Below, piece after piece: positions 1-64,000 of a stretch of 64,000 nt of DNA. The stretch covers positions 62,001-126,000 of the forward strand of contig JAQGOP010000035.1 of NCBI GenBank assembly GCA_028293545.1, in the 5' to 3' direction. Both the position numbers and the translations under genes were made by a program. The notes below the pieces were generated by a model. The model had not been told where the DNA came from. It did not search any database and saw only the letters and a list, made by a program, of their open reading frames with translations. Source of the DNA: Verrucomicrobiota bacterium (GTDB lineage Bacteria; Verrucomicrobiota; Verrucomicrobiia; Opitutales; Opitutaceae). Position 1 is the first letter of the stretch, and every line of letters starts with the position of its first letter.

Positions 1-690
1 TAGCGGATCAAGAGACGGTGTTAGGCCGCCCCTTCAGGGCTCGAGCGATGCGTGAACAAAACCCCGGGCGTTGCCCGGGGCTCTGGCTAGGGTGCCCCGT
101 TGGGGCGTAGGAACGAAGGTGCGCCGTTAGGGCGTAGAACGAGATGTCCCTCGAGCCGGGGCCTCCAGCTTCCTCCCACGTGCGGGAGAAGTCGCGGTCA
201 CGTCCGAAGCGCCACCGGCGCGCCCCAGCCGCAGCCCCGGGCAACGCCCGGGTAGGTCACGAGCAGTCGCGAGTGACCCGACGCGGTGTTGTTCATAACG
301 AGGTGGAGTTGGGCCGCCCCTTCAGGGCTCGGGCGATGCGTGAACAAAAACCCCGGGCGTTGCCCGGGGCTCTGGCTAGGGGTGCCCCGTTGGGGCGCAG
401 GAACGAAGGTGTGTCGCTAGGGTGGTAGGAACGAAGGTGTGCCGCTAGGGCGTAGAACGAGATGTCCCTCGAGGCGCAGCCTCCAGCTTCCCTCCGCGTG
501 CGGGGAAGTCCCGGTCAGGTCCGAAGCGCCACCGTACGCCCTCGCCGAGGCGCAACCTCCGGCTTCCTTCTGCGTGCGGAAGAAGTCCCGGTCAGATTCG
601 AAGCGCCAACGGCGCGCCCTAGCCAGAGCCCCGGGCAACGCCCGGGGTACCGCACGGATAAAAATCCAGCCCTGAAAGGGCGACCTAATA
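1..690. repeat. Degenerate palindromic repeat array
   Basis: No convincing gene is seen here. The stretch is built from repeated blocks. One block (about 22-122 and again 309-412) contains CCGCCCCTTCAGGGC, the hairpin CCCCGGGCGTTGCCCGGGG and GCCCCGTTGGGGC. A second block (about 120-252, 445-535 and, shortened, 546-640) carries GATGTCCCTCGAG and a GTGCGGGAGAAGTC-like segment. The array ends near 690 with CCCTGAAAGGGCG, a complement-like counterpart of the opening block, so the whole array is partly inverted. Short open frames in it are artefacts of the repeats. I read it as a cluster of intergenic palindromes, possibly REP-like; the mechanism of spread is not shown by the sequence. Confidence 0.8.
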
Positions 691-852
691 TCACGACGTT
701 CCCCTGCAGAGCCGCCGCATTCAGAATCGAAATTTCCGCGCGCTTATAAGCGCTCCCAAATCCCCTTCGCAGCCCCCGGAAATTTTGCGCTTCTTTGCGG
801 CCAAAAAATTCCCTCGCCCGGGACCCTGATGCGTACCCGCGCGAACTTAAAC
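691..852. other. Intergenic, no feature recognised
   Basis: This is the gap between the repeat array and the 3' end of the M14 peptidase gene. I see no RNA gene, terminator or reading frame worth calling. It is somewhat lower in GC than its surroundings. Confidence 0.5.
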
Positions 853-1620
853 TCAAACCTGGCCAGCCGATGCGGTCATCAGCGCGATCGCGGTTTCCAG
901 CGCCGCGCGATGCGCCGCGATCCGCTGCTTCAGGGGAAACGCGGACGGCGACTCGACGGTGTAGGTGAGGGTGGTGTGATGCGCCCGCAGGTAAACCGAT
1001 TCCGGCCAGCGTTCGCGGAGGAGCGGATCGCTGACGGGTCGGAGGATGCCGGCCTTCGATTCGCGGCCGTCAATCAGCGGGCTGTGGTCGATCGCGCACA
1101 CCTTCGCCACGGCTTCGAGCATCGGCTCGGCCAAGCTGGCGCGCTGCTCGGGGTTGAGCTCGTACAGGTAATAGCCGGTGGATTCCCAATCCTCGTGCAC
1201 GGACAGAGTGACATCGAAGTTGGGCTGGCGCTGCAGCCAGCGGACGTGCGCCTGGATTTCCGGCGCCTGTAGATCCTTGTAGTCGCGGTTGAGATCAAGG
1301 CCGGCGGCGTTTTCGCGCAGGCCGCGCGCCAGGCCGGCGGGATTCAGCAGCGGGCAGATGAACCAATTCGCGCGCGCATCGAACACGCCCGCATCCAGCA
1401 TTTCCATCAAGGCGAGCGGTGCGGCCGGTTCGTCGCCGTGAATTCCCGCCGAAAGGTAGATTCGCGGGCGCGGCCCGGGCGTTCGCTTGGTCAACGCGAT
1501 GAGCGGGCAGGCCTCGATCTCGCCGTATTTCTCGATGCGAAAGCCCGTGGACAAACCGGCATTGCCGAACCGGACGGCCAACGCGGGCGGGTCGAGGGGA
1601 GCAGCTTTGACAGCGGACAT
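853..1620 (-). CDS. M14 family zinc metallopeptidase
   Basis: A 255-residue protein of the M14 carboxypeptidase / succinylglutamate desuccinylase-like superfamily. The zinc site is visible: GIHGDE supplies the first His and Glu, LNRDY follows the PLLNPAG stretch, and SVHED supplies the second His; a Glu in YTVESPS near the C-terminus is the likely general base. No signal peptide is seen, so it is probably cytoplasmic, and it is short for a secreted carboxypeptidase. Its substrate (peptide, murein fragment or N-acyl amino acid) cannot be decided from sequence. The ATG at 1620 is chosen; a TTG 36 bases upstream would add 12 residues but is less likely. It is divergent from gltX, with 59 bases between starts. 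Confidence 0.82.
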
Positions 1621-1679
1621 GCGTTGGTTCTTGCTGCCGGTTTTGCCGCAGCTCAAGCCACAAACCTTTCCTGCCTGAC

Positions 1680-3053
1680 ATGTCCCAAGTCCGCGTACGT
1701 TTCGCTCCCAGCCCCACGGGTTTCTTCCATATCGGGAGCGCCCGGACCGCCTTGTTCAACTGGCTTTACGCCCGGCACACCGGCGGCGTGTTCATCCTGC
1801 GCATCGAGGATACGGACAAGGAGCGCAACAGCGACCAGTTCCTCAACCTGATCTACGACAGCCTGCACTGGCTCGGCTTGAACTGGGATGAAGGCCCCAA
1901 AGTAGGCGGTGAGTTCGGCCCTTACCTGCAGAGCCAGCGGGGAGCGGTGTATCGTGAGTACCTCGAAAAACTCAAGGCCACCGGTCGCACCTACGAAAAG
2001 GACGGCGCGACGTGGTTCAAATTGATCGGCGAACGCAGCGAGGTTTTTGACGATCACCGGAAAAAGACGGTGACCAAGGTGAAAACCGCGCCGACCGTGA
2101 TCGACGATTTGATCCGCGGCCGCGTTGAGCGCCTGGAGGACGAGGATTTCGTAATCGTGCGTTCCGACGGCAACCCGGTGTTTCATTTCACCAATGTCGT
2201 CGACGATATCGCGATGCGGATCACGCATGTGATCCGCGGCGAGGATCATCTCTCGAACACCAGCAAACACGTCGAGCTCTTCAAGGCCTTCGGCGTGCCC
2301 GTTCCCCAGTTTGCCCACATCCCACTCATCCTGAAACAAAACGGGCCCGGCAAAATGTCGAAGCGCGACCAGGGCGCGCTCATCGAGGAGTACCAGAAGC
2401 GTGGATTCCTCCCGGCCGCGCTGGTCAATTTCCTTTCCCTCCTCGGTTGGAATCCGGGCGGCGACCGCGAGAAAATGCCGGTTGAGGAAATCGTCCGCCT
2501 CTTCGATTTGCCCGGCGTGAACCAGAGCAACGCCCGGTTCGACGACAAGAAACTCGCGCATGTGAACATGCTGTACCTGCTCGAGCTGCCGCCGGACACC
2601 TTTGTGGAGAAGGCGCGCCAGTACTTCGAGGCGCAGCACCCGGACGCCCCGGCGTTGAAGGCGAAGGCGGCTTATTTCCGCGATGTGATGCTGCTCAGCC
2701 AGCCCAAGATCAAGGGGCTCGAGGAACTGCCGGCTTACACCGCCTACTTCTTTACCGAGGATTATGTGGTCGATCCCAAGGTGCGGGAGAAGGTCATGGC
2801 CAAGGGCGACCCCAAGGCGCGGCTCCACGAGTTGATTGGGGCCCTGGCGGTTTTCGATTTTTCCACCGATTCCGCGATCGAGGATTCCATCAAGAACCTC
2901 GGGGGACGTCACAACCTCGCGTTCGGCGATTACCAAGCGGTCGCTCGCCTGGGCGTTTCCGGCACCAATGCCGGGCCGAGCATCACTGGAATGTTCCGAC
3001 TGCTCGGCCGCGAGAAGGTGGAGGAACGGCTGAAGCGGTTGCTGGGTTCTTGA
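1680..3053 (+). CDS. gltX: Glutamate-tRNA ligase
   Basis: A class I aminoacyl-tRNA synthetase of 457 residues that charges tRNA-Glu with glutamate. The N-terminal [18 protein letters not shown] contains the HIGH-type motif, and [14 protein letters not shown] carries the KMSKS loop. The C-terminal helical anticodon-binding part is present, and the length is normal for a bacterial enzyme. The start is the ATG at 1680; the leader is C/T-rich with no Shine-Dalgarno. A separate GlnRS lies convergently downstream, so this GltX is probably discriminating for tRNA-Glu rather than charging tRNA-Gln too; that part is inference. Confidence 0.97.
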
Positions 3054-3054
3054 T

Positions 3055-3077
3055 GTAGCGCAGGCGGCCCGCCTGCT
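3055..3077 (+). repeat. 23-bp REP-like palindrome
   Basis: GTAGCGCAGGCGGCCCGCCTGCT, here split as GTAGC plus the palindrome GCAGGCGGCCCGCCTGC (8-bp arms), starts two bases after the gltX stop codon. It occurs in the opposite orientation at 3348-3370, giving an inverted pair. Further copies are at 5227, 5297, 30421 and 61077. It may double as a transcript-end hairpin for gltX. Confidence 0.9.
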
Positions 3078-3126
3078 TCCGAAAAAATGGCGGGCATGCC
3101 CGAGCAAACGATCGACCGGAATCCGC

Positions 3127-3287
3127 TTGAACAGAAGGCTGCGAAGGTAACGAAGCGGTTTAGGTCCGCGCGACCGAGCGTGCCCTTGACGGTGCGATTG
3201 GAATCTATCGGAACATGGATCGTTTAGGGCACGAGTGATTCCGCTTACTGGGACCTCTTTGTTACCTTCGTTCCCTTCTGTTCAAAA
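3127..3287 (+). repeat. Dispersed inverted-repeat element, copy A
   Basis: The ends are inverted repeats: TTGAACAGAAGGCTGCGAAG on the left and CTTCGTTCCCTTCTGTTCAA on the right. The interior includes GCGTGCCCTTGACGGTG and GATCGTTTAGGGCACGAG. Both interior blocks recur, in the opposite orientation, in copy B near 27.2 kb, and related blocks occur in copy C near 57.3 kb. The element sits between gltX and glnS and is itself enclosed by an inverted pair of REP-like palindromes. There is no coding capacity. It may be a MITE-like element or a structured RNA locus. Confidence 0.85.
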
Positions 3288-3347
3288 GGATTGGGTTGCT
3301 CGTCGGTCGGTCCGCCATGCTCGCTACGCGCTACCCGCTACTTCGAA

Positions 3348-3370
3348 AGCAGGCGGGCCGCCTGCGCTAC
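3348..3370 (-). repeat. 23-bp REP-like palindrome (inverted partner)
   Basis: Reverse-complement copy of the palindrome at 3055-3077, overlapping the last bases of glnS. The two copies face each other across copy A of the dispersed element, so the gltX-glnS gap could fold into one long hairpin. Between 3288 and 3347 nothing else is recognised. Confidence 0.88.
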
Positions 3371-5151
3371 TTTGCCCAAGTATCCCTCAGCGAGATCGTG
3401 CGATTGAAGATCGGCTTCGACGGGTCGGCGTCCTTGGAGTCGACGACAAAGTAACCAAGGCGCTCGAACTGAAAATACTGCGTGGACGTCGCACCCTTGA
3501 GCGACGGTTCGAGCTTGGCGGTCACGACCTCGAGCGAATGCGGGTTCACATTCTTGAGAAATTCGCCGTCAGCATCGGGTTCCGGCACGGTGAACAGGCG
3601 GTCATAGAGCCGCACCTCGGCATCGATGCAGTGGGTGGCGCTCACCCAATGGATCGTGCCCTTGACCTTGCGTTCGACATTCACGCCGCCGGCCCGCGTC
3701 GTGAGATCGGCGGTGCAGCGCAGCTCGGTCACGACTCCGGCGCTGTCCTTGATCACTTCATCGCACTTGATGATGCACGCATACTTGAGGCGCACTTCGC
3801 CGCCCGGTTTGAGCCGGAAATATTTGGGCGGGGGAACCTCGGCGAAGTCGTCAGACTCGATAAACACCTCGCGCGTGAGATGGATCGGGCGCGTGGTGGG
3901 ATTTTCGTCCTGTGGATTGTCCGTGGCGGTGCACTCGATCACTTCGCCGGCGGGGATGTTGGTGAGCACGAGCCTGGTCGGTTTCAGCACCGCGAGCCGG
4001 CGGAGGGCGAGCCCGTTGAGTTCCTCGCGGATGGCGTGCTCGAACACGGCGATCTCCGTCACGCTCTTGAATTTTGTCACGCCGGCGCCGATGGCAAAGC
4101 GGCGGACGGCGCTGGCCGGGACGCCACGGCGGCGGGTGCCGCTGAGGGTGGGCATGCGCGGGTCGTCCCAGCCGGTCACGATTTTCTCGTTCACCAACTG
4201 GATGAGCTTCCGCTTCGAAACGATCGTGTAGGTCGGGATCAGTTTCGAGAATTCGTACTGGTGCGGCAGCGGGCGAGGCAGGTTAAGATTCTCGAGCACC
4301 CAGTCGTAAAGCGGACGGTGATCAGTGAACTCGAGCGAGCACAGGCTGTGCGTAACGCCCTCGATGTAGTCGCTCAGGCAGTGCGCGTAATCGTAGAGCG
4401 GGTAGATGCACCACGCGTCGCCGGTCTGGTGATGGGCGGTGTGGCGGATCCGGTAAAGCAGGGGATCGCGCAGCCACATGTTGGGCGCGGCCATGTCGAT
4501 CTTCGCGCGCAGCGAACGCGCGGCGTCGGGAAATTCGCCGGCTTTCATGCGCGCGAAGAGATCGAGGTTTTCCGCAATACTCCGGTTTCGGAACGGGCTG
4601 TCGCGACCCGGCCGGTCCGGCGAGCCCCGGTATTCGTCGGTTTCCTTCGGGGAGAGATCGCAGACGTAGGCCTGGCCCTTCGTGATGAGCATGACCGCGT
4701 AATTATAAAGCTGGTCGAAGTAGTGGCTCGCGAAAAAGGGTTCGGCATGCGCGATCTCCGTGGGTGAAACCGCCGCAATGTGATAATCGGCGAGCCCGTT
4801 GAATTCCTGCGCGGCCGGGGTCGATCCCTTGGCCTTGAATCCCAGGTACGGGTCCGCCCAGCCCTCAATCAGCCACTTAACATCGGTGACGATGGCGTCG
4901 ATGTACTCGACCTCCTCCTTCGCCGGGTTGGTGTCGTCCATCCGGAGGTTGCACTGTCCGCTGTTTTCGCGGGCGATGCCGAAATTGATGCAGATCGCCT
5001 TGGCGTGGCCAATGTGGAGATAGCCGTTGGGCTCGGGCGGGAAACGCGTGACGATCTTCGGGTACCGCTTCTCGGCAACATGCTGCGCGACGATATCGCG
5101 GACGAAATCGCTCGGTGCCGGTGCGTTCGGATCGGTGTTTTCTGCGGTCAT
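3367..5151 (-). CDS. glnS: Glutamine-tRNA ligase
   Basis: A 594-residue class I synthetase that charges tRNA-Gln directly. The N-terminal RFPPEPNGYLHIGHAK holds the HIGH motif, and IVSKRKLIQL is the KMSKS-type loop in the GlnRS form. The first half is the Rossmann catalytic core; the C-terminal half is the beta-barrel anticodon-binding region. The length is normal for a bacterial GlnRS. Many bacteria lack GlnRS and use a GatCAB amidotransferase, so its presence is informative; no gat gene is seen here. It converges on gltX. The ATG at 5151 is the natural start, without an obvious ribosome-binding site. Confidence 0.96.
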   Translation of the reverse strand: MTAENTDPNAPAPSDFVRDIVAQHVAEKRYPKIVTRFPPEPNGYLHIGHAKAICINFGIARENSGQCNLRMDDTNPAKEEVEYIDAIVTDVKWLIEGWADPYLGFKAKGSTPAAQEFNGLADYHIAAVSPTEIAHAEPFFASHYFDQLYNYAVMLITKGQAYVCDLSPKETDEYRGSPDRPGRDSPFRNRSIAENLDLFARMKAGEFPDAARSLRAKIDMAAPNMWLRDPLLYRIRHTAHHQTGDAWCIYPLYDYAHCLSDYIEGVTHSLCSLEFTDHRPLYDWVLENLNLPRPLPHQYEFSKLIPTYTIVSKRKLIQLVNEKIVTGWDDPRMPTLSGTRRRGVPASAVRRFAIGAGVTKFKSVTEIAVFEHAIREELNGLALRRLAVLKPTRLVLTNIPAGEVIECTATDNPQDENPTTRPIHLTREVFIESDDFAEVPPPKYFRLKPGGEVRLKYACIIKCDEVIKDSAGVVTELRCTADLTTRAGGVNVERKVKGTIHWVSATHCIDAEVRLYDRLFTVPEPDADGEFLKNVNPHSLEVVTAKLEPSLKGATSTQYFQFERLGYFVVDSKDADPSKPIFNRTISLRDTWAK

Positions 5152-5226
5152 AACGCGTCAAATTGCGCGGCGTCCGCGCGCGAGGCAACCGCGGTTTTTA
5201 TGGAGGGAGGGGCGCAAGCTGCCCAT

Positions 5227-5319
5227 GTAGCGCAGGCGGCCCGCCTGCTTCGGGGGATCGTATTCCGAATCTCAAATTCCCAATCACAATCCACGGAGCA
5301 GGCGGGCCGCCTGCGCTAC
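5227..5319. repeat. REPIN-like inverted pair of 23-bp palindromes
   Basis: One palindrome copy at 5227-5249 (plus orientation) and a second at 5297-5319 (minus orientation) are separated by 47 bases, giving a 93-bp inverted doublet. The arms are complementary over at least 23 bases, and each arm also contains its own palindrome. The doublet lies between the 5' end of glnS and the 3' end of the pyrophosphatase gene, touching the latter. This is the arrangement described for REPINs. No REP-associated tyrosine transposase gene lies in this window. Confidence 0.85.
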
Positions 5320-7061
5320 TTCTTTTTTCGAAACGGCGTCGACGAAGCGTTGGCGGGCAGCGCGTTGTCGGCGGCCATCTCTTTCAAGAGGCTGCCGAGG
5401 TAGGGGATGAGTTGTTTTTTCCGGCTGACGATCCCGGGCAGGTCGAAAATTTCGTCCTGCTCGACGTGGGCGTAGGAAATGCGGTTGATCAGGCCGGCGT
5501 CGCCTTTGACCAGGAGCAGTGAATTCTGGGTGTTGATGTCCGTGACGAGTAGGCACGCGAAGGCGAGGTGCTCTTCCTCGCGGAGCTGCTGGAGCGCGGC
5601 GGAGATTTCCTTGGCGTGCTGCCAGAAATTGCCGAAGCCCAGTTCCTCGACTTGGGAAACGGCGAAGCGCACGGTTTCCTCCTCGTAGATCTTGAAATCC
5701 GAGCGGACGACCTTCGCGGGGGGATTGGCGAGGATGACGGAACCGGAACTGAAAATTTCGTCGGCGAGCTTGCGCGAATCAACGCCGGCGATCCCGGAGA
5801 GCCACGCGAGGATCGAGCCGTCCTTGGCGGTCGTCGTCGGGCTGTTCAGGTGGAGCGTGTCGGAAATCAGGCCCGACATCATGATCCCGGCGATGTCCGG
5901 CGACGGCGTAAGCCCCTCGCGGCGAAACAGGTCGGCGACGATCGTGCAGGTCGAACCGACCGGTTCATTGATAAAGAGTATGGGTTGCTGGGTGTTCAGC
6001 GAGCCGAGACGATGGTGGTCGAGGATCTCGGTGATCGTGACTTCCTCGGCACCCGGGACGGCCTGCGTCATTTCGTTGTGGTCGACGAGCACAAGGCGCG
6101 TCTTCACCGGCTTCAGGAGGTCGCTCTTCGTGATGATGCCCTGGAGCGCGCCCTCTTCGTCGGTGACGAGCACAGCGTGCTGGGGGCCGGTGGAAAATTT
6201 CCGCCGGACCTCGGCAATGCGGGTGTCGGCGCTGACAGTGGAGAATTTTCGATCGATGACGCGCTCGATCGTCGAGGCGGTGCGCACCACCCAGGCGGTG
6301 GTGGCGGAATCGTACGGGCTGCTGATGACGCTGACGCCTTTGGCCTTGGCGAGTTCGACGATCTCGGGCTCGACCTCGAGGTTGCTCGTGATGACGAGCG
6401 CGCGGATGCCAAGTTCGATCGAACGTTTCTGGATGTCGCGGCGATCACCGACGATGATGATGGACTGGCTGGCGGGGATTTTCTCGCGCTCCGAGATGCT
6501 CCAGAACGAGTGGATGTCCATCGTGCCGAGTCGCACATAGAACTCCTCGGTCTTGCGCTCGCCGACCAGGTGCAGTGGACGCGCCCGCAATGCGCGCGAG
6601 ATGTTGGCGAGCGAGGTGTTGACCTGGCGCATGAGGCGCGGCTCGTTGACGCGGGGGATGAAAACGCTGCCGAGGGCGGCGAGCGAAACGGTGCCGACGA
6701 TGCCCTTGCGCGGCGCGGTGACGGGCAGAAGCCGGATGTCGTGGCGGTCGATCAACTCGAGCGCCTCCGCGCACGTCGCGGTTTCGTTCACGGCAATGAC
6801 GTTCGCGGCCATGAGGTCGCGCACCCGCGGGCTCACGTCGCTCAGGTAGAGCGGGAGGGGCTGGTGAAAGCGTCCCAAGATCGTATCGATGCGCGCGTTG
6901 GAATTGCCGCAGCGCGCCGCGACGTAGCCGGTTTCCCCGCGTTGTTCCTTGAACGCAGCATACGCGATCGCGGAGCAAATGGCATCGGCGTCGGGATTTT
7001 TATGCCCGACGATATACGTCGAGCCTTCGGGGCGATTGGGTGGAGTGGCAACGGGCAGCAT
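5316..7061 (-). CDS. ppaC: CBS/DRTGG family II inorganic pyrophosphatase
   Basis: A 581-residue DHH-superfamily manganese-dependent pyrophosphatase that hydrolyses pyrophosphate to phosphate. Catalytic metal motifs are visible: GHKNPDADA at the N-terminus, VDHNE and DHHRLGS in the middle, and the DHHA2 substrate-binding motif SRKKQ near the C-terminus. Between the first and second metal motifs is a regulatory insert of roughly 240 residues with two CBS-like segments flanking a DRTGG-like region. Canonical family II enzymes are about 310 residues, so the excess is the insert. In characterised relatives this module binds adenine nucleotides and tunes activity. Start ATG 7061. No operon partner is evident. 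Confidence 0.92.
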   Translation of the reverse strand: MLPVATPPNRPEGSTYIVGHKNPDADAICSAIAYAAFKEQRGETGYVAARCGNSNARIDTILGRFHQPLPLYLSDVSPRVRDLMAANVIAVNETATCAEALELIDRHDIRLLPVTAPRKGIVGTVSLAALGSVFIPRVNEPRLMRQVNTSLANISRALRARPLHLVGERKTEEFYVRLGTMDIHSFWSISEREKIPASQSIIIVGDRRDIQKRSIELGIRALVITSNLEVEPEIVELAKAKGVSVISSPYDSATTAWVVRTASTIERVIDRKFSTVSADTRIAEVRRKFSTGPQHAVLVTDEEGALQGIITKSDLLKPVKTRLVLVDHNEMTQAVPGAEEVTITEILDHHRLGSLNTQQPILFINEPVGSTCTIVADLFRREGLTPSPDIAGIMMSGLISDTLHLNSPTTTAKDGSILAWLSGIAGVDSRKLADEIFSSGSVILANPPAKVVRSDFKIYEEETVRFAVSQVEELGFGNFWQHAKEISAALQQLREEEHLAFACLLVTDINTQNSLLLVKGDAGLINRISYAHVEQDEIFDLPGIVSRKKQLIPYLGSLLKEMAADNALPANASSTPFRKKK

Positions 7062-7220
7062 ACGAGCCGGGCACGTTGAAGGTCGCAGCGCGCGGGGGGA
7101 AGCGGGAAAATCCGGAATTCTTGGGTTTGAAACGGTGCCAGTGGGGGCGGGATCGCTGGGCGCCGCGCCGAGTCTGTCCGCGAACGGCGTTGTCGTCGGT
7201 CCCGCCCTCCTGGCCGAGCT

Positions 7221-7967
7221 TTAGGGTCCCGCTTCGGCGGGGGTTCCGTTGGCCGTGCCGACTCCGCCGCTGGCGGTGGCGTAGACCCGCGAGGGCCCGC
7301 CGAGCGGCAGGGCTTGGAGGACATTGCTGACGAGCTGGCCGGAGCTGTTGGAAACGAATTTTTGGGAAACGTCGGAGTAGAACGCCACGTTGCCACCGAT
7401 GAAGGCGACGTAACCCCCGGTGTCTTTATATACACCCTTGGCGGCATCCCAGGTGCCGGCCGCGGTCAGGCCGCGGGTGAAGGCGATCGGTGTCGTGGCG
7501 GGATCACCCATTTTCAGGCCGCCAACAAATTCCCAGCTCAGCGCCGCGTTCGCGACGAACGTCGGGTCGAGGCTGCGCCGCGCGGCGTCGGTTTTTGCGA
7601 TCACCGCATCTGGATAAGCCCCGTTGAAAAGCGGATCGTTCTTCGCGAAATAAAACGAAGCGTCGTTCAGCATGCCGTTGCGCGCCAGGATCGCGGGCCA
7701 GAGATAAGCGGGCGAGGGGGCGTTGATCAGGCCTTGGGCCTGGAGCACGGCGGGGTCGGGGAGGCGGTCGTTGTTATCGCTCGCATAAATCATCGCGGCC
7801 TTCGCGATCTCGCGGAGATTGTTGGCGTCGACGGTGCGCTGCGCCTTTTCGCGGACGGTGCCGACGGTGGGAATAATGATGGCCGCGAGAATCCCGATGA
7901 TCGCGATCACCGTCAGGAGTTCGATCAGCGTGAAGCCCGCGCGTGGGGGGTAATTTGAATTTTTCAT
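7221..7967 (-). CDS. Type II secretion/pilin-like protein with prepilin N-terminus
   Basis: A 248-residue pseudopilin-like protein. After a short basic leader the sequence RAGFTLIELLTVIAIIGIL gives the prepilin peptidase site (Gly-Phe, with Glu at +5) and one hydrophobic helix. The rest is a periplasmic globular region. Verrucomicrobia and Planctomycetes carry many such lone prepilin-motif proteins of unknown role, so a structural pilin or secretion role is not assured. The ATG at 7967 places the leader at a normal length; a start 45 bases upstream would give an atypically long leader. No prepilin peptidase or secretion gene is adjacent. Confidence 0.85.
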   Translation of the reverse strand: MKNSNYPPRAGFTLIELLTVIAIIGILAAIIIPTVGTVREKAQRTVDANNLREIAKAAMIYASDNNDRLPDPAVLQAQGLINAPSPAYLWPAILARNGMLNDASFYFAKNDPLFNGAYPDAVIAKTDAARRSLDPTFVANAALSWEFVGGLKMGDPATTPIAFTRGLTAAGTWDAAKGVYKDTGGYVAFIGGNVAFYSDVSQKFVSNSSGQLVSNVLQALPLGGPSRVYATASGGVGTANGTPAEAGP

Positions 7968-8073
7968 TTGGGATTGGTTTTCCCCCAGCGTTTGGCTTGG
8001 AAAATTTCGCACAAGCGGAAATACGGGGCAGGACTGGACAAGCCTTTGCGATCTCTCCTAGCGTGCCCCTGCC

Positions 8074-8940
8074 ATGAAAATCTATCTGGATGGAAAATTC
8101 GTCGACGACGCTGACGCCAAGATCTCCGTGTTTGACCACGGTCTGCTCTATGGCGACGGGGTATTCGAAGGCATCCGCCTTTACGGCGGAAATATTTTCC
8201 GTCTCGACGAGCACTTGGAGCGCCTCGAGTACTCCGCCAAGGCGATCATGCTGAAGCTGCCGCTTTCGCGGAAGGAAATCAGCGACGTCACGTGCGAAAC
8301 CTGCCGCCAGAACAACCTGACCGACGCCTACATCCGCCTCGTGGTCACCCGCGGAGTGGGCGACCTGGGCCTGGCGCCGTGGCTCTGCCCCAAGCCCTCG
8401 ATGTTCGTCATCGCGAGCAAGATCGCGCTTTACCCGAAGGAGCATTACGACAACGGCCTCGCGATCGTCACCGTGCCGACGCGCCGCATCAATCCCGCTG
8501 CGCTGCCGCCGACGATCAAGTCGCTGAACTACCTGAACAACATCCTCGGCAAGATCGAGGCGAAGCAGTTTGGCGCGCTCGAGGCGATCATGCTCAACGA
8601 CCAGGGTTACATCGCCGAGTGCACCGCGGATAATATTTTCATTGTGCACAAGGGCGAACTCATCACGCCTGCGTCGTCCCAAGGCGCGCTCAAGGGCATC
8701 ACGCGTTCGGCGATTTTCTCCATCGCGGAGGAACTCGGCATCAAGATTCGCGAGATGGACATGACGCGTTACGACGTGTGGGTGGCCGACGAATGCTTCC
8801 TGACCGGTTCCGGCGCCGAGGTGATTCCCGTGGTAAAGCTCGACGGCCGCGAAATCGGCGCGGGCAAGCCCGGTGAGATCACGCAGAAAGTGCTCGCCGC
8901 CTTCCGTCGTCGCGTGCTGGTCGAGGGCACCCGCATCTGA
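8074..8940 (+). CDS. ilvE: Branched-chain amino acid aminotransferase
   Basis: A fold-type IV PLP enzyme of 288 residues, catalysing the last step of leucine, isoleucine and valine synthesis from the keto acids with glutamate. The N-terminal DHGLLYGDGVFEGIR and the TIKSLNYLNNIL stretch, whose Lys binds PLP, are typical, as is GYIAECTADNIFIV. The length is normal for the short bacterial form. D-amino-acid aminotransferase is the main alternative within the fold, but the motif pattern favours IlvE. It has its own leader, divergent from the pseudopilin-like gene. leuCD lie about 10 kb downstream. Confidence 0.9.
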   Translation: MKIYLDGKFVDDADAKISVFDHGLLYGDGVFEGIRLYGGNIFRLDEHLERLEYSAKAIMLKLPLSRKEISDVTCETCRQNNLTDAYIRLVVTRGVGDLGLAPWLCPKPSMFVIASKIALYPKEHYDNGLAIVTVPTRRINPAALPPTIKSLNYLNNILGKIEAKQFGALEAIMLNDQGYIAECTADNIFIVHKGELITPASSQGALKGITRSAIFSIAEELGIKIREMDMTRYDVWVADECFLTGSGAEVIPVVKLDGREIGAGKPGEITQKVLAAFRRRVLVEGTRI

Positions 8941-9230
8941 TTCTGAGGCGCGCAGCGCGGGTCAGGTAAATTTACGAGGGACGATGCCGGGATGCGCGGC
9001 GCCTGGTTGCGTGCTGCGCTCCGTTGCGCGCCACGGCAACCAAGTCCGCCCAAATCAGAGTTCCGAATGAATTTGGCCTCCGCGAATTCGCGCTACGTAA
9101 ATCTCCACGCCGGCGTTTTGAAAATTCTTCCTTTGGAATTCGCCCCTCGCAAATCGTGCCACCGTTGACGCTGTTTCCTGTTCCCGCTCCGTCCGATTTT
9201 GACCCCGGCGCTTGCCAGCCAGCACGTCTG
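8941..9230. other. Intergenic leader of the mcsAB-clpC operon
   Basis: The 326-base gap between ilvE and mcsA holds no convincing gene. I looked for a CtsR operator and a CIRCE inverted repeat, which control this operon or heat-shock genes elsewhere, and saw neither. The only promoter-like element I noticed is the sigma-54 type site at 9231-9246. Confidence 0.5.
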
Positions 9231-9246
9231 TGGCATGATGCTTGCA
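9231..9246 (+). promoter_or_regulatory. Possible sigma-54 promoter upstream of mcsA
   Basis: TGGCATGATGCTTGCA matches the -24/-12 consensus (TGGCACG, four bases, TTGCW) except for one C to T change, with the GG and GC doublets correctly spaced. A start about 12 bases downstream would leave a leader of only about 10 bases before the mcsA ATG at 9267. That is short and argues for caution. No enhancer-binding protein gene is adjacent. Confidence 0.35.
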
Positions 9247-9266
9247 GTTAACTTTCACCTCTTCTC

Positions 9267-9773
9267 ATGGCCAACCCGCTTAAATGCGATCTCTGCTCAA
9301 AACCTGCCACCGTTCACCTCACCCAGATTGTGAACAACAAGGTGCACAAGGTGGATCTGTGCGAGGAATGCGCGCAGGCCAAGGGCGTGACTGACCCCAG
9401 CGGTTTTTCGTTGGCGGACCTGCTGCTGAAAGCATCGCTCAACCCGGAGCCGTCCGCGGCCGGCGTGCGCTGTGAACAGTGCGGGTTCACCCAGAATGAT
9501 TTCAAGAAGCAGGGGCGTTTTGGATGCCCGGCTTGCTACAATGCCTTTGGCGCGATCGTCGAGCCGATGCTCGACACCATGCACAAGGGAACCGCCCATA
9601 CCGGCAAAGTGCCCCAGAAGGCGCTGGCCCGGAAATCGCTTTATGATCGGCTGACGAAACTCGAACTCGACCTCACCGAGGCCATCAAGTCCGAACGCTA
9701 CGAAGACGCCGCACGCACCCGCGATGAAATCAACCAAGTCAAACATGCCGTCGGGCAAAAGCCGACGAGTTGA
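9267..9773 (+). CDS. mcsA: McsA-like zinc-finger / UVR-domain activator
   Basis: A 168-residue adaptor that in Firmicutes activates the arginine kinase McsB. Four CxxC pairs are seen (Cys7/10, 32/35, 69/72, 87/90), forming two zinc-binding treble-clef-like units. The C-terminal region from about residue 125 (LTKLELDLTEAIKSERYEDAA) is a UVR/UvrB-UvrC interaction helix pair. It is followed after four bases by mcsB and then clpC. This order is that of the Firmicutes clpC operon without ctsR. A plain UvrB/UvrC-motif protein is the generic alternative, but the neighbour makes McsA clearly preferable. Confidence 0.92.
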   Translation: MANPLKCDLCSKPATVHLTQIVNNKVHKVDLCEECAQAKGVTDPSGFSLADLLLKASLNPEPSAAGVRCEQCGFTQNDFKKQGRFGCPACYNAFGAIVEPMLDTMHKGTAHTGKVPQKALARKSLYDRLTKLELDLTEAIKSERYEDAARTRDEINQVKHAVGQKPTS

Positions 9774-9777
9774 ACCC

Positions 9778-10869
9778 ATGACAATTGCTTCGCTCATCGA
9801 TACGCCGTCCGAGCTGACCGATGCCGCGAGCAGCAAGACCGCCATCGTCCTGATGACGCGGGTGCGCCTTGCGCGCAACCTGGCGGGCAATGTGTTCCCG
9901 GGCTGGGCCAAACCCGCGCAGCGCGAGGAAATCCTCAACGCCTGCCGCGAGGCCGTGGCCGCGATGACGCCGCTCAAGCGCAGCCTGAGCATCAACGTCG
10001 AGGAGCTTTCCGAACTCGAGAAGCAGATCCTCGTCGAACGCCATCTCATCAGCCGCGAACTCAGCGGCGCGAAGGCCGGCGCGGGCGTCGTCATCAGCAA
10101 GGACCAGACAGTTTCGGTGATGATCAACGAAGAGGATCACCTCCGCATCCAGGTTTTGCGCTCGGGCTTCCAACTGAAGAAAACCTGGAGCGCGATCAAC
10201 GAGCTCGATAGCGCGCTCGAGGACCGCCTCGATTACGCGTATTCACCGACGCTCGGTTATCTCACCGCTTGCCCGACCAATCTCGGCACCGGGATGCGCG
10301 CCTCGGCGATGATGCACCTGCCGGCGCTCGTGATCGGCAGCCAGATGGAAAAAGTCGTCCGCGCCGTCAACCAGCTCGGCATGGTGGTGCGCGGGTTGTT
10401 CGGCGAAGGCTCCGACGCGAGCGGCAGCATCTTCCAGATTTCCAACCAGACGACCCTCGGCGAATCCGAGGAGGAAATCATCAAACGCCTCGGCAGCGTG
10501 CTCAATTCGATCATCGAGCATGAATTGAACGCGCGGCAGAAGCTGATGGAAGCCGATGCGGGCAAGCTGTTCGACAAGATCGGCCGCGCCTACGGCATCC
10601 TCCAGAATGGGCACGTCCTCAGCACGACCGAGGCGATGAACCTGCTTTCGCTTATTCGGCTCGGCGTCGACCTCGGCGTATTTCCCGATGCGCACCGCTG
10701 CGTGATTGACCGCCTTTTTATCGAAGCCCAACCCGGACACCTCCAGCACTCCCAACGCGGCGAGCTTGAAGCCGGCCAACGCGATCTCCTCCGCGCCACC
10801 CGGCTCCGGGGTGAGTTTGCAAATTTCACGAAACCCAACTTCACTTTGTCCTCAGACGGACCGAATTAA
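9778..10869 (+). CDS. mcsB: Protein-arginine kinase
   Basis: A 363-residue ATP:guanidino phosphotransferase-fold kinase that phosphorylates arginine side chains on proteins, marking them for Clp proteolysis. Family motifs include TRVRLARNL near the N-terminus, YLTACPTNLGTGMRASAMMH around the catalytic Cys and Arg residues, and the C-terminal RDLLRA at about residues 335-340. The last matches the RDxxRA allosteric phospho-arginine pocket known in Bacillus McsB. The ATG at 9778 follows the mcsA stop by four bases; an upstream in-frame start would lie inside mcsA and is rejected. The protein lacks the N-terminal helical domain of creatine kinases, as expected for McsB. Confidence 0.94.
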   Translation: MTIASLIDTPSELTDAASSKTAIVLMTRVRLARNLAGNVFPGWAKPAQREEILNACREAVAAMTPLKRSLSINVEELSELEKQILVERHLISRELSGAKAGAGVVISKDQTVSVMINEEDHLRIQVLRSGFQLKKTWSAINELDSALEDRLDYAYSPTLGYLTACPTNLGTGMRASAMMHLPALVIGSQMEKVVRAVNQLGMVVRGLFGEGSDASGSIFQISNQTTLGESEEEIIKRLGSVLNSIIEHELNARQKLMEADAGKLFDKIGRAYGILQNGHVLSTTEAMNLLSLIRLGVDLGVFPDAHRCVIDRLFIEAQPGHLQHSQRGELEAGQRDLLRATRLRGEFANFTKPNFTLSSDGPN

Positions 10870-10887
10870 ATCCTACTTACCACGCCT

Positions 10888-13410
<2,523 letters not shown>

Positions 13411-13442
13411 AAAAACAGCGGCCAACCGCCGCCTAACGAAAG

Positions 13443-13473
13443 CCCCGGCTCCTCAAAAGAGCCGGGGTTTTTT
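13443..13473 (+). terminator. Rho-independent terminator of the clpC operon
   Basis: CCCCGGCTC and GAGCCGGGG form a perfect 9-bp stem around a 7-base loop, followed by six T residues. It lies 33 bases after the clpC stop codon. Confidence 0.93.
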
Positions 13474-13498
13474 GTGCGCGCGTTTCTGCCGACGGACG

Positions 13499-13524
13499 TT
13501 TTTAACCGCGCATGGACGCGAATC
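13499..13524 (+). repeat. Dispersed repeat, TTTTTAACCGCGCATGGACG type
   Basis: A 26-base segment that matches 38217-38243 apart from four differences (AACCACGGATGGACACGAATC there). Both copies are intergenic. The surrounding 13474-13691 contains no gene; a degenerate REP-like palindrome lies near its end. Confidence 0.6.
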
Positions 13525-13663
13525 GGGACTGCGCTGCTTGAGTGCTACGAGCGAGTGGTGGGGCACGTTGCTAACGCGCATTCGTCTCCGTCTACGTTTA
13601 ATTGCGGGCCGAATCGCTTGCGCGCTTAGTCCGTGTTGATCAGCGCAAATTCAACCGCGCCGG

Positions 13664-13686
13664 AGCAGGCGGGTGCCTGCGCTGCC
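13664..13686 (-). repeat. Degenerate REP-like palindrome
   Basis: AGCAGGCGGGTGCCTGCGCTGC is the minus-orientation palindrome with the central GGGCCGCC reduced to GGGTGCC. It lies immediately before the 3' end of the response regulator gene. Confidence 0.6.
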
Positions 13687-13691
13687 TCGAC

Positions 13692-14582
13692 TCAATCTTC
13701 CGCCGGTTTTTCCTGCAGCACTTCCAGCGCCGAGAGCGTCGCGGCGTGGCGCGACTCCAGGCCGAGCTTCCGGAAAATATTCTCGACGTGCTTGTGCACG
13801 GTGCGAACCGCCGCGCCGAGGATGATGGCGATGTCCGGGTTGCTCTTGCCCTGGGCGATCCAGTACAGGACCTCCGATTCGCGCGCGGTCAGGCCGAGTC
13901 GCATCAGCGCCGCCGGGCCGGGCGCCGCGCGTTTCTCCTCGAGCAGGAGCAGGGTGAAGTCATTTCCGTTCGCAGCCCCGAAATGGCGGACGGTGAGCGG
14001 CGAGTCCGCTGCCTCCAACCCCGCCGGCAGCGTTCCGGCATAATTGGGAAAATGCCGGTGCAGCAGGGTCTCGGCGCGACGCGTGGCAAAGGTCACTTTC
14101 CGGGCCGCGTCGAAGAGCAGCACCGCGCGGTCGAGCGATTGGCTGAGCTGGTTCTCGGCTTCCACGCGCATCGCGAGTTCGTCTTCCAGCGAGCGGCGCA
14201 GTGCGCGGATCTGCAGATGCGCCGTGACGCGCGCGAGCACTTCCGGCGGATGCACGGGCTTCGTGATGTAATCGACCGCGCCGGCGTCAAAGGCGCGGAG
14301 TTTCTGGCCAGGTTCTTCCACCGCGGTGATGAACAGCACCGGGATGTCCGCACACTCCGCGCGCTGCTTCAGGCGCCGACAGGTCGCCAGCCCGTCCATG
14401 CCCGGCATGACGAAATCCAGCAGGATCAAGTCCGGTGTCGTGTGCACGAGCAGGTCCAGTGCACTCCGGCCGCTTTCGGCCACGAGGACTTCGTGACCCG
14501 CGCCACTCAGCGTGTCGATCAGCAGCGAAAGATTCGCGGGCGTGTCGTCGACGATCAAAATGCGGGCAGCGGGCGAGGTCAT
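13692..14582 (-). CDS. LuxR-type response regulator
   Basis: A 296-residue transcriptional response regulator. The N-terminal receiver domain has the acidic pair in ILIVDD, the phosphoacceptor Asp56 in [10 protein letters not shown] and the Lys in YITKPV. A short helical/PAS-like linker (about 135-215) leads to a LuxR helix-turn-helix ([17 protein letters not shown] ... [17 protein letters not shown]). Its start overlaps the stop of the upstream hybrid kinase by four bases (ATGA), so the two are translationally coupled and almost certainly one signalling pathway. The target genes are unknown. A DNA-binding output is expected. Confidence 0.93.
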
Positions 14583-17500
14583 GGGTTGGGACGGGTTTTT
14601 GAAAGCTGCTGCTCGACCACCTCGCGGATGCGTTCCATGCGGTATTCCTTCGCGAGGAGGATCAGCGTGTCGGCGAACGGGTCGCCGCGCAGCAATTCGA
14701 GTTGGCGAACCAGCTGGGCGATTTCGCCCCGGCGTGCGACGGCCAGCAACGCCACCAGCGTCGCCGTCGGCAGCTGCGTTGAGTCGCTTTCAAACGGATT
14801 TCTCGAAGAGCGCGGCGAAATGCGCGCGATGTCGCCGATCCATTCCAGGTGCAGCGCCAGCCCGAGCCGGGCCAGAAGGTCGTCCTCGCGGAAAGGCTTT
14901 GGGAGGAAGTCATCACATCCGGCGGCAAAGGCTTTTTCCCGGCTGAAGGACAACACCGACGCTGACATCGCGATCAGCTTCAGGCGCTCGCCTCCGGGGC
15001 GCGCCCGCAACCGGCGCGCGAGTTCCAACCCGTCGAAGTCCGGCATCCGGAGATCGAGGAAGATGAGGTCCGGCATGACCTGCGGGACAACCGCGAGCGC
15101 CTCGGTGCCGCTGGCCGCCTCGCTCATTTCAAATCCCATTGGCTCGAGCAGGTCGCGGAGGACATGCCGGTTCGTCGCGACGTCGTCGACCACCAGCAGG
15201 CGCCGCCGGCGCCCGTGGTAACCCGTGATGATGCTGGCCGTGCTCCGCGGTTCGGCAGCGTCGCTGCTGATCGTTGGGAGCCGGACGGTGAAAAAGAAAC
15301 GGCTGCCCAGGCCCGGATGGCTTTCGACCTCCAGCTTTCCATCCATCAGCTGCACGATGCGCTGGCTGATCGCGAGGCCGAGGCCGCTGCCGGGTTCCGG
15401 GGGTCGTCCATCCGCCGCCTGTTGGAAAGGCTGGAACAGCCGCGCGAGGTCCGCCGCGCTGATCCCGGCGCCGGTGTCGACGACGCTGAACTCCACCAAC
15501 TCGGGGCCGGCCGGACGAATTTCAAGGCGCACGCTGCCCGCCGCCGTGAATTTCGCCGCGTTGCTCAGCAGGTTGTCGACGACCTGGCGCAGCTTCAACG
15601 GGTCGCCGAGCACCCTTTCGGGCAGGTCGTGCGCGGGCGCGAAATTGAACTCGAGGCCCTTCTGCTCGAATCGCTGGCTCGAGGCGGCGGCGATGTCGCG
15701 CAGCAGGTCGGGCAGGCGAAACGCCGTCGTGATCAATTCCATCTTCCCCGCTTCGATCTTCGAAAAATCGAGCACTTCGTTGATCATCCGCAGCAGGTGC
15801 TCCCCGCTGGTCTGGACAATTCGCAGGCGCTCGAGGTTCTTCGGCGAGAGGTCGCGGTCCTTCATCAGCACCTGCGCATAACCGATGACGCCGTTGAGCG
15901 GGGTGCGGAGCTCGTGGCTCATGTTCGCGAGGAAATCGCTTTTCGCGCGGCTCGCGGATTCGGCCTGCTCCTTGGCCACGCCGAGTTCGGCGGTGCGCTC
16001 GGCCACGATCTTTTCCAGGCGGACCCGTTCGCGTTCGCCGTGGCGCAGGCGCCAGCGGACAATCCCCGCCACCGAGCCCGCCGCGAGCAACGCGTAGAGC
16101 GCGTAGGCGAGGTTGCTGCGCGGCCAGGGCGGCGCGACGTGGAAGATGAAACTCGCGGCCGGCCCCGGGTGCCCTTGCGGGTCCACCGCCCGCACTTCGA
16201 ACGTGAATGGGCCGCGCTCGAGATTCGTGAAGCTCACATCGTTGCGGCGCGTGGGCGTGGTCCATTCCTCGTTGAAGCCCAGCAAGCGTGTTTGGAAGCG
16301 CTCGATTTCCGGCGGACGAAAATGACCGCTCGCAAACGTGATGGTGATGGGCGCGGGCGAATAATTCAGGTCGAGGTCAACCGGCCCGCCAGGCGGGAGG
16401 AGGACCGGACGCCCTTCGGCGGAAATGGCGCGGATGAGCGGAGCGTTGGCGAGGACCCGGTTGGCGAGGCGGGCGACTTCGATGCGCACCAGCCCGAGTT
16501 CGCCCTTGCCCCACACCACATCGCGGCCGTCGCGGCCCTTCTCCCAAAAAATCCGTCGCGCGCCAGAGCCCGCGAACAACGCATGGATTTCGTCGGGCAT
16601 CGGCATCGGCTCGATCGTGCCGTCCTCCCGCCGCCGCAATCGCAGCAGCGGGTAGGGCACCTCCTTGTTCTTGTAATCAGTCAGGAGCCCATTGGTCCAG
16701 AGTTCGCCCGGTGCTCCGTTCGTGACCGGGTTGAGCACCATCGGCCGCGGCTCCCAGTCGGTGAGCGCCTTGTCCGCGACGAATTTCCCGGCTGCGCGGT
16801 CGTAACGGTAAAGTCCCTTGGCCGTGTCGAAGTGAATGCCGAGGCCCGTTTCCGCAATGAAGATCAGCGAATGACCGTCCGGCAGGCCGTCAGCGACGGT
16901 GAGCAGTTTCACGACCGCGTTTTTCCAATCGCCCGCGCCCGCGGGTCGCGTCGCACGATACACGCCACGACTCACGGTGCTGGCCCACAGCGTCCCGTCG
17001 GAGTCTTCCACGACATCCTCGCACTCGCCGGTGATGCCGGGGATCGGGCCTTCGTCGCGCCACGCGCCCCTGTCCATAAAAACGCCGGTGCTGGCCCCGC
17101 GGTCGGTGGCGAAAAATACGCGCGCGGGCTCTGACTTTGAACCCGACAGCGAGCGCAGTCCGTCGGGCACGGCGCTCAATAGCTCGAGCCCGTTTGGCGC
17201 GAGCCGCTGGAGGCCGGTCGCGCTGGCCAGGAGCAATCCGCCGGGATGCGAGAGAAGGGAAGTGAGGCGAACCTGGACGTCGACGCGGGGGTCGCGCTCA
17301 AAATGCGCCGGTTGCCGCGATTCGGTCGATGGCCGCAGGCGATACAAGCCGTCCGCGCTCAAATAATAGAACGCGCCTTCGTGACGGGTGAAATCCGCCG
17401 CCGCCGCGTCGGTAATGCCCGAATGCAGATGATCGAACCACGTGGCGGCGGAGCGCCAGTTGACGTGGACCGGGCCGCTATTTGTGCTCACCCACAACCC

Positions 17501-18436
17501 CCCGGCCCGATCTTCGGCCAGGGCGAAAACCGTCGAATGCGGCAACCCGCTTTCGCGGGAGATCTGGCGTTCGAAACTTCCGTCCGCGTTGAGCACGACG
17601 AGCCCTTCGCTTTCGGTCCCGATGGCGAGCGAGCCGTCGTTCAAGCGCCGCGCCGCGAGCAGCTGGGTGCGGGCGAAAATATCGTTCGCGCCGGTGGGCC
17701 AGGGTTCCAGGACGCCGCTGCCGTTGACGCGAAAAATTCCACGCTTCGAAAGTCCGACGAGCAGCTCACGGCCATCGACGCCGCCCGCGACGACAAATCC
17801 TCCGCTCCCGCCCGCCGCGAGCGCGGGATCGCGACTGATTTCCTGCCATTGCTCACCCTTGAATTCGTAGAGGCCTTCACCGCGCCGGTGGAGGATCAGC
17901 CGCTCGCCGGCGAGCGTGAGCCGATTCCGGAAATTTCCCGCGAGCGGCCAGGCCCGAAAGGTTTGGTCGGCGGGATGGAAGCGGAGGATGTTCTTGTCCG
18001 TCGCGAAAAAAACGTCGCCCTGCCAAACCACGACGTCGCGCACCGAGCCGAATGGCTTTGCGTCCGGCGGCACGCGATCGAGCAGGGACTTGAAAACCGG
18101 GTCCGCCGTGCCCGGCCGCGGCACCAGCCCGAGCTGCTCTTCGTCGCCGACGTAAATATCGCCGCCCACGCCCACGGCCAAGGCGCGCGTGTAGGTCAGC
18201 GGGATTTTCAGCACGCGCCAGGTCCGACCGTCGAATTCCATCAGCGCGAGCTGGTTCCCGGCATAGTACAAACCCTCGGGACTGATGAACGGCGCGTGGA
18301 ACAGCGCGTGGGCCTTGTGATCGAGCCGCGAATAGCTGCGCACCAACGGCAGCCCTCGTTCGTCTTCAGCGGCAGGCAGGCGGAGCGCGAGGATGCAGCA
18401 AACAGCGGCCAGCCAGCGGGGTACAGCGCGGTCCAT
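14579..18436 (-). CDS. Hybrid histidine kinase with periplasmic beta-propeller sensor
   Basis: A 1285-residue membrane sensor. The order is: signal peptide (1-22), a long repeat-rich sensor resembling two-component regulator propellers (about 30-690), a Y_Y_Y-type domain (about 690-770), one transmembrane helix (about 772-795), a HisKA domain with [12 protein letters not shown] (His near 840), an HATPase with DTGAGIS and GSGLGLAIS boxes, a receiver domain with phosphoacceptor Asp in [11 protein letters not shown] (near 1127), and a helical tail of about 100 residues. Unlike classic Bacteroides HTCS proteins the DNA-binding output is on a separate gene, the coupled LuxR regulator. The ligand is not known; relatives often sense sugars or glycans. 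Confidence 0.93.
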
Positions 18437-18590
18437 TGGTTAGTAAGGCAGTTCGTCGCCGCCCGGCGAAAGAGTCAACGGCGCGCCCCTCCGCCTACGC
18501 ATGGTTGCGTAGGCGTGAGCGCAGCAACGGGAGACGCAATTCGCAGGTGCTTGAGGAAGAGTTCCTCCACCGCTCGGACGAAGGCCGGAC
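18437..18590. other. Intergenic, no feature recognised
   Basis: A 154-base gap between the start of the hybrid kinase and the end of the LysR gene. No promoter, hairpin or small gene could be supported. Confidence 0.4.
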
Positions 18591-19508
18591 TCAAACCGGG
18601 CTTGCGCCGCGCAAGCCCGCGACGTGCAGGAACGATGCGAGCGTCGGGTCGATCGTGGCGCTTTTCTTCCAACCCAGCACGAGGCGGCTTTCCGGCGCGG
18701 GGCCTTCCAAGGGTCGGAACACCACCTCCGGCGGGAGGTATCTTGCCTCGGATGGCGTCATCAGAGTCGCGCCCAGGCCGGCGCGCACGAGCCCGACGCC
18801 GTTGGCGCGAGGCCAGACTTCGTCGGCGATCCGCGGGGTTACGCCGGCGCGCGCAAAGGCCGCGAGCACGCGGTCATAAAAGCCGGAGTTGTGCATGCGC
18901 GGGAAAAGCACGAACGGCGTGGTGCCGAGGTCGCGGAGTTTGAGCTTCGAGCGCGTGGCCAGCGGATGAGTCGAAGGCAGCAGCACGCCGTTGCGCTCGC
19001 GCAACAGCAGCCGGGTTTGGAGGCCGGGCGTGGGTGAATCGGGATGGAAAAAACCGCAGCCGAGTTCGCCCGCCTGCAGCGCCGCGAGCTGCGCGGACGT
19101 CGGCGACTCGTTGAGTTCGATGCGCACGCCGGGAAACCGCGCCGTGAACGCCCGCAGGATCCCGGGCAGGACCGTCGCCATCGCGAGGCCGGTGAACGCG
19201 ATGCGGACATGGCCGGACTGCCCGTTCCCCAGCGCCTGCAGTTCCCGCGGCACCGCCGCGAGCCCGCGGAGCAGGGGCTCGATGCGTTCCAGGAGCAGGC
19301 GCCCGGCCGGGGTGAGTTCCGCGCCGCGCCGCGTGCGGTTGAGGAGGTCGACGCCCAGCGCCTCCTCCAGTTGTGCCAGGGCCCGGCTGAGCGCGGGCTG
19401 GGCGACCGAGAGGGTTTCCGCGGCCCGGCGGAAATGAAGCTGGCGCGCGACCTCGCGAAAGTAAACGAGGTGGCGAAGTTCAAACGGGTACTGATACTCG
19501 CGCGGCAT
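18591..19508 (-). CDS. LysR-family transcriptional regulator
   Basis: A 305-residue regulator with an N-terminal winged helix-turn-helix ([21 protein letters not shown] ... [16 protein letters not shown]) and a periplasmic-binding-like effector domain. The ATG at 19508 is chosen because it places the HTH at the usual position; a much longer frame upstream runs antisense into leuC and is not real. It is divergent from leuC with a 63-base gap, the classical arrangement for a LysR protein controlling its neighbour. It may therefore regulate leuCD in response to a leucine-pathway intermediate. The C-terminal end is slightly Ala/Gly rich but intact. Confidence 0.92.
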
Positions 19509-19571
19509 CACCGGCAGCGAATAAAGTATTTCCCGGCATGGCAACCCTCTGGTACGCTGCGCGTGTTTCCC

Positions 19572-20987
19572 ATGGCTAAATCCCTTTTCCAAAAAGTCTG
19601 GGACGCCCACAGCGTCCGCCAGCTGGCCAACGGCCAGACCCAGCTCCTCATCGGCACGCACCTCATCCATGAGGTCACCAGCCCGCAGGCCTTCGGCATG
19701 CTGCGCGACCTCGGCCTGCCCGTCGCGATGCCGCACCGCACCTTCGCCACCGTCGACCACATCGTGCCGACCGACCAGCGCAGCGAGCCGTTCAGCGACC
19801 CGCTTGCCGATGCGATGATCAAAGAGCTGCGGAAGAACTGCGCCGCCCACGGCATCACCTACTTCGATCTCGCCTCGGGCCGGCAGGGCATCGTGCACAT
19901 GGTCGGACCCGAGCAGGGGATCACCCAGCCCGGCACCACGATCGCGTGCGGCGATTCGCACACGAGCACGCACGGTGCGTTTGGCGCGATTGCGCTGGGC
20001 ATCGGGACGAGCCAGGTGCGCGACGTGCTCGCGACGCAGACGATCGCCCTCGGGCCGCTCAAGGTCCGCCGCATCAATGTCGAGGGCCAGCTGCGCCCGG
20101 GCGTGTATGCGAAGGACGTCATTCTCCACATTATCCGCACGCTCGGGGTCAACGGCGGCACGGGTTTTGCCTATGAATACGCCGGCGCCGTCTTCGACCG
20201 GTTCTCAATGGAAGAGCGCATGACGGTCTGCAACATGTCGATCGAGGGCGGGGCACGCGTGGGTTACGTCAATCCCGACGACACCACCTTCAATTATCTC
20301 AAGGGCCGGCCCTATGCGCCGCCGGCCGCGGCTTGGGAATCCGCGGTGACGCGCTGGCGCTCGATGGCGAGCGATGCCGGCTGCCACTACGACGACGTGG
20401 TCACGATCCAGGGCGCGGAGATCCCGCCGACGGTCACGTGGGGCATCAATCCGGGGCAGGGGATCGCGATCACGGAAACCATTCCCGACCCGGCGAAGGC
20501 CACGGCGGTTGACGAGCGCGCCTCGATCGAGGAAGCGCTCGCTTACATGAAGCTGCGCGCGGGTGCGCCGATCCAAGGCACCAAGATCGACGTGGCGTTC
20601 CTCGGCAGCTGCACCAACGCGCGCCTATCCGACTTCAAGGAAGTCGCGAAGTACCTCAAGGGCCACCGCGTCGCTCCCGGCGTCAAGGCGATCGCCGTCC
20701 CGGGTTCCCAACTCGTGAGCCAGGCCTGCGCCGAACTCGGCATCGACCGGGTTTTCCGCGAGGCAGGGTTTGAATGGCGCGAGGCGGGTTGCTCGATGTG
20801 CCTGGCGATGAATCCCGACAAGCTCGTGGGCGACCAGCTCTGCGCAAGTTCGTCGAATCGCAATTTCAAGGGTCGCCAGGGCAGCCCCACGGGCCGAACG
20901 CTCCTGATGAGCCCCTTGATGGTCGCCGCCGCCGCCGTCGCCGGCTCCGTCGCGGATGCGCGCGAAGTCTTCGGCGTGACGCAATGA
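19572..20987 (+). CDS. leuC: 3-isopropylmalate dehydratase large subunit
   Basis: A 471-residue aconitase-family protein that, with LeuD, isomerises 2-isopropylmalate to 3-isopropylmalate in leucine synthesis. The three 4Fe-4S ligands are visible in FLGSCTN and [10 protein letters not shown], and the N-terminal [18 protein letters not shown] is typical. The length matches the bacterial heterodimeric LeuC. The ATG at 19572 is chosen; frames reaching further upstream are antisense to the LysR gene. leuD follows after 58 bases. Confidence 0.97.
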
Positions 20988-21045
20988 GCCGGGCGGCGAA
21001 ATTTCCTCACCAAATTCAAGTACGGCCCCTCGCGCCACGTCATCC

Positions 21046-21654
21046 ATGCCCTTAGCAAAAATCTCCACCATCACCGGCCGCGGCCTGCCGATTCCCGGGA
21101 ACGACATCGATACCGACCGGATCATTCCGGCGCGCTTCCTCAAGGCGGTGACTTTCGACGGTCTCGGCGAGGGCCTGTTCTACGACGCCCGCAAGGCGGT
21201 GCCGGCCGGGCAGGTTCACCCGCTCGACGACCCGCGTTACCGCGGGGCCGCGATCCTGCTGAGCGGCGCGAACTTCGGCTGCGGCAGTTCGCGCGAGCAT
21301 GCGCCGCAGGCGATCCAGAAATTCGGCTTCAAAGCCGTGGTGGCCGAGAACTACGCCGAGATCTTTTTCGGCAACTCGACGACGATCGGCCTGGCCTGCG
21401 TGAGCGCGGAGCGTTCCGACATCGCGCGGATCGCCGCGGCCGTGGAGACGAACCCCGCGGTTGAGATCACGATTGATCTTTCAGCGCGGGAGATTCGGTT
21501 TGGCGCGGAAAAGGTTCCCCTGGCGATGCGGGACTCGGCGCGCGATGCGCTGGTCAACGGCCGCTGGGATTCGATCGGCGAGCTGCTGGATGGACGGGAA
21601 GCGGTGGCGGCCACGGCTGCCCGCTTGCCTTATCTCGCTGCCCCACACAAATAA
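21046..21654 (+). CDS. leuD: 3-isopropylmalate dehydratase small subunit
   Basis: A 202-residue swivel-domain partner of LeuC. Typical segments are GNDIDTDRIIPARFL, NFGCGSSREHAPQAI and ENYAEIFFGNS. The length is normal. leuA and leuB are not in the window, so the rest of the leucine pathway is encoded elsewhere. The leader has no Shine-Dalgarno sequence. Confidence 0.96.
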   Translation: MPLAKISTITGRGLPIPGNDIDTDRIIPARFLKAVTFDGLGEGLFYDARKAVPAGQVHPLDDPRYRGAAILLSGANFGCGSSREHAPQAIQKFGFKAVVAENYAEIFFGNSTTIGLACVSAERSDIARIAAAVETNPAVEITIDLSAREIRFGAEKVPLAMRDSARDALVNGRWDSIGELLDGREAVAATAARLPYLAAPHK

Positions 21655-21704
21655 ACTGAACCTTTTCGACCGCTCAGGCGTCTGACGGCGTACTCTACCT
21701 ATAT

Positions 21705-22277
21705 ATGTTTATTGCCATGATCGAAGTGTTCAAGGGCGCGGGCATCCTGATTTATCCGCTCGGCCTTTGCTCCGCTGTCGCGGTGTTCATTATTTTTGAG
21801 CGGGCCTTCGCGTTGCGCCAAACCGCCGTCATGCCGCACGACTTGGTGGACTCGGTGGTGGCCGGCAAGCCGCTCGTCGGCGGCAAACACTCGGTGCTGG
21901 CCCGCATCGTGGACTTTGCGCAGGAGCACAAAAACGACGACGACGCGGTGAAGGCTTTCGCCCGCCTCGAGATCAATCGCATGGAGCGGGGCATTCCCTA
22001 TCTCGACATCATTTACGCCGCCGCGCCGCTGATCGGGTTGACCGGCACGGTGACGGGACTGCTCCAGGTTTTTTCGCAGATCGCACCCGAGACGGGGTTG
22101 CCCGACCCGGCCAGTTTCACCAAGGGCGTGGCGCTCGCGCTGTCGGCGACGGTCATCGGCTTGACGATCGCGATCCCGTCGCTCGTCGGCAGCGGGTACC
22201 TCCAGCGGAAGATCGAGAACTACGCGGCGCAGCTCGACGTGCTGCTCGAGCGCATCCTGAAGAGCGGGCGGATATGA
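21705..22277 (+). CDS. exbB: MotA/TolQ/ExbB proton channel family protein
   Basis: A 190-residue inner-membrane protein with an N-terminal transmembrane helix (GILIYPLGLCSAVAVFIIF) and two further helices in the TolQ/ExbB core (YLDIIYAAAPLIGLTGTVTG and VALALSATVIGLTIAIPSLV). With ExbD it forms a proton-driven motor that energises TonB-dependent outer-membrane transport, or the Tol system. It overlaps the next gene by four bases (ATGA). No tonB or tolB is adjacent, so ExbB versus TolQ is not settled. Confidence 0.9.
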   Translation: MFIAMIEVFKGAGILIYPLGLCSAVAVFIIFERAFALRQTAVMPHDLVDSVVAGKPLVGGKHSVLARIVDFAQEHKNDDDAVKAFARLEINRMERGIPYLDIIYAAAPLIGLTGTVTGLLQVFSQIAPETGLPDPASFTKGVALALSATVIGLTIAIPSLVGSGYLQRKIENYAAQLDVLLERILKSGRI

Positions 22278-22672
22278 GCAGCCTTTACCAGAAGCGCCGG
22301 AAGCGGCCCGAGATGAATCTCGTGCCCTTGATCGACGTGCTGGTCATGTTGATTTTTTTCGCATTCGTCACGATGCAGTTCAAATCCGCCGCGACGCTCA
22401 ACATCACGCTCCCGAAAGTCGAAACCGCGGGCAAAAACGAATTCAAGGGCACGGTCACGCTCGGCATCGACAAGGACGGCGTCGTCTCCTTCAACGGGAA
22501 ACAGGTGTCCGACGGCGACCTGATTACGCTCCTCCAGCGCGTGCACGACGTGAACAAGGACATCCCGGTGCTGATCAAGGCCGACGAGACGACACAGCTG
22601 AAGAAACTGGCGTTCGTCATGGATGCGTGCCGGAAGACCGGCCTCAATAAATTCAGCCTGCAGAGCCGATAG
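22274..22672 (+). CDS. exbD: ExbD/TolR biopolymer transport protein
   Basis: A 132-residue protein with a short cytoplasmic N-terminus (KRPEMNLVPLIDVLVMLIFF), one transmembrane helix containing the proton-carrying Asp in LIDVLVML, and a periplasmic domain. It partners the overlapping ExbB. The C-terminal domain is complete. The stop codon overlaps the first base pairs of a hairpin-like repeat at 22671. Confidence 0.92.
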   Translation: MSSLYQKRRKRPEMNLVPLIDVLVMLIFFAFVTMQFKSAATLNITLPKVETAGKNEFKGTVTLGIDKDGVVSFNGKQVSDGDLITLLQRVHDVNKDIPVLIKADETTQLKKLAFVMDACRKTGLNKFSLQSR

Positions 22673-22825
22673 GTTTTCGCGCGGCGAGAAAACCTGAGAC
22701 CCAAGCCGGAATTCCGTTTTATGGTTTCCCGGAATCCGTGACGCAGGGCGCCGATTTTTTTATTTAAGCTCGATGCGCGGCGTCCTCCTGCCTTCACATC
22801 AGGTTTTCGCGTGGCGCAACAACCT
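22671..22825. repeat. Pair of 25-bp hairpin-like direct repeats
   Basis: AGGTTTTCGCG and AAAACCT bracket 22671-22695, and a 21/25 matching copy occupies 22801-22825 just before the SDR start codon. The first copy is an imperfect palindrome with an 8-bp stem and may act as an end-of-transcript hairpin for exbBD, though no T run follows. The 105 bases between the two copies hold nothing recognisable. Confidence 0.6.
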
Positions 22826-23512
22826 ATGAAAATCGTGATTACCGGGGTGACCCGCGGGCTGGGCCGGGCTTTGGCGGAGGAATTTATTCGCGGCGGGCAC
22901 ACCGTCCTGGGCTGTGGCCGCGGCGGCGAAGCGGTGTTCGACCTGAGGATGACCCACCAGGCACCGCACGATTTCTCGGTGGTGGATGTCTCGCTCGATA
23001 GCAAAGTCGCGCTCTGGGCTGCGAAGGTGCTGGAGGCCGGCAGCCCGCCCGACCTGCTTATCAACAACGCCGGGCTCATGAACCGGCTTTCACCGCTCTG
23101 GGAGCAGGACGACCGCGAGTTCACCAAGATCGTCGACGCCAACCTGCGCGGCGTGGCCAATGTCATTCGCCATTTTGTGCCGGCGATGGTCGCGGCGAAG
23201 AAAGGCGTGATCGTCAACCTGAGTTCCGGGTGGGGTCGAGGTGCCTCGGCCAACGTGGCGCCGTATTGTGCGACCAAGTTTGCGATCGAGGGATTGACGA
23301 AGGCGCTGGCGGCGGAATTACCCGCGGGCATGGCCGCCGTGCCCTTGAACCCTGGCGCGATCGACACGGAGATGTTGCGCCAGGTGCGGTCGGACGGCGC
23401 CGCGGCCTCCCCGAAACCGGCGGCTTGGGCGAAGGTGGCGGCGCCTTTCATCCTGGGACTGGGCCCCGAGCACAACGGGCAGTCACTGTCCGTGGGCAAC
23501 CTCGAGGAGTAG
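22826..23512 (+). CDS. SDR family oxidoreductase
   Basis: A 228-residue short-chain dehydrogenase. The nucleotide-binding TGVTRGLGRALAEEF motif is at the N-terminus, NNAG is at LLINNAGLM, and the catalytic Ser and YxxxK are in VNLSSGWGRG and PYCATKFAIEG. The cofactor-binding Asp/Arg region is unusual (GRGGEAVFDLRMTHQ), so NAD versus NADP preference is unclear. The substrate is unknown. The ATG at 22826 fits the Rossmann strand; a GTG five codons upstream overlaps the repeat. Confidence 0.9.
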   Translation: MKIVITGVTRGLGRALAEEFIRGGHTVLGCGRGGEAVFDLRMTHQAPHDFSVVDVSLDSKVALWAAKVLEAGSPPDLLINNAGLMNRLSPLWEQDDREFTKIVDANLRGVANVIRHFVPAMVAAKKGVIVNLSSGWGRGASANVAPYCATKFAIEGLTKALAAELPAGMAAVPLNPGAIDTEMLRQVRSDGAAASPKPAAWAKVAAPFILGLGPEHNGQSLSVGNLEE

Positions 23513-23523
23513 GAGACGAGCGC

Positions 23524-23742
23524 TCAGCCGCCCTTCATCTCGACGTACAAGGCTTCGACCTTGGTGCGCGCCCACGGCGTCTTGCGCAGGAACTTGAGGC
23601 TCGATGAAACGCTCGGGTCGAAATTGAAGCAGCGGATGTCGATCCGCTGGCCGAGCTCCGCCCATCCGTAATATTCGGAGAGTTCGGTCAGGATCTTTTC
23701 AAGCGTCACGCCGTGGAGCGGATCGTTGGACGAATGCGGCAT
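23524..23742 (-). CDS. VF530 family DNA-binding protein
   Basis: A 72-residue protein of the VF530/DUF2132 family. The near-diagnostic pattern is [16 protein letters not shown] followed by [23 protein letters not shown]. Family members bind DNA, but their physiological role is not established. It is convergent with the SDR gene with an 11-base gap. Confidence 0.93.
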
Positions 23743-23900
23743 GGGGCTATTCGTGCGGGCTGGGGAAACGAAGACGAACCCATAAATGCGGCCCGGGGGG
23801 CGGCCGCAGGATGGGACTCGTCAAAGCCCCGGGTTCCGGCTCAGCCTGCGGTGTCCCAACCGGAACAACGCGCATCCTGCCGAGTCAGCTTTTTCTCGTC

Positions 23901-24341
23901 ATGAAAACACCGAAAGCCCGAACCAAGACCGCACCGCGTAAAAAGCCCCAGGCCGAGCTTGCGGCGAAATTGGCGAAGGCCAGAGCGCAGGCCGAAGCGG
24001 CCCGCGACGAGGCGAAGGTCGCGCGGGGCGAATTCAAGCGGATCCGCAAGGCGCACCGCGCCGCAAAAAAAGCGGCCAAGGCCGCGCGTCGCGACTACAA
24101 GGAGCTCAAAAAAACCCTCGCGGCCGTGAAAGCGCGCCAGGCGAAGAAACGCTCTGCGATCAAACTTAACCCGATTTCGTCCAGAAACCCGGCCCCGGCT
24201 CGCGCGGCCGCAAACCCGGCGGTCGCTCCCACGCCGGCACCCAGTTCTCCCGCGCCGGCGCAGGCCGTGATCGAAAAAGTCGCGCCCGACGCGCCGCCGC
24301 CCGACGAAACCGCTCCGCCCGAAACCCGTCCCGAGGCGTAG
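23901..24341 (+). CDS. Lys/Ala-rich low-complexity protein
   Basis: A 146-residue protein of unknown function. The first 90 residues are a charged, highly helical Ala/Lys/Arg-rich segment (likely coiled coil), and the last 55 are a Pro/Ala-rich, probably disordered tail. Such histone-H1-like or linker proteins are common in GC-rich bacteria, and DNA binding is possible but not shown. The ATG at 23901 is chosen over an upstream in-frame start in sequence of different composition. Confidence 0.65.
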   Translation: MKTPKARTKTAPRKKPQAELAAKLAKARAQAEAARDEAKVARGEFKRIRKAHRAAKKAAKAARRDYKELKKTLAAVKARQAKKRSAIKLNPISSRNPAPARAAANPAVAPTPAPSSPAPAQAVIEKVAPDAPPPDETAPPETRPEA

Positions 24342-24562
24342 CGCCGTTTTCCCACCGGCTCGTTGCGTCCCAACCAAAAACGCCGGGGCCATCGGTCCGT
24401 CAGTGAGGCATTCGGAGCGCACGCTTCACTCGGAAGCGGATCGGTGACACCGCGCGACTGTTGGCTTCAGGTGACATTGTAAAACCGCGAGGCTAATGCG
24501 TTCGGACACATCTTCTGATATGCGGATTGAACCGGCGCGAATTTGTTGTCCTTGTTGCCGCG

Positions 24563-26224
24563 ATGGAGAGCGCTACTACCCACGATGTCGTGAAGGAGCC
24601 TGCGGGCGACTTGATCCATCGGCTCGCTGAACTCAACGACGTCGGCATCGCGCTGTCGCAGGAAAAGAATATCGACCGCCTGCTCGAGACCATCCTCGTC
24701 GCCGCGATGAAGATCACCCATGCCGACGGGGGAACGCTCTATCGGCGGCCGGCGACGAACAAGAACACGCTCAACTTTGAAATCGTCCGGACTGACTCGC
24801 TGAAAATCGCGCTGGGCGGGACGACGGGCAAGGACGTGCCGTTCGAACCGATTTCCCTGCTCGACTCCTCGGGCCGCGAGAACACGTCGACCGTCGCGGC
24901 CTATGCCGTGCTGAAGGACCAGACGGTTTCCGTCGCGGACGCCTATCGCGGCGATGAAGGTTTCGATTTTTCCGGCACGAAGATCTTCGACAAGCGCAAC
25001 GGCTATCGCTCGCAGTCGTTCCTCGCGGTGCCGATGAAGAATCACGAGGGTGAAATCATCGGCGTGCTCCAGCTGATCAACGCCCGCAATCGCGCGAGCG
25101 GGAAGATCCATCCTTTCAGCGCGACGGACCAGCGCCTGGCGGAGTCGCTCGCATCGCAGGCCGCGGTCGCGCTGACGAACCGGTTGCTCATGGTCCAGCT
25201 CGAGGATCTGTTTGAGTCGTTCATCAAGCTCATCAACCGCGCGATCGACGACAAATCGGCGTACACCGGCGGCCATTGCCTGCGCGTGCCGGCGCTGACC
25301 ATGATGCTCGCCGAAGCCGTCCACAACGCGAGCAAGGGTCCCTTGGTCGGCTGGTCGTTAACCGACCAGGATCGCTACGAGATCCGCATCGCGGCGCTGC
25401 TCCACGACTGCGGCAAGGTGACCACGCCGGTGCACGTGGTCGACAAGGCGACGAAGTTGCAGACGATTTTTGACCGGATCGAGTTGGTCGAGGCGCGCTT
25501 CGAAATCATCAAACGCGACGCGGAGATCAAGGCGTTGCGGGCGAAGTCCGCGGCGGTTTCGGAGGCGGATGCGGCCGTGATCGAGGAGGAGTTTCACCTG
25601 CGGCTCCGGGAGATCGACGGTGATCGTCGTTTCCTGCGCGTGTGCAATGTCGGTGGCGAGACGATGAAGACCACGGATCGCGACCGGGTGCAGGCGATCT
25701 CGAAAAAATACCGCTGGAAAACGGCGCACGGGGAATTGGCGGATCTGCTGACGCCCGATGAAATCGAGAACCTGACGATCTATTCCGGCACACTGAACGC
25801 GGGTGAGCGCCGCATCATCAATCACCACGTGGACATTTCGATCCAGATGCTCGAATCGCTGCCGTGGCCGCGCCACCTGCAGCGCGTGCCCGAGTACGCC
25901 GGCGCGCATCACGAGCGCGTCGACGGCAAAGGTTATCCGCGTGGCTTGAAGCGCGAGGAAATGTCGGTGCCGGCACGGATCATGGGCATCGCCGATATTT
26001 TTGAGGCGCTGACGGCGCGGGACCGGCCCTACAAGCGGGGCAAGACGCTGACCGAATCGCTCCTGATCCTGGGACAGATGCGGCTCAACGGTCACATCGA
26101 TCCCGACCTGTTCGACATCTTTGTCCGCGAGCGCGTCTACGAAAAATATGCGCGCCAATTCATGAGTTCCGACCTCGTCGACGTCGTGGATGTCGCGATG
26201 ATCCCGGGCTACTCGGGAGACTAG
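24563..26224 (+). CDS. GAF domain HD-GYP phosphodiesterase with insertion
   Basis: A 553-residue signalling protein. The N-terminal GAF sensor (about 25-200) is followed by an HD-GYP domain. The HD dyad is in AALLHDCGKVTTP (near residue 280) and the GYP block is GAHHERVDGKGYPRGL (near 450), so the catalytic residues for cyclic di-nucleotide or similar hydrolysis are present. Between them is an extra segment of about 110 residues, mostly helical, that canonical HD-GYP domains lack. The ATG at 24563 is preferred over a TTG 36 bases upstream. No cognate cyclase is adjacent. Confidence 0.88.
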   Translation: MESATTHDVVKEPAGDLIHRLAELNDVGIALSQEKNIDRLLETILVAAMKITHADGGTLYRRPATNKNTLNFEIVRTDSLKIALGGTTGKDVPFEPISLLDSSGRENTSTVAAYAVLKDQTVSVADAYRGDEGFDFSGTKIFDKRNGYRSQSFLAVPMKNHEGEIIGVLQLINARNRASGKIHPFSATDQRLAESLASQAAVALTNRLLMVQLEDLFESFIKLINRAIDDKSAYTGGHCLRVPALTMMLAEAVHNASKGPLVGWSLTDQDRYEIRIAALLHDCGKVTTPVHVVDKATKLQTIFDRIELVEARFEIIKRDAEIKALRAKSAAVSEADAAVIEEEFHLRLREIDGDRRFLRVCNVGGETMKTTDRDRVQAISKKYRWKTAHGELADLLTPDEIENLTIYSGTLNAGERRIINHHVDISIQMLESLPWPRHLQRVPEYAGAHHERVDGKGYPRGLKREEMSVPARIMGIADIFEALTARDRPYKRGKTLTESLLILGQMRLNGHIDPDLFDIFVRERVYEKYARQFMSSDLVDVVDVAMIPGYSGD

Positions 26225-26226
26225 CA

Positions 26227-26403
26227 ATTTCGGATTGCGGATTTCGAATTGTGGATTGGTCGGAAGGGGACGCGCCCGGAGCGCGGCAGGCGAGTGATTG
26301 CGCTGGAGGTCGGTGCCGGCGTTGAGGCGCACGCCCTGGATCTCTTCCGGTTGCGCCGTTCCGTGAAGGGCTTCCGGGTGCTCGGCTTTCCGCAATCCGA
26401 AAT
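26227..26403. repeat. Short inverted-repeat element between genes
   Basis: ATTTCGGATTGCGGA at 26227-26241 recurs as its exact reverse complement at 26389-26403, bounding a 177-base spacer directly after the HD-GYP stop codon. A stronger relative with the same GATTGCGGAT core lies at 49180-49346. No gene is seen inside. Confidence 0.6.
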
Positions 26404-26445
26404 CCGCTCGTGTTGCATCGCTGGCAGTTCAACGTGGCGCCCAAC

Positions 26446-27093
26446 ATGCCCCACGACCCCCACGAGCAGTTTGATCACGCAGTGTTGGATATCATTGAAC
26501 ACAGCCCGATCGGGGCGGTGCCGCACACGCCGGCTTACCAGGATGCGGTCAAACGATTGTATGCTTCGCACCAGGCTTATGCGGACGCAGACCACAAAGA
26601 CGGCCACGTGACGGCGCGCTCGCTCGCGAAACTTCCGCTGTTCCATGCGAAGAATTTCGAGGAGCTGGTGAGCGGCCAGATCGCGCCGGAATCACTCGAG
26701 TCGAACGCGAGCATCTACAGCCGTTACGTGCAGTCGCTGCCGGAAGCGCGCCGCGCGAAAGCCGAGAGTCACCGCCTGGCCGTGATCGGCAAGGCTGTGC
26801 ACCATCGCGCCAAGCACGGCCACGAAGCTTTCCACGACCCCGTGCATTCGCTCTTCCTCGTGCCCGGCGCGGGCCCGCACCCGGGACTGCCCGGAAATTA
26901 CCTGCATGGCTCGGTGTTCCAGATGAGCGCCGACGGGAAATCGTGGGCCGTGCATGTGCACGACGGCGACGACGGCGATGCGCTCGCGCAAGCCGACAGC
27001 CTGGCCGACGCATTGGCGAAAACGCAGGAAGTGCTGGCGAGCGCACCATTTCACCTGAGTGAACTCGAGGCACTCGGATTCAAGATGAAGTGA
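26446..27093 (+). CDS. Conserved protein of unknown function
   Basis: A 215-residue soluble protein, rich in His and Ala, with no motif I recognise. Segments such as FDHAVLDIIEHSP and HDPVHSLFLVPGAGPHPGLPG are not assignable. No signal peptide or transmembrane helix is seen. The ATG at 26446 is preferred; a GTG 36 bases upstream is in the same frame but falls at the edge of a repeat element. It is followed by a dispersed inverted-repeat element. Confidence 0.6.
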   Translation: MPHDPHEQFDHAVLDIIEHSPIGAVPHTPAYQDAVKRLYASHQAYADADHKDGHVTARSLAKLPLFHAKNFEELVSGQIAPESLESNASIYSRYVQSLPEARRAKAESHRLAVIGKAVHHRAKHGHEAFHDPVHSLFLVPGAGPHPGLPGNYLHGSVFQMSADGKSWAVHVHDGDDGDALAQADSLADALAKTQEVLASAPFHLSELEALGFKMK

Positions 27094-27128
27094 AGAATTG
27101 GGCGCCGCGACACACGCGAAAGATTCTT

Positions 27129-27367
27129 CGGCACCAAAGCATCGGATTTTGAACAGAAGACAAAGAAGGTAACGAAGACGTTCTGGTCAGCAGGGTCGTT
27201 CGAGGCCCTAAACGATCCAGGTTTCGAGGGCTTCCAGTCCCACCGTCAAGGGCACGCTCGATCGCGCGAACCTGAACCGCTTCGTTACCTTCGTTGCCTT
27301 CTGTTCAAAATCCGAAGGTTTGCCCGGGTGGTATTTTTTTCGTGTGTTTCGTGTATTTCGTGGTGCC
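27129..27367 (-). repeat. Dispersed inverted-repeat element, copy B
   Basis: Left end CGGCACCAAAGC then TCGGATTTTGAACAGAAG; right end GCCTTCTGTTCAAAATCC then a T-rich tract and TTCGTGTATTTCGTGGTGCC. Read on the minus strand, its interior (GCGTGCCCTTGACGGTG and GGATCGTTTAGGGC) aligns with copy A at 3127-3287. Its right flank aligns, in reverse, with the left end of copy C at 57181. This element accounts for most of the 382-base gap before the next small gene; 27368-27475 holds nothing else recognised. Confidence 0.85.
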
Positions 27368-27475
27368 TAAAATCCGGGCGGTTCAAAGGCGAGTCGGAGA
27401 TCGTGCCCGGCTTGTGGAACCACAGGTTCGTCCCTCGGTCTGTGGCGGCACCCGCTTCGCGCGGGGTTCACCTAT

Positions 27476-27634
27476 ATGTATCTCAATCCAGTGGTCGTTC
27501 TCTTCCTCGCGGTGGTCGCTTTCGTGGTGGGTTTCGGCGCCTTGGCCTCAGATGCCTCACCTTGGGCGCTGGTTCCGTTCGTTGTGCTGATCGTCGTTTT
27601 CTTCCTTTCACTCACGCAAGGCTCGAAGGCCTGA
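27476..27634 (+). CDS. Small two-helix membrane protein
   Basis: A 52-residue open frame beginning MYLNPVVVLFLAVVAFVV, with a second hydrophobic stretch LVPFVVLIVVFFLSL and a short polar tail QGSKA. Codon use is normal for the window and the hydrophobic segments are clean, which favours a real gene. Function unknown; it precedes a membrane-anchored coiled-coil protein by 187 bases, and both may belong to the envelope. Confidence 0.55.
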   Translation: MYLNPVVVLFLAVVAFVVGFGALASDASPWALVPFVVLIVVFFLSLTQGSKA

Positions 27635-27821
27635 GGCGTCAGGCGGAGCGGGCTGTCCCGACGCGCTTGGCAGCATCGTCTCTGTTTCATAGCGGCTGCG
27701 CGGACGAGTCCCGCAGTTACGGGCGAGTGCGGTTTGGAAAAATTGCACCGGGAACCGCGAACGAACCGCGCCGTCCAGGGTCCATGCGACGTCGCACCCC
27801 TGCGATCAACCCAAAACTCCC

Positions 27822-28433
27822 ATGACTGAATCAACCGATCCCGTTCCCGCAGACCCGGCTCCGACCTCCGACCGCAAGAGATCATTCGGCGCCGTCATCA
27901 TCATTGTCCTGGCCATTGTCGTCGTTGTCCTGGTCGTAATGCTCGGCAACCGCGGGCGCGCCGCCAAGGCGACCGACGCAGATTTCAAGGCCCAGTTGAA
28001 ACAGTCCCAGGCGGCGACGTCGCAGCTCCAGAGCCAGCTCGACGCGGAAAAGACCGCGACCGCGACAATTCAAAAACAAGCCGACGAAGCCAAGGTGGCG
28101 AGCGACCAGCTTCAGCGTCAGCTCCAGGAAGCGAAGATCGATGCGACGAAGACCCAAGCCGACCTGGAGCAGGCTCGGGCTGCCGCGGGCAAACAGAAGG
28201 ACGAATTGGATGCCGCCAAGGAAGCGGCCAAGCGCGCCCAAGCCGAAGCAGACGAAGCGAAAACCCGCACGAATGGCGTGCAGTCCGAACTCGACCGGAC
28301 CAAGGCCGATCTCGACAAGAGTACAGAGGCCGCGAAGAAGCAGCAGGCGCAGCTCGAGGAACTCCAGGCCCAGTTGTCGGCGGCCCAGCGGGAAATCACC
28401 GACCTGCGCGCGCCGAAATCCAAAAAGAAATAA
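27822..28433 (+). CDS. Membrane-anchored coiled-coil protein
   Basis: A 203-residue protein with a Pro-rich cytoplasmic N-terminus, one transmembrane helix (GAVIIIVLAIVVVVLVVM, residues 23-40) and a 150-residue Ala/Lys/Gln-rich coiled coil, ending in a basic tail. It resembles the protein at 29284-29865 in layout (N-terminal helix plus coiled coil ending in a Lys-rich tail), so the two are probably paralogues. No catalytic motif is seen. It could be a periplasmic structural or scaffold protein. The coil is not confidently homologous to any named family. Confidence 0.7.
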   Translation: MTESTDPVPADPAPTSDRKRSFGAVIIIVLAIVVVVLVVMLGNRGRAAKATDADFKAQLKQSQAATSQLQSQLDAEKTATATIQKQADEAKVASDQLQRQLQEAKIDATKTQADLEQARAAAGKQKDELDAAKEAAKRAQAEADEAKTRTNGVQSELDRTKADLDKSTEAAKKQQAQLEELQAQLSAAQREITDLRAPKSKKK

Positions 28434-28604
28434 AGGCAGCACCGCGCCTCCGACATCCTCAGGAAGCACCCGGTCCCGGTTTTGGACCGGCAGGTTTGAG
28501 CCGGCCAAAGTCCCGGCCGGAGCTGCGGCGCTCGGTGGTTAAAACGGCAAAAAAACAATTGCTGTGGCCGGGGCACTGACGAGGGCGGGGTGGGTCCATG
28601 CTGG

Positions 28605-29141
28605 ATGAAACCATCCGAGTCCGAAACCCCGTCCAGCTCAGCCACCGGCAGCCGGAACATCCGCGCCCAACTTTCCGAACTGATCGACAACCTCAAGCGT
28701 GATGTCGAACGCATTGTCGAACCCCGTTTCGAAGCGCTCGTGGAAACCTCGGCCGAGGTGCTGAAGGGCGTGAGGACGGCCTTCGAACGCTACGATGAAC
28801 ATCGGGAGCGGGCCGAGCAGGCCATGACGGGCCGCCCGAAATCGAACGAGGCGCGGAACGCTCCCGCGGGCGAAAGTCCTCCGGTGAACGCTGCGGCGAC
28901 ACCGCCGGGCGGTTCGAAGGGGAAGACCAGTCCGGCTGCGCGCCCCGCGAACAAGCCCAACGTATCCGAGCCCGTGACACCGAAGTTGAACGCCAATCCT
29001 CCCGATCCCGATGAGGTGGCCGCGAAAAATTCGATCCTGAAAAAGGCCGCGCGGACTCCTCAGCGCTCGAAGTCACAAGGTGTCCCGCAAGTCCCCGTTC
29101 AATCTGGAAAACCAATCTGGGATAAGCCGCATTCTTCGTAG
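28605..29141 (+). CDS. Helical protein with disordered tail, unknown function
   Basis: A 178-residue protein lying between the two anchored coiled-coil genes. The first 75 residues are amphipathic helices (LSELIDNLKRDVERIVEPRF and LVETSAEVLKGVRTAFERYD); the rest is Pro/Ala/Asn-rich and probably disordered. No signal peptide. The ATG at 28605 is chosen over an in-frame GTG 15 bases earlier. Its position suggests a role with its neighbours, but that is only context. Confidence 0.5.
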   Translation: MKPSESETPSSSATGSRNIRAQLSELIDNLKRDVERIVEPRFEALVETSAEVLKGVRTAFERYDEHRERAEQAMTGRPKSNEARNAPAGESPPVNAAATPPGGSKGKTSPAARPANKPNVSEPVTPKLNANPPDPDEVAAKNSILKKAARTPQRSKSQGVPQVPVQSGKPIWDKPHSS

Positions 29142-29283
29142 AGTTCGAATCCTCGCCCGGAGGCGGGGCGGAGACCGCACCCGACGCGCGTGATTGACGG
29201 AGCCACTCTAACATGGCACTCAAGCTGTACGGTACCCCGGAGCAACCTCCCCAGTTCTCGGTGAACCCGGCGTATCTTACCCT

Positions 29284-29865
29284 ATGAAAGATACTGAACT
29301 CGATAGCCCGAAGAAAACTCCCGGATCGATGGTTGTGACCATTATCCTTGTCCTGGCGATATTGGCGATGGGTGTGGTTGTCTTCAACCTGGTGCGAGAC
29401 AAGAAGCGCATCGCGGCCGACGCGGAAACGCAGGTGGCACAGTCCGGAGCCTCGACCGCGCAGCTGCGCACGCAGCTCGACACGGCGAATGCGGAAATCG
29501 CGACGTTGCGCAAGAACGTGGCCGACGCCAAGGCGTCCGCCGCCAAGGTCCAGGCTCAACTCGCCGACGCCCAGGGTGCGACCACCGGGCTCCAAGCCCA
29601 GATCGACGCCGCCAAGGTCGCGGCATCGGCGGCAGAATCGAAAACCGCCGAGGCGAATGCCCGCTACGGTGAGCTCGTTTCACAGAACGAGGAAAGCAAA
29701 GCCAGCAGCGCGAACTTGGCCGCGCAACTCGACGAGGCGCGCACCAATCTCGCGGCGGCCCAGAAACAGATTGAAGATAGCCGGGCGTCCATCGGGAGAC
29801 TTGAGAGTCGCGCCGACCGCTTGGAAGCCGAACTCGCCGCCGCGAACAAGCCCAAGAAGAAGTAG
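29284..29865 (+). CDS. Membrane-anchored coiled-coil protein, paralogue
   Basis: A 193-residue protein with a short N-terminus, a transmembrane helix (SMVVTIILVLAILAMGVVVF, about residues 15-34) and a long Ala/Gln-rich coiled coil ending in PKKK. Its architecture matches the protein at 27822-28433. Function unknown. A strong hairpin follows at 29887. Confidence 0.7.
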   Translation: MKDTELDSPKKTPGSMVVTIILVLAILAMGVVVFNLVRDKKRIAADAETQVAQSGASTAQLRTQLDTANAEIATLRKNVADAKASAAKVQAQLADAQGATTGLQAQIDAAKVAASAAESKTAEANARYGELVSQNEESKASSANLAAQLDEARTNLAAAQKQIEDSRASIGRLESRADRLEAELAAANKPKKK

Positions 29866-29886
29866 TCTTCGATCCCGCCAGCGGGA

Positions 29887-29915
29887 ACGCCCGGATTACG
29901 GCTAAATCCGGGCGT
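29887..29915 (+). terminator. Hairpin after the coiled-coil gene
   Basis: ACGCCCGGATT and AATCCGGGCGT are perfect 11-base complements around a 7-base loop, starting 21 bases after the stop codon. No T run follows, so it may stabilise the transcript end or pause transcription rather than be a standard Rho-independent terminator. Confidence 0.5.
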
Positions 29916-29936
29916 AAACCGTGCCGATAGTGGGGG

Positions 29937-30341
29937 ATGGTCCGATCGTTCCACCTGCGGCTTAGCCTGCTCCTCTGCCTCCTTCCCAGCCTGGGCAGGA
30001 GCGCGGAGCGCTGGTCGCAGCTCACACTCGGGATGTCGCCGGAGGAAACGATCCTGGCCATCGGCGAGCCACTGATGCGTAACGCCGGCCGTGGGCTCGA
30101 GGTCTGGATTTACGATCATGACGCCGAAGTGCTTTTCCTCGACGGCGTGATTGGCTGGTCGACGCCCGCAGGCGGGGCATTGCCGCGCCAGACCGCGGAT
30201 GTCTGGCAGGCCAACCAAGGGAAGAATGATTATCGCGCGGTGCTGCTGATGCTGCCTCCGCCGAAGCCACGCCCGGTCCCGCTGAAGAAGCGCGGCACGC
30301 GCGAGCAAGTATGGCGCCCCGCGCTGCAGCTGCTCAGGTAG
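29937..30341 (+). CDS. Secreted protein of unknown function
   Basis: A 134-residue protein with an N-terminal signal peptide (LRLSLLLCLLPSLGRSAE). The early mature region LTLGMSPEETILAIGEP has the spacing of the small lipoprotein/SmpA-OmlA-like motif (G-M/S ... G-P), and the VWIYDH stretch is consistent with a small beta sheet. There is no lipobox Cys, so it is probably periplasmic. A resemblance to the SmpA fold is suggestive only. Confidence 0.62.
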   Translation: MVRSFHLRLSLLLCLLPSLGRSAERWSQLTLGMSPEETILAIGEPLMRNAGRGLEVWIYDHDAEVLFLDGVIGWSTPAGGALPRQTADVWQANQGKNDYRAVLLMLPPPKPRPVPLKKRGTREQVWRPALQLLR

Positions 30342-30420
30342 TTTTGACGATCGAATCGCAGGCGGAGGGGCCGGAATTTTTTCTGCGTTACATCCATACC
30401 CGGAATCGAGTTGATCCCGG

Positions 30421-30443
30421 AGCAGGCGGGCCGCCTGCGCTAC
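30421..30443 (-). repeat. 23-bp REP-like palindrome, single copy
   Basis: AGCAGGCGGGCCGCCTGCGC followed by TAC matches the minus-orientation palindrome seen at 3348 and 5297. It sits at the 3' end of the nuclease-like gene that follows on the minus strand. No partner copy is near. Confidence 0.85.
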
Positions 30444-31111
30444 TTCGTTCGCGCGCCGGCGGCGGCGATGTTTTCCAGCCAGGTGATCCGGTGCTCCGTG
30501 CTGGTCGTGTGGCGCACCGGCAGCTGCTTCAACTCAAGGACATCGCCCTCGCGCACCAGCCAGCCCCAGCCGTGCGGCACCTCGTGCGGCTCGGCAATCC
30601 CGGCTTCCGTCACGAGGTAGAAAAATTCCGCGGCCTGGTATCGGCAGAGTTTGGAAAACTTCACGCACGAAACAATTTTTCGCTGGAGCGTCACCAGCTC
30701 TTTTTCCAATCCATGCAGCGTATCGTGGCGCAGGTCGCGCAGGTCGTAGCTGTCGTATTCGGCGAAGAGCGATTCCCCGCGCCGGAGGTCGGGACGATGC
30801 AGCGCGACCAGCTGGCGGAGATGAAGCAGGCGGGCGTGATGGGACGCGGCGGCGGCCTTCACGGTCGTCTCGTCCGCTTCGTCATGAAGGAAATCAGCGC
30901 GGCACTGCTTGCATTCGAATACCGCCACGACGCCCTCGGCGCGCGCGGGGTGACGCGAGGCGCCGGCCACATCGGCCCGGTAGGCGCTCCGCGGGATGCG
31001 CACTTCCTGCGCCGCAAGCGGCAGGGAATGCGCCCGCGCCCAAGCCATCGCCAGCCGCTTCAGGGTGCGGTGCGCTTCGGTTTCCCCTCGTTTCGTTTCG
31101 CTCGGTTGCAT
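30440..31111 (-). CDS. MmcB-like PD-(D/E)xK nuclease family protein
   Basis: A 223-residue protein. Residues from about 35 to 75 run EVRIPRSAYRADVAGASRH and GVVAVFECKQCRADFLHD, which has the acidic residue, the E-x-K-type pair (ECK) and the following basic/Asp segment of PD-(D/E)xK nuclease folds, closest in pattern to MmcB-like repair nucleases. The second half (EFFYLVTEAGIAEPHEVPHG) fits the same family's later strands. Catalytic activity is not proven. It overlaps a REP palindrome at its 3' end and is divergent from nothing obvious; its 5' neighbour is the lipoprotein gene. Confidence 0.6.
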   Translation of the reverse strand: MQPSETKRGETEAHRTLKRLAMAWARAHSLPLAAQEVRIPRSAYRADVAGASRHPARAEGVVAVFECKQCRADFLHDEADETTVKAAAASHHARLLHLRQLVALHRPDLRRGESLFAEYDSYDLRDLRHDTLHGLEKELVTLQRKIVSCVKFSKLCRYQAAEFFYLVTEAGIAEPHEVPHGWGWLVREGDVLELKQLPVRHTTSTEHRITWLENIAAAGARTK

Positions 31112-31189
31112 GCGGGTGCATGGAACCGATAGGCGCGAAACCGAAATAATTACACGCTGAAAATCCGCGGGATGGATTTCCCTGGGGAC

Positions 31190-31639
31190 TTATTTCCGCT
31201 GGTCGTCCCGACGGTCATTATCGTGGTGATCGTCGTTCCGATGATCGTCGCGTGGCTGCGCGGGACGAGCCTGCGGCTTCCAGGTGCGCGGATAATTGCG
31301 CACGACCTCGGCGTGATGGCGCTCCGGCGCGTCATGAAAATCCACCCGCACTGACGGCGCGGAGGGAAAGCGATTGGCCCAAGCCTGGGGCGGCGCGGAA
31401 CGACGGACCCAGGAGCGGCCATCGCGGTAGACGTATTGGTGGTGGGTGTTGCTGTAATACACCTCGTACTCGGGGTAATAAATGTAGTCGTCGTTATAGA
31501 CGACGGGACCGGCTGGCGCGCTAGAAGCGTATCCAGCGGAAGCATAGCCGGAGGAAGTGCAGCCCGTGGTCGAGGCGAGCAGTCCGACGCCGACCAAGGC
31601 GGTCAGCGTGACGAGTGATCCGATATTGCGCGTGTTCAT
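31190..31639 (-). CDS. Small lipoprotein with His/Asp-rich tail
   Basis: A 149-residue exported protein. The signal peptide ends at a lipobox-like TTGC (Cys27), followed by a Ser/Tyr/Gly-rich linker, a Tyr-rich segment and a C-terminal tail dense in His, Asp, Arg (HRNDDHHDNDRRDDQ). The tail may bind metal, but this is inference. The ATG at 31639 is chosen; a longer upstream frame has no signal peptide. It lies 26 bases after the NTF2-like gene on the same strand and may be transcribed with it. Confidence 0.62.
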   Translation of the reverse strand: MNTRNIGSLVTLTALVGVGLLASTTGCTSSGYASAGYASSAPAGPVVYNDDYIYYPEYEVYYSNTHHQYVYRDGRSWVRRSAPPQAWANRFPSAPSVRVDFHDAPERHHAEVVRNYPRTWKPQARPAQPRDDHRNDDHHDNDRRDDQRK

Positions 31640-31665
31640 CGACCAAGAGACACGCGCGGTCGCAC

Positions 31666-32103
31666 CTAGTTCGACGACGCCATTTCTTCGGACGCGATCA
31701 CCGTGTCGGCGCGGGCGGGCGTTGCGGTTCCCATCGTTGTCTTGGGATCCCACGGCTGGTGAGCGGTGAAGACCCGCTGCCAGCGTCCGCTGCGTTGGAG
31801 GTAAATGGAGGAGATGCGCGCATGATAGGGCTGGACGTCGCCTTCGCGCTTCGCGGTGCCGCGGTAAGTCAGCGCGATGCAGTTCGGCGCGAGTTCGCGC
31901 ACCGTGATATCCTGCATATGGACCTCGTCCCACGGTTTCGAATGGCCGGCCAACACCAAGGCCCGCGGCTTTTCCACGACTCCGACCGGTTCGAAGATCG
32001 TCATGCCGTCATCGGCGAACGCGTCTTGAAAATATTGGGGATTGTTGGCCTCACGCCAGAACCGCCGTTCCATTTCCACGATTTCGTCCGTTTGCTGGCT
32101 CAT
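31666..32103 (-). CDS. NTF2-like / DUF4440 fold protein
   Basis: A 145-residue single-domain protein with the SnoaL/NTF2-like pattern: an N-terminal helix (QTDEIVEMERRFWREA), FADDGMTIFEPVG, a central sheet and a C-terminal VFTAHQPW strand. Such folds serve as steroid isomerases, polyketide cyclases or simple ligand binders, so the activity is undetermined. It has no signal peptide. It lies 77 bases downstream of the TonB receptor on the same strand. Confidence 0.72.
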   Translation of the reverse strand: MSQQTDEIVEMERRFWREANNPQYFQDAFADDGMTIFEPVGVVEKPRALVLAGHSKPWDEVHMQDITVRELAPNCIALTYRGTAKREGDVQPYHARISSIYLQRSGRWQRVFTAHQPWDPKTTMGTATPARADTVIASEEMASSN

Positions 32104-32180
32104 CCAGCTTTGACCGGGAAACTGACCCTCCGGTTCCCGTGAATCCGGCGCGCGGGCGGCGCCAAATCGGCCACCCGCGT

Positions 32181-34151
32181 TTAAAACCGCCAGGTGGATT
32201 TCACGGTGCAGCTGGGTGCGATGTATTCGTTGAGGCTATTGCTGGTCACGAGCTCCTGGTGTTTCGGCGCGAAAAGATTTCGGCCGGCGATCGAGAGATC
32301 CCAGTTTTTTGTGACCGCCCAGCCGAGCCGCAAGTCGGCGCTCGTGTAAGCCGGGGTAAATGGATGCGGGCGCTCGCTGGCGTGGTGAAGGATGCTGTCG
32401 AACTCGAGGTTGGCCGGGAGATCGAAGTGCGCCCCGAAGCTGACGAGATTCGTGGGGTCGTTGGCTTCCGTGTCGAACACACCCGTATAACGGCTGCCGG
32501 GCTTGGTGGAAAAATCCAGGTCGAGGTAGCGGTAGCTCAGGTTCAGGGTCAGCCAGTGGCTCGGCTGGTACATCAGCGCGACTTCCGTGCCCCTGGAGCG
32601 CGCGCGGCCCATGTTCTTGAAAGTGAAGGGGAGCGCCGCCGCGCCGACACTCTCCGTCGTGCGGATGTTGTCGTAGTCGTTATAGAAAAGAGAAATGTCG
32701 AATGTGAGGTTCTCGGTCGGCTGGCGGCGAAACCCGAGCTCGTAAGCGACGACACTCTCCGACTTGAAGTCGTCGCTCGCCTCCAGGATCACCGTGTTGC
32801 CGATCCCGAACACCAGATCCTGGTCAATGCGCACCGGGGGGCGCACCGCCCGGGAAACCGCCGCCCACATCGTGGTGTGTCGATCCGGGGTCCAGAGTCC
32901 CCGGACCGACGGATCTCCTTCAAATCCCGAGAAACTGTTGTGCTCGCCTTTGAGCCCGAGGACCAAGGCGGTGAGATTCGGGACGAGGGTGACCGTGTCC
33001 TGCACATAGAGGCCGATGGTGTGGGTCAGGCGTTTTGCCGGTTCGAGCGTAATGATGCTCAGGTGGGCGATATCGTCCCAGGAAAACGCGGAATCCATGC
33101 CGACAAGCAGGTCTTGCCGGCCCGCCACCAGGCGGTACTTGAGGGCGAGCGAGGCCGTGTCGCGCTCCTCCTCCCACGTCAACGGGATCACGCGATGCGT
33201 GTGATCGAAATAAGTCACCACATCGAACTCACTTTCGCTGCCGAGCGCACGATGCCAGTGGCCGAGGATGTTTGCCCCCGAGACCTCGGTCTGGTCGCGA
33301 TCCTGCGGCAGGCCCTTGTTCGTGTATGCGTCGCCTTGGAGCGTGGCCGTGGAGTTCCCGACGACCTGGTCGATGCGAAAACCCGACTGGAAAAAATCCG
33401 TCGAAGGCTGCGCGCGCTGGCCGTTGGCGAGGTACGTCCAGTCGGTTTCCATGTATTTCGCGTAAACCCGATAGAACGTATTCTCGCCGGCCTTGCCGCC
33501 ATAGCGCAGGGCGAAAAAGCCCGGGTCCTCGGAACCGGCGCCGACACTCACCAGGGAGCCCTGCGTGTCGGCGGCGGACTTCGTGAGGATTTGGATGAAG
33601 CCGTTGACCGCGAACGATCCCCAGAGGGCGCCGACGGGCCCGCGCACCACTTCGATGCGGTCGATGTCCTCGAGCATCGCGTCCTGCGCATCCCACTGCA
33701 CGCCGGAGAAAAACGGCGTGAACAGGCTGCGGCCGTCCATCAGCACGGAGATTTTATTCGCGGCGAGGACATTGAAACCGCGCGTGCTCACCGCCCAGCT
33801 GCGGGCGCTGGATTGCGCGACGTCGACACCGGTGGCGAGGCGGATGGCTTCCGGGAGATTCTGCGCGGTGGAGCGGCGGATGTCGTCGTTGGTCACCACG
33901 TCGATGGCGCCGGCGGCATTCCACCAGCGCTCCTGCTGGCGCGAAAGCGTGCTGACCTCGATGTTGAGCAACTCGTCGATCGACAAGGAGCGCAGCCGGT
34001 CGACGCCGAGCACGGTCGACGATGCGATCTGCGCGTCGGTTCGGAGCATTCCCCCCCAGCAGCAGCAGGCGCAGAGTGCAGCCGCGCGCATGCCCGTGAA
34101 CAGGCGACGGCGGAGCAATAATGATGGGCACACGACTGGAAATGTGTTCAT
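32181..34151 (-). CDS. TonB-dependent outer-membrane receptor
   Basis: A 656-residue outer-membrane protein. A signal peptide of about 40 residues leads to a plug domain (IDVVTNDDIRRSTAQNLPEA ... VLMDGRSLF ... DIDRIEVVRGPVGALWGSFA) and a 22-strand-type beta barrel, ending with the C-terminal aromatic WRF required for outer-membrane insertion. It moves siderophores, vitamins, or other bulky substrates across the outer membrane using ExbB-ExbD-TonB. The substrate cannot be read from sequence. Downstream are an NTF2-like protein and a lipoprotein. exbBD lie 10 kb away at 21.7 kb. Confidence 0.92.
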   Translation of the reverse strand: MNTFPVVCPSLLLRRRLFTGMRAAALCACCCWGGMLRTDAQIASSTVLGVDRLRSLSIDELLNIEVSTLSRQQERWWNAAGAIDVVTNDDIRRSTAQNLPEAIRLATGVDVAQSSARSWAVSTRGFNVLAANKISVLMDGRSLFTPFFSGVQWDAQDAMLEDIDRIEVVRGPVGALWGSFAVNGFIQILTKSAADTQGSLVSVGAGSEDPGFFALRYGGKAGENTFYRVYAKYMETDWTYLANGQRAQPSTDFFQSGFRIDQVVGNSTATLQGDAYTNKGLPQDRDQTEVSGANILGHWHRALGSESEFDVVTYFDHTHRVIPLTWEEERDTASLALKYRLVAGRQDLLVGMDSAFSWDDIAHLSIITLEPAKRLTHTIGLYVQDTVTLVPNLTALVLGLKGEHNSFSGFEGDPSVRGLWTPDRHTTMWAAVSRAVRPPVRIDQDLVFGIGNTVILEASDDFKSESVVAYELGFRRQPTENLTFDISLFYNDYDNIRTTESVGAAALPFTFKNMGRARSRGTEVALMYQPSHWLTLNLSYRYLDLDFSTKPGSRYTGVFDTEANDPTNLVSFGAHFDLPANLEFDSILHHASERPHPFTPAYTSADLRLGWAVTKNWDLSIAGRNLFAPKHQELVTSNSLNEYIAPSCTVKSTWRF

Positions 34152-34329
34152 CGGGCGGAGTGGTGTACTGGGGGTGCTTGCGTTCGCAGAGTTATTTTTG
34201 TCGGGAAATTATGGGCACAACGGGAACAAGCGATGAGAATGGCGCGACAAGCCGAGATTTCGGAACTCGGTGGAGGGGCACAGACTTGCCCATGCGAACC
34301 TTTCCCCGCGAAGGCAGTCCGTGAGCGCG

Positions 34330-34566
34330 ATGGACATCCTGAATTTCCTCCAGTGGCCCGCCATGGTCGTAAGCGTGGTCGCCGCCTGGCTGGTCGCCGC
34401 GCAGTCCAAGCGGCGCCGCAGCTGGGGATTCTGGTGGTTCCTCGCGAGCAATGTGCTGTGGGTCGTATGGGGCTGGCAGGCGCACGCGTGGGCGCTGATC
34501 GCGCTGCAGGTGGCGCTGGCGACCCTCAACTTCCGCGGGCTGGCCAAGAACGAGCTGAAAAAATAA
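34330..34566 (+). CDS. Small membrane protein
   Basis: A 78-residue protein with three hydrophobic stretches (FLQWPAMVVSVVAAWLVAA, WGFWWFLASNVLWVVWGWQ, WALIALQVALATLNFRGL). Similar short proteins are common in bacteria but have no reliable function that I can name. A GTG nine bases upstream is an alternative start. It converges on the antiporter gene. Confidence 0.65.
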   Translation: MDILNFLQWPAMVVSVVAAWLVAAQSKRRRSWGFWWFLASNVLWVVWGWQAHAWALIALQVALATLNFRGLAKNELKK

Positions 34567-34584
34567 CGCGTCGCGCCGCACGGG

Positions 34585-36207
34585 TCACTTGTCGTCGTCG
34601 GCGCCGGGACGGGTGTTCAGCAACAGCGACTCCTCATAGTCGAGCAACTGCTGGAGCGGGCGGTGCACTTCGTCGATGATCGCGCCGCTGCGCCAAAGGT
34701 CGTCGAGCGCCTCGCGCTCCGCGTGCAGCGCAGCGGAGCGGTAGTGATGGCCCGCGCTCCGACGCCGACGGGCTTTGGTCCGCGTTTCTCCCTGCGCCGA
34801 AAGCGAGGCCAGGCGCCGGTCGTATTCCTCAATCACGGCATCCAATGAGGCTTTCATTTCCTGCGTCGTCGCCGAATCGGTCATGGCGCGCAGGGTCTTG
34901 AGCCCGGCGTCGACCGCGGTGATGCGCGCGAGGAGTTCCTCCTTCGGGCGCTCTTCATCCTCGTGGATGCCCAGGACGCGGATCAGCCACGCGAGGGTGG
35001 TGCCCTGGAGCAGAAGCGTCACGGCGATGACCCCAAAGGCCAGGAAGATCACGATGTCGCGCCCCGGAAAAGGCGCGCCGTTGGGGAGCACCAGCGGGAT
35101 CGAGAGCGCGGCCGCGAGTGTGACGGTGCCGCGCATGCCGGCCCAGCCGACGACGAGGACGGCGGATTTCGAGGCCCGCACCTCGGTCCGGCGGACGTTC
35201 GGAAAAGCGAATGGGATATACGTGCCGGGAAACACCCACGCGAGTCGCGCGATGATCGCGGCGCCCGCGACGGCGGCGGTGAAACCGATGAGTTGGCCGG
35301 GGGAGTAATCGCCGCTGACCGCCGCGATGATTTTCGGGAATTGCAGGCCCAACAGCACGAAAGCGATGCCGTTCAGCCAAAACAACAGGAGGTTCCAGAT
35401 GGCCACGGCGCTCTGGCGGGTTTCGGCGTCCATGCGCACGGGATCGCGCCAGCCCGAGTACAGCCCGGCGGCCACGACCGCGAGGACGCCCGAGACGCCG
35501 AGGACTTCGGCCGCGAGGTAGGCGGCGAACGGCGTCATGAGCGAAAGCGTGTTTTCGATCATCGGGTCGCTCACGCGCACGTGCCGCAGGAGATCGCGGA
35601 GCTTGCCAATTCCATAGCCGACGATGAGCCCGAGCGCGAAGCCGCCGATGGCGAGCAGTGAAAACTGCAGCAGCATCGTCTTGAAGGAAAAAGTCCCGAC
35701 CACGACTGCACCGAGCGCGAATTTGAACGCAACCAAGCCGGTGGCGTCGTTCATCAGGCTTTCGCCGTTGAGGATCGTGCTAAGGCGCGCCGGCACGCGC
35801 AGCCGCTCGGTGATGGCATTGACCGCCACGGCGTCGGTCGGCGACACGATCGCGCCGAGCGCAAAGGCCATCGCGAGCGGGAGTCCCGGCACGAGCCAGT
35901 AAGCCACGATGCCGACGGCAAATGTAGTGAATGCGACGAGGCCGATCGCGAGGAGCAGGATGGCGCGGCGGGCGCGGACGAATTCGCGCAGCGGCATCAT
36001 CCACCCGTCGGAAAACAAAAGGGGCGGCAGGAAGCAGAGGAAGAAAAAGCCTGGATCGAGCTCCAGTTTCGGGAAGACCGGGAGGAAAGCCGCGCCGACG
36101 CCACCGAGGAGATACGTGATGGGCTCGGGCCACGGGAGCCAGCGGGCGACGATGCCCAAGGCCGCGATCAGCAGCAGGAGGACCAAGGCGTGTTCGAAGG
36201 CTTCCAT
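34585..36207 (-). CDS. Na+/H+ antiporter, CPA1-type
   Basis: A 540-residue inner-membrane exchanger with about 12 transmembrane helices followed by a 120-residue cytoplasmic tail. Diagnostic segments are SPTDAVAVNAITERL, ILNGESLMNDATGLV and VGWAGMRGTVTLAAALSIP. The tail (from about 415) is highly charged and helical and may be regulatory. The family exports Na+ or Li+ in exchange for protons. The start is ATG 36207; no operon partners are evident. Confidence 0.92.
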   Translation of the reverse strand: MEAFEHALVLLLLIAALGIVARWLPWPEPITYLLGGVGAAFLPVFPKLELDPGFFFLCFLPPLLFSDGWMMPLREFVRARRAILLLAIGLVAFTTFAVGIVAYWLVPGLPLAMAFALGAIVSPTDAVAVNAITERLRVPARLSTILNGESLMNDATGLVAFKFALGAVVVGTFSFKTMLLQFSLLAIGGFALGLIVGYGIGKLRDLLRHVRVSDPMIENTLSLMTPFAAYLAAEVLGVSGVLAVVAAGLYSGWRDPVRMDAETRQSAVAIWNLLLFWLNGIAFVLLGLQFPKIIAAVSGDYSPGQLIGFTAAVAGAAIIARLAWVFPGTYIPFAFPNVRRTEVRASKSAVLVVGWAGMRGTVTLAAALSIPLVLPNGAPFPGRDIVIFLAFGVIAVTLLLQGTTLAWLIRVLGIHEDEERPKEELLARITAVDAGLKTLRAMTDSATTQEMKASLDAVIEEYDRRLASLSAQGETRTKARRRRSAGHHYRSAALHAEREALDDLWRSGAIIDEVHRPLQQLLDYEESLLLNTRPGADDDK

Positions 36208-36378
36208 GGATGCGGCGTGAGGTTGACGGCTGGTCGGCGCCGGAGGAAGTCCGAAGAAGCAGTTCGCGTTCTGGATTAGCGCGACGAAGGCGGCGCGTGT
36301 TTTCCCGAACGCGCTGAGCGGGTCAGGCTGTGTTTGATTGCGGCCGGAGCCAAACCACGCGTTCCACCCGCGGGCTTG

Positions 36379-36867
36379 TTACTCCCGGAGCTTTGAATCG
36401 ATCACGAGCGTGACCGGGCCGTTGTTCACCAATGAAACCGCCATCATCGCGCCGAAGCGGCCGGTGGCGACGGGGCGCAGCAGCGCGGCGGCAACGTGCC
36501 GCACGAAAAATTCATAGAGCGGGATCGCGACGTCCGGCTTCGCGGCGTCGTTGAACGAGGGACGGTTTCCTTTTCGCGTGCTGGCGAGCAGGGTGAATTG
36601 GCTGACGACCAAAATCGTCGCGCCGGGCGGAGCCGAGGACAGTGCGGCGTCGGTCGTCGTTTCGTCGGCGACCGAGCGATTCATCCTGCCCTCGGCGTCT
36701 TCGAAAATTCGCAGCGCAACCACCTTGTCGGCCAGCCAGCGGGCGTCGCCTTCGGTGTCGTCGGAGTGCACGGCCAGCAATACGAGCAGCCCGGCGCCAA
36801 TTTGGCCGATGACTTCACGGTCAACGCTGACCGAGGCGCTCGAGACGCGTTGGATGACGGCGCGCAT
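36379..36867 (-). CDS. dtd: D-aminoacyl-tRNA deacylase
   Basis: A 162-residue homodimeric enzyme that removes D-amino acids mischarged onto tRNA and recycles glycyl-tRNA errors. The active-site motifs SQFTLL (near residue 95) and NNGPVT (near 150) are intact. The N-terminal [16 protein letters not shown] is typical. The protein is slightly longer than most Dtd proteins (about 145-150) because of a small insert near residues 70-85. It lies 61 bases from the start of a degenerate REP and the FabV gene end. Confidence 0.95.
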
Positions 36868-36905
36868 AAACCGGGAATTGCGCGGGCGCCTGCGAACTTT
36901 TCCGG

Positions 36906-36926
36906 AGCAGGCGGCCGACGGCGCGA
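36906..36926 (-). repeat. Degenerate REP-like palindrome
   Basis: AGCAGGCGGCCGACGGCGCGACTT resembles the minus-orientation REP palindrome but has lost the perfect right arm. It lies between dtd and the 3' end of fabV. Confidence 0.4.
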
Positions 36927-36928
36927 CT

Positions 36929-38113
36929 TCAAATCATCGGGACGTGGGGCTCGACTTCGGCTTCGTAATCGACACCGGCGAGGCCAAAGCCAAAGAGCTT
37001 GAGGAAATCGCTGCGGTAGCCGGCGATGTCCGTCTGGGCCTCCAGATTTTCGGTCGTAACCGTGGGCCAGATTTGGCGCACCGTATCCTGGACGTCGGGC
37101 AGCATTTCCAAGTCATCGACGCGCGCGCGACCGGCTTCGTCAAACTTCGGGGTGTGCCCATTGTACATCTGCGTCGCGAAGAGCCGCTGCATCTGCTCGA
37201 TGCAGCCCTCGTGCGTGCCCTTGCGTTTCATGATCTTGTAGAGGATCGAAATGTAGAGCGGGACGACCGGGATCGCGGAGCTCGATTGGGTCACGAGCGC
37301 CTTGTTGACGGAAATGAAGGCGCGTCCGTTGCCGTTGGCCTGGAGCGAGGCATGAATGCCTTTCGCGGCGCGTTCGAGGTCGTCCTTCGCGTGGCCAATG
37401 GTGCCGTTCTTGTAGATGGCCCAGGTGACTTCCGGCCCGATGTAGGAATACGCGACCGATTGGGCGCCGGGCGCGAGGACCTTCGCATCGGCGAGGGCCT
37501 TCATCCAGAGTTCCCAATCCTCGCCGCCCATGACGGCCACGACGTCGGCGATTTCGGCCTCGGTGGCGGGTTCAATCGTGACTTCGCTCACGATGCCCTT
37601 GTCGGTATCGACCGTCTTGTTCGTGTAGGGCGCGCCGATCGGCTTGATACAATTCTTGTGGACGACCCCCGTCTTCGGGTGGGTGCGGCGCGGCGAGGCG
37701 AGGGAGTAAACGACCAAATCGATCTGTCCGAGGTCGGCCTTGATGGCGGCTATGACCTGGTTCTTGACGTCGTCGGAGAACGCATCGCCCATGATGTTCT
37801 TGGCATACAGCCCGGCGGCGCGGGCTGCGCGGGTAAACGCGATGGAATTATACCAGCCGGGGGTGGCGGGGCGCCCTTCCTCGGAAGGACGCTCGAAGAA
37901 GACTCCCACCGTGGCGGCGCCTGCGCCGAAGGCTGCCGTCACCCGCGAGGCAAGGCCGTAACCCATGGACGAACCGATCACCAGGACCCGCTTGGGACCG
38001 TTGATCGGGCCCTTGGATTTGACGTAATTGATCCATTCCTGGACATGGGCGGCACATCCGTCGGGGTGAGCGGTGACGCAGATAAAGCCGCGGATCTTGG
38101 GTTTGATGATCAT
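36929..38113 (-). CDS. fabV: Enoyl-ACP reductase (NADH), FabV type
   Basis: A 394-residue SDR-type enoyl reductase that completes each fatty-acid elongation cycle. The N-terminal [20 protein letters not shown] and [18 protein letters not shown] (nucleotide binding) are typical of FabV, and the long conserved core with a Tyr in [11 protein letters not shown] and the downstream Lys fits its Y-x8-K catalytic pair. FabV is triclosan-resistant compared with FabI. The ATG at 38113 gives the canonical N-terminus; an upstream in-frame extension is not family-like. It is unusual here in having a GGGGAG sequence 12 bases upstream of the start codon. Confidence 0.95.
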
Positions 38114-38216
38114 GCGACAACAAGGCTCCCCGCGGACGGAACAAGGGGCAAGTTTCAAGTTGCGGACAGGGTCCGCGCCCGAGCACGTCGGGCTAAGCCT
38201 GGAACGAAACCGCGGA

Positions 38217-38243
38217 TTTTTTAACCACGGATGGACACGAATC
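38217..38243 (+). repeat. Dispersed repeat, TTTTTTAACCACGGATGGAC type
   Basis: A segment matching 13499-13524, intergenic between fabV and the anti-sigma gene. Here it is followed by CGCGTTCGATCCC and an AT-rich stretch containing TTTTAATAACG. The rest of 38114-38321 holds nothing recognisable. Confidence 0.6.
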
Positions 38244-38321
38244 CCGCGTTCGATCCCTTTTAATAACGAACAGATCCCGGGGTCGGCCAAACAGAACCGG
38301 CCGCGTGCCTGCGGCTGGTGA

Positions 38322-39281
38322 TCATTGGCTCAAGAGCACCATTGGGCCTTCGGCCTTGGGCACGCCGCCCTTGCGCTCGAGGCTGACGGCGAATTTCGCC
38401 ACGGTCTTGATGGGTTTGTCGGCCTTGAAATTCACGCGGGCTTCGCCTGTTTCGGGATCAACGGTGAAGACACCGCCGTCGACCGGGATGGGATACTGCG
38501 GATCGACCAGCCAGAGCTGGTAATCCTGGCCCTCGGCGAGGGCCGGCAGTTTTTCGACGCGAAGCACGCCTTCCTGGCGCGCCGGATTCCAGACCGCGAC
38601 GGCGAGCGCCTGCGGGGAGTTGCCGAGCAGGGAGGCGAGGGTGGCGATCTTGAAATTCGCCAAGTTGCCTTCGCTCTTCGCCCGCGCTTGAAGATCGGCG
38701 ATGCGTTGTGTTTCCACCGCGAGCTGCCGTTGCAGCGTGCCGAGCTGGGTCCTCGCGTCATCCGCCTGCCGGCGTGCGAGCGCCAGGTTCTTTTCATTCG
38801 ACGTGAGCTGGTCCGTGGCGGTGCCGACTTCCTGTCGCGCGATGAGACGTTCGGCTTCGAGCTGGTGCCGCGCGCTCTTCAGCTCGAAATCCGCCAGGGC
38901 CTGCTGGTCATGGAGGAGAACATTTTCGGAACGCGCGGAGAGGTAGAGTTGCCCCAACCACGCGCAGCCGATGGCGAGCGCGGCGGCGGCGGCCCATGGC
39001 ATCCAGTTGATGCGCGGAAATTCGACGACTTCCGCCGGGGGCGGCGAGCGCGCCGCGATGGGCTTTCCCAATTGCGCGAGGATCCGCGCCTTCAATGCGG
39101 CGGGAGGTTCGGCGGCGGGTGCAGTGTGCGCGAGCTGGGCGGAGGCTTCAGTGAGATCGCGGACGAGATCGCGCAGTCCGGCATCGCGCGCGAGGCGCGC
39201 TTCAAACGCGGCGAGCTCCAGGCCTTCGAGCAGGCCAAAAATGTAGAGGGAGGCGAACTCCTCGGTGGATTCGTCACTCAT
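38322..39281 (-). CDS. Anti-sigma factor, RskA-like
   Basis: A 319-residue membrane anti-sigma factor. The N-terminus (STEEFASLYIFGLLEGLELAAFE) is the sigma-binding helical domain. One transmembrane helix (about residues 88-110) is followed by a long periplasmic coiled coil and a C-terminal domain of the RskA type (YQLWLVDPQYPIPVDGGVF). The ATG at 39281 overlaps the ECF sigma gene by eight bases, so the two are coupled. The sensing domain's signal is unknown. In characterised homologues, periplasmic proteolysis releases the sigma factor. Confidence 0.88.
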   Translation of the reverse strand: MSDESTEEFASLYIFGLLEGLELAAFEARLARDAGLRDLVRDLTEASAQLAHTAPAAEPPAALKARILAQLGKPIAARSPPPAEVVEFPRINWMPWAAAAALAIGCAWLGQLYLSARSENVLLHDQQALADFELKSARHQLEAERLIARQEVGTATDQLTSNEKNLALARRQADDARTQLGTLQRQLAVETQRIADLQARAKSEGNLANFKIATLASLLGNSPQALAVAVWNPARQEGVLRVEKLPALAEGQDYQLWLVDPQYPIPVDGGVFTVDPETGEARVNFKADKPIKTVAKFAVSLERKGGVPKAEGPMVLLSQ

Positions 39282-39885
39282 GGCGTCCTTCCAGGATGTC
39301 ACGGAGCCGGAGCATGCCCCGGCGAATGCGCGCCTTCACGGTGCCGAGCGGCTGGCGGAGCTTCGCGGAAATTTCCTGCTGGGTAAGCCCATCGAAGAAT
39401 GCGAGCTCCAGCGCGCGTTTCTGTTCCGGCGGCAAGGACGCGACGGCAGCGCGAACGGCCCCGGCGTGTTCCTTGCCGACCAGCAAGTCGGCGGAGTCGG
39501 GCCCGGCATCGCTGGGTTGCGTGCCGGCGTCCTCGGCGGAAGTCTGGGTCAACAGTTCCGCGCGACGGGCGCGCAGCCGGAGCCGATCGATCGAGCGGTT
39601 ACGGGTCAGGGTGACGGCCCAGCCAAAGGCGGAGCCGCGGGAGGCCTCGAATGAGCGGGCTTTTTCCCAAAGGGCCAGGAACACGTCCTGGACGATGTCC
39701 TCGGCTTCGGCGGCATTGTTGAGGATGCGGAGGGACGTCGCGTACAGCGGGCGCGCAAACCGGTCGTAGAGTTGGGAAAATGCGTCGCGGTCGCCGCCGG
39801 CGGTTCGGCTGAGAAGTTCCGCATCCAGGCGCGCGCGTTCGACGATCGCGCCGGGCAGGTCAAAATCGTTCGCCGGACGGCTCAT
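39274..39885 (-). CDS. ECF sigma factor
   Basis: A 203-residue sigma-70 family factor with region 2 (FSQLYDRFARPLYATSLRIL ... AEDIVQDVFLALWEKA) and region 4 (LPPEQKRALELAFFDGLTQQ ... GTVKARIRRGMLRLRD); region 3 is absent. This is the SigK/RskA-coupled type. The ATG at 39885 places region 2 normally; an upstream frame of 24 codons is rejected as antisense noise. It is followed, with overlap, by its anti-sigma factor. Confidence 0.92.
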   Translation of the reverse strand: MSRPANDFDLPGAIVERARLDAELLSRTAGGDRDAFSQLYDRFARPLYATSLRILNNAAEAEDIVQDVFLALWEKARSFEASRGSAFGWAVTLTRNRSIDRLRLRARRAELLTQTSAEDAGTQPSDAGPDSADLLVGKEHAGAVRAAVASLPPEQKRALELAFFDGLTQQEISAKLRQPLGTVKARIRRGMLRLRDILEGRHE

Positions 39886-40063
39886 GCGAGCGACGAAGGG
39901 ACGCCACACCGAGAACCTTGGGAAGTGGGTGGGCCAGCATGACGACGGGACGGACATTTAGACATCATACGCGCGACGGGGACCAGAGGATGCGAAGGCG
40001 TGGATTTGGCGAGCATTTTGAACTGCGGCCGTCGGCCCGATCCAGGTTCGCCGATGCGGGCGG
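39886..40063. other. Probable ECF sigma promoter region
   Basis: A 178-base gap upstream of the sigma factor gene on the minus strand. ECF pairs usually autoregulate from such a region, but I could not identify a convincing -35/-10 pair by eye. Confidence 0.3.
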
Positions 40064-40279
40064 TCACAGCACCGCATAGCCGATCACGCCGAGCACGATA
40101 ACCGCGCCGAGCACGGAGAGGATGCGACGTTCGACGGCGGTCACGCGGAGGGGCATGTCGCGAAGGTTTTCGCGTGAGGAGCGCGCAGGCAAATCCAATT
40201 GGTGTTGGGGCCACCGGCCGGAGATCGGTTCGACGGCCGCGAGGGTTACCGTTGCGCGACGCAACGTGATCTGTTGCAA
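40064..40279 (-). CDS. Possible tail-anchored small protein
   Basis: A 71-residue frame, TTG start at 40279, whose only notable feature is a C-terminal hydrophobic helix (ILSVLGAVIVLGVIGYAV). An internal ATG at 40156 would give just 30 residues. It is head-to-head with the glycosyltransferase, whose start lies eight bases away. Tail anchoring and codon use support it weakly; it could also be a chance frame. Confidence 0.35.
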   Translation of the reverse strand: MQQITLRRATVTLAAVEPISGRWPQHQLDLPARSSRENLRDMPLRVTAVERRILSVLGAVIVLGVIGYAVL

Positions 40280-40287
40280 GGACGGGC

Positions 40288-41019
40288 ATGAGCGGCCCGA
40301 TTTTTTCCGTGGCGATTCCCGCGTACAATGAAGCGCGGCTGCTGCCGCGTTTGCTCGACAGCATCGACGTCGCGCGCGCGCGCTTTGGCGACGACCCGGC
40401 GGCCATCGAGGTGATCGTCGGCAACAATGGATCGACGGACGCGACCGCCGATATTGCGCGCCAGCGGGGTTGCACGGTGGTAGACGTGGAGAAACGCGCG
40501 ATCGCCGCGGCGCGAAACGGGGCGGCGGGGGCGGCGCGCGGGGAGATCCTTTGTTTCATCGATGCCGACTCGATCCTGCATCCGGAAACCTTCAACGAAA
40601 TCGAGGCGGCGATGCGCACGGGCCGGTGCGCGGTGGGTGCGTCGGGCGTGTGGATGGAGCGGATGTCGATGGGGATCGCGGTGACCTGGCTCATGCTCGT
40701 GCCGATCACGCGGCTGGCGCGCGTCGACACGGGCGTGGTGTTTTGCCGGCGCGAGGATTTCGCGACGGTGGAGGGTTATCGCGAAAAAATGATGGTGGCC
40801 GAGGACGTGGATTTCATGTGGCGGCTCAAGCGCCTGGGAAAAAAACGCCAGGCGCGCTTCATGCGTTTGCCCACGGCGCGGGCGATCACGTCGACGCGGA
40901 AGTTCGACCGTCATGGCGACTGGCACTACGTGCCGCTGATCCTGAAAGTCCCCTTCACGCTCCTCGTCGCCCGCGGCAAGGCGCGCCAGATTGTGTGGGA
41001 CTACTGGTATGAGCGCTGA
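40288..41019 (+). CDS. Glycosyltransferase family 2
   Basis: A 243-residue GT-A fold enzyme. The nucleotide-sugar binding motif is VAIPAYNEARLLPRLL, followed by VGNNGSTDATADIA and the metal-binding CFIDADS (DxD-like). EDVDFMWRLKRLGKK is the typical ED-x-D acceptor-site block. It lacks transmembrane helices and may act on a cell-envelope glycolipid or on an exopolysaccharide; the acceptor is unknown. It is an isolated gene, convergent with dapF. Confidence 0.86.
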   Translation: MSGPIFSVAIPAYNEARLLPRLLDSIDVARARFGDDPAAIEVIVGNNGSTDATADIARQRGCTVVDVEKRAIAAARNGAAGAARGEILCFIDADSILHPETFNEIEAAMRTGRCAVGASGVWMERMSMGIAVTWLMLVPITRLARVDTGVVFCRREDFATVEGYREKMMVAEDVDFMWRLKRLGKKRQARFMRLPTARAITSTRKFDRHGDWHYVPLILKVPFTLLVARGKARQIVWDYWYER

Positions 41020-41040
41020 GGCCGGGAGGCCTCGATCGTT
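41018..41040. terminator. Weak hairpin between convergent genes
   Basis: GAGGCC (41018-41023) and GGCCTC (41028-41033) form a 6-bp GC-rich stem with a GGGA loop, followed by GATCGTT. It overlaps the glycosyltransferase stop codon and lies before the 3' end of the dapF-like gene, so it may serve as a bidirectional terminator. Confidence 0.35.
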
Positions 41041-41061
41041 TTCCAGGGAGCCCCGCCGAAG

Positions 41062-41916
41062 TTACACTTTTACCAGGAACAGTTCGGGGTGCAGGGTGCC
41101 TTCGGCGACTTTGTTGACGGTGCCGGTCATGAGGATCGAAAAATTGTCGCCGATCTCGATGCCGATTTCACCGCCGGGCATGTGGACGGTGACGCTGCGA
41201 TCGACCAGGCCGAGTTTGTGCGCGACGGCGGCGGCGGCGCTGGAACTGCTGCCGGAGGCGAGGGTGTAGCCGGCGCCGCGTTCCCAGATTTCGATCTGGA
41301 TATTGCGGCGATCGATCACCCGCAGGAATTGCACGTTGGTCTTGCGCGGGAAATTCGGATGGACCTCGAGGTCGGGTCCGTAACGTCGTGCGAGCGCTTC
41401 GGAAATTTCGTCGAGCACAATGACGCAGTGCGGATTGCCGATCGTGGCGGCATTGAACGTGAACTCACGGTCCTGGATCCTGACCTTCTCGCCGATGACC
41501 TCGCGCGCGGCGCCAGTGACCGGAATTTTCGCGCTGTCGAAACTCACGTGGCCCATCTCGATCGTGAGCAGCCGGCCGTTTTCCTTGATGACGGTCTTCA
41601 CGTGTCCACCGGGAGTCTCGACCGTGAAGGAGAGATTTTTCACCAAGCCCTGGTCCCAGAGGAAACGGGAGAAAATGCGCAGGCCGTTGCCGGACTTTTC
41701 CGCTTCCGAGCCATCGGGGTTGAAGATACGCAGGCCGAAATCGCTCCGCTGCGAAGCCAGCGGCCCCCAGAGAATCCCATCCGATCCCACGCCGAAATTG
41801 CGGTGGCAGACGACGCGGATCTGCGCGGTCGTCGGGGCGGGTTTCCACGCGGGAAAATCCGCGGGGTTCAGGACAATATAATCATTGCCGAGGGCGTGGT
41901 ATTTATAAAAGCGCAT
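41062..41916 (-). CDS. DapF-like protein lacking both usual catalytic Cys
   Basis: A 284-residue protein with the diaminopimelate epimerase fold and the family's two-domain layout. The start MRFYKYHALGNDYIVLN and the blocks FNPDGSEAEKSGNGLRIFSR and ERGAGYTLASGSSSSAAAA are clear. In DapF the first block ends NGxRC and the second is ACGTG; here the first Cys is Ile (near residue 77) and the second is Ser (near residue 219). Both acid/base residues are thus absent. It may be a paralogue with another activity, or an enzyme using other residues. The ATG at 41916 is preferred; the in-frame extension upstream is antisense noise. Confidence 0.85.
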   Translation of the reverse strand: MRFYKYHALGNDYIVLNPADFPAWKPAPTTAQIRVVCHRNFGVGSDGILWGPLASQRSDFGLRIFNPDGSEAEKSGNGLRIFSRFLWDQGLVKNLSFTVETPGGHVKTVIKENGRLLTIEMGHVSFDSAKIPVTGAAREVIGEKVRIQDREFTFNAATIGNPHCVIVLDEISEALARRYGPDLEVHPNFPRKTNVQFLRVIDRRNIQIEIWERGAGYTLASGSSSSAAAAVAHKLGLVDRSVTVHMPGGEIGIEIGDNFSILMTGTVNKVAEGTLHPELFLVKV

Positions 41917-42059
41917 GGAGGTGTTTTTACAGGAGGAATGCCAAGGTCGATCCGAGAGTCGGGGCCGCCAACTGACTTGGAGCAATGGCCGCAAACCACC
42001 AACGTACCCAACGCGTCTCGGTCCCGCGTATTTCTCGATTCGTCTCCTGTAAAATCTAC

Positions 42060-43595
42060 CTAAGCCGAGCGAATGGTGGCGGTGGGTTCGCCCACGGGGA
42101 GGGCGGGGGCGAAGCCGAAGAGATTCCGTTTCTTGATCGCGACGGCCACGGCGGCGGGGACCATCTCCTCCCAAGTCGGGTCCTTCTCCTTGATGCGGCG
42201 AAGGACGTCGCGGGAGAAAATGTGGAGCATGTTGACGTCGAAACCCACGATGCAGTCGATGTAGTGGTTCTCGAGAAGATGATTATAGAGATTTCGGAGA
42301 TGGTCGATCACCTGGACGTTCTTGGCCGTGATCAAGACATTGGACGTGAACGAGTGACCCATCGCCCGCGGGACGTTGGCCGGCGCGGCGATCGGCGCGC
42401 TGGTCTGGCCGGTGGTCAGGTAATGATCGTAGGCCTCCTGCCGCATCGGATAAATATACAGCCGGACGGAGTTGCGGAACAAACGGCCGAATGACTCGAG
42501 GATGCCGCCTTCGAGGTTCTCGTAATATTTCTCGTTGAAGATCTCGAGGAGGTTGTTGATGCCCATCGCCACGCCGATCATTTCCTTCGTGTAGCGGCGG
42601 AAGTAGGACGTCAGCCGGAAATACTCCGAGTAGTTCGAGATCAGCACCGTGAAACCGATGTCGCTGAGCAGGTCGACGCGGGCGAGGAAGTCCTGCGGGT
42701 CGAGCTCCCCGGCGGCGAGGAGGTTGTTCATGGTGATCTCCATGAGCACGACGACAGGCTTGCCCTTGACGAGCGGCTCCTGGACGAACTGCGCGGTGGC
42801 GCAGTTGAGCATGTCGACGTTGACGTGGGTGACGGGGCGGAAGCTCCCGCGCTCCACCAGCACGGCTTTGTTGCGGAGGATTTCCGACGGTTGCAGGACT
42901 TCGCCGTTGCCGCCGAACATGACGGCGTTGGTGAGGCCGAACTGGACGAGGTGCAGCGACATCAGCCGATTGTCGACGGTGGCGAACGCCGGGCCGCTGA
43001 AACGCAGCATGTCGACCTCGATGCGATCGGAGCTGAGATTGTCGAGGAGCGACTGCGTGAATTTCTTCGGGTCGTCGCGGTAGTAAAAGGCGCCGTAGAT
43101 CAGGTTGGTGCCGACGATGCCGAGGGCTTCCTGCTGGAGCACATTTTCCTTATCCCACATGCGGACGTGGATGAAGATTTCGCTCGGGGCGCTGCCGGGC
43201 TCGAGTTGGAAACGGATTCCCATCCAGCCATGGGCCTCGTTGGTGCCCTTGAAATTGCGGGCGGCCACGGTGTCGGCGAAGACGAAGAAAGTGGTGCGGT
43301 CGCCGCGCGACGTCGCGAGTCGCTCGAGCAGGAGCTGGTACTCGTGGTCGAGCATGAGGCTGAGCCGCTCGCGCGAAACGTAGCGCGGAGCCTTCCCGTA
43401 GATGGCGTCGCTGAACGCCATGTCATAGGCCGAAATGGTTTTCGCGACGGTGCCCGATGCCCCGCCGGCCTGGAAGAACACGCGCGCGACTTCCTGGCCC
43501 GCGCCGATTTCGGCGAACGTGCCATACTTCGGCTCATCGAGATTGATCGTGAGCGCTTTCCGGTTGGTGGTGAGCAGGTCCTTTTTTTCTACCAT
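42060..43595 (-). CDS. Conserved 511-residue protein of unknown function
   Basis: A large soluble protein that I recognise as a conserved family spanning several phyla but cannot name. The N-terminus MVEKKDLLTTNRKALTINLD is followed by GTFAEIGAGQEVARVFFQAG, RTTFFVFADTVAARNFKGTN and GKPVVVLMEITMNNLLAAGE. There is no signal peptide, transmembrane helix or recognised catalytic motif. Its start is divergent from sppA, 243 bases away. Published automatic annotations of such proteins are inconsistent, and I do not adopt one. Confidence 0.75.
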   Translation of the reverse strand: MVEKKDLLTTNRKALTINLDEPKYGTFAEIGAGQEVARVFFQAGGASGTVAKTISAYDMAFSDAIYGKAPRYVSRERLSLMLDHEYQLLLERLATSRGDRTTFFVFADTVAARNFKGTNEAHGWMGIRFQLEPGSAPSEIFIHVRMWDKENVLQQEALGIVGTNLIYGAFYYRDDPKKFTQSLLDNLSSDRIEVDMLRFSGPAFATVDNRLMSLHLVQFGLTNAVMFGGNGEVLQPSEILRNKAVLVERGSFRPVTHVNVDMLNCATAQFVQEPLVKGKPVVVLMEITMNNLLAAGELDPQDFLARVDLLSDIGFTVLISNYSEYFRLTSYFRRYTKEMIGVAMGINNLLEIFNEKYYENLEGGILESFGRLFRNSVRLYIYPMRQEAYDHYLTTGQTSAPIAAPANVPRAMGHSFTSNVLITAKNVQVIDHLRNLYNHLLENHYIDCIVGFDVNMLHIFSRDVLRRIKEKDPTWEEMVPAAVAVAIKKRNLFGFAPALPVGEPTATIRSA

Positions 43596-43838
43596 GGCGG
43601 GGGAGAGTGAAGAGGCACATTCGCGACCGCAATCCGTTCCTACGCGGGAAGCGTGAAGAACGAGTGTCGTTCGCCTCGGGGTGCGTCCCGAACCGATGCC
43701 GCCGCAGCGTGCGCGGTGAGGGTGCACGCCAGCGAGGGCAGGGAAAGTTAATATCGGCCACCGCCCGGCCCGCTTTAGGACCGTTCATGGCGTTTCGACT
43801 GGAGGAACCGGTGAAAGCGGGTAGCTTCCGCGCACTTT
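43596..43838. other. Divergent promoter region, no gene seen
   Basis: A 243-base gap between the divergent start codons of the 511-residue protein and SppA. Nothing beyond C/T-rich start leaders is recognised. Confidence 0.35.
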
Positions 43839-45656
43839 ATGAAGAATTTCTTCACCTCGATGCTCGGTGCGTTAGTTGCCCTCATAATTTTCGCCTGCGG
43901 CGCCGCCCTGCTGTTTTTCGGGTTCATCGGCGCGATCATCGCCATGGGCAACCAGGGCAAAATCGAGAACGTCGAAAATGGCTCGTATCTCGTTTTTGAC
44001 CTCGAGGCGAACATCACCGACAGCCCGCCGACGGTCGACTTCAGCGCGTTGACGGGCGGCAGGGTCGACACGATCCAGCTGCGGACCGTCACCCGCGCGT
44101 TGCGCGCCGCGGCGAAAGACGACCGGATTTCCGGTGTGCTCATCAAGGGTGCGCTCGCTCCCTCCGGTTACGGCACGGGCTATGCCGCGTTGAAGGAAGT
44201 GCGCACGGCGCTCGCGGAGTTCAAAGCCTCCGGGAAACCGGTGAAGGCGTACCTGACTTTTGCGCAGACGAAGGATTTCTACCTGGCGTCGGTGGCGGAC
44301 GAGGTGGTGATCGATCCCTACGGCATGATTTTCATGCCGGGCCTCGCGAGCCAGCCGATGTTTTACGCGGGCGCCTTTGAGAAATATGGCATCGGCGTGC
44401 AGGTCACGCGCGTCGGCAAATACAAATCCTACGTCGAACCCTATACGCGAAAGGACATGAGTCCCGAGAATCGGGAGCAGATCCAGAAATTGCTGGACGA
44501 TGTCTGGGGCAGCCTGCTCGACGACATCGCGAAAAGCCGAGGCGTCACCGTCGCGCAGGTCCAGGCCACGGTGGATAGCGAAGGGCTGATCCGTCCCGAA
44601 GCCGCGAAGGCAGCGAAGCTGGTCGATCGCATCGAATATCGCGACGAGGTGATCGATGACCTGAAGGCCAAGACGGGGCGCAAGAATTCCAAGGATGCAT
44701 TCAAGCAGATCGCGCTGGCGAGTTACGCCAAGTCGTCGATGGACCACGCGGATTTCGTGAAGGCCGACGGCAAGGTCGGTCACGGCAGTCGCATCGCGCT
44801 GGTTTATGCGGAAGGTGCGATTGTGGACGGCGACGGTGAGGCTGGCGAAATCGGCGGCGATAAGTTCTCGCGCGAGATCCGCACCCTGCGCCTGGACGAA
44901 AACGTCAAGGCGATCGTGCTGCGCGTAAACAGCCCCGGCGGGAGTGCCTCGGCCTCCGAAACCATCCAGCGCGAACTTCGCCTCGCCCGGAAGGTCAAGC
45001 CGGTGATCGTGTCGATGGGCAGCTACGCCGCGTCGGGGGGCTATTGGATTTCGACCTACGGCGACCGGATTTTTGCCGAACCGACGACGATCACGGGTTC
45101 GATCGGCGTGTTCGGGATCCAGTTCGACATCAAGAAACTGGCGAACGATTTCGGGATCACTTTCGACACGGTGAAGACCGGGAAATTTGCCGATGCGCTG
45201 ACGATCAGCCGGCCCAAGACCGAGGAGGAACTCGCCGTGCTCCAGCGCATGGTCGATTGGATTTACGACCAGTTCACCGCGAAGGTCGCGGAGTCGCGGC
45301 ACCTGGAATTGAGTTTCGTGAAGGAGATCGCGCAGGGCCGCGTGTGGTCGGGGACCGAGGCCAAGAAGATTGGCTTGGTGGATGAAATCGGCGGCCTGGA
45401 CGTCGCGATCAAGTACGCCGCGGACAAGGCGAAGCTGGGGACGAATTACCGCGTGGTGGAATATCCGCGCAAGAAAGAGCTCGCTGAGGCGATCGGTGAA
45501 ATGCTCGAGCGGTTTCATCCGACCTCACGCGTCAGCAGCCACGACATCGTGGCGCAGATCACGGAGCGCCTCAAAGCCGAGCTGAAGGCGCTGCACACTT
45601 ATAATGATCCGCAGGGCGTCTATGCGCGCATGCCGATGGACCTCAGCGTTCGCTGA
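43839..45656 (+). CDS. sppA: Signal peptide peptidase SppA, long form
   Basis: A 605-residue membrane-bound serine protease that degrades cleaved signal peptides. After a transmembrane helix (about residues 7-35) there are two tandem S49 domains. The lysine general base is in GKYKSYVEPYTRKDMS (first domain) and the serine nucleophile in MGSYAASGGYW (second domain), preceded by VLRVNSPGGSASAS. The length fits the 67K type. sufT follows after 18 bases and may be co-transcribed. Confidence 0.94.
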   Translation: MKNFFTSMLGALVALIIFACGAALLFFGFIGAIIAMGNQGKIENVENGSYLVFDLEANITDSPPTVDFSALTGGRVDTIQLRTVTRALRAAAKDDRISGVLIKGALAPSGYGTGYAALKEVRTALAEFKASGKPVKAYLTFAQTKDFYLASVADEVVIDPYGMIFMPGLASQPMFYAGAFEKYGIGVQVTRVGKYKSYVEPYTRKDMSPENREQIQKLLDDVWGSLLDDIAKSRGVTVAQVQATVDSEGLIRPEAAKAAKLVDRIEYRDEVIDDLKAKTGRKNSKDAFKQIALASYAKSSMDHADFVKADGKVGHGSRIALVYAEGAIVDGDGEAGEIGGDKFSREIRTLRLDENVKAIVLRVNSPGGSASASETIQRELRLARKVKPVIVSMGSYAASGGYWISTYGDRIFAEPTTITGSIGVFGIQFDIKKLANDFGITFDTVKTGKFADALTISRPKTEEELAVLQRMVDWIYDQFTAKVAESRHLELSFVKEIAQGRVWSGTEAKKIGLVDEIGGLDVAIKYAADKAKLGTNYRVVEYPRKKELAEAIGEMLERFHPTSRVSSHDIVAQITERLKAELKALHTYNDPQGVYARMPMDLSVR

Positions 45657-45674
45657 ACCGGAACCAAAAAATTC

Positions 45675-46199
45675 ATGACCCATAAATTATCCCGCGAGAT
45701 TCCCGCGACCGCGATCCCAGCTGGCGATGCAGTGACGCTGCCGGCGGGCTCCGAGGTATTCATCACCCAGACCCTCGGCGGAAACATCACCGTCCGCACC
45801 GATCGCGGGCTCTTTCGCATCGCCGCGGAAAATGCCGGCGCCTTGGTAGGCTATGAAGCCAAACCGGAAGCGGCCGCCGCCAGCACTGAGTTCAACGAAG
45901 CGGTGGTGTGGGAGACGCTGAAGGGCTGCTTCGACCCGGAGATCCCGGTTAACATTGTCGACCTTGGCCTGGTCTATGATCTCTCGATTGAAAAAAGCGC
46001 GGGCGGCAACCAGGTCGACGTCAAGATGACGCTCACCGCTCCCGGCTGCGGCATGGGTCCGGTGATCGCGGAGGATGCGCGCCAGAAGATTGCTGCGCTG
46101 CCCACCGTCGAATCAGCGAGGGTGCACATCGTGTGGGATCCGATCTGGACGCCGCAGATGATTTCGCCCGAGGGACGAAAAGTGCTGGGGTTGGAATAG
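45675..46199 (+). CDS. sufT: SufT-type Fe-S maturation protein
   Basis: A 174-residue protein with a variable N-terminal region and a MIP18/DUF59 domain: CFDPEIPVNIVDLGLVYDLS and MTLTAPGCGMGPVIAEDAR. The conserved Asp, Pro and Cys (TAPGCGMG) are intact. SufT assists iron-sulfur cluster delivery in other bacteria. The remaining suf genes are not here. It may be in one transcript with sppA. Confidence 0.93.
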   Translation: MTHKLSREIPATAIPAGDAVTLPAGSEVFITQTLGGNITVRTDRGLFRIAAENAGALVGYEAKPEAAAASTEFNEAVVWETLKGCFDPEIPVNIVDLGLVYDLSIEKSAGGNQVDVKMTLTAPGCGMGPVIAEDARQKIAALPTVESARVHIVWDPIWTPQMISPEGRKVLGLE

Positions 46200-46200
46200 G

Positions 46201-46227
46201 TCGAACGCGTTGTCCTCAACGCGTTGA
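46201..46227. terminator. Hairpin between sufT and larA
   Basis: CGAACGCGTTG and CAACGCGTTGA can form a stem around TCCT, two bases after the sufT stop. It lies between convergent genes, but lacks a T run, so a role as terminator is uncertain. Confidence 0.4.
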
Positions 46228-46289
46228 GTGGCTTTGCCTGCGATTAAACGACGACGGACCCGAACCAGCGCCCTCCACCGCTGCGCCGC

Positions 46290-47552
46290 TCACGCCAGGT
46301 ACGGAATTGTCAGCGGGCCTTCGGGGAGGATTGCGACAGGGGCGTCGCGCCCGACTTTCGCGAGTTCGGCGTCGAGCGCGGCGCGGAGATCATGTACGGG
46401 CGTCAAGTGCGCGCGGCGCACGGCGTCGTCCGGCAACTCGCTGAAAAGTGAAACCCGGGATTTCAGCAGCACCATCGCGAGATGCTGCGCCTGCCACTGG
46501 TCGAGCATCGCGAATCCTGGCGTCATGATCCGGTCCATCAACTCGCGCGGAGACGCGGACTCCTCGACCAGCGTCCGAAAATTGCCGTGGGCGGGAAAAC
46601 CGTCGTTGCAGCGCGCGGCGGCGAGAATGAGCCCGCCGGGGCGAACGATCCGCGCGGCGGCGGCCATGCCCTTGACGGTCTGGTAAAGGCTTTGGTCGAG
46701 AGGAAAACCGCTGTTGGTCGTGACGACGATCGGGAAGTCGTGCGCGCACGCGGCCATCGCGGTGGCCTTCACAAACGCGCCGCCCTCGCGATGCGCCGCC
46801 AGCGTTTCGCCGCAAAAGAAGCGGGTGATTTCGCGGCGGGTGTTGAGCGTGACGTTGATGCAGAAATCAACCGGAAGAAGCGATCCGCCGGAACGGACGT
46901 GGCGTTGCGTCGGGTTGTCCTCGAGTTCTCCCCAGGTGCTGCGCGGATCGGCGATTACCGCCGCGCCGTGGTACTGCATGATGGCGTCGAGGGACGCGAT
47001 GCCGGGGAACACGGCTTTGTAGCCGCCGGAAAATCCCGCCATGAAGTGCGGCTCGATGAAGCCGAGGATAATGCGCCGGTCGGCGGCCACGTAATCGCGC
47101 GCGAAACGCACCTCGTAGCCCATCGCCGATCGGCCGGCGCTGCGCTGCGTCGCGGGGTCGGCGGCGTCGTGATTGACGACGCGGTAACGGCGGGCGACGC
47201 CGGGCCCGAGCATCGCGTCAAGCTCGGCCGGCGTGTTGGCGCGGTGCGAACCGGTGCCGATGAGGATCGTGAAATTTTCGCGCGGGACGTGAGCCAGTTC
47301 CGCAAACAGCCACGGCAGCAACCGGTCGCTCGGGAGCGGACGCGTGCCGTCGGGAATGACCACGGCGACCTTGTCCGTCGCCGCGATTTTTTCCCGCAGC
47401 GGGCCCGTGCCGATGGGCTGGCGCATGGCGGCGGTGAACGCCGCGGATTCATCGGGCAGGCCGGGAAGAAATCTGGGGGTGAGGACCGTGGCGTCGATGC
47501 CTGTGAGATCGAGTTCGAGACCGGTCGTGCCGTACTGAAGGTGCGTGGTCAC
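46290..47552 (-). CDS. larA: LarA-like nickel-pincer-cofactor enzyme
   Basis: A 420-residue lactate-racemase family protein (DUF2088). Known LarA ligands are mirrored: His in RYRVVNHDAADP, His and the cofactor-binding Lys in IEPHFMAGFSGGYKAVFPG, and a His in IMQYHGAAVI. Such enzymes use a nickel-pyridinium dithiocarboxylate cofactor made by LarB, LarC and LarE, none of which are seen here. Many relatives racemise 2-hydroxy acids other than lactate, so the substrate is open. The GTG at 47552 overlaps the dus stop by four bases (GTGA), so I prefer it to an ATG 24 bases upstream, which overlaps dus further. Confidence 0.85.
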   Translation of the reverse strand: MTTHLQYGTTGLELDLTGIDATVLTPRFLPGLPDESAAFTAAMRQPIGTGPLREKIAATDKVAVVIPDGTRPLPSDRLLPWLFAELAHVPRENFTILIGTGSHRANTPAELDAMLGPGVARRYRVVNHDAADPATQRSAGRSAMGYEVRFARDYVAADRRIILGFIEPHFMAGFSGGYKAVFPGIASLDAIMQYHGAAVIADPRSTWGELEDNPTQRHVRSGGSLLPVDFCINVTLNTRREITRFFCGETLAAHREGGAFVKATAMAACAHDFPIVVTTNSGFPLDQSLYQTVKGMAAAARIVRPGGLILAAARCNDGFPAHGNFRTLVEESASPRELMDRIMTPGFAMLDQWQAQHLAMVLLKSRVSLFSELPDDAVRRAHLTPVHDLRAALDAELAKVGRDAPVAILPEGPLTIPYLA

Positions 47553-48661
47553 GCGACAATCGTTTCGAGCGAACATCCGTCCGCCAACCCGGAAGGCGTT
47601 TCACAGTTGGGCCGCGCGATCACTCCGGGATAGGGCTCGGCGGCAAATTCGCGCGTCGGATCGGCGAGCAGGTGGCGGTCGCACACTTCGAAGAGCGCGG
47701 CCTCGCTTTCGGTGCGGCGCATGTCGTGAAGAAACGCACCCGCCGGGTCCACGCCTTGGCCCACGAAATTCAGGTACTTCTTCATTTTGTTCACATGCAG
47801 GCGTTCGAGCAGGCCCGGCACGGAGGTGGCGCGGTAGAGGCGTTCGATATATTCGCGCACGTCACCCAGCGTGGGCCGGAAAATCGCGGCGGGGTTTTCG
47901 CCGAAAGCCTCGCGGCATTGCCGGAAAATCCACGGGTTGCGGATTGCGTGCCGGCCGATCATGACCCCGGCCGCGCGGGTGTCGTTGAGCACGGTGGCGG
48001 CGCGGGCGGCGGATACGATGTTGCCGTTGGCGAGCACGGGACAGCGCACCTGCGATACGGCGTGGCCGATGGCGTCGTAGTGGACTTCGCTGCGGTACAT
48101 TTCCTTCACCGTGCGCCCGTGCACGCTGAGCAAATCCACCCGGTGGTGATTTACGGAGGCGAGGATGCGGTCGAAGTTCACCGTGTCGTCGAACCCGATG
48201 CGCATCTTGACGGTGAAGAGCCCGGGCACGCACGCGCGGAGCGCGCCGAGGATTTCATCGATCTTGCCGGGCTCGCGCAGCAGGCCGCCGCCGACGTTCT
48301 TCTTATAGACCTTCGGCGCGGGGCAGCCGAGGTTGAGATCGATGCCGGCCACGGGATGCTGCAGCAGCGCCGTGGCGGTGCGGACGAGGTGGGTGATGTC
48401 CTCGCCGATCATTTGGGCAAAGATGGGGCGTCCCGTGGTGTTTTCGTCGATCGAGCGGAGAATGTGTTTCTCGGGCTGGGACTGGGCGTGGACGCGGAAG
48501 AATTCCGTGAAGAAATAATCGGGGGCGCCGTAGTGCGCGATGACGCGCATGAAGGCGAGGTCGGTGACGTCCTGCATCGGCGCGAGGGCCGACAGCGGCG
48601 TCGCGGGAATATGACCGGGCGGGAGTTTTGTCGCCGGCGCCGCCGCAGGATCAGGCTTCAT
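47549..48661 (-). CDS. dus: tRNA-dihydrouridine synthase
   Basis: A 370-residue FMN enzyme that reduces uridines in tRNA D-loops. The TIM barrel has LAPMQDVTDLAFMRVI, DLNLGCPAPKVYKKNVGGGL with the catalytic Cys, LSVHGRTVKEMY, and VLANGNIVSAARA. It is similar to DusB-like proteins but the specificity cannot be assigned. It starts inside the 3' end of the DUF151 gene (11-base overlap) and overlaps larA by four, so the three form one operon. Confidence 0.93.
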   Translation of the reverse strand: MKPDPAAAPATKLPPGHIPATPLSALAPMQDVTDLAFMRVIAHYGAPDYFFTEFFRVHAQSQPEKHILRSIDENTTGRPIFAQMIGEDITHLVRTATALLQHPVAGIDLNLGCPAPKVYKKNVGGGLLREPGKIDEILGALRACVPGLFTVKMRIGFDDTVNFDRILASVNHHRVDLLSVHGRTVKEMYRSEVHYDAIGHAVSQVRCPVLANGNIVSAARAATVLNDTRAAGVMIGRHAIRNPWIFRQCREAFGENPAAIFRPTLGDVREYIERLYRATSVPGLLERLHVNKMKKYLNFVGQGVDPAGAFLHDMRRTESEAALFEVCDRHLLADPTREFAAEPYPGVIARPNCETPSGLADGCSLETIVA

Positions 48662-49118
48662 CGTCGCCCGGCTCCTCGCTCTTCTGTCGACGCATCTGCT
48701 CAAGGATATCGGTGTAGTCGTCGGCCTTCTCGAACACTTCCCGGAAGACGAACAGCGGGCGCTGCTGTTGGAGCGAGAGGACGATCGAGTCGCTGGGACG
48801 CGCATCGATTTCCACGATCTTTTTCCCGAGCTCGTTTTCCATGCGCAGGATGATGCGCGCGAAATAGGTGCCTTCCTGCGCGTCGTTGATGACGACGTGG
48901 TCGAGCTTGGTGTCGAGGCCGAGCATGATGCTGCCGATGAGATCGTGGGTGAGCGGGCGATCCTTCTTCACGCCGTCGAGGGTCATCTGGATCGCGTTTC
49001 CGACCGAGTGGTCGACGTAGATCACAAAGGTCTTCGTTTCATTGCCCAGGAACACGGCGCAACCGTTGGCCGTGGGCATGACGCCTTTGACGGTGACAGC
49101 GATAACGTCGAGTTGCAT
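48651..49118 (-). CDS. Bifunctional nuclease family protein (DUF151)
   Basis: A 155-residue protein with a bifunctional nuclease domain at residues 1-125, containing TANGCAVFLGNETKTFVIYV and VEIDARPSDSIVLSLQQ, and a charged tail. Plant BBD proteins with this domain have RNase and DNase activity; bacterial members are uncharacterised. It heads the DUF151-dus-larA operon. Its leader is ACTTTTTTCCC immediately before the ATG. Confidence 0.88.
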   Translation of the reverse strand: MQLDVIAVTVKGVMPTANGCAVFLGNETKTFVIYVDHSVGNAIQMTLDGVKKDRPLTHDLIGSIMLGLDTKLDHVVINDAQEGTYFARIILRMENELGKKIVEIDARPSDSIVLSLQQQRPLFVFREVFEKADDYTDILEQMRRQKSEEPGDDEA

Positions 49119-49179
49119 GGGAAAAAAGTGTAGAGCCGCCGGGCAAAGCGCAAGCGGCGCTGAAATTGCGGACTGCGGA

Positions 49180-49346
49180 AATTGCGGATTGCGGATACCG
49201 GAAACCGGATAGATTCCAAGCCATTGCGCGCGGAGCTGGAAGAGGGGATCTCGACAACGTGCGGGGATTGCTCAGGCGGTTTGGAAGCCGAGCGAACGCT
49301 CCGGGTCTCTGAACTATCCGGTTTCCGGTATCCGCAATCCGCAATT
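49180..49346. repeat. 167-bp element with perfect 33-bp terminal inverted repeats
   Basis: The left arm begins AATTGCGGATTGCGGATACC at 49180 and ends GGATAG at 49212; the right arm at 49314-49346 is its exact 33-base reverse complement. The spacer of 101 bases has no gene. A weaker copy lies at 26227-26403. It sits between the DUF151 gene and lpxI. Confidence 0.85.
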
Positions 49347-49361
49347 CCCCCAGTCCGGTAT

Positions 49362-50246
49362 TCAAAAGCCAAGCAGGCTCACGCCCCAGGTCTTTGCTTG
49401 GGCGATGACAGCGGGGCGATCGAGCATGATGACCCGACCGGCCTCGAGGGCGGCGGCAGTGAGGCCGGCTTCGCGCATCGTTTCAAGGGTGCGCTGGCCG
49501 AAACAGGGGACATCGAAACGATAGTCCTGCTGCGCCTTCACGGTTTTCACAAACAGGGCTCCGTCGGTCTTGAACGTGCCGGCGCGACGGATCATTTCGT
49601 CGGTGCCTTCAAACGCTTCGACGGCGAGCACCGTCCCTTTGCGCACGACGCAGCCCTGGCCGATATCGAGCCGCGCGCATTCGCGGGCGATGGCGATTCC
49701 GTGTTTCAAGTAGTCGTCCTCGATCGGGAAACTCCGGCCGGTCATCGTGCCGGCGCTGGCCAGGTGATCGTCGAGGAAGGCGCGGGCATCGAGCAGGTTG
49801 ACTCCGATGCCGGAAATTTCCTTCGCGATGGCGCCGAAGATGGTCTCGGCGTTGCGGCGCTTGAGGGAAAAGAGAATCTGCGCGGCCTTCATGTCCGGAT
49901 GCAGGCCCTTGAACAGACGTCGCGGGGTGATCTGGCCCGCCATGATCGCGCTGCCCGCGTCAAATTCCTTGAGCACCTTCAGCATTTTGCCGAGCTGCCC
50001 GACCAGCAGCGTGCGACGGTCCGCCTCGGGCACCGATGAAATCAGGTCCGGGGGCGTTTCCTCCTCAAACGCGATGAGCCTCAGCGGCACTCCCGCGCGC
50101 CTGATCGCGTTGGCGACCAGCACGGGATAAAGTCCCTGGCCCGCGATGAGCGCGACCGGGCGCTTCGGGTCAAAATCCGGGGGAAGGTAGGCGGAGGGCG
50201 AAGGCACGGCAGCGGCGGTGGGAATTTTGACCTGCGTTCTTACCAT
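49362..50246 (-). CDS. lpxI: UDP-2,3-diacylglucosamine pyrophosphatase LpxI
   Basis: A 294-residue enzyme that cleaves UDP-2,3-diacylglucosamine to lipid X in lipid A synthesis, replacing LpxH. Typical LpxI blocks are VALIAGQGLYPVLVANAIRR, AGQITPRRLFKG and GQGCVVRKGTVLAVEAFEG ending TDEMI. The length matches. It confirms an outer membrane with lipid A. It lies 18 bases downstream of leuS on the same strand and is probably co-transcribed. Confidence 0.94.
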   Translation of the reverse strand: MVRTQVKIPTAAAVPSPSAYLPPDFDPKRPVALIAGQGLYPVLVANAIRRAGVPLRLIAFEEETPPDLISSVPEADRRTLLVGQLGKMLKVLKEFDAGSAIMAGQITPRRLFKGLHPDMKAAQILFSLKRRNAETIFGAIAKEISGIGVNLLDARAFLDDHLASAGTMTGRSFPIEDDYLKHGIAIARECARLDIGQGCVVRKGTVLAVEAFEGTDEMIRRAGTFKTDGALFVKTVKAQQDYRFDVPCFGQRTLETMREAGLTAAALEAGRVIMLDRPAVIAQAKTWGVSLLGF

Positions 50247-50264
50247 TGCGAAGCGCCGGGCGAT

Positions 50265-52838
50265 TTATTCGACGACGATGTTCAGGATGCGACCGGGAAC
50301 GTAGATCACACGTTTCAGCGTCTTGCCCTCGAGATGGGGCATGACCTTCGCATTCCCACGGGCGAGGGCGAGGGCTTCATCCTGCGGAAGGTTGATGGGC
50401 ACGAGTTGGTCGCCACGGTGCTTGCCGTTGACCTGGAAAACGAGCTTCACGCTATCGTTGACCAGTTTGGAAGCGTCGTATTTCGGCCACGGGGCACGCA
50501 GGATGGATCCGGCGCCGCCGAGCCGTTCCCAGAGTTCCTCGGCAATATGCGGCGCGAACGGCGCGAGCACTTGGAGGAACGTGAGCATCGTCGCGCGGCT
50601 GACCGCCGGCGCTTTCTGCACGGCGTTCGAGAAAATCATCATCTGTGAGATCGCGGTGTTGAAGCGCAGGGTCTCGATGTTTTCCCCGACCTTCTTAATC
50701 GTCTCGTGCAGGAGCTTGATGAGTTCGGTCGAATCAACCGATGGATCATCGCTGACCTTTGGGTTGACCGCGCCCTCGACGTCGAGGCACTCGCGCCAGA
50801 TTTTCTGCAGGAAGCGATGCACGCCCTCGATGCCTTGGGGATTCCACGGTTTCTGCGCTTCCAGCGGCCCGAGGAACATCAGGTAGAGACGCAGCGTATC
50901 GGTGCCGTGGCTCGCGATGACCGCGTCGGGCGTGACGCCCTTGCCGCTGCTCTTGGACATTTTTTCGCCGTCCTCGCCCAAGATCATCCCTTGGTGAAAA
51001 AGCTTCGTGAACGGCTCGCTTTGCGGGACTTCGCCGAGGTCGAAGAGGACCTTGTGCCAGAATCGCGCGTAGAGCAGGTGAAGGACCGCGTGTTCGGCGC
51101 CGCCGATGTAGAGGTCGGGCACGCCCCAATATTTCAGCGCTTCCTGGGAGGCGAAGGCCTGCGAATTCTTCGGGTCGGTGAACCGCAGGTAATACCAGCA
51201 CGAGCCCGCCCATTGCGGCATGGTGTTGGTTTCGCGGCGGCCGCGCACCCAGACGTCGCCGGCGGGGCACGGGTTCGACGCAGGCACGGCCGCGCCGGTG
51301 TCGACGTTGAACCAGATTTCAAGCCACGACGTTTCGTTGGCGAGCGGGCTCTCGCCGTTGCCACTGGGCAGGTAGGACTGGACGTCGGGCAGCTCGAGCG
51401 GCAGAGCGCTCGGAGGCAGGGGCAGGGCGTAATGCGTGACGCCTTCGCTGGTGAAGGTAACGGGAGTAGCCGGGACGTCGCCGGTCCGCTTCGCGATCGC
51501 GCGGGCGTAGTCGGCGGCGTTCAGCCAAACGATGGGAAACGGTTCGCCCCAATACCGCTGCCGCGAAAACAACCAGTCGCGCAGCTTGAAGTTAACCGTG
51601 GCCTTGGCCGCGCCTTTGGTGGCGAGGTCGGCGGTGATACGTTTCTTCGCTTCCGGCCAGTCCAGCCCGGTGTAGGGGCCGGAATGAACCAGCTTTCCGT
51701 CGCCGGTGTAAGGGAGCTTGGTTTCGGCCTCGGATGCCGCGATGACCTGGACGATGGGCAGCGAGTAGTGCTGCGCGAATTCGTAGTCGCGGTCGTCGTG
51801 CGCGGGGACCGCCATGATTGCGCCCGTGCCGTAACCCATGAGCACGTAGTCGGCGACCCAGATGGGAACGCGCGCGCCATTGATCGGGTTGATCGCATAT
51901 GCGCCGGTGAAAACGCCGGACTTGTCCTTCGCGAGGTCGGTGCGCTCAAGGTCGCTTTTGCCGGCGGCTTTTTTCCGGTAGGCGTCGATGGCGGATTTTT
52001 GGCCCGGCGTGGTGAGCGGGTCGACGAGCGGGTGCTCGGGCGCGAGCACCATATAGGTACAGCCGTACAACGTGTCGGGACGCGTGGTGAAAATTTTCAG
52101 CGGCCCGTGGGATTTGTCCTCGAGGTCGAACTGGACCTCGGCGCCTTCGCTGCGGCCGATCCATGCTTCCTGCATGCGCTTCGTCGAATCCGGCCAATCG
52201 ACATCCTTGAGGTCCGCCAGCAGGCGATCGGCGTACGCCGTGATGCGGAGGACCCATTGGCGCAGGTTGCGGCGCTCGACGGGGAAACCGCCGACTTCGC
52301 TCTTGCCGTCGACGATTTCCTCGTTCGCGAGGACGGTGCGGAGTTCCGGGCACCACCACACCGGGCGTTTGTCGACGTAGGCCAGGCCCTTTTTGAAAAG
52401 CTGGAGGAAAATCCACTGCGTCCACCGGAAATATTTGGGGTCGGTGGTGTCGATCTCGCGTTCCCAGTCATACGAGAAACCGAGCGCCTTGATCTGGCGC
52501 TTGATGTTGACGATGTTGTTCTGGGTGTTGGAGGAAGGGTGTGTGCCGGTTTTGACCGCGTGCTGCTCCGCCGGGAGGCCGAATGCGTCCCAGCCCATCG
52601 GGTGCAGCACATTGAAGCCCTGGGCTCGCTTGTAACGCGCGACGATATCCGTCGCCGTGTAACCTTCCGGATGGCCGATATGGAGTCCCGAGCCCGACGG
52701 ATACGGAAACATATCGAGCACGTAATACTTTGGTTTCGTCGTGCTGCTTTCCGCCCGAAACGAGTGATTTTTATCCCAGAAAGATTGCCAGTGCGGCTCT
52801 ATCTCCAGAAAGTTGTAGTCTTTGCTCTTGGTAGCCAT
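50265..52838 (-). CDS. leuS: Leucine-tRNA ligase
   Basis: An 857-residue class I synthetase charging tRNA-Leu. HIGH is in SGLHIGHPEGYTATD, the editing (CP1) domain lies about residues 220-415, KMSKS is in EKMSKSSGKGVTPD, and the C-terminal anticodon-binding region is complete. The length is normal for the bacterial type. It is divergent from the S1C protease gene, 45 bases apart. Confidence 0.97.
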   Translation of the reverse strand: MATKSKDYNFLEIEPHWQSFWDKNHSFRAESSTTKPKYYVLDMFPYPSGSGLHIGHPEGYTATDIVARYKRAQGFNVLHPMGWDAFGLPAEQHAVKTGTHPSSNTQNNIVNIKRQIKALGFSYDWEREIDTTDPKYFRWTQWIFLQLFKKGLAYVDKRPVWWCPELRTVLANEEIVDGKSEVGGFPVERRNLRQWVLRITAYADRLLADLKDVDWPDSTKRMQEAWIGRSEGAEVQFDLEDKSHGPLKIFTTRPDTLYGCTYMVLAPEHPLVDPLTTPGQKSAIDAYRKKAAGKSDLERTDLAKDKSGVFTGAYAINPINGARVPIWVADYVLMGYGTGAIMAVPAHDDRDYEFAQHYSLPIVQVIAASEAETKLPYTGDGKLVHSGPYTGLDWPEAKKRITADLATKGAAKATVNFKLRDWLFSRQRYWGEPFPIVWLNAADYARAIAKRTGDVPATPVTFTSEGVTHYALPLPPSALPLELPDVQSYLPSGNGESPLANETSWLEIWFNVDTGAAVPASNPCPAGDVWVRGRRETNTMPQWAGSCWYYLRFTDPKNSQAFASQEALKYWGVPDLYIGGAEHAVLHLLYARFWHKVLFDLGEVPQSEPFTKLFHQGMILGEDGEKMSKSSGKGVTPDAVIASHGTDTLRLYLMFLGPLEAQKPWNPQGIEGVHRFLQKIWRECLDVEGAVNPKVSDDPSVDSTELIKLLHETIKKVGENIETLRFNTAISQMMIFSNAVQKAPAVSRATMLTFLQVLAPFAPHIAEELWERLGGAGSILRAPWPKYDASKLVNDSVKLVFQVNGKHRGDQLVPINLPQDEALALARGNAKVMPHLEGKTLKRVIYVPGRILNIVVE

Positions 52839-52883
52839 GGCGTGAGATTTATCACAGTGAAGCTTTCAACCTCTCGGTCAATC

Positions 52884-54203
52884 ATGCTCAAATTTCTCGT
52901 CGTCAGCCTCGCGCTTGCGACCTCCGCCAGTGCGGCGATGACCAAGGGGTTCGACCGGTTGCTCGATGCGGTGGTGCGGATTGACGTGCGGGAAGTGGCC
53001 TTCGAAGACGGCGCGAAACGTTTCGCGTCGAGCATCGGTTCCGGCGTGATCCTTTCGCCGGAGGGCCTGGTCCTGACCAACGCCCATGTCGCCAGCCCGC
53101 GAGCCGTGGAGTTGTCGGTCACGCTGTCGAGCCTCGAACGCGTCAGCGCACGATTGGTGGGTTGGGACCATTGGACCGACCTGGCCGTGCTCCAGCTGGA
53201 CCTGTCGGAGGTGAAGCGGCGCGGATTGAAATTTACCCACGCCGAATTCGGGGACAGCTCGAAGCTTTTCGTCGGGCAGACGGTTTATGCAGTCGGCACG
53301 CCTTTCGGCCTCACGCGCACGGCGACGCGCGGGATCATCTCGAACAACAACCGTTACTTTGAGGACAGCCGCGGGGTGAACGGCTACGAAACCGGCACCT
53401 TCAACACCTGGCTCCAGACCGACGCCGCGATCAATCCCGGCAACTCGGGCGGCCCGCTCGTGACGGAGGAGGGCAAGGTGATCGGGATTTCGTCGCGCGG
53501 TTATCTCGGTGCGAACAATCTCGGTTTCGCGATTCCCGCCAGCACCGCGAAGCGCGTCGTCGACGGCTTGACCCACGACGGCAGCATCACGCGCAGCTAC
53601 ATCGGCATCGTGCCGCATGCCATGCAGGACTTTGAAACGTTTTACTCGGTCGCGCTGAACAACGGCATGCTCGTCAACAGCGTCGATCCCGGTTCACCCG
53701 CGGCGCGCGCGGGATTGCGGGCGGGAGACATCCTCCTCGCGATCGACGGCGCCAAGATCGACGGACGTTTCCCGGAGCAGCTGCCGCCGATCCAAAACCA
53801 GATCGCGAGCGCACCGGTGGGTTCCACGCTGAGCCTGATGGTGAAGCGCGGGCAGCAGGCGAGCGCGTATTCGGTCGTGACGGAAAAACTCGAGAGCCGC
53901 GTCGGCGAGGAATGGGTCCTGGAAAAATGGGGGCTCAGCGTCCGCAAGGTTTCGCGGACGTTCGCGCGGGAAAACCAATTGGAGGACACGAACAGCGTGC
54001 TGGTGATTGGCGTCCAGCCCGGGTTCCCGGCGGACGTCGCCGGATTGTCGCGGGGCGACGTGATCACGAAAATCAACCAGCAGCCCGTCTCGAGCCTGGA
54101 CAAGGTGAAAGCGGCGCACGCGGCCTACGAAGCGGCGCCGAAGCCAGTGTTGGTGGAAGCCCAGCGAAACCACCAGGTGTCCCTCTACGTCCTCAAGCCA
54201 TGA
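52884..54203 (+). CDS. Trypsin-like serine protease with two PDZ domains (DegP/HtrA type)
   Basis: A 439-residue envelope protease with a signal peptide (LVVSLALATSASA). The catalytic triad is intact: His in LVLTNAHVAS, Asp in HWTDLAVLQLD and Ser in INPGNSGGPLV. Two PDZ domains follow, at about 230-325 and 335-435 (GFPADVAGLSRGDVITKIN). The expected role is quality control in the periplasm. The stop overlaps the start of the next gene by four bases. Confidence 0.93.
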   Translation: MLKFLVVSLALATSASAAMTKGFDRLLDAVVRIDVREVAFEDGAKRFASSIGSGVILSPEGLVLTNAHVASPRAVELSVTLSSLERVSARLVGWDHWTDLAVLQLDLSEVKRRGLKFTHAEFGDSSKLFVGQTVYAVGTPFGLTRTATRGIISNNNRYFEDSRGVNGYETGTFNTWLQTDAAINPGNSGGPLVTEEGKVIGISSRGYLGANNLGFAIPASTAKRVVDGLTHDGSITRSYIGIVPHAMQDFETFYSVALNNGMLVNSVDPGSPAARAGLRAGDILLAIDGAKIDGRFPEQLPPIQNQIASAPVGSTLSLMVKRGQQASAYSVVTEKLESRVGEEWVLEKWGLSVRKVSRTFARENQLEDTNSVLVIGVQPGFPADVAGLSRGDVITKINQQPVSSLDKVKAAHAAYEAAPKPVLVEAQRNHQVSLYVLKP

Positions 54204-55585
54204 AACTTCGCCGTTTTTTCCTGATCTTCCTCCTCGCGGACCTGGTGGGCCGCGCGGCGGATTTGCCTGCGTTGTGGGCGGAGCGTTTGAAGACGGTCGC
54301 GGCGGTCGAATTCTACACGGAAACCGAAACCGAGCGGCGTCCGACCGTCGCGTACGGCACGGTGATCGATCACAAGGGCACGATCATCCTGCCGCCGGTG
54401 GCGATCAACCCGCGCATGACGCCGTCGCAGCTGAAGGAATTCAAAGTGTATCGGTCGGGAAGCGCGACCGGCGTGCCCGGGACTTATCTCGGCCAGGACG
54501 CCTTGACGGGCTGGCATTTCGTCCGCGCCGATCCGTCGATTGCGGACGCGTTGGCGCCGATCACGGATTTTGCCGCGAAGCAATTTGCCGAGCCCGCGAT
54601 GGCGGAGGAGATCTGGGGCATCGGGCTGCGCAACAAGGACGAGGATTTTGCGCCGTACCTCCTGGTTTCGCGCGTGGCGCTCGTCCAGTCGCTGCCGCAG
54701 CGCACGGCGATCGCGCTGCAGGAAGTGGCGGGGCCGGGACTGCCGGTTTTCAATCGCGCCGGTGAATTCATCGGGATCGCGGCGAGTTCTTTTGGCCAGA
54801 GCTTCGTCCAGTTTTCCCGAATGGACCGCAGCGGGATGCCGGTGATCCTGGTGAACGTCGAGGAAAGCAGCGCCTTCCAACTCGCGCCGGAAATTCTTCC
54901 CTATCTTCCGCGCATCCCGACGAATGTGTTCGGCCGTCCGCTCGCGTGGCTGGGCGCGTCGGGGTTGCAGCCAATCGACCCGGAGGTCGCGAAATTTCTT
55001 CACTTGGAAAATCAATCGGCGGTGGTGGTGAGCGAAGTCCTGGAAGGCAGCCCGGCGGAGAAAGCGGGCATGAAGGCGCGCGATATCATCCTCGCGATCG
55101 ACGGCGCGATGCTCCCGCGGCTGAAACCCGATCGCGTGATCGTGGGCTACATCGACCGCGAGGTCGAAAAGCGCACGGTGGGTGCGACGATGGACCTCAC
55201 GGTGCTTCGCGGGGAAGCGAAGGTGGAGTTGAAGGCGGTGCTCGGCGACGAACCGCGTCTTACCACCGAGGCGGAGAGAAAATATTTTGACCGCATCGGG
55301 CTGACCGCGCGCGAGTTTGTCTACGACGACGCGATGTCGCTGCGGATCCGCAAGGTGGCGATGGCGGGCGTGATCGCGCACTTCGTGAAGCCAAACGGGC
55401 CCGCCGCCGTCGCGGGCCTGCGGACAGACGACTGGATCAAGGAAATCGACGGTGTGGAGGTGAAAACTTTTGCGGCGGCCACCGCCAAGCTGGCGGAGAT
55501 CGAAGCCGACCTGCAGCGCGCCGAGTTCGTGCTCCTGGTCAGTCGGGGCGGCGAAACTGCGGTATTGCGCGTGAAGCTTCGGTAG
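54200..55585 (+). CDS. HtrA-like protein lacking a catalytic triad, two PDZ domains
   Basis: A 461-residue exported protein, signal peptide FLIFLLADLVGRAAD, whose layout resembles the adjoining protease: a beta-rich N-terminal domain of about 250 residues then two PDZ domains (SPAEKAGMKARDIILAIDGA and GPAAVAGLRTDDWIKEIDG). The catalytic residues are gone: there is no NAHV-type His (the position reads VIDHKGTIILPPVA), and the GNSGGP loop has become GPGLPVFNRAG. It overlaps the active protease by four bases (ATGA). A regulatory or scaffold partner of that protease is a reasonable inference. Confidence 0.8.
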   Translation: MKLRRFFLIFLLADLVGRAADLPALWAERLKTVAAVEFYTETETERRPTVAYGTVIDHKGTIILPPVAINPRMTPSQLKEFKVYRSGSATGVPGTYLGQDALTGWHFVRADPSIADALAPITDFAAKQFAEPAMAEEIWGIGLRNKDEDFAPYLLVSRVALVQSLPQRTAIALQEVAGPGLPVFNRAGEFIGIAASSFGQSFVQFSRMDRSGMPVILVNVEESSAFQLAPEILPYLPRIPTNVFGRPLAWLGASGLQPIDPEVAKFLHLENQSAVVVSEVLEGSPAEKAGMKARDIILAIDGAMLPRLKPDRVIVGYIDREVEKRTVGATMDLTVLRGEAKVELKAVLGDEPRLTTEAERKYFDRIGLTAREFVYDDAMSLRIRKVAMAGVIAHFVKPNGPAAVAGLRTDDWIKEIDGVEVKTFAAATAKLAEIEADLQRAEFVLLVSRGGETAVLRVKLR

Positions 55586-55593
55586 CCGCGCCC

Positions 55594-56190
55594 ATGTTCA
55601 CCGGGATTGTCGAGGAAACGGGCACGGTGGGGAGTTTCACGCCGGAAGCCGGGGCGTGGCGCCTGCGGATCGGCGCGCGAACCTCGCTCGAGGACGTTGC
55701 GCTCGGCGATAGCATCGCGGTCAACGGCTGCTGCCTGACTGTGGCAGCCTTCGACACGGAAGGTTTCACGTTTGATGTCCTGGAGGAAACGCGGCGCCTG
55801 ACCAATTTCGCCGCGCTGTCAGCGGGCGGAGCGGTGAATCTCGAACGGAGCCTGCGTTTCGACGGCAAGGTTGGTGGCCATTTCGTTTCCGGCCACATCG
55901 ACGGATTGGGCTTGATCGAGGAATTCGCGGCGCGGGGAAAGGACTATTTCCTGAAGGTGCGGGCGCCCGCGGGCTCGGGCCGGTACCTGATTCACAAGGG
56001 CAGCATCGCGATCGATGGGATTTCCTTAACGGTCGCCGAAGTTTCCGGGGATGTCTTCGCCGTGTGGTTGATTCCCCACACGCTGGCCGCGACGAACCTG
56101 CGGACCAAGCGGGTGGGGGACGGGGTGAACTTGGAGTTCGATCTCCTGGGAAAATACGTCGAAAAGCTCATGGCGACTCGCACCCCCTGA
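55594..56190 (+). CDS. ribE: Riboflavin synthase
   Basis: A 198-residue enzyme that dismutates 6,7-dimethyl-8-ribityllumazine to riboflavin. It has two repeats of the lumazine-binding domain: MFTGIVEETGTVGSF begins the first, and KVGGHFVSGHIDG with SIAIDGISLTVAE belongs to the second. The length is normal. Other rib genes are not nearby. It starts nine bases after the PDZ-protein stop and is followed six bases later by the UDG gene, suggesting one transcript. Confidence 0.96.
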   Translation: MFTGIVEETGTVGSFTPEAGAWRLRIGARTSLEDVALGDSIAVNGCCLTVAAFDTEGFTFDVLEETRRLTNFAALSAGGAVNLERSLRFDGKVGGHFVSGHIDGLGLIEEFAARGKDYFLKVRAPAGSGRYLIHKGSIAIDGISLTVAEVSGDVFAVWLIPHTLAATNLRTKRVGDGVNLEFDLLGKYVEKLMATRTP

Positions 56191-56196
56191 CCCGCC

Positions 56197-57159
56197 ATGC
56201 GCTCCACCCTCAATGCCCTCACGACCGAGTTGAAACGCCTGAAGGCGGCCGGGGTGAAGATGGTGCCGGTGTCGGATGCCACGCTGGCCCAACTGCGGGC
56301 CGTGGTGAACGCGCGCGGCGCGCGCGCGGCGGAGTCGAGCCAACCCCTCGAAAAGGAAAGTGCGAAGGCGCCGCTTGCTCCAGCGCCGCCGCCGGTTTCG
56401 CCGCCGATCGCAGCGGCACCCGCGTATGAGGCGCCGGCGCGGGAGTTCAAGGCGAAGCCCTTGGTTGCAAACGTCGCGGCCATTCCCGCGCCACAGCCAT
56501 TTGTCCTTCCGGAGGGCGACAAGGCGACCCGATGGGCGGCACTGCGCGATCGGGTCCTTGATGACCTGGTGTGCCGCGCGCATGTGCGTCCCGGCAAGCA
56601 GGTGGTGTTCGGGGTGGGAAGCCTCGAGGCGAAAATCATGTTTGTCGGGGAAGCTCCGGGCGCGGAGGAAGAAGTCCAAGGCGAGCCGTTCGTGGGTCCG
56701 GCCGGGCAGCTTCTCACCCGCATGATCGGCGGGATGGGGTTGAAGCGCTCCGATGTTTACATCGGCAACATCATGAACTGGCGGCCCGAGATGGCGTTGG
56801 ACCCGGGTGGCACGCAGTACGGAAATCGTCCGCCGACCGAGGAGGAAATGGCTTACTGCCTGCCGTATCTGAAGGCCCAGATCGAAATCGTGAACCCCGC
56901 GCTGCTCGTGGCACTGGGTTCAACGGCGACACAAGGTTTGCTCGGAGCCGGGTCGTTCAAGACGCTCGGCGAAGTCCGCGGGAAGTGGAAGGAATTTTCC
57001 GATCGTCCGCTGATGGTGACGTATCATCCCAGTTATATTCTCCGCAACCAATCGAACCGCTCGAAGCGGATGATTTGGGAAGACCTGTTAAAGGTAATGG
57101 AGCGGGCCGAGCTGCCGATCTCCGAGAAGCAGCGGGGGTTTTTCCTGGACCGGGCCTGA
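56197..57159 (+). CDS. Uracil-DNA glycosylase-like protein with partial Fe-S ligand set
   Basis: A 320-residue protein. The first 110 residues are an Ala/Pro-rich, largely disordered arm; the remainder is a family 4/5-like UDG: FVGEAPGAEEEVQGEPFVG, AGQLLTRMI, VYIGNIMNWRP and YHPSYILR. Family 4 enzymes coordinate a 4Fe-4S cluster through four Cys. Here only one Cys of the N-terminal pair remains (in LVCRAH), and the NVVKCRP Cys is Trp (NIMNWRP); the later Cys (MAYCLPYL) is kept. It may lack a normal cluster. An insertion follows NWRP. Uracil excision repair is the expected role. Confidence 0.85.
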   Translation: MRSTLNALTTELKRLKAAGVKMVPVSDATLAQLRAVVNARGARAAESSQPLEKESAKAPLAPAPPPVSPPIAAAPAYEAPAREFKAKPLVANVAAIPAPQPFVLPEGDKATRWAALRDRVLDDLVCRAHVRPGKQVVFGVGSLEAKIMFVGEAPGAEEEVQGEPFVGPAGQLLTRMIGGMGLKRSDVYIGNIMNWRPEMALDPGGTQYGNRPPTEEEMAYCLPYLKAQIEIVNPALLVALGSTATQGLLGAGSFKTLGEVRGKWKEFSDRPLMVTYHPSYILRNQSNRSKRMIWEDLLKVMERAELPISEKQRGFFLDRA

Positions 57160-57180
57160 CCGGTATCGGACCCGGATTTG

Positions 57181-57574
57181 GGCACCACGAACTACACGAA
57201 GCCCGCGAAAAGAATACCGCCCGAGACAAACCTTCGGGTTTTGAACAGAAGGCAACCAAGGGAACGAAGAGGCCCCGGTGAGCGGAATCGCTCGTGCCTT
57301 AAACGATCTATGCTCCGAGAGCTTCCAATCGCAGCCTCAGGAATTGCTTGTGCCTTAAACAATTCCGGCTTCGGGAGGTTCCAATCGAAGACCGTCAAAG
57401 CATAGGCACCCATCGCACCCTTGGACTGCATGGGATCTGGAGCCTTGGAAATCTAATGCGTGTAGGGCACGAGCAAGTTTGCCGACCCCAACCGCTTCGT
57501 TCCCTTCGTTGCCTTCTGTTTAAAATCCGATGCCTGGTGCCGGGGTATTTCTTTTTGGGCGGTTCGTGGTGGCC
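57181..57574 (+). repeat. Dispersed inverted-repeat element, copy C (longest)
   Basis: A 394-base element between the UDG and Hpt genes. The left end is GGCACCACGAACTACACGAA then AAAGAATACC and TTTTGAACAGAAGGCAAC; the right end is CCTTCGTTGCCTTCTGTTTA then GGGGTATTTCTTTTTGGGC and GGTTCGTGGTGGCCC, forming matching inverted ends of about 85 bases. The interior has several GTGCCTTAAACGAT-type units, one duplicated. It accounts for nearly the whole 434-base gap; 57575-57593 is unremarkable. Confidence 0.85.
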
Positions 57575-57593
57575 CAGTCGGAAAATTACCGGG

Positions 57594-57953
57594 TCACTTC
57601 GCGAGCAGCTTCTCGATCTCGACCTTCGTCGTGGCAAAATCCGTCTTCAACGCCGCCAGCGTCGACGCGAGGCTGGTGAGGGGCTCGGCGTGCGAGCGGC
57701 TTTCGAGCTGCTCCGCGACGGCGCGCAGCGCGTTCGCGCCGACGTTGGATGACGCGCCTTTGATGCTGTGGGCGGCGCGGGTGAACCTGCCGACATCGCC
57801 CGATGCGATCGCCTCATCGAGCTCGGCGATCCGGTGCGGAACGTCCTCGAGAAAAATCCCCAGGATCTCCCGAAGGAACTCGTCATTGCCCGATTCGTCG
57901 AGGGCGCGCAGGTTTTCGATCGCCTCGGGGTCAATCACGAGTGGTGAGGGCAT
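57594..57953 (-). CDS. Orphan histidine phosphotransfer (Hpt) protein
   Basis: A 119-residue four-helix phosphorelay intermediate with the phosphoaccepting His in AAHSIKGASSNVGA. No kinase or regulator gene adjoins it. Such an Hpt could receive the phosphate from the receiver of a hybrid kinase such as the one at 14579-18436, which has no Hpt domain of its own. The ATG at 57953 is chosen; a 12-codon longer frame lacks support. Confidence 0.9.
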   Translation of the reverse strand: MPSPLVIDPEAIENLRALDESGNDEFLREILGIFLEDVPHRIAELDEAIASGDVGRFTRAAHSIKGASSNVGANALRAVAEQLESRSHAEPLTSLASTLAALKTDFATTKVEIEKLLAK

Positions 57954-58115
57954 GGGGGGAGCGCGAATAAGCGAACTGCGCCCGCCCACGGCAAGAACAC
58001 AATGGTTTCAATCCGGTTGGATTTGGCTGCGTAGTAATACATATCATGGAATAAGTATGCGTTGATGTTTGGGCTTGCTAGGCCGGAAAGCGACCCCTTG
58101 GCTCGCCTCCTCCAT
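57954..58115 (+). other. metK leader, no riboswitch recognised
   Basis: The 162-base gap between the divergent Hpt and metK start codons. SAM-responsive riboswitches often lie before metK, so I looked for one. GCTAGGCCGGAAAGCGACC and CCTTGGC near 58075-58100 can form an imperfect stem, but I cannot match a known SAM class by eye. Confidence 0.3.
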
Positions 58116-59282
58116 ATGGCCAATAAATTCGTTTTTTCCTCTGAGTCGGTCGGTGAAGGACATCCGGACAAGGTTGCGGATCTCATTTCTGACAGCGTCC
58201 TGGACGCCTGCCTTGCGCAGGACCGCTTCAGCCGGGTCGCCTGCGAAACCATGGTGAAGTCCAACATGGTGATCCTCGCCGGCGAGATCACGACGAAGGC
58301 GAAGTTAAACTACGAGGACATCGTCCGCGCGGCGATCCGCGATATCGGCTACGTGAACAAGGACGACGTGTTCCACGCCGATTCGGTGTTCATCAACAAT
58401 TACCTGACGAAGCAGTCCGACGACATCGCGCAGGGCGTCGACGCCCGCAAAGTCAAAGGCAAGAAAACCGCCGAGCAGGGCGCCGGCGACCAGGGCCTGA
58501 TGTTCGGCTACGCCTGCAATGAAACCCCCGAGCTCATGCCGACGCCGGTGATGTTTGCGCACCGCCTGGGGCGCCTGCTCACGAAAATCCGCAAGTCGGG
58601 CAAGGTCGATTGGCTGCGCCCCGACGCGAAGTCCCAGGTTTCGATCCGCTACGAGAACGACAAGCCGGTGGAAGTCGTCAACGTCGTCATTTCGACGCAG
58701 CACACCGAGAACGTCGAGCATCGCGAGATCGAGAGCTATCTCGTCGAGAACGTGATACGCAAGGTCATCCCCAAGCGGATGCTGACGAAGCGCACACAGT
58801 TCCTCATCAACCCCACCGGTCGTTTCGTGATCGGCGGACCGCAGGGGGATTCCGGCCTGACCGGGCGCAAGATCATCGTCGACACTTACGGCGGCTGGGG
58901 TCGTCACGGTGGCGGCGCCTTTTCCGGCAAGGATCCGTCGAAGGTTGATCGTTCGGCCGCCTACATGTGCCGCTGGGTCGCCAAGAACATTGTCGCCGCG
59001 GGCCTCGCTGAACTCGCCGAGCTCCAAGTCGCATATGCGATCGGTCATCCCGAACCGGTGAGCGTGTATGTCGATACGATGGGCACGGGTCGGGTGGCCG
59101 ACGAAAAAATCGCCAAGGCGGTCCGGGAAGTTTTCGGGTTCAAGCCCGCGCAGATCGTGGCCCAGCTGAATCTCCTTCGCCCGATCTATCGCCAGACGAC
59201 GAACTACGGACACTTCGGCAAAGCCGGGCTGCCGTGGGAGCAAACCAACAAAGTCGCCGCCCTCCAGGCCGCGGCGAAATAA
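58116..59282 (+). CDS. metK: S-adenosylmethionine synthetase
   Basis: A 388-residue enzyme that makes SAM from methionine and ATP. Signature motifs are [28 protein letters not shown] and [16 protein letters not shown]. The length matches. The ATG at 58116 gives the canonical N-terminus. ahcY follows after 19 bases; together they make and detoxify the methyl donor cycle. Confidence 0.97.
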
Positions 59283-59301
59283 CCCTTTAAACACTACGAA
59301 C

Positions 59302-60735
<1,434 letters not shown>

Positions 60736-60777
60736 GGTAAGGCGCTTCCGCGCGATTCGCGGACAATCCATCAAGCG

Positions 60778-60815
60778 ATCCTTCGCATCGGAAACGATGC
60801 GGGGGATTTTTTTTT
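60778..60815 (+). terminator. Rho-independent terminator of metK-ahcY
   Basis: CGCATCG and CGATGCG pair around a GAAA tetraloop, extended by ATCC against GGAT, and followed by nine T residues. It lies 42 bases after the ahcY stop codon. Confidence 0.92.
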
Positions 60816-60914
60816 GGGCGCTGACACGCCTACGGGGCGAATAGCCCGGCTTCGTCCGCTGCACGCGGGCTTCGGCGTGGCAGTCTTCGCGCCGCTGCTG
60901 CGGCGAGCGTAGAC

Positions 60915-61008
<94 letters not shown>

Positions 61009-61076
61009 AATCCAGCTCGCCGAGGCAAACGCCCGCGAAATAAAGTGCAAGGCGGATTTCCGATTTCAGTTTGGAA

Positions 61077-61099
61077 GTAGCGCAGGCGGCCCGCCTGCT
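61077..61099 (+). repeat. 23-bp REP-like palindrome, single copy
   Basis: GTAGCGCAGGCGGCCCGCCTGCT matches the plus-orientation copies at 3055 and 5227. It lies between the tRNA gene and the unknown gene at 61296; the rest of 61009-61295 holds nothing recognised. Confidence 0.85.
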
Positions 61100-61295
61100 C
61101 CGGCGATCGACTCGATTTCGAACACCGGCCCGGCCGCTCGCGATTCGATCTTCGGTGCAGGTAGCAGCGTTCAAGCTCCAACCTCCCAGCTCCGACGAGT
61201 TCCGAACTGTCAGGCCGAGATTTAAATCCAGAACGTCTGAGCGCAGCGCGGAAGAGCGTGTTGCCCCAACGCGTTCCACTCGCGGCCGGACTGGC

Positions 61296-61982
61296 TCAGC
61301 TCTCCTCGTCCACCGGGCGGTCCAGTTCCTCGCGGCACTCTGAAATCACGCGCAGCCAGATTTCGCGCAGGTCGAAAAGCTTTGGCAGGGTTTCCTCGCG
61401 ATAGGTCATCACCGCGCGATGCGCGGCGGCATCGGTGCTGTTCAGCAGCGCGAGCGACGAATTCAGCGCGCTCAACGCCCGCTTGAACAGGCTGATGGCC
61501 ATCGCGAAATCGCCAAAGTCGAGCGCATGGATCGCCTGCACCGCGTGCTCCTCGCCGCGGTGCAGCGAAGCGAGCAAGCCCAGCGCGAGCGCGGGCGGGA
61601 CCTTCGCGGCGTCGCCGGCGTTGAGTTCCCACGGGCGTTTCACGCTCAGGTAAATCGCCTTCGTCGCGATGAAGATCGGGTTCTTGTGCAGCGTGTAGAC
61701 CTCGGACTCGCTGCCATCGAGCGCATCCGCGGCGGATTCCTCGTCGTCGCCGTCCGCAACGGTCTCGTCGTCGCTCCAGTTTCCCAAGCCCCAGCCCATC
61801 TGCTGGGCGACCGCGTCGATGCGCGTCGGGTTGTTGCGGAAAGATTCGTAGAAGCCGAGGTAACGAAGGATGCTCTCGTCCTGTTCGCGCAAATAGCGCT
61901 CCCAATCAAATTCGTTCCACGCCAGCTCCCCGCGATCCTCCCACTCGCTTTCTGGGCCACCGTCAGAATCAAAGTCGCTCAT
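61296..61982 (-). CDS. Conserved acidic protein of unknown function
   Basis: A 228-residue soluble protein, acidic at the N-terminus (MSDFDSDGGPESEWEDRGEL) and in the central loop (DDETVADGDDEESAADAL). The C-terminal part is helical (AMAISLFKRALSALNSSLAL). It has no motif I can assign and no signal peptide. The intact reading frame and normal codon use support a real gene. Confidence 0.7.
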   Translation of the reverse strand: MSDFDSDGGPESEWEDRGELAWNEFDWERYLREQDESILRYLGFYESFRNNPTRIDAVAQQMGWGLGNWSDDETVADGDDEESAADALDGSESEVYTLHKNPIFIATKAIYLSVKRPWELNAGDAAKVPPALALGLLASLHRGEEHAVQAIHALDFGDFAMAISLFKRALSALNSSLALLNSTDAAAHRAVMTYREETLPKLFDLREIWLRVISECREELDRPVDEES

Positions 61983-62098
61983 TGAATAATGCGAAAATGA
62001 GTCCGCGCTTCCGTGGAATGCAAATCTAAATCATATGGTGGGTAGTTTCGATTGCGGGTTGATCCACGTCGCGCTCCGCCGCACGTTTCCGCCTTCCC

Positions 62099-62374
62099 AT
62101 GGCCGACGTCCACCACGAGCCAGTTTATTTCAGCGGGCGCGTCCAAGGTGTGGGATTTCGCTATACCGCGATGCAGGTGGCCAAGGAGTTCGAGGTCTCC
62201 GGCGTCGTCCGCAACCTCACTGACGGCCGCGTGCAGCTCGAGGTCGAGGGCCAGACCGCCGAAGTCGCGGCGTACATCGCCGCGATCGAGGAACGCATGC
62301 ACAGTTTCATCCGCAAGACAGAGCGCACCGGCGACATGCGGGCGCGGCAGTACCACGGTTTCACCATCGGATGA
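62099..62374 (+). CDS. acyP: Acylphosphatase
   Basis: A 91-residue alpha/beta protein that hydrolyses acyl phosphates. GRVQGVGFRYTA contains the catalytic Arg and VVRNLTDGRVQLEVEG contains the catalytic Asn. The length is typical. It overlaps the ABC transporter ATPase start by four bases, so the two are translationally coupled, an unusual pairing. Confidence 0.95.
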   Translation: MADVHHEPVYFSGRVQGVGFRYTAMQVAKEFEVSGVVRNLTDGRVQLEVEGQTAEVAAYIAAIEERMHSFIRKTERTGDMRARQYHGFTIG

Positions 62375-63081
62375 CTCCCGCCATCGAGCTCTGCGCCCTC
62401 ACCAAGGATTTTCCGGTGGGTTGGCGCGGAGCGAGAGTCCGCGCGCTTAACGCCATCAATCTCACGATTGCCCCGGGACAGGTGTTCGGACTCCTGGGAC
62501 CCAACGGTTCGGGAAAAAGCACGGTCTTGAAAATCGCCGCCGGCCTGCTCGAGCCGACCTCGGGCGCATGCCGGATTTTTGGCGTCGAAGCCGGCAGTTT
62601 CGAGGCGAGGTCGCTCAACGGGTATCTGCCCGACGCGCCGCATTTTTACCGATTCCTCAGCGGGCGTGAACTCGTGAATTTTTACGGCGGCCTTTCAGGC
62701 CTGCGGGGGTCGGAACTAGGGAGACGCGCCGACGAAGCGATCGAAGCCGTGGGGATGACACCCGCCGCGAACCGGCGGGTTGGAACCTACTCGAAAGGCA
62801 TGCTGCAACGCATCGGGCTCGCGCAGGCGATCGTCCATCGACCGCGGCTTTTGGTCTTGGATGAACCCGCCGCCGGGATGGATGAGAGCGGGGTGGCGAT
62901 GCTCAATGCCACGATTCGAAACCTGGTCGAAGACGGCGCGACTGTGGTGCTCACCTCCCACGACCTCGGCCAAGTTGGGCAGGTATGCGACCGCGTCGCG
63001 ACGCTTGAACTCGGGCGACTCATGCGGGAGCGCGCGGTCGGTGAAGTGAGCGAACTCACGGCGGAGTCGTACTCGATATGA
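62371..63081 (+). CDS. ABC transporter ATP-binding protein
   Basis: A 236-residue ATPase of the ABC-2 (CcmA/Nod) type. Walker A is GPNGSGKST, the signature is YSKGMLQRIGLAQAI and Walker B with the switch glutamate is LLVLDEPAAGMD. It overlaps acyP and the permease gene by four bases at each end. The partner below is a membrane permease, so this is an exporter of unknown cargo. Confidence 0.92.
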   Translation: MTPAIELCALTKDFPVGWRGARVRALNAINLTIAPGQVFGLLGPNGSGKSTVLKIAAGLLEPTSGACRIFGVEAGSFEARSLNGYLPDAPHFYRFLSGRELVNFYGGLSGLRGSELGRRADEAIEAVGMTPAANRRVGTYSKGMLQRIGLAQAIVHRPRLLVLDEPAAGMDESGVAMLNATIRNLVEDGATVVLTSHDLGQVGQVCDRVATLELGRLMRERAVGEVSELTAESYSI

Positions 63082-63902
63082 CTCACGCGTTCGATTCGGC
63101 GCGACGGATTGGATTGATCGTCGCGAACACTCTTCGCGAAGCACTTCGGCAACGGGTGTTGATTGTGCTTCTGCTGGCCGGGGTGGTCTTCGTGGGCGGC
63201 GCGCGATACCTGCGGGAGCTGAATTTCGGCACGCCCGAACTGAAGTTCATCGTCGACCTGGGTTTCGGCGGGATCGGTCTCTTCGGGGCCGTGCTCGCGA
63301 TCACGTTAACCGCTCAGTTGTTCTTCGCGGAGATCGAAGGGCGCACGGTTTCGACGCTCTTGGCGCGCCCGGTGCATCGGGCGGAATTTGTCCTCGGGAA
63401 ATTCGTGGGAAGCGCCGCAGTCGTGGGATCGTACAGCCTGCTCCTGACCGTCTTGCTCGCCGCAGTCGTTTGGTCGCGCGAAAGATCGTTGCTCCACGAT
63501 CTCGGCGCGGCGCCTTCGCCGAGGCCGATTGTTGAGTTCGGCTGGATCGCGGCGATGGGCTGGTTCGTGGCGCTCAAGCTCCTCGTGATGGCGGGACTCA
63601 CCCTCTTGATCGCGAGTTACGCCCGGACGCAGCTCTTCACGACGACGATTGGTTTCCTCGTTTTTGTGGCCTGCCACCTCCTGCCGTTCGCGCGGGGAGC
63701 TGCAGCGCACACGGATTCCCGGCCGATGCGATGGCTGGCGCAGCTGATGGTGGCGCTGCCTGACTTCCAATACTTCACGGTCGCGGCGTCAGGGAACGCG
63801 GCCGTGTGGAATCAGGTTCTCCGCGTTTCCGTCTATGGTTCTTCCTACGTCGCGATTACCTGCGGCCTCGCGGCATTTTGTTTTCGACGTCGTGAAATCT
63901 AA
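63078..63902 (+). CDS. ABC-2 type permease
   Basis: A 274-residue inner-membrane protein with about six transmembrane helices: VLIVLLLAGVVFVGGA, IGLFGAVLAITLTAQLFFAE and so on. It forms the pore of the exporter with the preceding ATPase. The stop codon overlaps the next, truncated gene. Confidence 0.88.
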   Translation: MTHAFDSARRIGLIVANTLREALRQRVLIVLLLAGVVFVGGARYLRELNFGTPELKFIVDLGFGGIGLFGAVLAITLTAQLFFAEIEGRTVSTLLARPVHRAEFVLGKFVGSAAVVGSYSLLLTVLLAAVVWSRERSLLHDLGAAPSPRPIVEFGWIAAMGWFVALKLLVMAGLTLLIASYARTQLFTTTIGFLVFVACHLLPFARGAAAHTDSRPMRWLAQLMVALPDFQYFTVAASGNAAVWNQVLRVSVYGSSYVAITCGLAAFCFRRREI

Positions 63903-64000
63903 GGTCGTCACGCTCGGCCTCGTGGCGGCAGCGATGGCCTTGGCGGGTCTGGAAAGCCACCGGATTATTGTGCACCCCGGGGACGGCGACCACGAAACCG
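63892..64000 (+). CDS. Truncated gene start in the exporter operon
   Basis: A GTG-initiated frame (MKSKVVTLGLVAAAMALAGL) overlapping the permease end by 11 bases and running off the window. The first 20 residues look like a signal peptide or membrane anchor. A periplasmic component or further membrane partner of the exporter is plausible, but only the start is visible. Confidence 0.5.
   Translation, partial: MKSKVVTLGLVAAAMALAGLESHRIIVHPGDGDHET

Follow-up and report, generated by a model that had tools for sequence, protein, structure and literature searches.

Dispersed gene-less hairpins of a Verrucomicrobiota genome share their ends with GxxExxY genes

Introduction

MITEs are short, gene-less elements that occur in many copies and have terminal inverted repeats, a target-site duplication and an autonomous counterpart encoding a transposase. 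The elements described here were met as three intergenic copies (A, B and C) in a stretch of 64,000 nucleotides from a Verrucomicrobiota bacterium, the whole of which is referred to below as the window. Like MITEs, they are short, gene-less and multi-copy, have terminal inverted repeats, correspond to empty sites in related genomes (copy C) and have a possible gene-bearing counterpart. They differ from MITEs in that no target-site duplication was found in 45 copies, in that their ends consist of a threefold word and their interior is palindromic too, and in that the protein of the counterpart, GxxExxY, is of the PD-(D/E)XK type and not a known transposase.

Other described systems share parts of this plan. 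REPINs and BIMEs are comparable, as inverted pairs of GTAG REPs enclose 24 of our 45 copies, but here the enclosed hairpin also exists without REPs, and no RAYT with this REP on both sides was found at the two loci tested (L044 and L045, at up to 4 mismatches). GTAG REPs are marked by a GTAG tag at the foot of the palindrome, and have been reported in the PVC superphylum, being abundant in Opitutus terrae (available excerpts of PMC3733652). The TIRtrons and TIRYTs of the same excerpts are, as here, families of terminal inverted repeats scattered in a genome and common to a gene; the gene in our case is GxxExxY and not a tyrosine transposase, and the inverted repeat of the RAYT-like locus L044 is, by eye, different from the ends studied here. 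The 23S rRNA intervening sequences with S23p resemble our elements in holding one small gene or none within complementary ends (as far as the accessible part of PMC4990558 goes), and differ from them in that our copies adjoin protein genes, in that GxxExxY is not S23p, and in a word spacing of 8-11 here versus 7 there. Finally, the heptanucleotide repeats of Nostoc, Xanthomonas and Beggiatoaceae are period-7 arrays like the GTAGCGN arm of copy A; in the accessible portions of PMC4692102 and PMC4679880 they are not tied to a four-helix-bundle gene, whereas here such arrays flank genes of that kind.

A literature search whose coverage excluded bioRxiv preprints and most subscription journals returned no description of a link between such hairpins and GxxExxY genes. 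The name GxxExxY turned up in passing, the names PDDEXK_3, TIGR04256 and PF13366 rarely, and four of the repeat strings solely in papers unrelated by title. We know of no biochemistry for any GxxExxY protein.

Results

Anatomy of the three window copies

The initial annotation had grouped three intergenic loci of the window into one family of dispersed elements, and all three copies proved to be present and to form part of a genome-wide family. We delimited their core hairpins from TTTGAACAG to CTGTTCAAA. The core of copy A lies at 3126..3287 on the plus strand and has ends of the TTTGAACAG type, here CTTGAACAG, with C as first base. By sequence comparison, the core of copy B occupies 27148..27310 on the minus strand. 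Copy C (57240..57525, minus strand) is made longer by an internal direct duplication at 57284..57390 (plus strand), whose two 51-nt units, 57284-57334 and 57340-57390, match at 78%. Its long inverted ends, which had been put at about 85 bases, form an 86-nt pair (57220-57305 and 57459-57544) that is 74% complementary, and a further outer pair of 18 nt (57175-57192 and 57562-57579) matches at 83%. The best alignment agrees with the earlier observation that A and B stand in opposite orientations, but this carries little meaning because each copy is nearly self-complementary.

The spans first given for B and C were wider than these cores; the loci were right, and the excess includes outer inverted arms. 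In copy C the left outer arm (57175..57220, plus strand) is of the CACCACGAA type and shares 79-86% identity with the arms flanking L141, a GxxExxY gene in the same genome, and the right outer arm (57545..57579, minus strand) is a diverged arm of that type that matches the L141 arms weakly. Copy B has a right outer arm of the CACCACGAAATACACGAAACACACGAAAAAA type (27334..27367, minus strand), 93-95% identical to the L141 arms; a possible degenerate left arm was seen by eye at 27100..27122 on the plus strand, where the match to L141 is weak and scoring recorded no arm. Copy A is enclosed by exact matches to a GTAG-tagged REP palindrome on the left (3055..3076, plus strand) and on the right (3349..3370, minus strand). 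Inside the right REP is a heptad arm of GTAGCGN repeats, placed by eye at 3317..3345 (minus strand) and scored on one side of A; its repeat unit is shared with the arms of the four-helix-bundle gene at L206. The window also contains an inverted REP pair of 93 bp without a TTTGAACAG hairpin (5227..5319), and lone, unpaired GTAG REPs at 30422-30443 and 61077-61098.

Nine mechanical ORFs of 49-236 aa overlap copy C and seven of them cross its edges. The two that lie wholly within it (75 and 79 aa) gave no Pfam match at E 0.001.

A genome-wide hairpin family

The window genome is a MAG of 3.96 Mb in 63 contigs, 84% complete. Ends matching TTTTGAACAGAAGNNNNCNAAG with up to one mismatch occur in it 112 times (58 + 54), versus 0 + 0 for a reversed-pattern control, and copy C compared with its own genome gave at least 142 matching pieces (40 of 105 first-look candidates were scored), which refutes chance similarity. 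The fetched stretches contain 45 different two-ended copies and 7 half copies, the two-ended ones having a median length of 163 bp (range 149-285). From the end counts we estimate roughly 55-60 gene-less hairpins. The 30-bp ends read TTTGAACAGAAGGNAACGAAGGNAACGAAG, and both ends of all 45 copies carry the series TTTGAACAGAAGG-NAACGAAGG-NAACGAAG. The copies are thus short, multi-copy, terminally inverted and, as checked for copy C, non-coding, as MITEs are.

Every two-ended copy is a hairpin, with 76% of bases paired on average in RNA folds of the 45. Folding, which had been proposed as a check, showed copy C with its arms to be far more stable than shuffled sequence (z = -11.8, 0 of 100 shuffles as stable), and the same holds for copy A (z = -9.2, 0 of 200). 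The two arms of a copy also match each other better than arms of different copies do (0.938 vs 0.920; 0 of 10,000 permutations as high). The earlier suggestion of structured RNA loci is still a candidate because the hairpins fold very stably, but against it the 64-kb window had nothing except a tRNA at Rfam gathering scores, and the interiors of the hairpins differ between genomes, by eye, even inside the genus. A conserved structured RNA was rejected on these two grounds.

Insertion and distribution

Copy C lies in a spacer, 57160..57593, between the stop codons of two convergent genes; the right edge given is the neighbour's stop codon and not an alignment junction. A search for empty sites, also proposed at the outset, found both flanking genes in 9 of 9 same-genus genomes tested (nine of ten other congeners, G176 being left out), with no element match between them. 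The gap between aligned ends, which includes some diverged coding sequence, is 480 bp in the window compared with 53 bp in G178 and 422 bp in G177; the other seven genomes have gaps of 99-213 bp. The spacer differs too much among relatives for exact junctions to be read. Copy C is thus an insertion. The 422-bp spacer of G177 (L244) is a different sequence with no element match. The gene upstream of copy B is conserved in all 5 congener loci that were fetched, and in none of them was the element found after that gene; L227, one of the five, has another TTTGAACAG hairpin at a distance of about 3.5 kb.

An exact match to the pattern of the ends is present in 13 of 120 genomes of the family, the window genome counted, and absent from the 4 further genomes of its genus that this sample contained. 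Ends were also found in further genomes (see below). In the congener G174 the copies are of similar size and have different interiors (6 of 6 fetched loci). No excess of direct repeats at equal offsets was detected around the 45 copies (offsets 0-139, k 4-9), their outer boundaries being uncertain, and the target-site duplications that the initial annotation proposed to look for were thus not found. The number of copies, their patchy occurrence and the empty sites at C agree with the annotation's view of the loci as MITE-like elements mobilised in trans; the limits to that view are that 45 copies showed no target-site duplication and that a search in the Y1 family gave no known transposase with these ends. 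Carriage by plasmids or phages was rejected, as blastn of composite A against plasmids and of copy B against phages gave no match.

With a rough ORF picker, by which 6 copies overlap an ORF, 43 copies could be placed. All 43 adjoin protein ORFs, a setting other than that of 23S rRNA intervening sequences, and convergent genes flank 15 of them and divergent genes 6, compared with 48 convergent and 40 divergent among 208 adjacent pairs in the same sequences. Such an orientation would be expected if the copies were selected regulatory hairpins at gene ends, acting as bidirectional terminators or 3' stabilisers and multiplied by ordinary recombination. The bias is weak, however, the interiors are unconserved between species, copy C is absent from all nine congeners tested, and four congeners have no end match; we regard this explanation as very improbable.

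Nesting in REP pairs and other arms

Outside the hairpins there are further inverted arms, a feature that the initial annotation had missed. The palindrome GTAGCGCAGGCGGCCCGCCTGC occurs within 150 bp on both sides of 24 of the 45 copies, on one side of 12 and on neither side of 9, copies B and C being among the 9. This REP has a 5' GTAG tag and is found 361 times in the genome at up to 2 mismatches, and its pairs may also hold a short linker, heptad arms or another element in gene-less form. The heptad arm of GTAGCGN repeats was scored on one side of 18 of 45 copies, A included. Scoring also gave arms of the CACCACGAA type, which B has on one side and C and the L020 copy on both. Some of the arm types around copies flank GxxExxY or four-helix-bundle genes elsewhere. 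The elements are composites, in which hairpins are nested in REP pairs and other arms.

The frequency of these pairs raises the alternative of a REPIN-like system, in which a tyrosine transposase moves the composites via their outer GTAG REPs and the TTTGAACAG hairpin is a mere spacer. The reported occurrence of GTAG REPs in the superphylum (excerpts of PMC3733652) is in keeping with such a system, as is our search of the genome with the Y1-transposase profile, which gave three matches, two of them over the Pfam cut-off (L044 and L045). Yet nine copies lack a REP within 150 bp, TTTGAACAG ends in other genomes and phyla have unrelated flanks and interiors, and neither Y1 gene is bracketed by TTTGAACAG ends, none being present in the fetched flanks of about 1.5 kb each. 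L045 has one REP about 1 kb away, and L044 has, by eye, an inverted repeat of its own. We consider it rather unlikely that the REPs account for the family. The gene at L044 (1300-1950) is a RAYT-like Y1 gene whose inverted repeat contains CCCAGGGCAACGCCCTGGG and is unrelated to the TTTGAACAG hairpins. A known transposase as partner, searched for in the Y1 family, was set aside, as no Y1 match carries TTTGAACAG ends.

GxxExxY genes and their arms

The tie between the hairpin ends and GxxExxY genes, likewise absent from the initial annotation, emerged from a scan of named genomes for the ends, which gave 83 loci. The 80 titles listed belong to Verrucomicrobiota, Planctomycetota and Lentisphaerota, apart from one named just 'bacterium'. 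The GxxExxY profile matches six of the 83 loci (L070, L076, L089, L100, L114 and L139), and in all six a TTTGAACAG motif adjoins the gene. Together with nine loci from family genomes, the set contains 61 pairs of ends that face inward. Of the ten pairs that exceed 230 bp, three (L070, L089 and L100) enclose a GxxExxY gene, and one, that of L122 (2.4 kb), spans apparent host sequence. In L076, L114 and L139 the gene stands beside the motif. L114, like L254, has motifs on one side of the gene alone, and at L139 the TTTGAACAG-clade gene (2444-2859) has two flanking motifs that face outward, not inward. The TTTGAACAG-clade GxxExxY genes of three genomes (L254, L261 and L271) have a TTTGAACAG hairpin immediately upstream. 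Judged by their sequence, the ends of the hairpins are the same as those that bracket GxxExxY genes in related and distant bacteria.

GxxExxY genes usually lie between inverted arms. We scored 34 of them, 29 returned by the search of the class and five from the window genome, and 30 reached at least 14.5, compared with a maximum of 14.0 for displaced controls. When arms of different loci were paired, the 99th percentile was 20.5, which is high because arm types recur. This scoring used fixed coordinates; three of the four misses are short loci (L182, L183 and L186) that do show threefold arms with profile-match coordinates, and the fourth, L168, does not. Among 22 new loci at phylum level (L286, with too little flank, was dropped), 20 have inverted arms, the control maximum being 12.0. 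The plan of the arms is a word of 6-7 bp repeated three times at 8-11 bp and inverted at the other end; the words include CACGAAA, CACGAAT, CACTAAT, CGCAGAG, CACGGAT and others, and the TTTGAACAGAAGG-NAACGAAGG-NAACGAAG series of the hairpins fits this plan.

GxxExxY genes occur in 32 of 57 genomes of the class and 34 of 79 of the phylum. Their product (PDDEXK_3 in Pfam) is a small protein predicted to be a PD-(D/E)XK nuclease. Five such genes were found in the 84%-complete assembly of the window genome, none of them of the TTTGAACAG clade. The arms of L141, besides their similarity to the right outer arm of B (93-95%) and the left one of C (79-86%), match the left arm of B and the right arm of C weakly. 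L144 is bounded by an inverted repeat of 83 bp, of which L153 in the same genome is a gene-less version, about 82% identical and inside a REP pair. At L143 (G000 C11:34195-34533) the gene has one in-frame stop and perfect threefold CGCGAAT arms are kept.

A D, an E/D and a K, which we take, after the Pfam name, to be the PD-(D/E)XK site, are kept in all 65 proteins compared, together with the G and E of the motif. Two other leads on these proteins were rejected: a role in anti-phage defence, as the L141 protein had no PADLOC match, and a solved relative, as phmmer gave RNA polymerase alpha alone at E 0.10-0.16, which we took as noise.

Arm words tend to follow protein clades

In a tree of the 65 GxxExxY proteins all ten with TTTGAACAG arms fall into one clade (SH-aLRT 99), whose members come from Verrucomicrobiota and Planctomycetota; an eleventh member, L265, has degenerate arms that by eye follow the same plan. 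This was a quick tree of 109 columns with SH-aLRT as its sole support measure and 30 of 62 inner branches open, from which four short fragments were left out (L267, L268, L273 and L274). We set eight word classes by hand, labelling 51 of the 65 rows and leaving 14 unlabelled; these classes need 10 changes on this tree (the minimum is 7), compared with a mean of 34.8 after shuffling, and 0 of 200 shuffles were as low. One row, L171, was labelled 'other' by hand, having a single weak one-sided motif and CACGAAG as its word. Class by class, seven of the eight cluster (0-3 of 500 shuffles are as low), and the GAAT class shows no clustering beyond chance (44 of 500).

We also guessed the word of new loci from their nearest neighbour. 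Twelve of 19 guesses were right, L287 being counted leniently among them, where about 5.3 were expected by our arithmetic; the misses are L279, L289, L290, L292, L293, L294 and L297. L278, L288 and L296 had no clear word and were left out, by a cut that was set after the scores had been seen. As far as these sequence comparisons go, each GxxExxY clade tends to have an arm word of its own. Part of the match between word and clade could come from vertical inheritance of whole cassettes.

Six of ten end-bearing genomes searched have a gene of the TTTGAACAG clade: G174, G005, G050, G100, G103 and G027, the gene of G027 having degenerate arms. None was found in G046, G077, G106 and G053. G046 is 96% complete, has 24 ends and contributed two fragments too short to place in the tree, and the loci of G053 were fetched in part.

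Four-helix-bundle genes and period-7 arms

Genes of the four-helix-bundle family (PF05635, 23S_rRNA_IVP) are present in 41 of 57 class genomes. From 30 loci (L194-L223), 28 were usable and two were skipped as short. Inverted arms scoring at least 14.5 are found in 24 of these 28, compared with one of 28 displaced controls (16.0). Period-7 repeats occur in 33 of 56 flanks and in 0 of 56 control windows. At 19 of the 28 loci the period is present on both sides, with units that differ between loci; in 17 of the 19 the units match in inverted orientation (at least 5 of 7 letters), and in L195 and L212 they are direct. The four-helix-bundle gene of the window genome, L206, has GTAGCGA arms, which are found also in copy A.

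This gene lies in the pheS-pheT spacer. In G005 and G046, where pheS and pheT were checked with Pfam, the same spacer holds a GxxExxY gene, and in G077 and G050 it holds a GxxExxY gene recognised by sequence pattern, with different arms (the loci concerned are L206, L252, L259, L270 and L271). The spacer may be a shared hot spot or the site of an exchanged cassette.

Four-helix-bundle genes are known from 23S rRNA intervening sequences, and that they too have arms, mostly inverted, bears on the possibility that our elements act at the RNA level in the same way, their arms pairing in the transcript, RNase III excising them and tolerance letting them persist. The very stable folds of C and A and the better match of arms within a copy would fit this, and for one such element, the excerpts of PMC4990558 describe terminal inverted repeats, RNase III excision and heptameric repeats beside a four-helix-bundle gene. 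Removal from RNA nevertheless leaves the origin of new copies unexplained, a threefold internal word is superfluous for a stem, and excision would be of little use for the 15 of 43 copies between convergent genes. We judge it unlikely that this is what maintains the family.

Discussion

The explanation that we favour, by a modest balance of probability, is that the three loci are non-autonomous hairpins of a class of elements linked to GxxExxY genes, probably acted on in trans by the PD-(D/E)XK protein. The hairpins would spread by insertion between genes. The GxxExxY protein would recognise its own threefold word, perhaps with about one unit per helical turn, and would cut or join DNA at the arms. 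Hairpins that have no gene but do have the right arms, presumably derived from gene-bearing elements, could then be moved in trans. New cassettes may often land at the centre of existing palindromes, which would produce nested composites, and movement of the outer layer by a REP/RAYT system may operate too. Against this explanation, a TTTGAACAG-clade gene was not found in this 84%-complete assembly or in four of ten end-bearing genomes, and target-site duplications, looked for in 45 copies, were not found.

More tentatively, and with considerable doubt as to whether it will hold as a whole, we propose that GxxExxY proteins may be the enzymes of an unrecognised class of mobile DNA, made up of one-gene cassettes and hairpins moved in trans, with threefold-word ends read by the matching nuclease clade. 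A second class, parallel to this one, would consist of four-helix-bundle genes with period-7 arms and would explain some bacterial heptanucleotide repeats, and composites would arise from insertion of cassette into cassette.

If word and clade were related by a code, a large and uncharacterised family of nuclease-like proteins would gain a function that can be tested, and several kinds of intergenic repeat in these phyla would gain a cause. The parallel pairing of four-helix-bundle genes with period-7 arms would open the older question of bacterial heptanucleotide repeats to testing.
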